DNA from: Bdellovibrionales bacterium
GTDB lineage: Bacteria; Bdellovibrionota; FAC87; UBA2466; JACKAF01
Length of the DNA stretch: 39,018 bases
NCBI GenBank assembly: GCA_020435295.1
Contig: JAGQZV010000007.1
Location: forward strand, 1-39,018
Direction of reading: 5' to 3'
In this document: positions 1 to 39,018 of the stretch, one piece after another
Numbering within the stretch: the stretch's first letter is position 1
Layout of the letters: every line of letters starts with the position of its first letter
Notes under the pieces: generated by a model
Databases searched by the model: none
The model's input: only the letters and a program-made list of their open reading frames with translations
Told to the model about the DNA's origin: nothing
Program-made: the position numbers and the translations under genes

Positions 1-943
1 GTACGTAGCGTTGCGCTTGCAGTTTTTTTTTGTCCGTATCTCCAGTATTCCAGTACTGAAGTCCACGCACTCTGCCCCCCTCAATCTCCGCCCGCACCTG
101 ATCGGCCCGAACGACTGAAATTTGGGCTCGTTCCAACGCGGCGAAGATCCCGTCTTGCAAACGTTTGCCCGGAACCGCTTCAACCGTGCCCAAACACTCC
201 GAGATAGGCTTCTTCAACTCCAGTTGCAAATCGCTCAAAGGCTTCACATCCCAGAAAAGAGGGGGTAAGAGAACTCCGTCCACATGCTGCGACACCTCGG
301 CAATGGATCCAAGCATCCTTTCACGAAACTCTGCGTCCCGTTGCAATCGAACGGCTATCACGGATAAGGGGGCGTCAGCCATCGCCGGCAGAGCTTCTAA
401 CACTGCGGGCAGGATCTCCACCTTAAGCTTGAAATTCGTCAACGCGTGTTGCTCCCACTGGCGACACAAAGCTTGCGCCATCAAGCGCCAAGAGGGGTGA
501 TACGCAAAGGCAAGCTTCTTCCCGGCTGCCGCGTAAAGTTCGATGCAAGCTTGAGCCGCTTGTGCGACATACACTGGCTTCCAGTGACCGTTACTTGTGG
601 GAAGTACTAGCGCCTTGTCCCAGCTCATCTTCAGGGGAAAATCAAGTGCCCGCTCGATTGCTAGAAAAATCTTCTGCGCCTCAACTGGAGAGGGCGGTAC
701 TCCCGGATTGGCGAGCAATTTGGAATACGGAGTCCTCCAGTCATTGTGGCGCGTCCGCGCCGCAAAGTCTGAAGGCAAACCCCCGCGGGCCGAAGGTCCG
801 AAATCAAAAGCACCCGAAGACACCGCCGTGGCACCTACCCCGAGCGTCAGAACGGCCACCGACGCACCTTGCTCTTTTGCGGTAACGGCCGCGGCGAAAC
901 CCGCCGCCCCGCCGCCTAGAACCAGAAGATCATAGGTCTCCAT
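1..943 (-). CDS. glpB: Anaerobic glycerol-3-phosphate dehydrogenase subunit B, partial at left edge
   Basis: An open minus-strand frame starts with ATG at 943 and reads without a stop to base 1 (314 codons; the family is about 420 residues), so the C-terminus lies outside the window. The N-terminus has a Rossmann FAD signature (LVLGGGAAGFAAA), followed by VSSGAFDF near residue 42, which matches the GlpB hallmark SSGSLDL. The start overlaps the end of glpA by 14 nt (930-943), so the two are probably translationally coupled. In the known GlpABC complex, GlpB links the GlpA dehydrogenase to the membrane iron-sulfur subunit GlpC and passes electrons from glycerol-3-phosphate toward menaquinone. 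A glpC gene would be expected just left of the window. Identity rests on the motifs and the glpA neighbour. Confidence 0.85.
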   Translation of the reverse strand, partial: METYDLLVLGGGAAGFAAAVTAKEQGASVAVLTLGVGATAVSSGAFDFGPSARGGLPSDFAARTRHNDWRTPYSKLLANPGVPPSPVEAQKIFLAIERALDFPLKMSWDKALVLPTSNGHWKPVYVAQAAQACIELYAAAGKKLAFAYHPSWRLMAQALCRQWEQHALTNFKLKVEILPAVLEALPAMADAPLSVIAVRLQRDAEFRERMLGSIAEVSQHVDGVLLPPLFWDVKPLSDLQLELKKPISECLGTVEAVPGKRLQDGIFAALERAQISVVRADQVRAEIEGGRVRGLQYWNTGDTDKKKLQAQRYV

Positions 944-2576
944 GACCTACTCCAGTCGAATACAGATGCAACGCGCGGGCATATTCTTCTTGCTTTGCTT
1001 GCTCACCAAATAGAACGGGTTGGTTCCCACGCCAGCGTCGCGCAACAAAGTCTTGAGACGCTTCGTCAACGTCGGCCGCGCTCCAGTTGAAAAGACGTCC
1101 GAGAAAAAGCGCTGTTTGATTGGCGCAGCGGCAAGACTGACAAGGCCCCATTCCTAGACGGGTGCGCCGGCGCACGTCCGCCAAATTTTTCGCCCACTCG
1201 GCGCGAACACAGTATTCCACCTCGGCAGCGAGAACTTGGTCACACTCGCAGAGTGTTTGTCGCAGCTCCGGATCTTTTCGCGCGGCTTCCAGAATCTTGT
1301 GCGCTTCGGATCCATGACGGAAAAACAGACGCCGCACCGTCAGCGGATCGACGCCAGTCCGGCGAGCCTCGTCAATCCAAGGCATCTCCGTAGTACACCC
1401 TGGCAAGCTCTCCAAGTGTGTCCGGCAACTTTCTCTGCGGTCGAGGCGCTTGCAAATGACATCGGTCATTTCTTCAGCCATGAGTCGGTAGGCTGCAAGT
1501 TTGCCGCCGATCATGGAATACAGCCCGTCCGCACCGTCTTGTTTGTGATCGTAAATTTCGTGGTCCCGACTGAGTGAACTCTCGCTCATTCCCCAACCGT
1601 AGACAGTTGGGCGTATACCCACAAACGCGCGCATAATTCTGTAGTCGTGTAACGAAGGAAAGTAACGGTGGACCGCCTGCATCAGGTAACCTACTTCGTC
1701 CTGCGTTATTGTTACGCGATCCGGGTGGCCATAGTAATCGTCGTCCGTGGTTCCAATGATAGTAGTGTGCTCGTGGGGAAGTATAAAAACGCTCTCGCGG
1801 CCATCGATCGCCTTGCAGACCAGTGAAACGTTCACGATGCGGCGATCGAGCACCAAGTGCACCCCTTTTGAAGGTCGCATGCGCAGCGATCGAGTTTTTT
1901 TGGAGTCAATAAAGGGCGCCCACGGGCCCGCAAGGTTGATGACGGTCTTGGCCTGCACAAACTCTACTCCATGACCGTCGCGGGCAACCTTTACCCCTTT
2001 CACCTTCCCGTTTTCAGTTACAACCTCGTGCACCTTAGCCGGTACAACAATCTCCGCACCCGAGGCAACCGCACTTTTGGCCGTGAGTATCACGAGTCGG
2101 AACGGATCCGTCCCCCACTCATCCATGGAAACAGCGCCCACAATATCCTTGCTAAACCCCGGATCGAGGGCCTGCACTTCAGCGCGATTCAACCGCACAT
2201 GCGGTTTACCGCCCTTGATGGCGGAAAAACTATCGTAGGCGGTACAGAAGGTCTCCACCATCTCCATGTAAATTTTGGGATCCTGCTGCATCACTGGAAT
2301 GAGGATGGGGATCCTAAACAATAGATTCGGCGCGATCCTTTGTATTGCACCGCTATCCTCGCAGGATTTGCGAGTGGTTTCACGTTCGGTTTCAAGATAC
2401 CGCGGGCCGCCGTGGATCATCCCCGAACAAGCACCTGTACTACCTGCACATAAGTCATTTTTCTCAAAGAGAATGGTGGAAAGCCCCCGCATGGAGCAGT
2501 CGCGCGCCACCCCAACGCCATTAATACCCCCACCGATAATCGCCACATCGTATGTTTTTGAATTCGCGTCTGCCAT
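930..2576 (-). CDS. glpA: Anaerobic glycerol-3-phosphate dehydrogenase subunit A
   Basis: This 548-residue FAD enzyme oxidises glycerol-3-phosphate to dihydroxyacetone phosphate. It has an N-terminal FAD motif GGGINGVG (15-22), the DAO-type motif GTDPFRL, and GGKLAAYRLMAEE, which is diagnostic for the GlpA/GlpD family. A C-terminal BFD-like [2Fe-2S] domain carries Cys443, Cys445, Cys479, Cys482 and Cys484 (CECD ... GPCQSCRC). That domain is present in GlpA and absent from aerobic GlpD, and with the adjoining glpB it settles the call as glpA. The ATG at 2576 overlaps the aspS stop by one base (TAATG), and the 3' end overlaps glpB by 14 nt. Placement directly behind two tRNA synthetase genes is unusual and suggests constitutive transcription rather than glycerol-specific control, since no operator-like gap is available. 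Confidence 0.93.
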   Translation of the reverse strand: MADANSKTYDVAIIGGGINGVGVARDCSMRGLSTILFEKNDLCAGSTGACSGMIHGGPRYLETERETTRKSCEDSGAIQRIAPNLLFRIPILIPVMQQDPKIYMEMVETFCTAYDSFSAIKGGKPHVRLNRAEVQALDPGFSKDIVGAVSMDEWGTDPFRLVILTAKSAVASGAEIVVPAKVHEVVTENGKVKGVKVARDGHGVEFVQAKTVINLAGPWAPFIDSKKTRSLRMRPSKGVHLVLDRRIVNVSLVCKAIDGRESVFILPHEHTTIIGTTDDDYYGHPDRVTITQDEVGYLMQAVHRYFPSLHDYRIMRAFVGIRPTVYGWGMSESSLSRDHEIYDHKQDGADGLYSMIGGKLAAYRLMAEEMTDVICKRLDRRESCRTHLESLPGCTTEMPWIDEARRTGVDPLTVRRLFFRHGSEAHKILEAARKDPELRQTLCECDQVLAAEVEYCVRAEWAKNLADVRRRTRLGMGPCQSCRCANQTALFLGRLFNWSAADVDEASQDFVARRWRGNQPVLFGEQAKQEEYARALHLYSTGVGHGDL

Positions 2577-4393
2577 TACTCCCTTGGGATAAGGCGGATG
2601 GAAAGCTCATCCAGCTGTTTGGCATCCGCACCGGAGGGCGCCTCGCTCATCAAGCAAGTAGCCTTCTGTGTTTTTGGGAACGCGATCACATCGCGGATGG
2701 CATCGGTTCCTGCGAGCAACATCGTTATCCGATCTACGCCAAAAGCAATCCCCCCGTGCGGAGGAGTCCCGTACTCCAAAGCTTCCAGAAAAAAACCGAA
2801 TTTTGTTTTGGCCTCTTCATCTCCAATCCCGAGCGCACGAAACATCCGCGCTTGGACTTCAGGTCGGAAGATACGAATGCTCCCGCCGCCAATTTCGTAC
2901 CCATTTAGCACCATGTCGTAAGCTTGCGCACGGATTTTGCGCAGATTAGCGTTGTCCTTTGCATCCAAAAATGCCTGAGTATCTTCCGGGTGTGGCGACG
3001 TAAACGGATGATGAGCCGCGTACAGTCGATCTTCGTCCGCATCGTATTCAAAGAGCGGGAAATCGGTAACCCAAAGAAAGTTGAACGCATTCTGATCGAC
3101 GTAGCCAAAGCGTTCACCAAAGACTGTCCGAAGATGACTCAGCGACTGATTCACCATTTTGGGTGCCCCACACATCAAAAAGAGCATCGCACCCGACGTA
3201 AAAGGTAACTGCGCCTCAATCTCCTTCTTGAGCTCATCGGAGAAGAACTTCGCTTGCGGCGCCTGCCAATCTCCCGGCGACTTGATCCGGATCCAAGAAA
3301 CGCCCTTAGCGCCAAACGGAGCGACTTCTTTTGGAAGGGCATCGAGGTCTTTGCGGGAAAGCGGTTGTTTCTCTTCAATACACAGTCCCTTCAAAATCCC
3401 CCCAGACGCCAAAGCCGTCTTAAATACCTGGAAGTCGCACTTCTTTCCCGACGCCGACAGATCCACGAGCTTTAGCGAATTTCTGAGGTCTGGCTTGTCC
3501 GATCCATACAGCTCCATTGCCTGGGCATAGGAAATTCGCGGAAAGGGAAGTTTCACTTTCACACCCAACACACATTCAAAAACGCGTTCCATCAGTCGCT
3601 CGTGGAGAGCCAGAACATCTTCGCGATCAACGAAAGACATCTCCACGTCTACTTGGGTAAACTCCGGCTGTCTATCTGCACGCAGATCTTCATCCCGGAA
3701 ACAGCGTGCGATTTGAAAGTAGCGATCAAATCCGCTGATCATACATAGTTGCTTCAGTGTTTGTGGAGACTGCGGCAAGGCGTAGAATTGGCCAGGATGA
3801 ACTCTGCTAGGAACCAAGTAGTCTCGCGCCCCTTCTGGAGTAGTTTTATAAAGAATCGGTGTCTCAATCTCGATGAATCCCTCTTCCCAATAGAACTGAC
3901 GGGCGGCTTTGTAGAATTCGTTTCGGATTAAAAGATTCTTCTGCAGTTTGGGTCGGCGCAGATCCAAATAACGGTACTTTAACCGCAACATTTCATCGAC
4001 CTCGCCCGCACTCGGTGAATCTTCGTGCAGGGAGTACGGCAAAGGCTTCGCCCTATTCAGGACATCCATCTCCTCGATGAGGACTTCTTTTTTGCCCGTT
4101 GCCAGCTTGTCATTTTCCATTCCGGCCGGACGCATCCGCACCCGGCCACGGACGGCAACCACAAACTCGGCACGCAAACGCGCAGCGGCTTCGACCAACT
4201 CCTTGGAACAAACTTTTTCGCCCGGATCAAAAACAATTTGAACAATGCCCGTACGATCCCTGAGGTCGATAAAGATCACGCCACCGTGATCGCGCCACCG
4301 ATCCACCCACCCGTTTAGAACAACTTCCTGACCCGCTTCGGCCGCCGCCACACTCTCGGTATAACCTGTCCTCTTAAGACCCAAATCCGCCAT
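2576..4393 (-). CDS. aspS: Aspartyl-tRNA synthetase, probably non-discriminating
   Basis: A class II tRNA synthetase of the long bacterial AspRS type (605 residues) that charges tRNA with aspartate in the cytosol. The N-terminal OB-fold anticodon-binding domain includes GWVDRWRDHGGVIFIDLRDR (residues 28-47). Motif 2 is FRDEDLRADRQPEF, and motif 3 is GVDRITMLL near residue 552. The length leaves room for the bacterial GAD insertion between motifs 2 and 3. The His in RDHGG (residue 36) is where discriminating enzymes such as E. coli AspRS carry Leu and several non-discriminating enzymes carry His, so this enzyme may also form Asp-tRNA(Asn) for GatCAB. The gene starts 8 nt after hisS and ends by overlapping glpA, consistent with one operon. 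The specificity call is inference. Confidence 0.96.
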   Translation of the reverse strand: MADLGLKRTGYTESVAAAEAGQEVVLNGWVDRWRDHGGVIFIDLRDRTGIVQIVFDPGEKVCSKELVEAAARLRAEFVVAVRGRVRMRPAGMENDKLATGKKEVLIEEMDVLNRAKPLPYSLHEDSPSAGEVDEMLRLKYRYLDLRRPKLQKNLLIRNEFYKAARQFYWEEGFIEIETPILYKTTPEGARDYLVPSRVHPGQFYALPQSPQTLKQLCMISGFDRYFQIARCFRDEDLRADRQPEFTQVDVEMSFVDREDVLALHERLMERVFECVLGVKVKLPFPRISYAQAMELYGSDKPDLRNSLKLVDLSASGKKCDFQVFKTALASGGILKGLCIEEKQPLSRKDLDALPKEVAPFGAKGVSWIRIKSPGDWQAPQAKFFSDELKKEIEAQLPFTSGAMLFLMCGAPKMVNQSLSHLRTVFGERFGYVDQNAFNFLWVTDFPLFEYDADEDRLYAAHHPFTSPHPEDTQAFLDAKDNANLRKIRAQAYDMVLNGYEIGGGSIRIFRPEVQARMFRALGIGDEEAKTKFGFFLEALEYGTPPHGGIAFGVDRITMLLAGTDAIRDVIAFPKTQKATCLMSEAPSGADAKQLDELSIRLIPRE

Positions 4394-4401
4394 CCCTCTT
4401 T

Positions 4402-5682
4402 TTAGGCGCTGTGCGCCTGTTTCAGCTGCTCCGCATTTATTTCTTCAATAACATGGTCCAGCGCGATTTCCTTCTGTCCCCCATCCGACATGTTCTTCAA
4501 TATTGCTACGCCCTTGGCAACCTCTTCCTCGCCCAAAAGCAGGGCGTACTGGGCTCCACAGCGGTTGGCCTGCTTGAGCTGCCACTTTAGATTCTTATCT
4601 TTCTCGTAAACAAGTTCGCAATCCAATCCGCTACGCTTTAGCGCCAAGCTCAACGGGTAAAAGCGCTCAAAGGCCACCTCACCTAAGGGGGCCAAATAAA
4701 GAAAAGGACCGCCCGGCGCTTTGGGCATCTTTTCAGACGCTTCCAAGGCGAGCATCAGCCGCTCCATACCAAGCGCGAAACCCACCGCGGGAATAGGCTT
4801 CTCGCCAAAACGTTCGGCCAAGCCATCGTATCGACCGCCGCCACCTAACGCACTTTGGGCGCCAAGTTGATCCGATACAAATTCGAAAGCGGTTAAGCTG
4901 TAGTAGTCGAGCCCGCGCACAATAAGGGGATCCACGATAAAGGCAACTCCGGCCTGTTTGAGCCGTCGCTTCACACTCTCAAAATGCGCCTTGGCAGAAT
5001 CGGTTAAGTAGTCCCCGATGCGCGGGGCTTTCTTCACGGCGTTTTGATCGGCATCATGCTTGCTGTCCAAAATGCGCATGGGCGCACGCTCAAAGCGTGC
5101 TTTGGAGTCTTCGCTAAGTTGCCCAAGCAACGGGCGGAAGTGATCTTCCAAGGCCTTTCGATACCGCGCCCGGCTTTCGGAGTCTCCCAGTGTATTAATC
5201 CGGACTTCATACTGTTTGAGCCCAAGCGCTTTGTAGATCTGATCAAGAAGCGCAATGATTTCCGCATCCGCTTCCGGACTGGCATCGTTAATGAGTTCAC
5301 CACCAAACTGAAAAAACTGGCGCTGCCGTCCTTTCTGGGGGCGCTCGTAACGATACATGGGTAGGTAGTAGTAGAAACGCTGAGCCCCAGGGAGCCGGTG
5401 CAGTTGGTGTTGGATGACGGCACGGATAAACGCGGCGGTCCCCTCCGGTCGCAAAGCCAAGTGTTCTTCGGAACGGTCAATCGTGTACATCTGTTTTTGG
5501 ACGATGTCCGTATCTTCCCCGACTGTTTGGCTAAAAACTTCGATCTTTTCCAAAACCGGCGTGCGGATTTCCTTGTATCCGAAGTCCTGAAAGGTCTTAT
5601 GGACTAGTTTCTCCACCGCGGACCATGCGCTCATTTCTGCGCCGTAAAGGTCATGCATCCCCCTAATGGATTGTATGGCCAC
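4402..5682 (-). CDS. hisS: Histidyl-tRNA synthetase
   Basis: A class II HisRS of ordinary length (426 residues) that attaches histidine to tRNA(His). It shows the HisA histidine-binding signature LVRGLDYYSLTAFEF, the motif GGGRYDGLAERFG, motif 2 in YYYLPMYRYERPQKGRQRQF, and a C-terminal anticodon-binding domain (LDCELVYEKDKNLKWQLKQA). The start is a GTG at 5682 (VAIQSIRGMHDL), preceded by a purine-rich GGGAGAGGAC Shine-Dalgarno sequence. KGMHD- or RGMHD-type N-termini are standard for HisRS, which supports this start. A 128-base gap separates it from the upstream small gene (start 6191). No separate promoter is obvious in that gap, so it may be transcribed from the promoter at 6254-6282. Confidence 0.96.
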   Translation of the reverse strand: MAIQSIRGMHDLYGAEMSAWSAVEKLVHKTFQDFGYKEIRTPVLEKIEVFSQTVGEDTDIVQKQMYTIDRSEEHLALRPEGTAAFIRAVIQHQLHRLPGAQRFYYYLPMYRYERPQKGRQRQFFQFGGELINDASPEADAEIIALLDQIYKALGLKQYEVRINTLGDSESRARYRKALEDHFRPLLGQLSEDSKARFERAPMRILDSKHDADQNAVKKAPRIGDYLTDSAKAHFESVKRRLKQAGVAFIVDPLIVRGLDYYSLTAFEFVSDQLGAQSALGGGGRYDGLAERFGEKPIPAVGFALGMERLMLALEASEKMPKAPGGPFLYLAPLGEVAFERFYPLSLALKRSGLDCELVYEKDKNLKWQLKQANRCGAQYALLLGEEEVAKGVAILKNMSDGGQKEIALDHVIEEINAEQLKQAHSA

Positions 5683-5810
5683 GTCCTCTCCCTGCTCCCC
5701 GGCTAAACGGCGGTCGCTTCAGCCCGTACCGGCAATGTCCAAAAACAGTTCTTTGATTAGTACCATTGATCATAGGGCCACTAAAGAGCCCAACCATTTA
5801 TTTTTTTGGC

Positions 5811-6191
5811 TTATTTTTGGCCGGCGACGGCGGCGGGATAGGGGAATGGGCCGGGCTCCCCAGCGCGCAAGCGTCGCACGGTGATCTCATACCGAGGATC
5901 GGCGCCAGCACCGGCCCAGCGCGCGGACTCTTCGGCGAGGCTGAGCGCCCCCGCCTGGTTTCCAGACAAATACTCTGCGTAGGCGAGCAAGTAGGCCGGA
6001 ACAGGCTCCCCTTTGTGCCCTTTGTAGGCAGTGCCTGCTTGCGCCCGCAGACGATCGACGTTCCCGGATTTTGAAAACTCTGCAAGAAGCCGTTTTTCCA
6101 AGCCCCCTCCGGTGACAAAAGTCGTCGCTAAAACCGTGCTCAAACCCAAAAGGCTAGCCAAAACAAAGATCCCAAATAAACTTTTGCCCAT
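5811..6191 (-). CDS. Small membrane-anchored TPR-like protein, function unknown
   Basis: This 126-residue protein has an N-terminal hydrophobic segment right after the start (GKSLFGIFVLASLLGLSTVL), which should act as a signal anchor. A soluble part follows with one or two TPR-like helices (YLLAYAEYLSGNQAGALSLA) and a low-complexity Pro/Ala tail. I chose the ATG at 6191, which has GGGAAG upstream; a TTG four codons earlier (6203) is possible. A good minus-strand promoter sits at 6254-6282. It probably leads the transcript that includes hisS and aspS. No specific function can be assigned. The TPR-like helix suggests protein-protein contact at the membrane, but one repeat is thin evidence. Confidence 0.6.
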   Translation of the reverse strand: MGKSLFGIFVLASLLGLSTVLATTFVTGGGLEKRLLAEFSKSGNVDRLRAQAGTAYKGHKGEPVPAYLLAYAEYLSGNQAGALSLAEESARWAGAGADPRYEITVRRLRAGEPGPFPYPAAVAGQK

Positions 6192-6229
6192 TTCACTTCC
6201 CAAAAAGCCGGAAAACTCCCGGACGACAA

Positions 6230-6258
6230 TTGCTGCGCCGAGTTAAGTCCGCTATAAT
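6230..6258 (+). promoter_or_regulatory. Overlapping plus-strand promoter candidate
   Basis: TTGCTG (6230-6235), a 17-base spacer and a perfect TATAAT (6253-6258). Transcription would start near 6265, about 50 nt before the GTG of a 25-codon hydrophobic reading frame. The -35 is weak (4 of 6), and the -10 may simply be the mirror of the opposing promoter. Confidence 0.35.
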
Positions 6259-6282
6259 ACTTCTCGTTGTTTTGGTTGTCAC
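6254..6282 (-). promoter_or_regulatory. Sigma-70-like promoter for the small TPR gene / hisS-aspS-glpAB operon
   Basis: On the minus strand, GTGACA (6282-6277, 5 of 6 to consensus) is separated by 17 bases from TATTAT (6259-6254, 5 of 6). The predicted transcript starts near 6247, leaving about 55 nt before the ATG at 6191. The -10 box overlaps the plus-strand TATAAT at 6253-6258, so the two could not be occupied at once. Confidence 0.55.
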
Positions 6283-6314
6283 CACGCGAACGTGGTTGCG
6301 GTTGTGGAGGCCCT

Positions 6315-6392
6315 GTGGAAAAGCTGCTGCTCAAGTCGATGCTCATCTGCTTCGTCATTACCCTAATTTCTGCTCTCGGGATGTTACTCTAA
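6315..6392 (+). CDS. Possible 25-residue hydrophobic membrane peptide
   Basis: A GTG-initiated frame encodes VEKLLLKSMLICFVITLI followed by SALGMLL and TAA. It has charged residues at the N-terminus, then an almost uninterrupted hydrophobic stretch long enough to span a membrane. GGAGG at 6306-6310 lies four bases before the GTG, and a candidate promoter ends at 6258. It precedes the palindrome at 6420 and the strong promoter of the PQ/G-rich secreted protein. It could be a small membrane protein, a type I toxin-like peptide, a leader peptide or chance. Nothing beyond composition, Shine-Dalgarno and promoter supports it. Confidence 0.25.
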   Translation: MEKLLLKSMLICFVITLISALGMLL

Positions 6393-6419
6393 GCCCAAAT
6401 CCCCCTATCGGCGACGGGT

Positions 6420-6438
6420 GGTGACAAAAATTGTCACC
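6420..6438. promoter_or_regulatory. Perfect 19-bp palindrome, probable operator
   Basis: GGTGACAA-AAA-TTGTCACC has perfect 8-bp arms around a 3-bp centre. It lies 29 bases upstream of the -35 box at 6468 and is not followed by a T-run, so an operator or activator site fits better than a terminator. A shorter version of the same core (GACAA-N3-TTGTC) recurs at 11845-11857. Confidence 0.45.
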
Positions 6439-6467
6439 TAAATACCTAAAATTATTAAAAATTATTA

Positions 6468-6496
6468 TTGACAAGCTGCAATAGATTTCATATATT
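6468..6496 (+). promoter_or_regulatory. Near-consensus sigma-70 promoter for the PQ/G-rich secreted protein
   Basis: A perfect TTGACA (6468-6473), a 17-base spacer and TATATT (6491-6496), preceded by an A/T-only tract at about 6440-6467 that resembles an UP element. The predicted start near 6503 gives a leader of about 120 nt before the ATG at 6624. This is the strongest promoter I can see in the window. Confidence 0.7.
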
Positions 6497-6623
6497 GTGC
6501 AAGCTCGTTATACGACTACGTGGGTTTCTCCTTCTAGTTAGCCAGACTTGAACACGAACCTTTGACAATTTTGTGGGCCGGTTATCGGCTTTTTTACCTA
6601 TTAGCTTTTCGGGAGGTATCGGT

Positions 6624-8282
6624 ATGCGTGTGCAGAACCGTCTTTTTATTTTTCTCGCAGTCTTGGTGCCACTGTTCTTCGGGGGAACGGTCGCAAAAGG
6701 GTCCGACTGGACTCACCACGGCCTGCTCTACCATCTAGAACAAAACGCTGCGGCTTTGAACGCAGAAGTCAAACTTCTGGTCCGCGAAAACCCGCAGCTC
6801 TTTCAACTTCCAGCGGGTCCAGGCCGCTGGGTCGTCGTTAGGGATCGCGTCGCGGTAATCCCTCAAGGCGGTTGGGTTTCACTTCCGCCAGGAGCCATCC
6901 CTCCACGTGGTGCCGCGATTGTTCCAGTCGATCGGGTAATGTGGTCTGGGGCCTGGGTTCACGGCCCCATCCCGTACATCATCGAACGCCGAGCCTGGTT
7001 TGGCCCTCCGGCCACCAGTTACCTCGCCAAACCGTTTTTCGACGGACTTTGGAAAACACCCGCCGGTCTCGTCCTAAGTCCGCGCCACCCGGAATACATT
7101 AAGGCCGAGATCGTCCGGCGCTTCAATGAACTGGCTGCGTCTTCTAGCGATCTGAAAAAGTGGTATTCCGTCGACTATCTCAACTGGACGCGAAACCCTG
7201 TAGGACCGCGCCCCAATCCGGCAGATTTCCGCCAACTCTTTCACTTCGTCGTAGAACAAAGTTTAGCCAACTCCTACGCCATCGCTTCCGTATTAGACGA
7301 AGCCGTGTCCTCGCTGTTTTACGCAAACGGGCACCCGTACGCGTACCCAGATAACATGTATCAAAAGCGCTTGTTTTACCGCATGGGAGCCATCCAGTAT
7401 TACTTGAACCAAACTCGCTATCTCGTCGATACTATCCAACACTTCAAAGGCTTCGGCTTTGGGGTAGTCGGAAAGTGTTTCGCGGATCGCTACGCGCCCA
7501 TCCAGTTCCGCTTGAACACGGGCGTACGACCCGTCGTGTACCCGGTGTTCCCGGATTACAACGGCCGGTATCCCGGAGTCGCTCCGCTCGGCCATGTCGG
7601 CGGGCATGTCGAATACCAATACAACCAGGAACGCTGGCAATACCCGGGACCGAATTTCAACATTCCCGCGTACACGGATCAGGCGACGATCGAACGCGAC
7701 CGCCTGGCTCCACGCTATCAGGAAGATCCTTGGTACCGCGGCGAATACACGGGAACGCAAATCCCGCAAAATCGTTTGCGCCCAGACTTCGGAGGAAACA
7801 CGCCCGGAAATTTTGAAGACGGGCAGTATCAGGAATTCACCGCCCCCGGTCAGGGACAAGGACAGGGAAACTTCCAAGGACCCGGTCAACAGCCCAGCTA
7901 CCAACAACCCGGCTACCCGCAAGGCCCTGGCACCCAGCCGGGTTACCCCCAGGGACAGCCCGGGCAACTCCCGTACGCTGGACCCTATGCACCCGGTCGC
8001 GGCCCAGTAGGACCGCAGCAGGGACTTCCGGGCCAGGTGTATCCCGGCCAGAGCAACCCGTACTCCGCGCAGCAACAGACTCAGCCGCAAACGCAGCCTC
8101 AGTCGCAGGGACAAGGGCCTTTCATCACGCCCGACGACGCTCAAAAGCAATTGTACCAACAGCAGCAAAACCAAAATCCGCCTGAGCGTCCTGGCCAGCC
8201 TGGGGCCCAAGTGCCAGGGACACCCAGCAACTCAGGTCCGGAAACGCAGCAGCTTCCACCTCTACCGGATCCGGAGGGTTAG
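6624..8282 (+). CDS. Secreted protein with Pro/Gln/Gly-rich C-terminal half, function unknown
   Basis: A 552-residue exported protein. The ATG at 6624 is chosen over an upstream GTG (6573) because GGGAGG sits 7 bases before it and the first 28 residues then form a textbook signal peptide (MRVQNRLFIFLAVLVPLFFGG, cleavage probably near AKG-SDW). Residues about 28-340 look folded, with many aromatics and conserved-looking patches such as WSGAWVHGPIPYIIERRAWF; I do not recognise the family. From about residue 395 the sequence becomes a PQ/G-rich low-complexity tail (repeats of GQGQ, QQPGYPQGP, TQPQ) ending LPPLPDPEG, probably disordered and possibly wall- or surface-spanning. A very strong promoter and a double terminator surround it as a single-gene unit, suggesting an abundant envelope or secreted product. 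Confidence 0.85.
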   Translation: MRVQNRLFIFLAVLVPLFFGGTVAKGSDWTHHGLLYHLEQNAAALNAEVKLLVRENPQLFQLPAGPGRWVVVRDRVAVIPQGGWVSLPPGAIPPRGAAIVPVDRVMWSGAWVHGPIPYIIERRAWFGPPATSYLAKPFFDGLWKTPAGLVLSPRHPEYIKAEIVRRFNELAASSSDLKKWYSVDYLNWTRNPVGPRPNPADFRQLFHFVVEQSLANSYAIASVLDEAVSSLFYANGHPYAYPDNMYQKRLFYRMGAIQYYLNQTRYLVDTIQHFKGFGFGVVGKCFADRYAPIQFRLNTGVRPVVYPVFPDYNGRYPGVAPLGHVGGHVEYQYNQERWQYPGPNFNIPAYTDQATIERDRLAPRYQEDPWYRGEYTGTQIPQNRLRPDFGGNTPGNFEDGQYQEFTAPGQGQGQGNFQGPGQQPSYQQPGYPQGPGTQPGYPQGQPGQLPYAGPYAPGRGPVGPQQGLPGQVYPGQSNPYSAQQQTQPQTQPQSQGQGPFITPDDAQKQLYQQQQNQNPPERPGQPGAQVPGTPSNSGPETQQLPPLPDPEG

Positions 8283-8311
8283 AGTTTCGCCCACTAGCTG
8301 AATAAAGCTCA

Positions 8312-8344
8312 GCGTCGGCGGTTGCCTCCCACAACCGCCGACGC
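8312..8344 (+). terminator. Long perfect hairpin downstream of the PQ/G-rich gene
   Basis: A 13-bp perfect stem (GCGTCGGCGGTTG at 8312-8324, CAACCGCCGACGC at 8332-8344) has a 7-base loop. It is not followed by a U-tract, so it may protect the mRNA 3' end, slow polymerase ahead of the true terminator at 8363, or both. Confidence 0.55.
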
Positions 8345-8362
8345 AACGTCAAAGCCAAGCCC

Positions 8363-8404
8363 ATGGGCAAGGTCCAGCCCCCTGGATCTTGCCCATTTTT
8401 TTTT
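8363..8404 (+). terminator. Rho-independent terminator
   Basis: Stem ATGGGCAAG / CTTGCCCAT (8363-8371 and 8388-8396) has an inner stem TCCAG / CTGGA around CCCC, followed directly by a run of nine T (8396-8404). It ends transcription of the PQ/G-rich protein gene. Confidence 0.9.
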
Positions 8405-8631
8405 CACGCACCTGTCCAGGCGGGTAGACACCCCAAATGCCTGATCTCATGGAAAAAGTCGCTTCTGGTACGAGTGGCGCCACGGCAGTAGACCAGGCGT
8501 CTACACTTTGGACGTTCCGAATACCGACGTTCTGTCTTTAATTCTAGTGGCTTAGCGATTCCCCACCCCACCCCTACACGGCACCACCCTTGCACTCAAA
8601 AAGAGGAGAAGAGCTTTTTGATACGGCAACG
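8405..8631. other. Intergenic region with short palindromes
   Basis: No convincing gene lies here. It contains GTGGCGCCAC (8475-8484), an inverted repeat GTAGAC-CAGGC-GTCTAC (8488-8504) and a direct repeat GACGTTC (8511-8517, 8526-8532). These could be operator sites for the protease gene that starts at 8632. No promoter close to consensus is visible. GAGGAG at 8603-8608 lies too far (23 bases) from the ATG at 8632 to be its Shine-Dalgarno sequence. Confidence 0.35.
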
Positions 8632-10191
8632 ATGATCAGGCACTTAAAATACCGAGCTTCGTGCGGAGCGCTCGCACTCAGCATCGCCCTTGGCGGCTGC
8701 ACGGTCCAGTTGGATGAGTGTGCGGGCCCGGCTCTAAACTTCGCTCAACTTCAGGCGCTGCGGGAAACTGCTCAGTTTGCCTCTGGGCCACAAGCGAACC
8801 TGATCGTTCCCAATCCGCTCGATGTGACCAATTCTCTAAACGCGTATTCCAGCAGCCCTGGATTGTTGAGTTTCACTAGCCTGTACAACCTGACTGGTTT
8901 ATCGAGCAGCAACTACCTTCAAAACAGTTTCATCCACATTCGTCGCACCGACACCTCGGAGGCCGCAACCAACTTTGGCGGGGACTTCGAAAGGGACGTC
9001 GATACCGTCGAGTACTCTGAGATGATGGCGTACTACGCCACAAGCTCAGTGATTAACTACGTCGACGCCCTCGGTTTCCAGATGGTACGCAGCCGCCCCC
9101 TATACGTACTGGTACGCTCGCCTGAGTATTATGATGGGGAGATCAACGCCTTTTATGAACACAACTACCTAAATCCTAGCGAGCCACGCATTATTCGTTT
9201 GATCGGAGCGTCCGAATTCGCTCCGTCGGTGGACTTCGACATGTACTCCCACGAAACCGGACACGGAATCAACGAAAGCGCAAGTTTCCAAGTCGGGTTC
9301 GATCTCGCGGGGGATTACGGCGCCATTTTCACCGAAGGATCGGCTTTGCATGAATGTCTTGCCGACTATTTGGCGGAGTCATTCGGAAATAAGGACTACA
9401 TTGGCCGCTGGATCGCACGCAACTTCTCCGACATTCCAGACGGCGAGCCCTTGCGATCGGCTGTCGATGATCCCCGTGACCCTTTCGACTTTGCAACCGT
9501 CGCTCTCAACGATGGCAAGGCATACTCCAATCCCGAACGCTACACAGTTGCAGAGGGCTGCACGCGTGTCCTCTGGGAACTGAGACAGCAACTTGTCGGA
9601 GACAGTTCAGAGTTAGGAAGTATCTTCTCCGATCGACTAGTTTACAGTGCCGTGGGCATGCTCAACCAAGACACCTCCATGCGGGAGTTTTATAGTTCCC
9701 TTGTGCAGGCTGACAAAGAACTCTACTGCGGGTTGCACCAACGCTCAATTGAACAAGCATTTACCGCGCGCGGCTTTGACCCCAATCCACCGCGCCTAGG
9801 ACAACCTCTCCAGGTTCAGCACGCACCCTTTGGGCTTACATTCGTCGATAACAACGGTTCGGTGGAACCACAGGTCGTGCCCGTTGGGCCGAATGTGATC
9901 GTGGCGTTTCAATTTTTCATTCGCAATAACAGTAACCAAGTTGCCCGAAACGTCCGAGTCGCCGCAAGCTCCACAGATCCAAACTGGATCCAGGATCGAT
10001 ACATGCAGGGGCTAGGGGATCTTGCCCCGGGTCAATCGATCACCGTAGGTATCAGCCAAGGCCTACCCGCTTTGGACTATTCCGTTTCCGGTATCATCGA
10101 TCAGCGATCCCCGGGCGTAGGCATGAAATACTATTTCCAAGTTTTTGCAGACAATGCCGATCCGGTGGTCCAACCGGGGGTTCTTAAGTAA
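8632..10191 (+). CDS. Lipoprotein gluzincin metallopeptidase (thermolysin/fungalysin-like), lacking its own propeptide
   Basis: A 519-residue exported protein. The ATG at 8632 gives a lipoprotein signal peptide ending LSIALGGC (Cys23); a TTG at 8590 would add 14 unneeded residues. The zinc motif HETGH is at 207-211, and Glu241 in EGSALHECLADYLAES is the likely third ligand, the arrangement of M4/M36 gluzincins. GCTRVLWELR resembles the M36 region that normally follows the catalytic His, but a Tyr-Thr stands where that His is expected. Residues about 400-519 form a CARDB-like beta domain (PVGPNVIVAFQFFIRNN, LGDLAPGQSITVGI). No FTP propeptide precedes the catalytic domain. An FTP protein is instead encoded by the next gene, which starts on this gene's stop (TAATG). 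Expected site: outer membrane, periplasmic or surface face. Confidence 0.8.
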   Translation: MIRHLKYRASCGALALSIALGGCTVQLDECAGPALNFAQLQALRETAQFASGPQANLIVPNPLDVTNSLNAYSSSPGLLSFTSLYNLTGLSSSNYLQNSFIHIRRTDTSEAATNFGGDFERDVDTVEYSEMMAYYATSSVINYVDALGFQMVRSRPLYVLVRSPEYYDGEINAFYEHNYLNPSEPRIIRLIGASEFAPSVDFDMYSHETGHGINESASFQVGFDLAGDYGAIFTEGSALHECLADYLAESFGNKDYIGRWIARNFSDIPDGEPLRSAVDDPRDPFDFATVALNDGKAYSNPERYTVAEGCTRVLWELRQQLVGDSSELGSIFSDRLVYSAVGMLNQDTSMREFYSSLVQADKELYCGLHQRSIEQAFTARGFDPNPPRLGQPLQVQHAPFGLTFVDNNGSVEPQVVPVGPNVIVAFQFFIRNNSNQVARNVRVAASSTDPNWIQDRYMQGLGDLAPGQSITVGISQGLPALDYSVSGIIDQRSPGVGMKYYFQVFADNADPVVQPGVLK

Positions 10192-10904
10192 TGAAACCCT
10201 ACCGCTACCTCGTCATCAGTTTGAGCACTTTAGCATTTCTGTATTATATTTCGCACGAAAACAACAAGATGCCGGAGCTACGGGCCCGGCGCGATCTTGC
10301 GTCTACCGCAGTGGAAGTTCCGGTGCCCACCAACCAAAGGCCGGTTGACGAATGGGTGCGCCCCGTGGGTGCGACCGCTCTGGAGCTAGCCGAAGATTTC
10401 CTGCGGAAGAACAAGTCCCTCCTGAAGCTACGCGATTACCATGAATTGCGCCCCCAAATCATGCAAGCACCGCTTCGCACAACGGTACGGTATTCGGTGT
10501 ACGAAAACGGATTCCCCGTGATCGGCATGGACTTGAGCATTCAAACGGATAGATACTTGAATCTGGTCCGGGTCATTAACAACTACCGTCCCCTGAAACC
10601 TTCAGATTTTTCACAACTAGATACGATTGGTCCAGAGGCCGTGGCGGACCGCCTGCCGATTCGCTACCGGGTCGAGCGCCGCAGCTTGCAAAAAAACGAA
10701 CCCATCTTGTTTGCAACGAGTACTACCCAACAAGCGGAACTCTCGTACGTCATTGACGTAGTCGATCGCGCTCCTATGGGAAATCGCACGAACAGCCCCA
10801 AACAAATCGTAATGCGCGCGTCTGACGGGCAAGTGCTACGCACTTCCCTACCTCGTCGTGAGTTCTCCCCTAGCGCGTCGTCTACTGACCAATCTAACGA
10901 ATAG
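10191..10904 (+). CDS. Stand-alone FTP/PepSY-type propeptide protein, membrane-anchored
   Basis: This 237-residue protein has an N-terminal hydrophobic anchor (LVISLSTLAFLYYI, about 7-20). The segment at about 60-117 resembles the FTP (fungalysin/thermolysin propeptide) domain: LELAEDFLRKNKSLLKL, then TTVRYSVYENGFPVIGMDLS, matching the pattern VRY-Q---G-PV-G---. A PepSY-like part follows (about 120-215: AELSYVIDVVDRAP, then QIVMRASDGQVLRTSLP). In M4 and M36 proteases these domains sit in cis at the N-terminus and act as folding chaperone and inhibitor. Here they form a separate product translated by TAATG coupling immediately after the protease. Its likely role is a trans-acting chaperone or inhibitor of that protease. 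The family call rests on pattern recognition, not a profile search. Confidence 0.7.
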   Translation: MKPYRYLVISLSTLAFLYYISHENNKMPELRARRDLASTAVEVPVPTNQRPVDEWVRPVGATALELAEDFLRKNKSLLKLRDYHELRPQIMQAPLRTTVRYSVYENGFPVIGMDLSIQTDRYLNLVRVINNYRPLKPSDFSQLDTIGPEAVADRLPIRYRVERRSLQKNEPILFATSTTQQAELSYVIDVVDRAPMGNRTNSPKQIVMRASDGQVLRTSLPRREFSPSASSTDQSNE

Positions 10905-11694
10905 CGATGGCGTCCGTTGGGATTTGTCGCTTGGGTGTATTTTTGTCGGTAAAAACTCGAACCTGAACTCCCTCTTTGTCGAGGCGTTGCTCGGGCACTC
11001 CACGCTTTTTCTGCCAGTCCAAATCTGTGCGGCAAACATACGCCCGGTTGAACTCAGACAACTGAGTTACTTCAAACACACACGGCTTCATCCAACTTCC
11101 CTTGCGCACCATTTGTATCTCAAAAGTAAAGCCATCTTTTACGACATACTTCCAAGGCAGTTCTAGCGTACGTTTGATTTCCTGAACTTGACCATTGCCA
11201 ATCGGCCAATACTGACCGTTTCCGGGAAGCTCCATTTCCAAGCGGGCTGCTTCTGCATCCGCCGGATCTTTGGGAAATTTCACTTCCAATTTCACATTTG
11301 AAATGGGTTGCGCCTGAGGATCTTCCCCATTGTTTTCAATTTCATACCGCTGAATTTCGATAAAAGTCCGGTACGGCTCGACGCTAACCGACTCGACATT
11401 TGATTCAGGATCGGCGTTTGGTTCCCGATGTTCTCCGGTGAACTCGCGATCCACCATAATGGGAACGTTCAAAATATCATCTTGGTCTAGCAAATCATCT
11501 TGGCGTTTCACCATCAGATATCTGGTTTTTTCGATTTTTGGGGCTGGGTTGGGACGCGTAATCGGTGGCAAAGCCATTGGACCAATGTTTAGCTGGGGCA
11601 CCATGGGGGCTTTTCTACGCGCGCAACCCATATACGCCAGACTCATCATCACCAAAGACGCAACCAGTAACTTTTTTCCCGATACATTCCGCAT
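10894..11694 (-). CDS. Lipoprotein of unknown function
   Basis: A 266-residue protein with a lipoprotein signal peptide (MRNVSGKKLLVASLVMMSLA, lipobox AYMGC, Cys24) followed by a Pro-rich linker (MALPPITRPNPAPKIEK). The rest is acidic and beta-rich, with a central stretch DGFTFEIQMVRKGSWMKPCVF and a C-terminus ending IPTDAIAIR. Two cysteines (PCVFEV, YVCRTD) could form a disulfide. GGAG lies about 7 bases before the ATG. Its 3' end overlaps the FTP gene by 11 nt on the opposite strand, so the genes are convergent. A perfect inverted repeat at 11735-11751 lies just upstream of the start. I do not recognise a family. Confidence 0.8.
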   Translation of the reverse strand: MRNVSGKKLLVASLVMMSLAYMGCARRKAPMVPQLNIGPMALPPITRPNPAPKIEKTRYLMVKRQDDLLDQDDILNVPIMVDREFTGEHREPNADPESNVESVSVEPYRTFIEIQRYEIENNGEDPQAQPISNVKLEVKFPKDPADAEAARLEMELPGNGQYWPIGNGQVQEIKRTLELPWKYVVKDGFTFEIQMVRKGSWMKPCVFEVTQLSEFNRAYVCRTDLDWQKKRGVPEQRLDKEGVQVRVFTDKNTPKRQIPTDAIAIR

Positions 11695-11734
11695 TGCCTA
11701 CGCTCCTCCAAAGCTCCTGCGCACCCGACCGGTG

Positions 11735-11751
11735 GCACAACGTCGTTGTGC
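11735..11751. repeat. Perfect 7-3-7 inverted repeat upstream of the lipoprotein gene
   Basis: GCACAAC-GTC-GTTGTGC lies 41 bases upstream of the minus-strand ATG at 11694. It could be an operator or a hairpin in the 5' leader. No matching copy was noticed elsewhere. Confidence 0.35.
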
Positions 11752-11829
11752 AAAGCAAAAGGTGTTCCAGCCGGTTTTGCGGGTATTCGTGCGAAGCCGT
11801 TGGGGAGTGAGATCCGAATCGGACGCAAA

Positions 11830-11858
11830 TTTGTCGCTGAAAATGACAATTCTTGTCG
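11830..11858. promoter_or_regulatory. Cluster of TTGTC/GACAA half-sites in the divergent intergenic region
   Basis: TTGTCGCT (11831-11838), GACAA (11845-11849) and TTGTCGCT (11853-11860) lie within 30 bases. The last pair forms GACAA-TTC-TTGTC, the same core as the 19-bp palindrome at 6420-6438. They sit between the minus-strand lipoprotein gene (11694) and the plus-strand gene at 11996, so they could control either. Confidence 0.35.
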
Positions 11859-11995
11859 CTTTCCAGCAAGACCGTCCAAGCATTGCGCACTCGCCAGCTG
11901 GCACAAGACTTGAACTAGCGGAATACGCGAAGCTCGTCGGAATTTCGCCGCTTGGGAGACCCGAGCCGTCGGACCAAGCCATTGGAGGAGGCGAC

Positions 11996-12583
11996 ATGAT
12001 TTTGGTGAATATGTTGGAGCGTACAGCCGAATCTCAAAAGAGGGGTTGGCAGTCTCAACCGGTTTTTTTGGGAAAACCCCTTGTGGCTCATTCGCTAGTT
12101 CGCGTGCTAATTGTCGGTGTGGCCGCCATGCTACTCATGGCTGTCGCGCAAGACAAAGCGGATTCGAAGTCCGCTGCGATGAGTGTCACCGTAAAGATGG
12201 CGAGCCCCGCTCGACTCCCAAATTCGTTCTCCTTCCCCGATCTCCCCAACTATCGGGATGACGGTGACGTACTTGACGAATACCCTGCGTACCTCACCTT
12301 CGTTGTGCAGATGTCAGAGCGAACCCAGCCCAAGATAGCCAAAGGGTTGGAAGGCAAATTCAATGCACTTCGGCAGCGCGATCCGCGTGGTGCCGCCAAT
12401 TTCCTGCGTGGCCTGCGCGAGGAAATCCTGCACAAGCTTCAGCTGACCGGCGTTCCGGTGCATCGCGCCAACGCAAGCCATCCGGTTCTAAAGAAGCTGG
12501 TGCGAGACTACTTGGGTGAGTGGTACCACGAAGCGGACGAATACTTGTTTAGAGCGGTAGCCCGTCGGCAAGAAAAGAACTAA
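11996..12583 (+). CDS. Single-span membrane protein of unknown function
   Basis: A 195-residue protein. The ATG at 11996 is chosen because GGAGGAG lies 5 bases upstream; the open frame extends back to 11438 but would run antisense through the lipoprotein gene. Residues 1-32 are polar, and about 33-51 form one membrane span (LVRVLIVGVAAMLLMAVAQ), so most of the protein lies on the periplasmic side if the N-terminus is inside. The outer part has a charged, helical C-terminal half (residues about 100-195: TQPKIAKGLEGKFNALRQRD, then LVRDYLGEWYHEADEY). No domain is recognised. The next gene follows after 84 bases with its own promoter. Confidence 0.7.
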   Translation: MILVNMLERTAESQKRGWQSQPVFLGKPLVAHSLVRVLIVGVAAMLLMAVAQDKADSKSAAMSVTVKMASPARLPNSFSFPDLPNYRDDGDVLDEYPAYLTFVVQMSERTQPKIAKGLEGKFNALRQRDPRGAANFLRGLREEILHKLQLTGVPVHRANASHPVLKKLVRDYLGEWYHEADEYLFRAVARRQEKN

Positions 12584-12612
12584 CCCAACGCGTCCAAACA
12601 CAAGAAGGTATT

Positions 12613-12641
12613 TTGACCGAGGGCTTCTAAGATCGTAGAAT
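12613..12641 (+). promoter_or_regulatory. Sigma-70-like promoter for the barrel-like protein gene
   Basis: TTGACC (12613-12618), a 17-base spacer and TAGAAT (12636-12641). The predicted start near 12648 leaves a leader of about 20 nt before the GTG at 12668. Confidence 0.55.
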
Positions 12642-12667
12642 AATACAGGCTCAGCCTCATTATTCGC

Positions 12668-13825
12668 GTGAAAACGTTCAACTACATCGCTTTGTTGTGT
12701 TTGGTACTGCTAGCGCACACCGTGCAGGCCGAAGCGCCCTCCGTGCAAGAGGTCAGTGCCCTGCAGGTATTTCTAATAACGGAAACCGGTGAACCCACGA
12801 CTACATTGAGCGTGGCGCCAAGCACTCCACCCGACAACGTAGTGTTCAAATACAATGTGCCGGAAACACTCAAGGACTACGAAGCTTGGGCATTAGAAAT
12901 CAACGATCCCAAACGTAAACTAACCTATAGGATGGCGTTTGAAGGTAGAATGCCGCCACTGCTCCACTGGGACGGCAAATTTAACGCCACGGATCAGCTA
13001 CTGGCCGATCAAAAGCACTTTTACCGTCTGCTTCTTATTCGTAACGGCGTAGAAATTTATGCCTCGCCCTGGGCAAGTTTCCTCACGCAAGGAGTGGAAG
13101 GAGCCGGAGCAAAGGACTTTGACCAAAACGTAGTGAAGATCGGTATCATCCCCACTGGAGCCGTCTACGCCGCGGTCATTCGCGCCGGGAATATCCAGAA
13201 ATTGTTCTTTCCTGTTCTTCAACTGGATACCCAACTTGCAATCGGGGAAAAAGACACGGTTGGGTATCGGCTAGAGACCACGTCCAACATTCTTACCGCT
13301 TCGTCCGATTCTACGACATTCTTTTATACAGACATCTCCGTCTTTTATAGACGGCGTCTCGCCGGTAAACCCATCACCTCCCCGACCATCCAATACTTCC
13401 CGCCCTATGTGGAGGCCGACTGGACGCAAAAGTACGAGGTCAAAAAGCTCCCCGCACAAACAAACTTCGAAGTGGGAATGCGGATGATGATTTCGGTGCT
13501 CAAAGGTTATGAAGGCCGCCCTCTGGACGACGAAGCTTACGGCAATCTTAAAGGCCTAGTGCTCACTGGCCACTACAGCACACCGTTTGGGATTTTTCGA
13601 CTCCGCGCGGACGCGGAAATCGGTTACTCCCTGTTTAAAGGGCGCTTCTGGATGGGCGGTCTGGAACTAGCCACAACCATAGAGCTGTTCCCAGAGATTT
13701 CCGTTGGCCCCCACCTTCGCTATAAATTCACGACGGGTCAAAGGAGTGTCGACGAGCCACTCTCCAACAAGTACATCACAAACCATTTCTTTCTTTTTGG
13801 TGCTACGGTAATTTTCAAAATCTAG
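12668..13825 (+). CDS. Exported protein with barrel-like C-terminal half, function unknown
   Basis: A 385-residue exported protein starting with GTG at 12668, which gives a clean signal peptide (KTFNYIALLCLVLLAHTVQA, then EAPS). No Shine-Dalgarno is apparent, which fits a short leader. The N-terminal third may be an Ig-like beta domain (NVVFKYNVPETLKDYEAWAL, then LLHWDGKFNATDQLLADQKH), resembling FlgD-like or Omp-associated modules. Residues about 150-385 alternate short amphipathic strands and end NHFFLFGATVIFKI; a hydrophobic, aromatic C-terminal strand is typical of outer-membrane barrels (SVGPHLRYKFTTG, ALYNL-type alternation). It has its own promoter and is followed after 47 bases by a glycosyltransferase gene. 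Specific function unknown. Confidence 0.75.
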   Translation: MKTFNYIALLCLVLLAHTVQAEAPSVQEVSALQVFLITETGEPTTTLSVAPSTPPDNVVFKYNVPETLKDYEAWALEINDPKRKLTYRMAFEGRMPPLLHWDGKFNATDQLLADQKHFYRLLLIRNGVEIYASPWASFLTQGVEGAGAKDFDQNVVKIGIIPTGAVYAAVIRAGNIQKLFFPVLQLDTQLAIGEKDTVGYRLETTSNILTASSDSTTFFYTDISVFYRRRLAGKPITSPTIQYFPPYVEADWTQKYEVKKLPAQTNFEVGMRMMISVLKGYEGRPLDDEAYGNLKGLVLTGHYSTPFGIFRLRADAEIGYSLFKGRFWMGGLELATTIELFPEISVGPHLRYKFTTGQRSVDEPLSNKYITNHFFLFGATVIFKI

Positions 13826-13846
13826 CGCCCACCTTACTTGCCGTTG

Positions 13847-13862
13847 TCGCCCTTTAGGGCGA
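13847..13862 (+). promoter_or_regulatory. Hairpin over the Shine-Dalgarno region of the GT4 gene
   Basis: TCGCCCTTTAGGGCGA is a perfect palindrome whose 3' arm runs into GAGG, the only candidate Shine-Dalgarno for the GTG at 13873. It could limit translation or serve as a weak stop signal for the upstream gene; there is no T-run. Confidence 0.35.
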
Positions 13863-13872
13863 GGATGGTTCC

Positions 13873-14823
13873 GTGCGCATTGCTCTAGTTTATAATGCCC
13901 GTTTTCCTGTGAAGGCATACGGCGGTACGGAACGCGTCGTATGGTGGCTTGCCAAAGGTCTGCATGAAGCCGGGCACGATGTCACGCTTGTCGCCGATCC
14001 CAAAAGTCAAAACCCCTACGGCTCTGTCGTCCCCTATGAGGAAAAGCGCATCGAAGGTGCGATAGACAACGTAGACCTTTACCATTACTTTGCTCCGCCG
14101 GTGATTCGCCCTGAAAGACCCTATGTCGTCACGATCGGCGGCAACGGCCGACTTGGGGAACACTTCCTCCCCAACACAATCTTCGTGAGCGAAGATCACG
14201 CACGGCGCCACCGTTCCACTTGTTTTGTACATAACGGCTTGGATCCGGATGAGTATTGCTACCGGCGAAAAAAAAGCGACTATGCCATCTTCCTCGGCAA
14301 GGCGTCCTGGAACGTGAAAAATGTGAAGGGGGCCGTCCGAATTGCCCGTACGGCTCGTGTTCCGTTGAAAGTCCTCGGTGGGAAACGATGGCTTTTCAAA
14401 CGTTGGCGGGGGGTGCACTGGGCTGGAATGGTTGGCGGCGAGGAAAAAGCCGAACTTATCGCGGGTGCGAGAGCGCTACTATTCCCGGTAATTTGGAATG
14501 AACCCTTCGGAATTGCCGTTACCGAAGCACTCGTGAGTGGGACACCAGTCGTCGCCCGGCGGATGGGATCGTTGCCTGAATTGGTCGTTCCGGAGGTGGG
14601 GTATCTCTGTGACTCAATGCACGAATTCGTGCGGGCCCTGTCCGAAGTGGATCACTTTTCAAGCGTCACCTGCCGCGAATGGGTACTGGAAAACTTCACG
14701 TACACCAAAATGGCCGACAAGTACTTGCAGTATTACGCAGAGGTACTAAATGGGAGGGTGCTAAACCCCACGCCGCCGCACGCCGTGGCTTCCCCCAGCG
14801 TTACCTTCCCCATACCAGAGTAG
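13873..14823 (+). CDS. Glycosyltransferase family 4
   Basis: A 316-residue GT-B fold enzyme that transfers a sugar from a nucleotide-sugar donor to a glycan or lipid acceptor on the cytoplasmic side. The N-terminal domain begins MRIALVYNARFPVKAYGGTERV, where GGTE is the usual acceptor-side loop, and continues GLHEAGHDVTLVADP. The C-terminal domain has the GT4 nucleotide-sugar signature EPFGIAVTEALVSGTPVVA (about residues 212-230). The start is GTG at 13873, with GAGG 8 bases upstream. The sugar specificity cannot be read. It lies about 7 kb from the nucleotide-sugar genes and is probably part of the same surface-polysaccharide function. The protein is about 50-80 residues shorter than typical GT4 enzymes, but both domains appear present. 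Confidence 0.88.
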   Translation: MRIALVYNARFPVKAYGGTERVVWWLAKGLHEAGHDVTLVADPKSQNPYGSVVPYEEKRIEGAIDNVDLYHYFAPPVIRPERPYVVTIGGNGRLGEHFLPNTIFVSEDHARRHRSTCFVHNGLDPDEYCYRRKKSDYAIFLGKASWNVKNVKGAVRIARTARVPLKVLGGKRWLFKRWRGVHWAGMVGGEEKAELIAGARALLFPVIWNEPFGIAVTEALVSGTPVVARRMGSLPELVVPEVGYLCDSMHEFVRALSEVDHFSSVTCREWVLENFTYTKMADKYLQYYAEVLNGRVLNPTPPHAVASPSVTFPIPE

Positions 14824-14848
14824 AATTCAGCTAAGGCCCCGAACCACT

Positions 14849-14876
14849 TTGACTAGGCGGCTTTTTTTGGCATACT
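14849..14876 (+). promoter_or_regulatory. Promoter candidate for the DUF2090 gene
   Basis: TTGACT (14849-14854), a 16-base spacer containing a T7 run, and CATACT (14871-14876). The start would lie near 14883, leaving about 20 nt before the ATG with AGGAG in between. Confidence 0.4.
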
Positions 14877-14903
14877 ACCCCCCAAGAAAAACAGGAGTAA
14901 ACC

Positions 14904-15824
14904 ATGGCGAATGAGCGCGGATATAGTAAAGACCTTTTAATCCTTCCTTTTGATCACCGCACTTCCTTTCAAAAGAAGATGCTCGGGCACGGCAACGCCC
15001 CTACTCCAGCGGAAATCGAGCAAGTTGCCGGTTACAAAATGATGATTTTTGAAGGCTTCGAAAAGGCCGTAGGCACCGGGCTTCCCAAAGAAAAGATGGG
15101 AATCCTAGTGGACGAGCAATTTGGCTCGGCCGTGATCAAAAAGGCCAAGGCTTTTGGTTGCAGCGTTTCCGTGGCAGCAGAAAAAAGCGGGCAGGACGAA
15201 TTTGATTTCGAATACGGCAACGACTACGCCAAGCACATTGAATCTGTGAACCCCGATTTTGTAAAAGTCTTGGTTCGCTATAATCCGGAAGACGACGCCG
15301 CAACGAACCAGCGGCAATCTCGAAAGTTAGCGACGCTCGGCCAGTACTTGAATGAAAAAAACCGCAAGTTCATCTTTGAACTACTGGTCCCGTCCACTGC
15401 GGCGCAACTCGAGCGCTGCAAAGGCGAGAAGCCGGTATTTGACGTCGAAATGCGCCCCAAGCTGATGGTTCGTGCCATCCACGAACTCCAAAAAGCCAAC
15501 GTTGAACCGGATGTGTGGAAGTTAGAAGGTTTGGATCGCAAGTCGGATTGCGAAATGGTTGTAGAAGCCTGCCGCGAAGGCGGACGAAGTAAGGTCGGCG
15601 TTATTATTCTTGGACGCGGCGAAAACGACGCCAAAGTGCGTGAATGGCTGCGCGTAGGCGCCAATGTGTCGGGCGTCATCGGCTTCGCTGTTGGCCGCAC
15701 AGTCTTTCAGCAGGCATTGCTGGATTTCCAAGCTAAAAAAATCGGCCGAGAGGAAGCAGTCGGACGTATCGCCGATAGCTATGCCGGCTTCTGCCGCCTA
15801 TGGTTAGAGGCACGCGAGGGTTAA
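14904..15824 (+). CDS. DUF2090 / IolC C-terminal-like aldolase-fold protein
   Basis: A 306-residue cytosolic protein starting LLILPFDHRTSFQKKML. It matches the pattern ILAFDHR found at the start of the DUF2090 domain that is fused to IolC (5-dehydro-2-deoxygluconokinase) in some bacteria and is related to class I aldolases. Other barrel-like patches are GILVDEQFG, PDVWKLEGLD and VGVIILGRG near residue 230. It is stand-alone here, without the PfkB kinase part. AGGAG lies 8 bases before the ATG. The reaction is not established for stand-alone members; cleavage of a phosphorylated keto-sugar is a reasonable guess. Just downstream is an alpha/beta hydrolase gene that appears coupled to its stop codon. 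Confidence 0.8.
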   Translation: MANERGYSKDLLILPFDHRTSFQKKMLGHGNAPTPAEIEQVAGYKMMIFEGFEKAVGTGLPKEKMGILVDEQFGSAVIKKAKAFGCSVSVAAEKSGQDEFDFEYGNDYAKHIESVNPDFVKVLVRYNPEDDAATNQRQSRKLATLGQYLNEKNRKFIFELLVPSTAAQLERCKGEKPVFDVEMRPKLMVRAIHELQKANVEPDVWKLEGLDRKSDCEMVVEACREGGRSKVGVIILGRGENDAKVREWLRVGANVSGVIGFAVGRTVFQQALLDFQAKKIGREEAVGRIADSYAGFCRLWLEAREG

Positions 15825-15825
15825 A

Positions 15826-16686
15826 ATCCCAGAAGAACTACAATTCGATTTAAGATCCGGACGGCTCGCCGCCAGGGCGTGGGGGCCTGCTGGAGCCTTG
15901 CCCGTGCTGGCTCTGCACGGGTGGTTGGACAACGCCGCCACTTTCGATCGCCTGGCGCCACTTCTGAAGGGGCTTAGGTTGGTCGCGCCAGACTTTCCCG
16001 GCCACGGGCTGTCAGATCACCTGCCAACGGGCATGCAGTACCATTTTGTTGGCTCCATTCCCGTGCTAGCAGAACTCGTACAACAACTAGGGTGGAAGCG
16101 CTACGGGGTGCTTGGGCATTCGATGGGCGCTGCTGTGGGCAGCCTCCTAGCAGCAATAAGCCCGGCAGAAGTTACCGGTCTCTTTTTGATCGATTCCCTG
16201 GGGCCATTGTCTGACAGCCCCGAGGGGAACGTCGGCCGCTTAAAGCACTTCGTCGACAGATGGATTAAAGAACCACGCCGCTCTTCACCTAGACTCTTTC
16301 CCAGTTTGGACGCGATGGTAGAAGCGCGCCAAAAAGTCGCCGCAATCGGCAGCAAGGGAGCCCGGTGCATACTCGAGCGCGGAGCCGTCGCTTCGAACGA
16401 CGGTTTGCGGTGGCGAAGCGATCCGCGCCTAACCCTGCCCTCGTCCCTGCGCATGACAGAAGAGCAGGTGCTGGCCTTCCTATCCCACATCCAGTGTCCA
16501 ACTGAAATTCTATGGGCCAGCGAAGGCCTGCCGGGCCGGCTGCCGTACGTCAAAGAGCAGCTGGAAAAACGTTGCGCGGCCATCCCGCAGCTCAAACAAC
16601 ATCAGCTTGCTGGTGGGCACCACTTACAACTCGACTCCCCCGAAGCCGTGGCACTGCTCGTACAGACTTTTTTCGACGGCCTCTAA
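15826..16686 (+). CDS. Alpha/beta hydrolase (serine hydrolase), start codon non-canonical or mis-sequenced
   Basis: The fold shows HGWLDNAATFDRLAPLL (oxyanion region), FPGHGLSDH, the nucleophile elbow GHSMGAA, and a C-terminal catalytic His in LAGGHHLQLDSPEAVA. The usual first start, TTG at 15898, would begin inside beta-strand 3 (LPVLALHGW). The frame stays open upstream to a stop at 15805, and its translation, KIPEELQFDLRSGRLAARAW, is exactly the strand 1-2 region expected for this family. There is no ATG, GTG or TTG there. An ATC at 15826 lies 5 bases after GAGGG (15816-15820), two codons past the preceding gene's stop. Either ATC is the start, an ATG has mutated or been miscalled, or the short form is made. 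Substrate unknown; esterase- or epoxide-hydrolase-like. Confidence 0.8.
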   Translation: MPEELQFDLRSGRLAARAWGPAGALPVLALHGWLDNAATFDRLAPLLKGLRLVAPDFPGHGLSDHLPTGMQYHFVGSIPVLAELVQQLGWKRYGVLGHSMGAAVGSLLAAISPAEVTGLFLIDSLGPLSDSPEGNVGRLKHFVDRWIKEPRRSSPRLFPSLDAMVEARQKVAAIGSKGARCILERGAVASNDGLRWRSDPRLTLPSSLRMTEEQVLAFLSHIQCPTEILWASEGLPGRLPYVKEQLEKRCAAIPQLKQHQLAGGHHLQLDSPEAVALLVQTFFDGL

Positions 16687-16687
16687 G

Positions 16688-18781
16688 CTATCTCGCGTTC
16701 AGCCCGAGGCTTCTCAAGAAAGCCAAGTTATTCGGTTCTCGGCCCAAAAACCCTCTGATTAGGTCAGAAGGATCTTGAGTCCCTCCCTTTTCCAAAATCC
16801 AGTGGCGGTAGTCGGCGCCGGTAGCGGGGTTCAAAAGCCCTTCATTTTCAAAACGCGTGAACATGTCTTGGGCGAATACTTCCGACCACAGGTAACCGTA
16901 GTAACCCGCATCATAGCCACCCATCAAATGCCCAAAACTCGCCTGAGGTTGGGTTCCCGGCGGCATCGCAATGAGCATGATCTCCTTCTGCAACTTCTCG
17001 TAGATTGCCGTGGAGTTTACGGAAGCGGAGGTGTGATAGGTCATGTCGAGCATGCCGAAGAATAGCTGACGCAAATACAAGATCCCCGCATCCGCAAGTT
17101 TTGCCTTTAACAGCGAATCCAGCAGCTCGTCGGGCAAGGTCTCGGAGGGACGCAAGTAGTGCCCAGAGAGTTTGCTTAAGGACGCCTTATTCCACACCCA
17201 GTTCTCGAGCATCTGCGAAGGCGCTTCCACAAAGTCGCGCTTCACACGGGTACCGGAAAATGTGGTGTATGGCGCAGTGGTAAGCACCTGATGCATGATG
17301 TGGCCAAACTCGTGGAAATGGGTCTCAACCTCGTTGTGCGTAAGAAGCGAAGGTTGGCCTTCCTGGGGAGCGTTGAAATTCGCCACGATTGAGGACACTG
17401 GGCGCTGGTAACTTCCATCCGGACGCGTGTATCCCGACACAAGCGTAAAAGCGGCCGCATGCCCGTACTTCCCTTGGCGTGGGAAGAGATCCATATAAAA
17501 GCTGGCCACATGCTTTTTAGTCTTGTTGTCGACAACCTTGTACGCCAACACGGAATCATGCCAACGAGGGGCGTCGGGATCCTCGACAAAATCCACGTCC
17601 AGCAAGGTCTCGTAGATTTCAAACATCCCCTTGTTAACGGTTGCCAGCGGGAAGTATTCCTTAATCTTCTGGTGGTCGACTTGGTATTTCTCTTTCTTCA
17701 ACTGGTTGTCATAGTAGCGCCAATCCCAGGGAAGAATTTCCGCAGCGCCCGGCTCGTCCTTCCGTTTCAACTCAAGTAGCTCAGCAAGGTCGGACTCACC
17801 CTTGGGTTTGAGTTTCGCGATGAGATCGTTCAAGAAAGCAAGAACCGTCTCCGGTTCCTTAGCCATTCGCTGCTCAAGAACAAAAGTGGCGTGGTCTTTC
17901 TTCCCAAGCAGCTGTGCAGACTCGTGCCGTAGACGGATCGCCGTTTCCAGAAGCTCCGTGTTCCGATCTCCACCCCGGTTGAAAAACTTGATTTGCAGGC
18001 GCCTGCGGGCATCGGCATTTTTGGCATTCTGCATGAAGGGGAAGTACTCCGGGTAAGAAAGACCGACCTTGTATTTCCCGTCTTCTGTCTTTTCCAGGCC
18101 TTTGATGTAGTCATCCGGCATTCCATCAAGTTCTTCACGGCTGACGGCAAGGGAATCTTTCCATTCGACCAAGTTTTTGTCGAATTCCGTGGTTAACTCC
18201 ACAAGCTTCTTCTTTTTCTCGATGAACTTCTTTCTTTTTTCGAGAGGGAGCTCCAACCCATTTCTTTGGAACTCTTCCAAGTACTCTGTCACCAGTCGTT
18301 TTTGCACGGTGCCTAGATTTTGGCTCTTCGCCTCGCATGCTTTAACTACCTTGTAGAGATCTTCGCGGGCAAAAATGTCTACGTACAGTTTGGCAATAGC
18401 TTGCTCACACTCGTCGGCCGCGTCACGCACGTCCGCGTCCGCCGAAACATATTTCAAAAAATTTACTGGCTCCAAACTAGTGGAAAATTCCGCTAAAACA
18501 GTTTCCAAAGCTAAGATTCCGGTGTCAAAATTTACCGTCGACAAATCCACAGCAGCTACAGCATCGATACCGGCATTGACTCGATCCTGTTCCTGGTTAC
18601 AGATGTTTCGAATTTCATCAGGGCTGTAAGAGAAATTTAGTTGCGTGAGATCGTGCATGCGTTCTCCCGTGTTAGTCGCCCCCCGCCCCGCCACAACGTT
18701 ATTATTGCCGCTGCACGTGATGACGAGGAAAGACGTCACCATAAAGATACAAGAATATAAGATTTTCACCCCAACCCCCAT
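16688..18781 (-). CDS. Exported M3-family oligopeptidase
   Basis: A 697-residue zinc endopeptidase of the thimet oligopeptidase / OpdA family. The zinc motif HEFGH is at 490-494 and the third ligand Glu519 lies in RDFVEAPSQMLENW, the family hallmark. The C-terminal region has SFGHLMGGYDAGYYGYLWSE, also characteristic of M3. Unlike cytosolic OpdA or PrlC it begins with a hydrophobic export segment (ILYSCIFMVTSFLVITC) followed by SGNN, which looks like a lipoprotein signal, although Thr before the Cys is atypical. It should clear short peptides in the periplasm or at a membrane. It ends one base from the hydrolase gene on the other strand. An inverted repeat lies at 18798-18816, just upstream of the start. 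ATG at 18781 is used; the GTG four codons later is possible. Confidence 0.93.
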   Translation of the reverse strand: MGVGVKILYSCIFMVTSFLVITCSGNNNVVAGRGATNTGERMHDLTQLNFSYSPDEIRNICNQEQDRVNAGIDAVAAVDLSTVNFDTGILALETVLAEFSTSLEPVNFLKYVSADADVRDAADECEQAIAKLYVDIFAREDLYKVVKACEAKSQNLGTVQKRLVTEYLEEFQRNGLELPLEKRKKFIEKKKKLVELTTEFDKNLVEWKDSLAVSREELDGMPDDYIKGLEKTEDGKYKVGLSYPEYFPFMQNAKNADARRRLQIKFFNRGGDRNTELLETAIRLRHESAQLLGKKDHATFVLEQRMAKEPETVLAFLNDLIAKLKPKGESDLAELLELKRKDEPGAAEILPWDWRYYDNQLKKEKYQVDHQKIKEYFPLATVNKGMFEIYETLLDVDFVEDPDAPRWHDSVLAYKVVDNKTKKHVASFYMDLFPRQGKYGHAAAFTLVSGYTRPDGSYQRPVSSIVANFNAPQEGQPSLLTHNEVETHFHEFGHIMHQVLTTAPYTTFSGTRVKRDFVEAPSQMLENWVWNKASLSKLSGHYLRPSETLPDELLDSLLKAKLADAGILYLRQLFFGMLDMTYHTSASVNSTAIYEKLQKEIMLIAMPPGTQPQASFGHLMGGYDAGYYGYLWSEVFAQDMFTRFENEGLLNPATGADYRHWILEKGGTQDPSDLIRGFLGREPNNLAFLRSLGLNAR

Positions 18782-18797
18782 GTTTTTTCCGGTAGGA

Positions 18798-18816
18798 GCA
18801 ATCCTTCACGGATTGC
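18798..18816. repeat. Perfect hairpin upstream of the M3 peptidase
   Basis: GCAATCC-TTCAC-GGATTGC has 7-bp arms and a 5-base loop, 17 bases upstream of the peptidase ATG. There is no T-run on either strand, so it is more likely a leader hairpin or operator than a terminator for trxB. Confidence 0.35.
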
Positions 18817-18893
18817 AAAGAAACCCTCACACCAATTTTTAGTATGGAGCGTGCAAGGTCAAGTTTCGGGGCGAAGGGTGTTAACTTTTGTCG

Positions 18894-19826
18894 TTAAGAG
18901 TGGGCGAGGCCTTCTAGATAGCGCTCTGCGTCGATTGCAGCCGCACAGCCGGAACCTGCCGCCGTCACTGCCTGTCGGTAGATCTTGTCGTGCACATCCC
19001 CAGCCGCGAAAACCCCGGGAACGCGCGTCTGGGTCGTGGGAAGTTTGGCCAACTTGATGTAACCCGTTTCATCCAGGTCCAATTGCCCCTTGAGAAAATC
19101 CGTGTTGGGCTTGTGGCCAATCGCAACAAAAACACCACCACAATGAAAAACAGAAACTTCGCCAGTCTTCAGGTTTTTCAACCGCACGCCCTCGACCTTA
19201 TCTTCGCCGAGGATTTCCTCTATACCGGTGTCCCAAATAAAACTGATCTTCGGATTGGCGAACGCGCGATCCTGCATGATCTTGGACGCCCGAAGCTGAT
19301 CTCTCCGGTGCACAACGGTGACTTTTTTTGCAAAACGAGTCAGGTAGTTGGCCTCCTCCATCGCCGTATCCCCTCCGCCGACGACCACCAACTCTTCTCC
19401 CTTGAAAAATGCCCCGTCGCACGTCGCGCAGGCCGAAACACCTTTGGCCATGAGTTTCTGCTCCGACGGTAGGCCGATCCATTTGGCAGACGCTCCCGTT
19501 GCAACAATGACGGCTTTGGCTTCGTAAACGTGGTCCCCGCAGTACACCTTGTGGACGGGACCACTCAAATCCACTTTCGTAACGTCTTTTTGCAAGAAGC
19601 GAGTTCCGAAGCGTTCCGCTTGCTTGCGGAACAGGGGCATCATTTCAGGACCCATGATGCCGTCAGGAAAGCCCGGATAGTTCTCCACGTCGCTAGTAAG
19701 CATCAGCTGGCCACCCACCTGATACCCCTCAATCACGAGCGGATTCAGACTCGCGCGAGCAGTATAAATGGCCGCCGTGTAGCCTGCGGGTCCCGAGCCA
19801 ATAATAATTACCGATTCCACGCTCAT
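18894..19826 (-). CDS. trxB: Thioredoxin reductase
   Basis: A 310-residue flavoprotein that reduces thioredoxin with NADPH. It has the FAD motif GSGPAGYTAAIY (10-21), the redox-active CATC at 133-136, the NADPH motif GGGDTAMEEA (150-159) with HRRDQLRASK following (the HRR pattern of NADPH-specific enzymes), and the C-terminal FAD motif GVFAAGDVHD. Length and domain order are standard. The ATG at 19826 overlaps the stop of the upstream SDR gene by 4 nt (ATGA), so the two are coupled. This places a redox housekeeping enzyme in one transcript with a sugar-type SDR and probably the repeat protein gene. Confidence 0.96.
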   Translation of the reverse strand: MSVESVIIIGSGPAGYTAAIYTARASLNPLVIEGYQVGGQLMLTSDVENYPGFPDGIMGPEMMPLFRKQAERFGTRFLQKDVTKVDLSGPVHKVYCGDHVYEAKAVIVATGASAKWIGLPSEQKLMAKGVSACATCDGAFFKGEELVVVGGGDTAMEEANYLTRFAKKVTVVHRRDQLRASKIMQDRAFANPKISFIWDTGIEEILGEDKVEGVRLKNLKTGEVSVFHCGGVFVAIGHKPNTDFLKGQLDLDETGYIKLAKLPTTQTRVPGVFAAGDVHDKIYRQAVTAAGSGCAAAIDAERYLEGLAHS

Positions 19827-20779
19827 TCCGTCCCTCCGTCGTCCCGAACCTCTTGCTTCATTTCCACAAACAGATCACGCAAAGTAGTCTTCAGATCCGT
19901 AAAATAGCAACCTGGTATTCTATCCTCAAGCTTGTCTATACTTAACGACAAACCAGCAAATGGATTTGAAAGTTGTTCCCGCGATGCCACAATCTGTAAC
20001 GCCTGCCCGTGTATTTCCAACAACAACGCAAGTATATCCCGAATGGAGGTCGCCTGCGGGGCCGCCACATGCATAATTTCATACCCCGCGTTCGCAGATT
20101 CCACCAATTCCACAATCATGCGAGCCGCATCGCGTACGTCCAAAAAGTGCCGGGTCACTTCAGCATTCGCGACCGATATCTTCGACTCGCCGGCACTCGC
20201 AGCTTTTAGAATTTTGCGTATTAGATCGGGAGCCACAAACCCAACCGTTTGACCCGGGCCCAGACAACTGTCGATGCGCCCTACAACCGCTGTAAGCCCA
20301 CTGCTCGCCGCCTGCTCCACGCAACGCTCAGCTAGGTATTTGCTAAACGCGTACTTGCTACCGGGGGCCACGCGCGAAGCCTCGCGGATGAGCCCCGCTT
20401 GGTTCCCGTAAACCTGAACCGAACTTGCCAAAAAAAAGGTTGGCTTTAAGTCGATCGCCTTAAGACCTTCCAACAAACTTTGGGTAGAGAGCGTATTGTA
20501 CTCAAAGTACTGCGGAAAAGGCAGATCCTCCGAAACGCGCGACAAACCAGACAGATGGTAGACTCTGTCGACGGGGTTTGCCTTGAGCCATGCCGCCACT
20601 GCCTGCGGGTCAGCAGGATCCAAAGTCACGGTCTGCGCGCCGGGCACAGTTTTTCCGGATCGGCTGGAAATAAAGATTTGGGCATTAGGCACCCGGCGGC
20701 GCAAAGCTACCACCAAGTGCCGACCCAAAAAACCGCTTCCACCCGTTACAAGCACATTCACGGGCGGAGACGTTATCAC
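19823..20779 (-). CDS. NAD(P)-dependent epimerase/dehydratase/reductase (extended SDR)
   Basis: A 318-residue extended SDR. The nucleotide-binding motif is VTGGSGFLGRHL (11-22), Ser residues are in FLASSVQVYG, and the catalytic Tyr143 and Lys147 are in YAFSKYLAE. The C-terminal half carries sugar-nucleotide-binding-like patches (TRHFLDVRDAARMI, YEIMHVAAPQATSIRDIL). Overall it most resembles GDP-4-keto-6-deoxy-D-mannose reductase (Rmd) and GDP-mannose 4,6-dehydratase relatives; I cannot choose among them. The start is uncertain: GTG at 20779 is used, but GTG at 20761 (VNVLVTGGSGF) would fit the fold equally well and neither has a clear Shine-Dalgarno. It begins 21 bases after the repeat protein gene and overlaps trxB by 4 nt. 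Confidence 0.88.
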   Translation of the reverse strand: MITSPPVNVLVTGGSGFLGRHLVVALRRRVPNAQIFISSRSGKTVPGAQTVTLDPADPQAVAAWLKANPVDRVYHLSGLSRVSEDLPFPQYFEYNTLSTQSLLEGLKAIDLKPTFFLASSVQVYGNQAGLIREASRVAPGSKYAFSKYLAERCVEQAASSGLTAVVGRIDSCLGPGQTVGFVAPDLIRKILKAASAGESKISVANAEVTRHFLDVRDAARMIVELVESANAGYEIMHVAAPQATSIRDILALLLEIHGQALQIVASREQLSNPFAGLSLSIDKLEDRIPGCYFTDLKTTLRDLFVEMKQEVRDDGGTE

Positions 20780-20800
20780 TGAATAGACTTAAAAAGTAGT

Positions 20801-21586
20801 CTATTTGGTCCCGGCGACCGCGAGCGCGTCTTCCAGAAGCTGACGTACGCGCGTGGGATCGTAGCCGTCGTTGACGGTAACATCCACTGTGGCCGCGCGA
20901 CCGTACAGCGTGAAATTGGCTCCAGGCTGTACCGAACCATCCACGAGTGAGCAAACGGAACTTTCATCCGAAACTTCCAGACTGACGAACTCATTCTCGT
21001 AGCCCGAATGGATAAGAAAACTGAGTTGGGAAAAAGTCTCGCCGTTCCACTGAGTCGTGAGGCTCACCTGTTCACTTTCGGATTGCAAGCCATTAAAGAA
21101 AACATCCACCTGCTCGGTGTCTTTACTCACGTACGCACTGACATCGCCGAATTCCGCAATTTCAGCGTGGAGTCGAATGGGAAAAGCCGTGATAGTTCCA
21201 TCGGGGCGATACAGTGTCGAACCCGAACGCGCCAGCCGTCCATTGTCGTAATAGAAGGTATCGCCACTTTTTAGGAGCCGCCCGCTCGGATAGTAATATG
21301 AGCTGCCGCTTTTTAGGATGCGCCCGTCCGGGTAGTACAAGGTGCTTCCCGACTTCAAGAGGCGGCCCGTCGCGTAGTAGAAGGTGTCACCACTCTTCAG
21401 TAGGCGGCCACTGGCGTAGTAGACGGTCGTGCCGCTCTTTAGCAAACGCCCGCCCGGGTAGTAATACGTCTCCCCACTCTTGAGTAGACGCCCACCTTTG
21501 TACTGGATAGTTCCCGGACACTCGACGGCGTACCCCGCCAGACATAGCCCCAAACCTGCAATTAGCAGTAGATATTTACCTTTCAT
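20801..21586 (-). CDS. Exported MORN_2-like 14-residue repeat protein
   Basis: A 261-residue exported protein with a signal peptide (MKGKYLLLIAGLGLCLAGYA) and GGGGGG before the ATG at 21586. Residues about 29-126 are seven tandem copies of a 14-residue unit, consensus Y-x-x-GRLLKSGxTxYY, followed by a degenerate eighth copy. The Tyr/Gly/Lys pattern matches the MORN_2 (YwqK-type) beta-hairpin repeat, which stacks into an elongated beta-sheet. Residues about 135-261 form a non-repetitive acidic beta domain with two cysteines. Function unknown; such repeats are often binding scaffolds on surface or secreted proteins. It lies first in an apparent operon with the SDR and trxB, diverging from rmlB. 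Confidence 0.8.
   Translation of the reverse strand: MKGKYLLLIAGLGLCLAGYAVECPGTIQYKGGRLLKSGETYYYPGGRLLKSGTTVYYASGRLLKSGDTFYYATGRLLKSGSTLYYPDGRILKSGSSYYYPSGRLLKSGDTFYYDNGRLARSGSTLYRPDGTITAFPIRLHAEIAEFGDVSAYVSKDTEQVDVFFNGLQSESEQVSLTTQWNGETFSQLSFLIHSGYENEFVSLEVSDESSVCSLVDGSVQPGANFTLYGRAATVDVTVNDGYDPTRVRQLLEDALAVAGTK
21209..21502 (-). repeat. Seven tandem 42-bp coding repeats
   Basis: The DNA encoding the 14-residue units recurs at 42-bp intervals, with recognisable blocks such as CTTTTTAG-type cores on the plus strand next to GCGCC or GCCGCC. The copies differ at many third positions, so the array is old or selected at the protein level rather than freshly amplified. Confidence 0.8.
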
Positions 21587-21702
21587 TTAGCCCCCCATCT
21601 GCGCCGCTAACAAGGAGCGGCAATCTTTACTGGGTTACGGGAAAGCGGCCGGCCTGTCATTGCCCCCTGCATCACCCCCCGCCGCTCCCTTCCCTTAAAG
21701 GC

Positions 21703-22803
21703 TTGCCAGGCGCCTATCCCACGACTAAAAAAACAAAAGTGAAAGCGCCAAAAGAGAATGGATTTCGGTGTGTTGTCACAGGCGGCTGTGGCTTCATAGG
21801 CTCAAACTTCATAAGCCTATTCCTGGCTGAATACCCGCTCGCTAAAGTCCTGAACCTCGATAGCATGACGTACGCGGCTCACCCGCAAACCGCTAGACAC
21901 CTTGATTCGTTGGCGCCGGAGCGCTACCAACATGTCCGCGGAGACATTGCCGATCCGCAGCTCGGAGAACTTTTGTCGCGTTTCAAACCAGACGCGGTAG
22001 TAAATTTCGCTGCAGAAACTCATGTAGATAAGAGCATTCTGGATCCGTCCGCTTTTGTGCAGACCAACGTTGCGGGAGTACAAAACCTCCTGACTCTCGC
22101 CCGCAAACAAGGAAACGTCCGGTTCTTGCAAGTTTCCACTGACGAAGTGTACGGATCCCTTAACCCGGACGATCCCACTTTCACGGAAAGCTCTCCGCTT
22201 ACACCTAGTTCGCCTTATGCGGCGGCCAAAGCGTCCGGAGATCTTTTTGCGCTAGCAGCGCACCACACTTTCGGCCAGGATGTCGTTATCACCCGTTGCA
22301 CAAACAATTTCGGACCGTATCAATACCCTGAAAAGTTAATCCCGCTCGTGATCGCCAATGCGCTTGAAGACAAACCCATTCCCATTTACGGGGATGGCCA
22401 ACAGGTACGCGATTGGCTGCACGTTGTGGATCACTGCCGAGCCATTGCGTTGGTTTTAGCTACCGGCAAAAGCGGCGAGGTCTATAATGTTAGCGCCAGT
22501 GAAGAACACGCAAACTTAAATATTGTTCGTGGCATTTTAGAACGAGTAGGAAAACCAGAGTCACTCATTCGCTACGTCAAAGACCGTCCAGGCCACGATC
22601 GCCGCTATGGGCTTAGTGCCGCTAAGATTCGCCACACGCTTGGCTGGTCGCCAAAACTCAGTTTTGAAGAAGGTCTGGATCAAACAGTAGAGTGGTATTT
22701 GCAGAATTCCGGTTGGTGGCGTAGCCTTCGTGACGAAGCCTACGCCGCCTATTACCAGGCCAATTACGCGCCCAAAGTTCAAGAACAGGAGAAACCGCTA
22801 TGA
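21703..22803 (+). CDS. rmlB: dTDP-glucose 4,6-dehydratase
   Basis: An extended SDR (up to 366 residues) that converts dTDP-glucose to dTDP-4-keto-6-deoxyglucose, the branch point for rhamnose and amino-6-deoxysugars. It has VTGGCGFIGSNF (25-36), the RmlB catalytic triad motif STDEVYG (145-151), Tyr172 and Lys176 in SPYAAAKAS, TRCTNNFGPYQYPEKLIPL and YGDGQQVRDWLHVVDHC, all family hallmarks. The start is uncertain: TTG at 21703 is used, but GTG at 21739 would remove 12 poorly conserved residues, and neither has a strong Shine-Dalgarno. Its 3' end overlaps the next gene by 4 nt (ATGA), beginning a coupled run of sugar genes. No near-consensus promoter was found in the 116 bases shared with the divergent repeat-protein gene. 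Confidence 0.95.
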   Translation: MPGAYPTTKKTKVKAPKENGFRCVVTGGCGFIGSNFISLFLAEYPLAKVLNLDSMTYAAHPQTARHLDSLAPERYQHVRGDIADPQLGELLSRFKPDAVVNFAAETHVDKSILDPSAFVQTNVAGVQNLLTLARKQGNVRFLQVSTDEVYGSLNPDDPTFTESSPLTPSSPYAAAKASGDLFALAAHHTFGQDVVITRCTNNFGPYQYPEKLIPLVIANALEDKPIPIYGDGQQVRDWLHVVDHCRAIALVLATGKSGEVYNVSASEEHANLNIVRGILERVGKPESLIRYVKDRPGHDRRYGLSAAKIRHTLGWSPKLSFEEGLDQTVEWYLQNSGWWRSLRDEAYAAYYQANYAPKVQEQEKPL

Positions 22804-23525
22804 TTCGAGGTGTGGTGCTCGCCGGAGGAACCGGCTCCCGCCTTTTCCCTCTGACCAAGGTCACCAACAAACATCTGCTTCCGGTTGGCCACAAACCAAT
22901 GATCCTCCACGCAGTGGACAAACTCGTTGCCGCAGACATCCGAGACATTCTGATTGTGACAGGGGTGGAGCACATGGGCGACGTCGTCAACTTGCTCGGT
23001 TCCGGTAAGGATTACAGCTGCCGATTCACTTATAAAGTTCAGGATACTGCTGGTGGGATTGCCCAAGCGCTAGGCCTCGCCGAGGACTACTGTGGGAACT
23101 CCAAACTCACGGTCGTGCTCGGAGACAATATTTTTGGCTCTTCCTTAAAACAGCATGCGGAGAGTTTTCACGAGCAGGAGCGCGGCGCCAAAATCTTGCT
23201 CAGTCGGGTAAAAGATCCCCAGCGATTTGGTGTGGCTGAAGTAGCCGGCAACAAGATTTTGAGCATTGAAGAAAAGCCTTCCGCGCCCAAGAGCCACTAT
23301 GCTGTTACGGGCGTATATTTTTACGATCCGGATGTTTTTAACATCGTGCGGACGCTAAAACCCAGCAAACGCGGAGAACTAGAAATCACCGACGTCAACA
23401 ATGCCTACCTTCGCCGAGGGACCCTGACGTTCGAGATACTGGACGGGCCTTGGACTGACGCCGGTACTTTTGATTCCTATTATCATGCCAACAAGATTGC
23501 CTTCGAGGCAGACGAGAACAAATAG
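22800..23525 (+). CDS. Short-form glucose-1-phosphate thymidylyltransferase (RmlA-like)
   Basis: A 241-residue nucleotidyltransferase expected to make dTDP-glucose (or a related NDP-sugar) from the sugar-1-phosphate. The signature is MIRGVVLAGGTGSRLFPLT, with conserved NKHLLPVGHKPMI, GDNIF, VEEKP-type (SIEEKPSAPKSHYAVTGVYFYD) and GPWTDAGTFDSY. Classical RmlA is about 290 residues; this form lacks the C-terminal helical extension, as in the shorter StrD/RfbA-like group. Neighbouring rmlB and rmlD make dTDP-glucose the likely product. AGGAG lies within the end of rmlB, and the ATGA overlap indicates coupling. Confidence 0.9.
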   Translation: MIRGVVLAGGTGSRLFPLTKVTNKHLLPVGHKPMILHAVDKLVAADIRDILIVTGVEHMGDVVNLLGSGKDYSCRFTYKVQDTAGGIAQALGLAEDYCGNSKLTVVLGDNIFGSSLKQHAESFHEQERGAKILLSRVKDPQRFGVAEVAGNKILSIEEKPSAPKSHYAVTGVYFYDPDVFNIVRTLKPSKRGELEITDVNNAYLRRGTLTFEILDGPWTDAGTFDSYYHANKIAFEADENK

Positions 23526-23527
23526 AG

Positions 23528-24355
23528 ATGAATGGTCCCTGTCTCATAACTGGCGCAAAGGGCCTGTTGGGAAGCGAGTTTGCGACGGCCGTACGTGACA
23601 GGCCGGTGCACGCGATGGGCAAAGACGCTCTTGACGTCACAGACAAAGAGGCAATCTGGAGAACCTTTGAGAGCGTACAGCCGCGCATCGTCTTCCATAC
23701 CGCGGCCTACACCCAGGTCGATGCGGCCGAGTCGCACCGAGACAACGCCCACCGACTCAACGCAGAGAGTGTAAAGCATCTGGCCGGGGCGTGCCGAGAA
23801 TACAACGCTAAGCTCGTACACTTTAGTACGGATCAGGTTTTCGACGGCAAGAAACCAGTTCCTTATGTAGAAACAGACACGCCAAGCCCGTCTAATTACT
23901 ACGCGCAAACAAAACTGGAGAGCGAAGCCTACGCTTTGGAATTACCCGACGCGCTGGTATTGCGAGTCCAATGGCTGTACGGAGCTGCGCGCCCTCGCTT
24001 TACCCACTTGGGGAAAAAAACTAGTTTTACCGCCATCTGTGATCAGATCGGCGCTCCCACATGGAGCCGCGACGTGGTCCGTCTCGCCTTTCAACTCGTT
24101 GAGCGGAACAAACACGGCCTATTCCACCTTAGCTACGACGACCACGCTTCTTGGCTCGAGGTGTTTCAGTACGTAAAGGATCTGAAAGGGTACTCTGTTA
24201 ACTTGCAGAGTGTCTCCACGCAAGAATTGCGCTTGCCCGCGGGACGCCCGCTCAATGCAGTCCTCTCCAATTTGAAACTAAAAGAAAGCCTGGGACTAAC
24301 CACTGTCGGAAGCTGGAAGACCTCGCTTCGAGAGTTTCTAACGGGACTTCCATGA
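23528..24355 (+). CDS. rmlD: dTDP-4-dehydrorhamnose reductase family protein
   Basis: A 275-residue SDR of the RmlD family, which reduces a dTDP-4-keto-6-deoxyhexose. It has an N-terminal ITGAKGLLGSEF, the characteristic HTAAYTQVDAAE, STDQVFDG (100-107), and Tyr125/Lys129 in SNYYAQTKLESE. It lies two bases after the nucleotidyltransferase gene and overlaps the next gene by 4 nt. An rmlC 3,5-epimerase is absent from the window. Either rmlC is elsewhere and the product is dTDP-L-rhamnose, or this reductase acts directly on the 4-keto sugar. Confidence 0.88.
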   Translation: MNGPCLITGAKGLLGSEFATAVRDRPVHAMGKDALDVTDKEAIWRTFESVQPRIVFHTAAYTQVDAAESHRDNAHRLNAESVKHLAGACREYNAKLVHFSTDQVFDGKKPVPYVETDTPSPSNYYAQTKLESEAYALELPDALVLRVQWLYGAARPRFTHLGKKTSFTAICDQIGAPTWSRDVVRLAFQLVERNKHGLFHLSYDDHASWLEVFQYVKDLKGYSVNLQSVSTQELRLPAGRPLNAVLSNLKLKESLGLTTVGSWKTSLREFLTGLP

Positions 24356-25467
24356 CACCAGATCTAGAATGCGATGATTTGGTAATCGGCGCAGGGGTGA
24401 TCGGCCTTGCCATCGGCCGAGAATGCGCCCAAAAGGGTCGTTCCACGATCATTGTGGAGCAACACGCCCAATTTGGGCAAGAAACGTCATCCAGAAACAG
24501 CGAAGTCATCCACAGTGGTATTTACTATCCCGTGGAGTCGCTTAAAACCCGTTTTTGTTTGGCCGGCCGTGAAAACCTATACAGTTACTGCACCCAAAAG
24601 GGAATCGCTCACGTCCAAACAGGAAAGTATGTCATTGCGACCTCTCCCGAAGAGAGCGCCTACTTGGACGAACTCCTCGGGCATGCAGCTCAATTGGGAG
24701 TCCCCGTCCAACGCATGACAGGCGCCGAAATCCAAAAGCACGAATCCCTCGTGCGGTGTTGCGACGGGCTTTTTTTCCCACGCACGGGAATCGTCGATTC
24801 GCATCAGCTGATGCAAGCCCTGGAAAGCGATTTTGAAAGCGCAGGTGGGTTACTAGGTTACCGGCACTCTGTCGAATCGGCACAACGCAATCCCAAGGGC
24901 TTCTTGCTCGAGCTTAAATCGCCCGGAGGGCCGATTAGCGCACGCTGCGAGAGGCTGATTAACGCCGCAGGACTTGGCGCGGCAGTCCTTAGTAACTCTC
25001 TCTTGCAAACCCAGCGCTATGAGCACCGCTTCTGCAGAGGACGGTACTTCACGCTTTCTTCCAAATACAAAGGGCAGTTTCGCTCGCTCGTATACCCAGT
25101 ACCGCAAAAGGACGGTCTAGGGGTGCATGTGACGATCGACTGCGAAGCCCAAGTACGCCTTGGGCCCGACGTAGATTGGATTGAGGAAAACACCTACCCC
25201 GCGTTGCAGCAGCATTACGACTGTGACTGGGACGCCGTGCTCCCGCAATTTTTGACGGCCGTAAGAAAGTATTGCCCAGCATTGGAAGACGGCGCTCTGG
25301 CACCAGGGCTCATCGGCATTCGGCCAAAACTCTTTATCGATGGAAAACAACATTCAGATTTCTTCATCGAGTCCGTCGATGGCTACACTCACCTGCTAGG
25401 AATTGAATCACCGGGACTTACCTCAGCTTTGGCAATCGCGCCGCATGCCGCCTCGCTCCAGGCATGA
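24352..25467 (+). CDS. LhgO/L2HGDH-like FAD-dependent oxidoreductase
   Basis: A 371-residue DAO-family flavoenzyme. The FAD motif VIGAGVIGLAIGRE (11-24) is followed by the motif SSRNSEVIHSGIYYP, which is the hallmark of L-2-hydroxyglutarate oxidase/dehydrogenase proteins, and GLIGIRPKL near the C-terminus fits as well. The enzyme is coupled to rmlD by an ATGA overlap, so it may act on a sugar-derived or hydroxy-acid substrate for the polysaccharide pathway, or it may have been drafted into the operon for 2-hydroxyglutarate repair. Homologues annotated as FAD oxidoreductases occur in sugar loci, but substrate specificity cannot be read here. Confidence 0.87.
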   Translation: MTPDLECDDLVIGAGVIGLAIGRECAQKGRSTIIVEQHAQFGQETSSRNSEVIHSGIYYPVESLKTRFCLAGRENLYSYCTQKGIAHVQTGKYVIATSPEESAYLDELLGHAAQLGVPVQRMTGAEIQKHESLVRCCDGLFFPRTGIVDSHQLMQALESDFESAGGLLGYRHSVESAQRNPKGFLLELKSPGGPISARCERLINAAGLGAAVLSNSLLQTQRYEHRFCRGRYFTLSSKYKGQFRSLVYPVPQKDGLGVHVTIDCEAQVRLGPDVDWIEENTYPALQQHYDCDWDAVLPQFLTAVRKYCPALEDGALAPGLIGIRPKLFIDGKQHSDFFIESVDGYTHLLGIESPGLTSALAIAPHAASLQA

Positions 25468-25505
25468 AACTTGACCCGATCGGCTTTATCATTCACCGTT
25501 AGTCT

Positions 25506-26492
25506 ATGCATCGAGTCCTTATCACCGGCGGCGCCGGATTCATTGGAAGTCATTTGGTCGACGAATGCCTACGTCTGGGCTTTGACGTTACCGTAATCGA
25601 TAATCTCTCTGTTGGAAGAATGCGCAATATCGAAGCTCATTTGAAGCACGGGCATTTTCACTTTATCGAGGCGGATGTTTCCAAATTCGAACGCATCGAG
25701 CCCTACTTCAAAGACATTCAGTGGGTATTTCACTTGGCAGCCCGGGCCGATATCGTGCCGTCCATTCAGCTCCCACATGTCTACCACCAGGCCAACGTCG
25801 AAGGAACGGTGGCGGTATTGGAAGCTGCCAGGAAATGGGACGTGGATCGTTTTATTTACGCCGCTTCGTCCTCCTGTTACGGCATTCCGGACGTTTACCC
25901 AACGCCGGAAAGCGCTGCGATAAGGCCCGAATACCCCTATGCACTAACAAAATATGTCGGAGAGTGCTACGTAATGCATTGGGAGAAAGTGTATAAGCTC
26001 CCGGCCCTTTCACTTCGCTTCTTTAACGTTTATGGGCCTCGAGCTCGGACGTCAGGTACGTACGGCGCCGTGTTTGGCGTTTTCCTGAGCCAGAAACTCG
26101 CCGGAAAACCGCTAACCGTGGTGGGAGACGGAACGCAAACACGGGATTTTACCTACGTCACCGACATTGTGGGCGCCCTTCTAACGGCCGCGCGTTCCTC
26201 GCTGACTGGAGAGATATTCAATGTGGGCAGCGGGGGCAGCTATAGTGTCAATCACCTGGTGGAACTGCTCAATGCCCCGGCGGTGTCTATCCCCAAGCGC
26301 CCAGGAGAACCGGATCAAACATTCGCAGATATTTCGAAGATTGAGGCAAAGCTGGGGTGGCAACCCAAGGTTTCCTTTGAAGAAGGCGTCAAAGCACTGC
26401 TAGAGAAGATTGACGATTGGAAAGATGCACCTGTTTGGACGCCTGAGTCGATCGAGAAAGCGACCGCGGACTGGTTCAAATTCTTGTCTTAG
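25506..26492 (+). CDS. NDP-sugar epimerase (UDP-glucose/GlcNAc 4-epimerase type)
   Basis: A 328-residue extended SDR: ITGGAGFIGSHLVDECL (6-22), HLAARADIVPSIQ, SSSCYGIPDVYPTPES, catalytic Tyr and Lys in PEYPYALTKYVGE, FNVYGPRARTSGTYGAVFG, and GDGTQTRDFTYVTDI. This is the WbpP/WbgU/GalE-like pattern, so 4-epimerisation of UDP-GlcNAc or UDP-glucose is most likely; a dehydratase or decarboxylase role is less likely. It begins 38 bases after the oxidoreductase; TTGACC at about 25474 could be part of a promoter. The 3' end overlaps the opposing acetyltransferase gene by 4 nt. Confidence 0.9.
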   Translation: MHRVLITGGAGFIGSHLVDECLRLGFDVTVIDNLSVGRMRNIEAHLKHGHFHFIEADVSKFERIEPYFKDIQWVFHLAARADIVPSIQLPHVYHQANVEGTVAVLEAARKWDVDRFIYAASSSCYGIPDVYPTPESAAIRPEYPYALTKYVGECYVMHWEKVYKLPALSLRFFNVYGPRARTSGTYGAVFGVFLSQKLAGKPLTVVGDGTQTRDFTYVTDIVGALLTAARSSLTGEIFNVGSGGSYSVNHLVELLNAPAVSIPKRPGEPDQTFADISKIEAKLGWQPKVSFEEGVKALLEKIDDWKDAPVWTPESIEKATADWFKFLS

Positions 26493-27004
26493 TTATCAAG
26501 ACGATTACCCGACTTATCTACTTTGCCAATGGCGCGGGCTGGGTTTCCCACAACCAGCGTATAGGGGGCGACGTCGCGGGTCACCACCGCGCCGGCACCT
26601 ACAAACGCGTACTCGCCAATGGTAACCCCGCACACGATGGTCGCGTTGGCCCCGATGGTAGCCCCTCGACAGACATGAGTGGGAAGAAATCCCGCCTGGC
26701 CCTTCTTTGAAAAGGCCCGGGGATTCATATCATTGGTAAAGACTGCGTGCGGGCCTACGAAAACATCATCTTCTAAAGTAACCTTGTCCCATAAGCTCAC
26801 GCCGTTTTTTATCGTACACCCGTTGCCTATGCTCACGTGGTTCTCGACAAAGACGTGTTCGCCAAGATTGCAGCCTTTACCGATTACCGCTCCCGGAAGG
26901 ACGTGAGAAAATCCCCAAATCCGGGTCCCCTCGCCAATTTTCTGGCTTTCGCAAATGGCTTTTTCGTGCACAAAGAACGCAGGTGTTATCAGCGTAGGAT
27001 TCAT
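26489..27004 (-). CDS. Left-handed beta-helix sugar N-acetyltransferase (WlbB/QdtC-like)
   Basis: A 171-residue hexapeptide-repeat protein (IGEGTRIWGFSHVLPGAVIG, repeated I/V-G-x-x-x-x units through about residue 150) that uses acetyl-CoA to acetylate an amino sugar. VSLWDKVTLEDDVFVGPHAVF and TNDMNPRA match the catalytic and insertion region of WlbB/WbpD and QdtC/FdtC enzymes. The ATG at 27004 overlaps the stop of the aminotransferase by 4 nt (ATGA), so the two act in sequence: amino transfer, then N-acetylation. With rmlAB nearby, a dTDP-3-acetamido-3,6-dideoxyhexose is the simplest product. The 3,4-ketoisomerase (FdtA/QdtA type) needed for that route is not in the window. Confidence 0.9.
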   Translation of the reverse strand: MNPTLITPAFFVHEKAICESQKIGEGTRIWGFSHVLPGAVIGKGCNLGEHVFVENHVSIGNGCTIKNGVSLWDKVTLEDDVFVGPHAVFTNDMNPRAFSKKGQAGFLPTHVCRGATIGANATIVCGVTIGEYAFVGAGAVVTRDVAPYTLVVGNPARAIGKVDKSGNRLDN

Positions 27005-28158
27005 TTGGCCTCGTAGTACTCCCGGATGACTTCGGAAACATAGAAAACATCTTCCTCACTCAACGTGGGCCCCATCGGCAGAGAAACACCGTGTGCAGCC
27101 ACTTTTTCAGCGTTCGGAAAGTTTCCAAGATCGCCGAAGTATCGAAGGACCGCAGGCTGCTGGTGGATTGCTTTCGGGTAGTGCACGCCAGTCTGGACTC
27201 CTCGCTTTGCCAAGAACTCCTGAAATCTTGGCCGATCTTCCACTAGCACCACATAAAGATGGTACACACTTTCGGCGTTAATGTTTTCAACGGGAAGACT
27301 CAAGTAGGGAATATCGGCGAGATACTGAGAATACCACAAGGCGACTTGCCTCCGCTTGGCGTTCCATTCATCAATTCGATTCAATTTGATGTTTAGAAAC
27401 GCGGCCTGGAGATTGTCGAGTCTCGAGTTATAGCCAAACTCATCATGCTGGTATTTCTGCGCGCCCCCGTGGTTGCTAAGTGCCCGTGCACGGGCCACGA
27501 TATCGGCGTTTTTACTTAGCAGGGCACCCGCATCCCCAAAGGCTCCTAGGTTCTTGCCTGGGAAGAAACTAAACGTCGCCACATCGCCCCAATAACCAAC
27601 TGGCTTCCCTTTCCATAGGGCGCCTTGCGCCTGCGCGGCATCCTCAAGAACAAAACAGTTATGCCCATCCGCAACTTCTCGAATCCGATCCATCTGGGGA
27701 GACTGACCGTATAGGTGGACCGGGACAATCAACTTCGTCTTGGGACCAACAGCTCGCTCCAGCTGCTTAAGATCCATCAACCAGGTACCTTCTTCTACGT
27801 CCACCAAGCGAGGAACTAGCCCGAGCTCCACCAAAGGTTCCACTGTGGCAAAAAATGTCATCGCGGGAACGATTGCCTCGTCACCCGCCTTTAAACCCAA
27901 AGCCCGAATCGCTAGCCGCAGCGCATCGGTACCATTCGCGCACCCAAGCACCTGAGAACCTGGAAGTGCCCACTCGGCAAAAGCTTCTTCAAACCTCTGG
28001 CACTCGGCACCGCGAATAAACGCCGTATTGCGCGTCACCCGCTCGAAGGCCTGTTGGTACAACGGCCAGTCAGGCGCCAAGATGGCAAAGAGATCCAGGA
28101 AACCCACCTCACGATGCAGCGCACCGGCAACACTTTTCTTCTTTGTAATGGAAGGCAT
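27001..28158 (-). CDS. DegT/DnrJ/EryC1/StrS-family sugar aminotransferase
   Basis: A 385-residue PLP enzyme that aminates a keto-sugar nucleotide with glutamate. It has NGTDALRLAIRALG (substrate loop), EDAAQAQGA (Asp for the PLP ring N), and the PLP lysine in FFPGKNLGAFGDAGAL. SNHGGAQKYQHDEFGYNSRLD and YPKAIHQQPA are further family hallmarks; the GKNLGA form is shared with FdtB/QdtB-type 3-aminotransferases. The ATG at 28158 has no Shine-Dalgarno, and the first ~17 residues look unusual, so translation could begin at the GTG coding residue 18 (VGFLDLF). It follows the upstream membrane protein gene by 4 bases after a tandem TAG TAG stop. Confidence 0.92.
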   Translation of the reverse strand: MPSITKKKSVAGALHREVGFLDLFAILAPDWPLYQQAFERVTRNTAFIRGAECQRFEEAFAEWALPGSQVLGCANGTDALRLAIRALGLKAGDEAIVPAMTFFATVEPLVELGLVPRLVDVEEGTWLMDLKQLERAVGPKTKLIVPVHLYGQSPQMDRIREVADGHNCFVLEDAAQAQGALWKGKPVGYWGDVATFSFFPGKNLGAFGDAGALLSKNADIVARARALSNHGGAQKYQHDEFGYNSRLDNLQAAFLNIKLNRIDEWNAKRRQVALWYSQYLADIPYLSLPVENINAESVYHLYVVLVEDRPRFQEFLAKRGVQTGVHYPKAIHQQPAVLRYFGDLGNFPNAEKVAAHGVSLPMGPTLSEEDVFYVSEVIREYYEAK

Positions 28159-28162
28159 ACTA

Positions 28163-29665
28163 CTACTGTATCACAGCGCTATCGGGGTAAACCCAGAAAG
28201 TAAGGTGTAGGTTTCGCTGATCTCGGCTGGGAGCCGTCCCGGAAAAATAAAATGCGGAGGCGATCTCGTTCTCGAAAAGAAACATTGGGAACAAGCCAAC
28301 ATATGGGGTGCTGTAGCTTCTGACGGTTTCTGGCTTTCTCAACGACGGAGAATAATCTTTGGCAGAGGGGCTCGCATAAGCGGTCTTTGCGCTTCCAGCA
28401 CCATGGGGACCGATCAGCAACACTCCATTGCCAGGCAACTCATCCGGATTTGAAATTTTTCGTACCGGTTTCTTCAGCCAAGATTCCAACACCGCCAAAT
28501 GAATATCGTCGCGTAACATGTAGACGTCGGTGTGATGGGTGAGTTTGGATACCAATTCAGCATTGCTATTTCTTACTCGCACCAACTCTGCGGTATGCCA
28601 AACATTGCTCCCGACTGTTACTAAAACAAAAACTGCGAAAACCCCTACAAACACTTGCTTTTTTTGGCTTACTCCTTCCAACCAGTAGCGCCCCACAAGT
28701 ACAATCACAGCGATAAGAATTGGATAAACCGGAAAATGTAGCGACGCGGTTCTCGAAACGGGAAACAGATCGATAAGGAGAGGGTACACCAAAACCATCA
28801 AGGACATCAAAAACAAGATCCGCTCGGCTAACGTTCGACGCCGTTTCATATCAAGAAAAATAAAAGAGAATAGAAGCGCCCCTAGTAGGCCTGCAAATAC
28901 CAATGAGGGTGCGTAATACCCACCGATAAAGAAAAAACTGCCGAATGGGATCTTCTGGACCACTCCCAATTGTGAAAGCTCTTCCAGAAACGATGAGTAC
29001 TCAATGCGAGCGCGGATGCCTTCCCAAAGCGCCCCATGCGAAACCAATGCTCCCCCCCCAAAAGTCATCACACTGGCTCCTACATAAACTCCCAGCCATT
29101 TCCACCGCATTGAGTGTTTCCAAGCCGCTGATAGTAGGTACACAGCCGTCGACAAGCAAAGGAAGAAAGCAAAACCCGCCGAAGAAAGGGAAGTCTGCAA
29201 TCCGGAACACAACCCCGCCAGCGACAACCAAAAAAAGGTGGGTTGCTCCAGCCCAAAAGCAAGGACTGTAAAACACAAACTCAGAACCGCGAGAAATGCA
29301 CTCAACGGAGCTTCTGTAGTGGAAAAAAGATAAAAGGCAGGCCACGTCGAAACCGCAAAAAGAAAAACAGCAGTCAAAGCAACACTCAGTTTTTCGTGCA
29401 AGAGATGCACCAACACCCCAAGCGCAACCAAAGTCATCGCATTACACAGGAGATTATGGACGGCTAACAACTGCCCGGGGTCAAAAGCGTTCTTCGGCAG
29501 AAAGAAACCCAAAATCGACAACGTCAACTTCAGAAAAGGCACCTGGTTCAGATCAAAATAGAGTTGTGACGTTTCCGGAGTTGAGAACAAGGGCGCAGCA
29601 ACAAACCACCACAAAAGAGAGTAAAAGACACCGATAGCAGCAAATATGCTCAACGATTTCTTCAT
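28163..29665 (-). CDS. Multi-pass membrane protein, possible GT39-like glycosyltransferase
   Basis: A 500-residue protein with about 10 hydrophobic segments over residues 1-360 (for example SIFAAIGVFYSLLWWFVAAP, FAGLLGALLFSFIFL) and a soluble C-terminal domain of about 135 residues. The topology resembles membrane glycosyltransferases of the GT39/ArnT (PMT) group, but the acidic DE motif expected in the first periplasmic loop is not obvious. The aminotransferase gene follows 4 bases later and a small exported-protein gene ends 3 bases before. Its placement in a sugar cluster suggests glycan transfer or flipping of lipid-linked sugars. Topology is the only firm statement. Confidence 0.75.
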   Translation of the reverse strand: MKKSLSIFAAIGVFYSLLWWFVAAPLFSTPETSQLYFDLNQVPFLKLTLSILGFFLPKNAFDPGQLLAVHNLLCNAMTLVALGVLVHLLHEKLSVALTAVFLFAVSTWPAFYLFSTTEAPLSAFLAVLSLCFTVLAFGLEQPTFFWLSLAGLCSGLQTSLSSAGFAFFLCLSTAVYLLSAAWKHSMRWKWLGVYVGASVMTFGGGALVSHGALWEGIRARIEYSSFLEELSQLGVVQKIPFGSFFFIGGYYAPSLVFAGLLGALLFSFIFLDMKRRRTLAERILFLMSLMVLVYPLLIDLFPVSRTASLHFPVYPILIAVIVLVGRYWLEGVSQKKQVFVGVFAVFVLVTVGSNVWHTAELVRVRNSNAELVSKLTHHTDVYMLRDDIHLAVLESWLKKPVRKISNPDELPGNGVLLIGPHGAGSAKTAYASPSAKDYSPSLRKPETVRSYSTPYVGLFPMFLFENEIASAFYFSGTAPSRDQRNLHLTFWVYPDSAVIQ

Positions 29666-29668
29666 TGT

Positions 29669-30166
29669 TCAGAGTGAGAAATCTATTGCAATCCCGGCCC
29701 CGATAAACTCGTGAGAAAGTTCCGCGCGAAGAGCGAGATCTCCACTAAGTCTATAAATCATCCCCAAGGCCACGCGCGGGTATACGCGAGTTGGATTGAC
29801 CGTTCCCCCAACCCCCCCAAGGCTATACAAACTAAAATCGTCGTTCTTGTGGAAATCCCACCGCATGAAAAGCCCATACACCGCCGCCGCGCTAGGTGCC
29901 AGGAAAAGCGGCCCCCCTTGAAATTCCAAAAACACCTGATCGTTGATGTCTGGAATAAATCCTTCATGCGCGATCTTAACGGCGATCGCTCCTGTCAATC
30001 CAAACCCAACCGTTCCACCAATTACTCCGGCACCGGCCATCGCCGCAAAGCTCAGGTTGGTTTGGAGCGGGTCTCCCTTCCACTCTTCCGCTGCAGGCGA
30101 ATAATGGGAGAACATGCAAAAAGCAAAAAAGGTTGCCGCCAAAGATCGATTCAGGATCCGCGTCAT
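29669..30166 (-). CDS. Small exported barrel-like protein, function unknown
   Basis: A 165-residue exported protein starting with ATG at 30166, preceded by GGGAGG. A TTG at 30187 is the longer alternative but would begin inside the upstream gene. The signal peptide (LAATFFAFCMFSHYSPAAEE) is followed by a Gly-rich stretch (AMAGAGVIGGTVGFGLTGAI) and alternating beta segments ending ELSHEFIGAGIAIDFSL. The final hydrophobic residue pattern suggests a small outer-membrane beta-barrel, though Gly-rich membrane insertion is also possible. Its gene sits between a 135-residue hypothetical and the membrane protein above, apparently in one transcript. Confidence 0.7.
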   Translation of the reverse strand: MTRILNRSLAATFFAFCMFSHYSPAAEEWKGDPLQTNLSFAAMAGAGVIGGTVGFGLTGAIAVKIAHEGFIPDINDQVFLEFQGGPLFLAPSAAAVYGLFMRWDFHKNDDFSLYSLGGVGGTVNPTRVYPRVALGMIYRLSGDLALRAELSHEFIGAGIAIDFSL

Positions 30167-30183
30167 GTGGCCTCCCGCGGTGC

Positions 30184-30591
30184 TCAAACACCTATCTTAA
30201 AAACCATCGGAGCTTTTCGTTCTATGGGTTCCATCCAAACGTAAAACCGTTTATTGGACTCTATTAGGTCCAGCGTTGTATCGCTCCACTGCCCCTCAAA
30301 AAAGATTGTACCGCTTATATTCACTAATTTCACGCGATTGAGACGGCCCAGCAAGAGCCCCTGGAACTTGCTTCCGTCCACCGGGTACATCCAGCAACAA
30401 AGTTCACTGGAACTGTCATCTATGCATGCAAACGAAAGGGGCCCGATACGGCTTTTTTGGCGCATTTCCTCTGGAAGCTTTGGACTGAGCGCCGCAAAGG
30501 CCTCCATTGCCTCCGACTGCGCCCACTTCGAACGAATCTCGCAGGCGGCAAGTTTCGACTTAATTTCGTTGTCCTCTGACCAGTGCATCAC
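30184..30591 (-). CDS. Hypothetical soluble protein
   Basis: A 135-residue protein with no signal peptide or membrane segment. It has an acidic N-terminal helix (EDNEIKSKLAACEIRSKWAQ) and a beta-rich C-terminus (LVNISGTIFFEGQWSDTTLD, then RFYVWMEPIERKAP). Four cysteines are present (two of them adjacent in LCCWM). GGAGG precedes the GTG/ATG pair at 30591/30588. Its stop lies 18 bases before the next gene's ATG (30166), so the pair is probably co-transcribed. No family recognised; that it is a real gene rests on the Shine-Dalgarno, spacing and ordinary composition. Confidence 0.55.
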   Translation of the reverse strand: MMHWSEDNEIKSKLAACEIRSKWAQSEAMEAFAALSPKLPEEMRQKSRIGPLSFACIDDSSSELCCWMYPVDGSKFQGLLLGRLNRVKLVNISGTIFFEGQWSDTTLDLIESNKRFYVWMEPIERKAPMVFKIGV

Positions 30592-30655
30592 GCCTCCGCC
30601 CCCGGCTTACCACAGGACTGCGTGTACAGCAAAACAGCGCCCTGCGGGGTGCTTA

Positions 30656-32299
30656 CTAGTTGGTGAGTTGGTAAACGGCGTTATGCTGCCCGAATGCGGA
30701 GTGAAAGACCAATCGAGCGTTCGACGGCGGATCTAACGGGGCCTCATCTAGGGAAATTAGATAGAAATGCCTGCAGTCTGCCTTTTCAAGCAAGTTCCTG
30801 GGGGCATCGGAGAAATGAAAAGTCTGGGCCCAACTCCCCATCGACTTATCGGGAAATTGATAGCAGTTTTCCCGAACGGGACCAGTCTTTTGGCGGATCT
30901 CCGTGAGAAAAGCCTCGTAGGGCTGGTGATACAGCACTCCTAGCGTATCCAAAATTCCGTGCTGCATGCGGAACGGTAAAACCGTCAAGAGTACGTACAC
31001 TCCTGTCAACACAGCGACGTAGGCAGGACCGCGTGAACGGGACAGCCATTCCCCAAAAGCCAAAACCATCGGGACGATAAACGGAACAAACCAGCGAGGT
31101 TCCAGATGACTCACACGCAGCAACGTTAGAACTGCACCGTAAAATACAAAAACGCTTACGCAAAATAGGCTGAGCAAATCCACTCTCAAAGACTTATGGC
31201 GCACCCACTGGGCTGCTCCCGCGTACAAAACAGCGAGTCCTACGAGTTTCAAGGCCCACAAGCGCCCCAAGGAGGGCAAAGTCGTAAGCACCTTGATCAC
31301 AAAATTCTCAAACCCTCCGTGGTGGAGATTGGCAATAGGTTCAAGGGAGCGGAGCACGCAGACAAAAACCGCAAAGAACAGGGGAAGCCACAGAGACGCG
31401 GAAAGTATCAACTGCCAGCAATAGCGCGCTAGCGTTCGGTCCATTTCGTGCCGCTTCAGGTAGACCCAGAAACAGAAGGACGTCAGAAGAAGCAAAGAAT
31501 AGATTCCGGTAAACGGGTGAGTCAGGACCGACAACGCAAAAAACAAAGAAAAAGCCCAAACTCTCCGGCCTGATTTTTCTGGTACTCCCGACGCTCCAAC
31601 CTCGAGCAGTATAAATAGCAGTACGGAGGTAACAAAAAGGGCCGATACATAACCGCGCGTTGAGTGCAGATACCAAATCACCATCTCATTCACAAGCAAG
31701 TGTGAAAAAAGCAGAAGGCGCGTAAAAGGTTGCAGAAAACGACTCGCCATCACATTGAGCACGAAAAGAAAAAGTGCTGCAAACACAATCGACGGCAACC
31801 GGTAGGCGACCTTATTTTCACCAAAGATTTTCATGGAGGCGATCGCAAAGGTGTGAGCTACGGCGTGCACCTCGGTGTGCCTGAAAGGGTTAATTTCATG
31901 AAAAAAGCTCTTGGTGACTGCGGCTGCAGCCCGTTGATTCTCGTCCAAATCAAATGGGAGGGTAATTTGGCGTACCGTTTGTCCCAGGATCACCAACGAC
32001 ACAACCACCTGGAAAATGGTTAACTTTCTGGAACCAACCGCAACAGGCTTCCAACGCGAGCGCTGCTCTTTTGGGATCTGCAGAATCCCTGAGAGCGAGG
32101 CAAATACAGCGGCCGCAAAAAGTAGAATGAACTGCGAAAACCCCAGATAGCGCTCTGCGCTACCAAGCAGGGACTGGACATGAGCCGTCGGCCCCGCAAC
32201 AAAAGAAAAACCGGCCACCGCGCAACACCCCCAGGCTAAATTCGCCAGTAAGCGGGCATAGCGGGGATTGTCAAAAAACGTTTCGGAGAAGCGGTTCAC
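30656..32299 (-). CDS. GT39/ArnT-like multi-pass membrane glycosyltransferase
   Basis: A 547-residue protein with about 11-12 membrane spans and a C-terminal soluble domain of about 90 residues. In the first periplasmic loop, LPFDLDENQRAAAA carries an Asp-Glu pair where ArnT and PMT-type enzymes have the catalytic acidic residues, and NPFRHTEVHAVAHTFAI and RLPSIVFAALFLFV follow as in this superfamily. Such enzymes move a sugar from a polyprenyl-phosphate donor onto lipid A, glycans or proteins on the periplasmic side. The start is GTG at 32299, preceded by AAAAAGGA. It begins at the divergent control region that also serves the OM-barrel gene at 32500. Confidence 0.8.
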   Translation of the reverse strand: MNRFSETFFDNPRYARLLANLAWGCCAVAGFSFVAGPTAHVQSLLGSAERYLGFSQFILLFAAAVFASLSGILQIPKEQRSRWKPVAVGSRKLTIFQVVVSLVILGQTVRQITLPFDLDENQRAAAAVTKSFFHEINPFRHTEVHAVAHTFAIASMKIFGENKVAYRLPSIVFAALFLFVLNVMASRFLQPFTRLLLFSHLLVNEMVIWYLHSTRGYVSALFVTSVLLFILLEVGASGVPEKSGRRVWAFSLFFALSVLTHPFTGIYSLLLLTSFCFWVYLKRHEMDRTLARYCWQLILSASLWLPLFFAVFVCVLRSLEPIANLHHGGFENFVIKVLTTLPSLGRLWALKLVGLAVLYAGAAQWVRHKSLRVDLLSLFCVSVFVFYGAVLTLLRVSHLEPRWFVPFIVPMVLAFGEWLSRSRGPAYVAVLTGVYVLLTVLPFRMQHGILDTLGVLYHQPYEAFLTEIRQKTGPVRENCYQFPDKSMGSWAQTFHFSDAPRNLLEKADCRHFYLISLDEAPLDPPSNARLVFHSAFGQHNAVYQLTN

Positions 32300-32339
32300 G
32301 AAAAAATCCTTTTTACGCGTGACGTCAACTTAGGCGGGT

Positions 32340-32461
32340 GCCGTACTCTTCTTATCGGTAGGTACGGCGTCACTTTGTGAGTGTTTTTTTAAGACATAGC
32401 CCGCAAAGTGACGCCATACCAAATTCACCAAATTCCACTTGGCCATGCGGGCTGGCTATGT
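32340..32461. repeat. Nested inverted repeats in the divergent control region
   Basis: Main pair: GGTACGGCGTCACTTTG (32361-32377) and CAAAGTGACGCCATACC (32404-32420), 17-bp arms with one mismatch (a G-U pair in RNA) and a 26-base loop containing T7. The left arm can alternatively pair with GCCGTAC at 32340-32346. A second pair, ACATAGCC (32394-32401) and GGCTATGT (32454-32461), overlaps AGCCCGC/GCGGGCT (32398-32404, 32447-32453). The region lies between the GT39-like gene and the OM-barrel gene. Confidence 0.75.
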
Positions 32462-32468
32462 GTACACT
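32439..32468 (+). promoter_or_regulatory. Promoter candidate for the OM-barrel gene
   Basis: TTGGCC (32439-32444), an 18-base spacer and TACACT (32463-32468), about 26 nt of leader to the ATG at 32500. It lies directly downstream of the main inverted repeat, and its spacer holds the right arm of the second repeat, so a protein bound there would block it. Confidence 0.4.
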
Positions 32469-32499
32469 CTGGCCCGAAAAACTGACTTGGAGAAGTACT

Positions 32500-32979
32500 A
32501 TGCTAAAGAAGATTACACTTTTTTCACTCATTTGTTTTACCAGCGCAAGTTTTGCGAGTTCACCGTCGTTTCAACACGAAGTTGAGATGAACCTGACTGA
32601 ATCAGCGTTATCGGTCGGCGGTACCGCCGTCTTTGCGATTGGTGCCGGTTACCAGTACGGACTGACCGACATGTTCCAGGTTGGCGGCCGCGTAACGTTT
32701 ACGACCGTCGGCAGCACTTTCGTCATTCTGGCTGGCGGCACACTCAACCTTAACATCATGAACCCGGGACAAAAAATCAACTACGCGGATGCGTTGTTCA
32801 TTCAAGCGTATTTGGGCTTCACGAGCGCTGCGGGTGCGACTAGCTTTACTTTTGAAGGCACAGTCGGTAAGCGGTTTGCTGTGTTGAAAAACGTTGCTTA
32901 CAATCCGGAACTGGGCCTTCTTGTGGCTGGAGGCGCCGCTTTCATCGCGCGCCCACTACAATTCTCGGTTCTATTCTAA
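32500..32979 (+). CDS. Small outer-membrane beta-barrel-like protein
   Basis: A 159-residue exported protein. The ATG at 32500, with GGAG 8 bases upstream, gives a clean signal peptide (MLKKITLFSLICFTSASFAS, then SPSFQHE); the frame extends upstream to 32377 but through the palindromic control region. The mature part alternates Gly-rich amphipathic strands (VGGTAVFAIGAGYQYGLTDM, QVGGRVTFTTVGSTFVILAG) and ends LQFSVLF with a terminal Phe, the usual barrel-assembly signal. About 8 strands fit an OmpA-like or OmpW-sized barrel. Function unknown. It stands alone and is convergent with the E1-beta gene 10 bases away. Confidence 0.8.
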   Translation: MLKKITLFSLICFTSASFASSPSFQHEVEMNLTESALSVGGTAVFAIGAGYQYGLTDMFQVGGRVTFTTVGSTFVILAGGTLNLNIMNPGQKINYADALFIQAYLGFTSAAGATSFTFEGTVGKRFAVLKNVAYNPELGLLVAGGAAFIARPLQFSVLF

Positions 32980-32989
32980 ACAACGCCCT

Positions 32990-34027
32990 TTAGAAGGGAC
33001 CCGTGAACGAGACTTCGTTCTTTAGGTTCGAAGAGCTATTGAGTGCCGTCCGCTTGGCCTTAACCAGGTTGCGGGCGGCATTCACCAAATCGCCGACATT
33101 TGGGTAGTAGGCCTGCTCGAGTACTGGACTACACGGAGTTGGACAGTCGGGTAAGCCCACCCGGCGGATGGGGGCTTTCAAAAACTCAAAGCCTTCTTCT
33201 GCGACTACCGCACTCACTTCCGCACACACCCCAAATTGCGAGTGTCCGATGTCTGTAACGAGAAGACGCCCTGTTTTTCGGACTGATTGCAAGATGGTCG
33301 CCTTGTCCAGCGGACGAATCGTTCTTAAGTCAATCACTTCCATCTCAATGCCTTCGCCACGTAAGATGTCTCGCGCCGCAAGAGCTTCCAAAACCTGGTA
33401 GGAAAGCGCCACACACGTAACATCCTTGCCCGTTGCTGCAACAGCCGCTTTTCCCAACGGGAGATGGTACGGCTCGGCAGGCACTTCGCCCTCTTTATTA
33501 TGCAACCAGCGATGCTCGACAAAAATGACCGGGTTGGGATCGGCGATAGCTCCCATCAATAAACCCTTGCTGTCGTATGGCGTGGACGGCAACGCTACCT
33601 TCAGGCCCGGTACGTACGCAAACAACGAGTGGAACGTCTGGGAATGCTGTGCCGCCTGCCCCCAACCCCGTCCCACCACGCAACGGATCACGATGGGAAC
33701 AGACAGAGCTCCCCCCGACATGTACCGCCACTTGGCGGCGTGGTTGAGCACCTGATCCATCGCCAGTAGGAGAAACTCACACCGGGCGTGAACCATAATA
33801 CACGGGCGGCCTTCGATAGCAGCCCCAATTCCGATGCCAGTGACCGCACTCTCAGAAAGTGGGCTATCGAGAACGCGGTTCGGAAATTTCTTGAAAGGCT
33901 CCAGTGTAGTCCCGAACACGCCCTTCGGATCATCCACACCCTCACCGATCACATACAAAGACGGGTTAGCCTCCATGGCCTGCACCGTTGCTTCCGCGAT
34001 CGCTTCCCAGCCCTTTAGTTTACGCAT
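32990..34027 (-). CDS. TPP-dependent dehydrogenase E1 component, beta subunit
   Basis: A 345-residue transketolase-C-type subunit. The ATG at 34027 (MRKLKGWEAIAEA) overlaps the stop of the alpha gene by 8 nt and is preferred over a more distant start that would lie inside that gene. Motifs: ESAVTGIGIGAAIEGRPCIM (E1-beta Glu that activates TPP and the following helix), RCVVGRGWGQAAQHSQTFHS, IFVEHRWLHNK, and EVIDLRTIRPLDKATILQSV. It forms the E1 heterotetramer with the product of the adjacent gene and would bind thiamine diphosphate with a 2-oxo acid or ketose-type substrate. No E2 lipoyl transferase or E3 gene is nearby. Location in a heptose cassette is the odd feature. Confidence 0.9.
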   Translation of the reverse strand: MRKLKGWEAIAEATVQAMEANPSLYVIGEGVDDPKGVFGTTLEPFKKFPNRVLDSPLSESAVTGIGIGAAIEGRPCIMVHARCEFLLLAMDQVLNHAAKWRYMSGGALSVPIVIRCVVGRGWGQAAQHSQTFHSLFAYVPGLKVALPSTPYDSKGLLMGAIADPNPVIFVEHRWLHNKEGEVPAEPYHLPLGKAAVAATGKDVTCVALSYQVLEALAARDILRGEGIEMEVIDLRTIRPLDKATILQSVRKTGRLLVTDIGHSQFGVCAEVSAVVAEEGFEFLKAPIRRVGLPDCPTPCSPVLEQAYYPNVGDLVNAARNLVKAKRTALNSSSNLKNEVSFTGPF

Positions 34028-34967
34028 AAATATCCTCAAACATTTCGGACAGGGCAGGCAGTGGACTACAGTCCCCATACGTAAACGCCGCCTCAATCTC
34101 TTTTAAGATTTCGGCTTCCACCGACGTGACAGTTTCGGAGGGAAGTTGACTTTCGGCCCATGCCAATGGACAGCGAGCTTTCCACGCCTCCACTTCAGCC
34201 TGCGTACGATACCCGACTTCAAAATCCTCGCTAGGTCCCACGTGATCGAACCATCGGCACGTCGTAAATTCGAGTAGGGTCGGGCCCCCACCGCTTCTTG
34301 CCCGTTCCACCGCCGTTCTAGAGGCGCTCAGCACCGCTGGAAGATCGTAGCCATCCACGCGAAGTCCTGGAACCCCAAAGGCCTCTCCCCGCTTAAAAAT
34401 CTCACAATCGCTTTGCCGGGCTTTCTGCGGGCTATAGGTCGCGTAGTTGTTGTTCTCACAGGCAAATATCACCGGCAGTTTTTTCAACGCCGCAAAATTT
34501 AAACACTCATACAAAATCCCTTCCTCACTCCCGCCGTCTCCGAAGTAGGCAACGGCTAGACTCTTTTCACCTGAAAGCTTGAACGAAAAAGCACTCCCAA
34601 CAGCCAGTGGGATCGAGCCAGACACGAGCGCTGAGGATCCCATCATGCCACGCTCCACATCCACTAGGTGCATGGACCCCCCCTTCCCCTTGGAGCACCC
34701 ACCCGTCTTGCCCAGAAGTTCCGCAATCATCTTATTCGTGGCGCCGAGCTTTGCGAGGTAGTGAGCGTGACAACGGTGCGAGCTATACACTCGGTCGGCG
34801 TCTGTTAGATCCAAACTAAGGGCGGCCGGAGCCGCTTCTTGCCCGATAGAGAGGTGAACGGGACACCGCATCTGCTGTTTGGGGTAATGCGCAACGATGG
34901 CTTCTTCCACTCGACGGATGCGCAACATGCGTCGGTAGAGTTCCGTCAGATTCTTTTCTGCGATCAA
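34020..34967 (-). CDS. TPP-dependent dehydrogenase E1 component, alpha subunit
   Basis: A 315-residue protein with the TPP/Mg motif GDGGSEEGILYECLNFAALK ending with the Asn of CENNNYA (about residues 143-176). Earlier motifs RVYSSHRCHAHYLAKLGA and GGCSKGKGGSMHL are classical for pyruvate, acetoin and branched-chain E1-alpha subunits. The mobile phosphorylation loop region reads CRWFDHVGPSEDFEVGYR, where the canonical YR-GHS-SDP is altered to FDHVGPSED, a form seen in divergent E1s outside core metabolism. It overlaps the beta gene by 8 nt and the GmhA-like gene by 4 nt (ATGA), so all three are translated as a unit. Likely a specialised acyl- or C2-transferring enzyme in sugar synthesis. Confidence 0.9.
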   Translation of the reverse strand: MIAEKNLTELYRRMLRIRRVEEAIVAHYPKQQMRCPVHLSIGQEAAPAALSLDLTDADRVYSSHRCHAHYLAKLGATNKMIAELLGKTGGCSKGKGGSMHLVDVERGMMGSSALVSGSIPLAVGSAFSFKLSGEKSLAVAYFGDGGSEEGILYECLNFAALKKLPVIFACENNNYATYSPQKARQSDCEIFKRGEAFGVPGLRVDGYDLPAVLSASRTAVERARSGGGPTLLEFTTCRWFDHVGPSEDFEVGYRTQAEVEAWKARCPLAWAESQLPSETVTSVEAEILKEIEAAFTYGDCSPLPALSEMFEDIYA

Positions 34968-35581
34968 AGATTTATCTCCTGTCTCTGCTTGCGGGACCTA
35001 GCTTCCTTCTGTTTTAGCTGAATGACCTCATCAACCGTGACATGAATGAGCAGCAGATGTGCCACTTCGACCGTTCCATACCGCTCGGAAGGAATGTAAA
35101 AGTTCAGATCTCCCATCGCACTCAAGGGATTGTCCGGCTTGAATCCTGACAAGGTAATTACTGAACACCCACGGAGCCGTGCAGACCGTACTGCGTTTAA
35201 AATATTCTCCGAATTTCCACTACTACTGATGGCAATTAGCAAATCACCAGGATCGCAAAACATTTCGATTGATTTTGAAAAAACGTTTTCATATCCGTAA
35301 TCATTGGCCAAACAGGTAAGTAAGGAGGCGTCGTTGAACGAAGTCGCGCGTATCCCCCCATTCTTCCAAAGATCTACGGCCTGGTGGCTAGCGATAGCCG
35401 CACTCCCGCCGTTACCGACGAGCACCACTTTCTTGGCGGTTTGGTCCACCGCCTGAATCATCTTGATCGCCATCTTCAGTCCTTCGGCTGGAAGCACCAC
35501 ATTGCGATCTCGTACAACTACTCGCACTTTCTGCAAGCTGCTGTTGAAGTCAGTCAATGACTGGAATTCACTCCACGACAT
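34964..35581 (-). CDS. SIS-domain phosphoheptose isomerase-like protein
   Basis: A 205-residue SIS protein like GmhA, which isomerises sedoheptulose 7-phosphate to heptose 7-phosphate. VVLVGNGGSAAIASHQAVDL, LANDYGYENVFSKSI and ISSSGNSENILNAVRSAR match GmhA closely. By hand alignment to E. coli GmhA, the metal/catalytic positions His61 and His180 are kept, Glu65 becomes Asp (QAVDL), and Gln172 becomes Glu (VEVAHLL). All are metal-compatible, but the combination is not the canonical one, so the substrate may differ. The C-terminus is rich in Lys/Arg. It lies 19 bases after the bifunctional kinase gene and overlaps E1-alpha by 4 nt. Confidence 0.85.
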   Translation of the reverse strand: MSWSEFQSLTDFNSSLQKVRVVVRDRNVVLPAEGLKMAIKMIQAVDQTAKKVVLVGNGGSAAIASHQAVDLWKNGGIRATSFNDASLLTCLANDYGYENVFSKSIEMFCDPGDLLIAISSSGNSENILNAVRSARLRGCSVITLSGFKPDNPLSAMGDLNFYIPSERYGTVEVAHLLLIHVTVDEVIQLKQKEARSRKQRQEINL

Positions 35582-35600
35582 AGGCCCCCCAAAATAGAAC

Positions 35601-37163
35601 TCAAGACAGTAAGGATTTTACAAACTTGAAAACTGGTACTGCCTGAACGCTTGAGCGGTTGCATACAATCTCCACTGCCATCGCTCCCACCGCGTTCCCA
35701 ACAAAGCCAATCACCTCGGGGCCTGCCCCGCGAGCGGCAAGCAATGAAGTGACAGCGAAGTAGGCGTCCCCAGCTCCGACGCGATCGACGATCTTGCTTG
35801 ATACAGAAAGCGCTTCAAAAAGATCACCTTTAGGCGTCCTCGTAATCGAACCGTTGTGGCCGCGGGTAATCGTAATGGTCGTTTCCGGATACCGCCGGGC
35901 AAATTGCTCGATGAGATCGTGTACCGGAGTGTATTTTTGCTGCATCGCCAAGCGGAGTTCCGGTTCATCAATAGAAATGTAGTCTGCTTGAGGGTATTTC
36001 GTGACCAGATTGTAGCCTTGGTTAGCGCTATTGGTCTGAACGTTGAGAGCCAAATACGGCGCCTTTTCTCCGAGTGTACCGATGATATCCTGATTCAAAA
36101 AACCATGCCCGTAGTCTGCAACCACAACAACGTCATAGTTGGGGAGTGTTTCTTCCAAAAGGCAAATAATCTCTTCAGTCAATGGCTCGGATAAATCGGT
36201 ATCAGTGAGAAAGGAGACCTGGAACATTTTTGTAAGGAAGGCAGGCTCCACAAAGCGCCGTTTTATGTTCGTACAAGCGTCCTCGCGGTAGAAAAAGCGA
36301 TTGCGGATCTTTGAATTGAGCTGACTCTCAATAAACTGAGTTTTGGGATCCTTGGAGCCCAATATGGTAATGAGATCTACGTGATCGGAGAATGCAGCTA
36401 TATGGTTAGCACACGCTAGAATACCGCCGGCAAACCCTTCCTCGCTAAGGTAGCGAGTGGACACAATGGTTTCCTTAGGAGATTTCCCTAGTGGTTGGCA
36501 GTAATGGTACTCGTCTACAATCGTGTCGCCGAGAACTAAAACTTTCAGATCTTTCAGCGCTTTCAACTGATCGATAATGTCGTCCGGGCGGTACTGATTT
36601 CGAAAATGCCTCAAATACTGGCGAGCATGCTCCGGATAGACTCCAAAGTTTTTGTTGAGGATCTCGGTGGAGCTAAAGGTAATATCGTGGGTAAAGTGCA
36701 AAATCCCGCCTGCACGACGAACGGCCTCTTCTTCCGCGTAGATTCCTTTGGTTAAATCCTTACCTTTTTCCTCGTAATCGGCGCCCTTAACGTACACATC
36801 TGGGCGCAACGCCGAAATCATTTCCACCGCGGTCGGAAAATCGCTGATCGTGACATAATCCACGCACTGCAGCGCAGCAATGGACTCGGCGCGCAAGTGA
36901 ATATTGAACGCAGGGCGGCCAGGCCCCTTGTTCACATGTTGGTCTTTTGTAAGCGAAACAACCAGAATATCTCCCAGTGTCTTCGCTTCGGCCAAATGCC
37001 GGATATGGCCCGGGTGCAGCAAATCGAATACGCCATGGCACTGCACAATCTTCTTGCCGTGGGCTTTCTCCGCCTCCAGAGCCTCTGTGAGAGCCTCCAA
37101 GCCAAGAATTTTGTCGCCAGCACGTCCGCGCCGCTCTGTTTTGTGATGCTGTTCTTTTTCCAC
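35601..37163 (-). CDS. Bifunctional heptose nucleotidyltransferase/kinase with reversed domain order (HldE-like)
   Basis: A 520-residue protein. Residues about 1-165 are a nucleotidyltransferase of the HldC/RfaE-II type: HGVFDLLHPGHIRHLAEA with HPGH at 50-53, VKGADYEEKGKDLTKGIYAE, and FSSTEILNK. Residues about 190-520 are a PfkB/RfaE-I kinase: VLVLGDTIVDEYHYC, ADYGHGF, and the ATP/anion motif DRVGAGDAYFAV (about 459-470). E. coli HldE has the kinase first and the nucleotidyltransferase last; here the order is inverted. GTG at 37163 is chosen because GGGGAGAGGGC precedes it; a TTG at 37208 is less likely. It opens the cassette with the GmhA-like and E1 genes and should phosphorylate and activate a heptose or related sugar. 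A GmhB phosphatase is missing from the window. Confidence 0.88.
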   Translation of the reverse strand: MEKEQHHKTERRGRAGDKILGLEALTEALEAEKAHGKKIVQCHGVFDLLHPGHIRHLAEAKTLGDILVVSLTKDQHVNKGPGRPAFNIHLRAESIAALQCVDYVTISDFPTAVEMISALRPDVYVKGADYEEKGKDLTKGIYAEEEAVRRAGGILHFTHDITFSSTEILNKNFGVYPEHARQYLRHFRNQYRPDDIIDQLKALKDLKVLVLGDTIVDEYHYCQPLGKSPKETIVSTRYLSEEGFAGGILACANHIAAFSDHVDLITILGSKDPKTQFIESQLNSKIRNRFFYREDACTNIKRRFVEPAFLTKMFQVSFLTDTDLSEPLTEEIICLLEETLPNYDVVVVADYGHGFLNQDIIGTLGEKAPYLALNVQTNSANQGYNLVTKYPQADYISIDEPELRLAMQQKYTPVHDLIEQFARRYPETTITITRGHNGSITRTPKGDLFEALSVSSKIVDRVGAGDAYFAVTSLLAARGAGPEVIGFVGNAVGAMAVEIVCNRSSVQAVPVFKFVKSLLS

Positions 37164-37348
37164 GCCCTCTCCCCGACGTAGCGCGGAGCAACACGCTAGT
37201 CCCGGCAATTGTTGAATTGTTTGTTGAGTTCTACCTGTTCATTTTAGTAGATACTGCCGGGCATGGAAATTGTCATTTGAGAAAAGTCACAATAGAACGG
37301 GCACGAGGCGTAAGCCCCGTGCCCTTAGACGGATTAATAATGGAGAGT
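37164..37348. other. Intergenic region upstream of the heptose cassette
   Basis: This stretch holds the terminator-like hairpin at 37299-37324 and should hold the cassette promoter. On the minus strand, ATGACA followed after 16 bases by GTATCT (about 37274-37247) is a weak candidate. No gene is seen. Confidence 0.4.
37299..37324 (-). terminator. Hairpin downstream of the Tyr/Cys-rich lipoprotein gene
   Basis: GGGCACG-A-GGC / GCC-C-CGTGCCC around GTAA forms a 10-bp stem with one mismatch. On the minus strand the T-run that follows is poor (GTTCTATTGTGACTTTT), so it is an imperfect intrinsic terminator. Confidence 0.5.
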
Positions 37349-37984
37349 TTAGTCTTGGTTAGTATCGTCAAAACTCACAGTACTGACGCTTGTCGCAAAA
37401 CAGCCATTCATTTCCAAACACCGGCGGCGCTTCCGACGCGTTGAGTAATACTGGCAACGCGAGCAGTTGTTCACATAGCCTCCGTAATACCCAAAGTAGT
37501 TGCAAAGCGACGAGAAACTTCCCACACCACAGAACATCGAAAAGTCGATGTTGTAGTAGGCAGACAAGGTAGACGGCGTGTAGTACCAAGGGTAGTAGTA
37601 GTCGTAGTTAATACAGCTATAACCCCCGTTATTAAACTGACAATTGTCCTGATAGCCTGGCCACCAATAACCCGTGTTCCACCAAGAGCTCACCGCGGAC
37701 CAAGCACTGTGGAAGCCACGTGCCCCACCGGCTTGGCGAACGCTGGAAGAAACTCCCTTGGCGTTGAAGCGACACGCTTCGGTAGCCGCAGCCAGATCTG
37801 CCTGGCTAATGTTTCCGGCCTTCACATCCGAGGTTACTTGCTCCAAGCAACCAAGCATGAACGTGTTAGTCCCGGTCCCATCGCCAATTAGGTTGAGACG
37901 TTGGGCGCTGCGATCAGGATTTTCCTGACAGGCCATCAAGAATGGAATCACAAGAAAAGGTAGTAAGGAGCGGACTGCTTTCAT
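37349..37984 (-). CDS. Tyr/Cys-rich lipoprotein, function unknown
   Basis: A 211-residue lipoprotein. The ATG at 37984 gives a signal peptide (MKAVRSLLPFLVIPFLMAC, Cys19); the longer frame to 38059 adds an implausible leader. The middle (about 25-90) is ordinary and helical (LEQVTSDVKAGNISQADLAA). The C-terminal half is strikingly rich in Tyr, Trp, Gly, Asn and Cys (SSWWNTGYWWPGYQ, YDYYYPWYYTPSTLSAYY, NYFGYYGGYVNNC) with eight cysteines after residue 110, then a basic STRRKRRRC patch. Disulfide-bonded, aromatic-rich surface protein is the best description. No family recognised. A promoter candidate (TTGGCA-16-TAATTT, about 38082-38055, minus strand) lies upstream. Confidence 0.75.
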   Translation of the reverse strand: MKAVRSLLPFLVIPFLMACQENPDRSAQRLNLIGDGTGTNTFMLGCLEQVTSDVKAGNISQADLAAATEACRFNAKGVSSSVRQAGGARGFHSAWSAVSSWWNTGYWWPGYQDNCQFNNGGYSCINYDYYYPWYYTPSTLSAYYNIDFSMFCGVGSFSSLCNYFGYYGGYVNNCSRCQYYSTRRKRRRCLEMNGCFATSVSTVSFDDTNQD

Positions 37985-38471
37985 TTCGTTTCCCCCGATA
38001 AAACAAAACATCGCGGTTCCGGAAGGCACCCGGCAAATCCAACAATGTGTTCCCTGCAAATTAGGAGTTACAAATTCTTTGCCAAAATCTCCTAGTGTTA
38101 TTCAAATTGAATACGCCCTAGACAGGGTGTCTGCGAAGACTACGCATTGAACACGGCGGTCCCAAAATTTTCATTGGTCTTCGCCACTTACGCCGCCTGC
38201 TCAAGGCTGACGAAGGTCTTTACACTTATAAAACACGGTAAGTCACTGAGAATACAGCGGTTCGAGATCTCGGTTCCGCGCGGGCCTCAGCGCTATACAC
38301 ATGAAAGTACGGCCCACCGGCTGTTTACTAACTAGGCAATTCTGCGCTAATCCCCTGCAACCCAAGGGAAATTGGCCCATCGGTGGAAACAGGAACGGCG
38401 ATTGCACCATTAAATAGTAGTCGTCCCGTAAGAATAGAAGTCCCGAACTGTTGTGCCTCAGGAGATCAGCC
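37985..38471. other. 487-base divergent intergenic region with inverted repeats
   Basis: No gene is supported; short frames here are shadows. Visible structure: TAGGAG/CTCCTA (38062-38067, 38089-38094), a 13-bp palindrome ATTCAA-A-TTGAAT (38100-38112), and an 8-bp perfect pair GCGAAGAC (38133-38140) / GTCTTCGC (38177-38184). The length and structure leave room for a small RNA or long leader, but no promoter-terminator pair was found. Confidence 0.4.
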
Positions 38472-39018
38472 ATGGAACGCATCAAGACTCTAGTACCCGT
38501 TTTTTTAAGTAGCTTCGTCTTCCTATTCTTCACTGCATGCGGCGGTGGAGGGGACAGCACCGACGCTCAACCCATTAAGCCCGATGCCTCGGGATCCGAA
38601 CTCCAAAAAATAGCAGCAGAAATGCAAAAAGGCCTCGAAGAATATCTGGGAGCGCAAGTCGACGCAACGGTAGCTGCAGCGAGCTCAGGTCAGTTTGATT
38701 TAGGGTTCATCCAAGCCATCTTGGGTAGTGCTTCTAGCTTTGATAGGGATTGGATTCCACAGAAGTACAACCAATGGCACTTGGCGTGCTCCAACCCTCA
38801 GATTCAGTCCACTACTGGGATGAGTCCGGCTGGGTGCGTGAATTCGTTCTGGCATACACTAGCGTCACTTGGAATGGCTTCTGTCGTAAACCCGATTGCG
38901 TCCGCATTACCCACGACAGCTCAAGCTGCGGCGCTTGCAACAGTGATTCAGTACGCCAACAGCACTCCGTCTAGTATTCCGCCCTACTGGATCGCCGCCG
39001 CACAAAGCCAACTGAGCG
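38472..39018 (+). CDS. Lipoprotein of unknown function, partial at right edge
   Basis: An open plus-strand frame starts with ATG at 38472 (AGGAG ending 9 bases upstream) and runs to the window end without a stop (182 codons). It begins with a lipoprotein signal peptide (MERIKTLVPVFLSSFVFLFF, lipobox FTAC, Cys23) followed by GGGGDSTD, a typical flexible linker. The mature part has a helical stretch (ELQKIAAEMQKGLEEYLGAQ) and then an Ala/Ser-rich region with two further cysteines (HLACSNPQ, PAGCVNSF). No family recognised. Divergent from the other lipoprotein gene at 37984. Confidence 0.8.
   Translation, partial: MERIKTLVPVFLSSFVFLFFTACGGGGDSTDAQPIKPDASGSELQKIAAEMQKGLEEYLGAQVDATVAAASSGQFDLGFIQAILGSASSFDRDWIPQKYNQWHLACSNPQIQSTTGMSPAGCVNSFWHTLASLGMASVVNPIASALPTTAQAAALATVIQYANSTPSSIPPYWIAAAQSQLS

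Follow-up and report, generated by a model that had tools for sequence, protein, structure and literature searches.

In the textbook view, proteases of the thermolysin and fungalysin types have propeptides that are single-use folding helpers within the same chain as the enzyme. The locus described here raises the question of whether such a propeptide can be encoded as a separate protein, acting in trans on a protease that has none of its own. It lies in the window, which is the whole stretch of 39,018 nucleotides that was analysed (contig JAGQZV010000007.1 of a Bdellovibrionales bacterium), where two genes, ORF1 and ORF2, are directly coupled. The original prediction held that ORF1 is a lipoprotein protease with a gluzincin site and no FTP propeptide, that ORF2 is a membrane-anchored protein with FTP- and PepSY-like segments, and that the second acts on the first in trans. 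The coordinates given for both reading frames and for the TAATG that joins them were right (Table 1). The two-gene split between protease and propeptide appears to be new to the literature: no NCBIfam model describes these pairs, and a search of the open literature covering M4/M36 propeptides that are split or act in trans, steric chaperones and the proteases of Bdellovibrio did not find the arrangement. Subscription journals were outside the scope of this search, and a paper in one of them could describe part of it.

Table 1. Positions of the features of the ORF1–ORF2 locus, numbered from the first nucleotide of the window.
Feature	Position	Strand	Remarks
Terminator-like hairpin	8363..8396	+	15 pairs, T-run; separates the ORF1–ORF2 pair from the upstream gene
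ORF1	8632..10191	+	ATG at 8632; 519-aa lipoprotein, M36/M4-like gluzincin metalloprotease without propeptide
Lipobox Cys23	8698..8700	+	LGGC followed by T; Cys invariant in 13/13 homologues
HETGH zinc site, His207–His211	9250..9264	+	H, E, G and H invariant in the family alignment
Glu241, third zinc ligand (ExxxD)	9352..9354	+	Asp245 invariant
Tyr304	9541..9543	+	Invariant; sister split proteases (IHN) have the thermolysin His231-equivalent His at this position
C-terminal all-beta domain of ORF1	9799..10188	+	AlphaFold strands 394–518
TAATG stop/start overlap	10189..10193	+	ORF1 stop TAA 10189–10191; ORF2 ATG 10191
ORF2	10191..10904	+	237-aa membrane-anchored FTP+PepSY protein (putative trans propeptide); stop ends at 10904
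Membrane-anchor helix of ORF2, residues 4–24	10200..10262	+	AlphaFold helix; hydrophobic segment
FTP-like domain of ORF2, residues 61–136	10371..10598	+	Profile and AlphaFold
PepSY-like domain of ORF2, residues 141–222	10611..10856	+	Profile and AlphaFold; conserved R-x-E-F end follows

Preceded by a strong hairpin and followed by a convergent gene, the two genes appear to form a bicistronic unit of their own. Terminator-like structures are not in excess in the window (3, compared with 2.9 in shuffles), and the stem upstream of ORF1 is by far the strongest of them, which suggests that it marks the pair as its own transcription unit. The overlap between ORF1 and ORF2 is 1 nt in the window and 4 nt (ATGA or GTGA) in homologues. 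The convergent neighbour (10894–11694, minus strand) encodes a protein with the sequence KPYRTF; it also adjoins the pair in several relatives, and a Pfam search with it returned no match.

ORF1 combines the HExxH motif with a downstream Glu as the third ligand, as M36/M4 gluzincins do, and this combination is invariant in 13/13 family members. In the alignment of these sequences (n=13), His207, Glu208, Gly210, His211, Glu241 and Asp245 do not vary, and Glu241 sits within EGSALHECLADY. The predicted zinc site is thus borne out, as is the lipoprotein assignment, the LGGC lipobox having the same Cys23 in all 13 sequences. Pfam M36 matches every one of the 13 members (best 1.9e-6), and the window protein alone reaches 13.2 bits, which is under the curated cut-off of 23.3. 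In searches of the PDB, the ORF1 profile retrieves the M36 structures 7qfy and 4k90. The AlphaFold model of ORF1 is weak (pLDDT 67); when this model was used in Foldseek, the M36 proteases 7qfy and 7qp3 were the top two matches and aureolysin the third, with a probability of 1.00. Judged by profile and model, the nearest family of ORF1 is M36. The absence of an FTP domain from the protease also held up, as Pfam found none in any ORF1 homologue. In addition, the span from Cys23 to HExxH is only ~180 residues, which fits an N-terminal catalytic subdomain and leaves no room for a propeptide too. The transition-state His (thermolysin His231) is not present in the ORF1 family, where Tyr304 is aligned at that position; since Tyr304 stands in for the catalytic His, the activity of ORF1 could be altered.

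Single-sequence searches with ORF2 gave no match in Pfam or NCBIfam and nothing useful from phmmer against the PDB, and for this reason the protein was compared as a family profile (n=14 sequences). Within this family, Pfam FTP or PepSY is matched by one of the 14 members (E 0.023). The profile aligns with the propeptides of single-chain M36-like proteases of the phylum (alignment A5, the N-terminal 210 residues of FTP-PepSY-M36 proteases) at an hhalign probability of 96.8% and an E of 2.7e-10. The 149 columns of this alignment span FTP as well as PepSY, and controls with an unrelated neighbouring gene family gave 0.5%, 0.3% and 0.25%. By sequence, the profile has three matches in the PDB, one of which is 3nqy_A (E 0.55). 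The AlphaFold model (pLDDT 82, with 140 residues >90 and most of both domains >90) places an N-terminal helix (4–24) first, then a low-confidence linker, the FTP-like domain (63–130 in the model) and the PepSY-like domain (141–219 in the model). Against 350,542 PDB chains, the top three matches of the model were all propeptide chains with this two-domain fold, each at a probability of 1.00: 3nqy_A and 3nqz_A, the propeptide of vibriolysin MCP-02, and 4k90_B, that of the Aspergillus fungalysin. Given the profile match to cis propeptides and the fold matches to propeptide chains, ORF2 is an FTP+PepSY propeptide without its protease. Pfam does not show FTP or PepSY in the single protein; the claim is supported by the family profile, the fold and related partners that do match Pfam FTP and PepSY. 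Consistent with the membrane anchor that had been proposed, a helix is predicted over the hydrophobic segment, and the A-X-A cleavage motif is missing after this segment in the window ORF2 and in most partners (22 of 35). Because of the missing motif, the N-terminus points to an uncleaved anchor.

Conservation of the pair was followed through 59 relatives. Of the 15 genomes of the order, 14 have an ORF1 homologue, that of the window included, and the full-length matches are 37–47% identical; the fifteenth genome is 73% complete. An ORF2 homologue directly follows ORF1 in 14/14 of the ORF1-carrying genomes of the order, and with the adjacency kept to this extent it is more than chance. A contig search with the single ORF1 sequence returned nothing, and one with the ORF1 alignment returned 11 records, which are MAGs labelled Bdellovibrionales, Bdellovibrionaceae, Bdellovibrio, Deltaproteobacteria or similar. 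No plasmid in a search for ORF2 carries it.

Profile searches covering 291 genomes of the phylum showed that related pairs are present in ~67 genomes of Bdellovibrionota. Family f8 (ten genomes) has a protease of ~640 residues (HELQH, NEAISD) and a partner of 264–291 residues at -4 to +19 nt. The f8 partners match Pfam FTP (best 6.5e-5) and PepSY (5.5e-5), and their profile retrieves 3nqy_A first (E 0.081) and 4k90_B third from the PDB; hhalign relates them to the window partners (96.8%) and to cis propeptides (97.0%). Families f17, f24 and f27 (one genome each) also have the protease gene first. The order is reversed in the two genomes of f28 (L104 1543–3802, L105 2205–4595), where the FTP gene, whose products match Pfam FTP above the cut-off (1.2e-8 and 1.5e-8), is followed 124–126 nt later by the protease. 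The inverted order, protease before propeptide, that had been pointed out thus describes the window correctly and is not general, f28 having the propeptide first and still as a separate gene. From this, it is the split and the anchor that are essential, and gene order is not. One further match, a transmembrane segment beside a subtilisin (L074), was dismissed as low-complexity.

The largest family, f9 (L096–L101, L108–L147), has an adjoining partner at 38 of ~40 readable loci; at one exception the partner lies ~0.5 kb downstream and at the other there is none. Its proteases, of ~800 residues, are followed, often via TAATG, by an anchored protein of 150–220 residues that has lost FTP and keeps only a PepSY-like end (VDSETGKVxxTWDRT). 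Among the proteases, hhalign links the window, f8 and f9 types (98.8% and 98.5%). The ties of the f9 partner are weak, at 66.7% over 24 columns with f8 and 6% with the window family, and because of this its membership among trans propeptides is tentative. If it belongs there, f9 displays an apparent stepwise reduction of the propeptide, in which FTP was lost and the PepSY-like part kept. Separately, at L096–L101 a large gene (540–900 residues) lies 13–57 nt upstream of the f9 protease and possibly shares its operon.

M4/M36 catalytic domains generally need a propeptide to fold. As ORF1 has none and an anchored propeptide homologue is made alongside it, a steric foldase acting in trans is the simplest reading. 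We think it probable that ORF2 is the separately encoded, inner-membrane-anchored FTP+PepSY propeptide of the lipoprotein ORF1, serving as a tethered foldase and also as a blocker of the active site. Since the gluzincin of the pair lacks a propeptide and the FTP+PepSY protein has an anchor of its own, with the two genes coupled and conserved together, any folding or inhibition must act in trans; to this extent the predicted trans action stands, and the steps beyond it are what we infer. Both proteins would be exported by Sec, with ORF2 staying in the inner membrane and facing the periplasm. Here, the FTP and PepSY domains of ORF2 would act as a template on which ORF1 folds, and the C-terminal tail of ORF2 would lie in or near the active site, in the way that a cis propeptide does with its cut end, keeping ORF1 inactive. 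Release would occur without proteolysis when ORF1, as a lipoprotein, moves on (the outer membrane being its probable destination), and ORF2 would then be free for another round. By analogy with the sorting rules of E. coli, the absence of Asp at +2 from the lipoprotein ORF1 would allow it to move to the outer membrane, with ORF2 remaining behind. That ORF2 is made after the protease does not speak against this, as lipase foldases are likewise encoded after their lipases.

The geometry of the tail is best seen in f8, where 10/10 partners end exactly 11 residues past the PepSY Gly. In the MCP-02 propeptide chain 3nqy_A, the aligned residue, as read from the alignment, is Gly169 of 180, which is likewise 11 before the end. 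From this correspondence, the end of the f8 trans propeptide would roughly coincide with the cleavage point of a cis propeptide. The window family has its conserved R-x-E-F end 12 residues past the PepSY Gly, where three members stop. The window ORF2 continues ~12 residues beyond R-x-E-F, and the f8 geometry is therefore not exactly transferable to it.

The closest known relatives are the M4/M36 preproproteases (vibriolysin MCP-02, fungalysin Mep; 3nqy, 3nqz, 4k90), which share the FTP+PepSY fold and an M36/M4-like catalytic domain with HExxH...E. In the window, by contrast, the propeptide is a separate, membrane-anchored protein encoded by the second gene and the protease is a lipoprotein; cis cleavage would not be needed and the family has Tyr for the catalytic His. 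In layout, the pair resembles the lipase foldases (Lif/LipH–LipA), with an inner-membrane anchor, a gene that adjoins and follows that of the client, a variable linker and a dedicated, Sec-exported client. The folds are nonetheless unrelated: the folding domain of Lif is helical and ORF2 is beta-rich FTP/PepSY, Lif is absent among the matches listed for the ORF2 model in the PDB fold search, and the client in the window is a protease. It is by analogy with these proteins that ORF2 may act as a foldase. Emfourin, a soluble inhibitor that is not known to be a propeptide homologue, is likewise a protein partner encoded in the operon of a thermolysin-family protease, the protealysin of Serratia, but it has no anchor and protealysin has its own cis propeptide. 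SUB1-ProM of Plasmodium is a free-standing relative of subtilisin propeptides that adjoins protease genes and inhibits in trans; here, the proteases are of a serine family and SUB1 keeps its own propeptide, so that SUB1-ProM is no replacement for it. Lipase foldases are membrane-anchored steric chaperones (PMC7046727), and several folding cycles have been proposed for LipH (PMC13381987). In Bacillus spores, the PepSY protein YpeB shares an operon with SleB, which it both stabilises and inhibits in trans (PMC6660665), although SleB is a cortex-lytic enzyme rather than a metalloprotease and the N-terminal domain of YpeB is different.

The main rival to a tethered foldase is that ORF1 folds alone and that ORF2 is purely a reversible inhibitor, shielding the inner membrane, on the periplasmic side, from the enzyme. 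The membrane anchor would put ORF2 where this protection is needed, the loss of FTP from f9 partners could mean that a folding role was lost, and the f8 tail has the length of that of a separated propeptide chain. There are precedents both for an inhibitor gene adjoining an M4 protease (emfourin, PMC9505478) and for a stand-alone, propeptide-like inhibitor of a subtilase (PMC6993865). We regard this as less likely, as it leaves a catalytic domain of a type that generally depends on a propeptide to fold without one, and as ORF2 in the order of the window retains both domains and strict coupling. It is less likely still that ORF1 is inactive as a protease and that the pair is a structural or signalling lipoprotein–receptor complex derived from a protease and its propeptide. 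The invariant Tyr304 at the position of the catalytic His would agree with this; however, HExxH, Glu241 and Asp245 are invariant down to 35–40% identity, which is unusual for a dead enzyme, and in other metallopeptidases, such as the astacins, stabilisation of the transition state can come from a Tyr. Finally, PepSY proteins can regulate hydrolases that are not proteases (YpeB–SleB, PMC6660665), but it is scarcely credible that ORF2 regulates some other envelope enzyme and is merely operonic with ORF1, given that the pair is present in 14/14 ORF1-carrying genomes of the order, that related pairs in several families have different neighbours and in f28 the reversed order, and that ORF2 is homologous to propeptides of this same protease type.

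The two-gene version is natural and conserved, and it allows asking directly whether a propeptide works catalytically and can be reused, whether its folding and inhibiting roles are separable (the f9 partners have lost FTP), and by what means a protease becomes active when it does not cleave itself. It is also a widespread, unannotated envelope protease module in a phylum that includes predatory bacteria. More tentatively, M36-like proteases across much of this phylum may have replaced the sacrificial cis propeptide with a tethered, multi-turnover one. Activation would then come from leaving the inner membrane as a lipoprotein rather than from cutting, making activity location-gated, with stepwise reduction to a PepSY-like protein in the largest family. 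In a tree of the catalytic domains, every split family with several members forms a clade; the hypothesis that the split arose only once is neither favoured nor rejected by it (AU p 0.08). The genome of the window also encodes a single-chain FTP-PepSY-M36-like protease (L001, G000:C243), such that cis and trans forms coexist in it.
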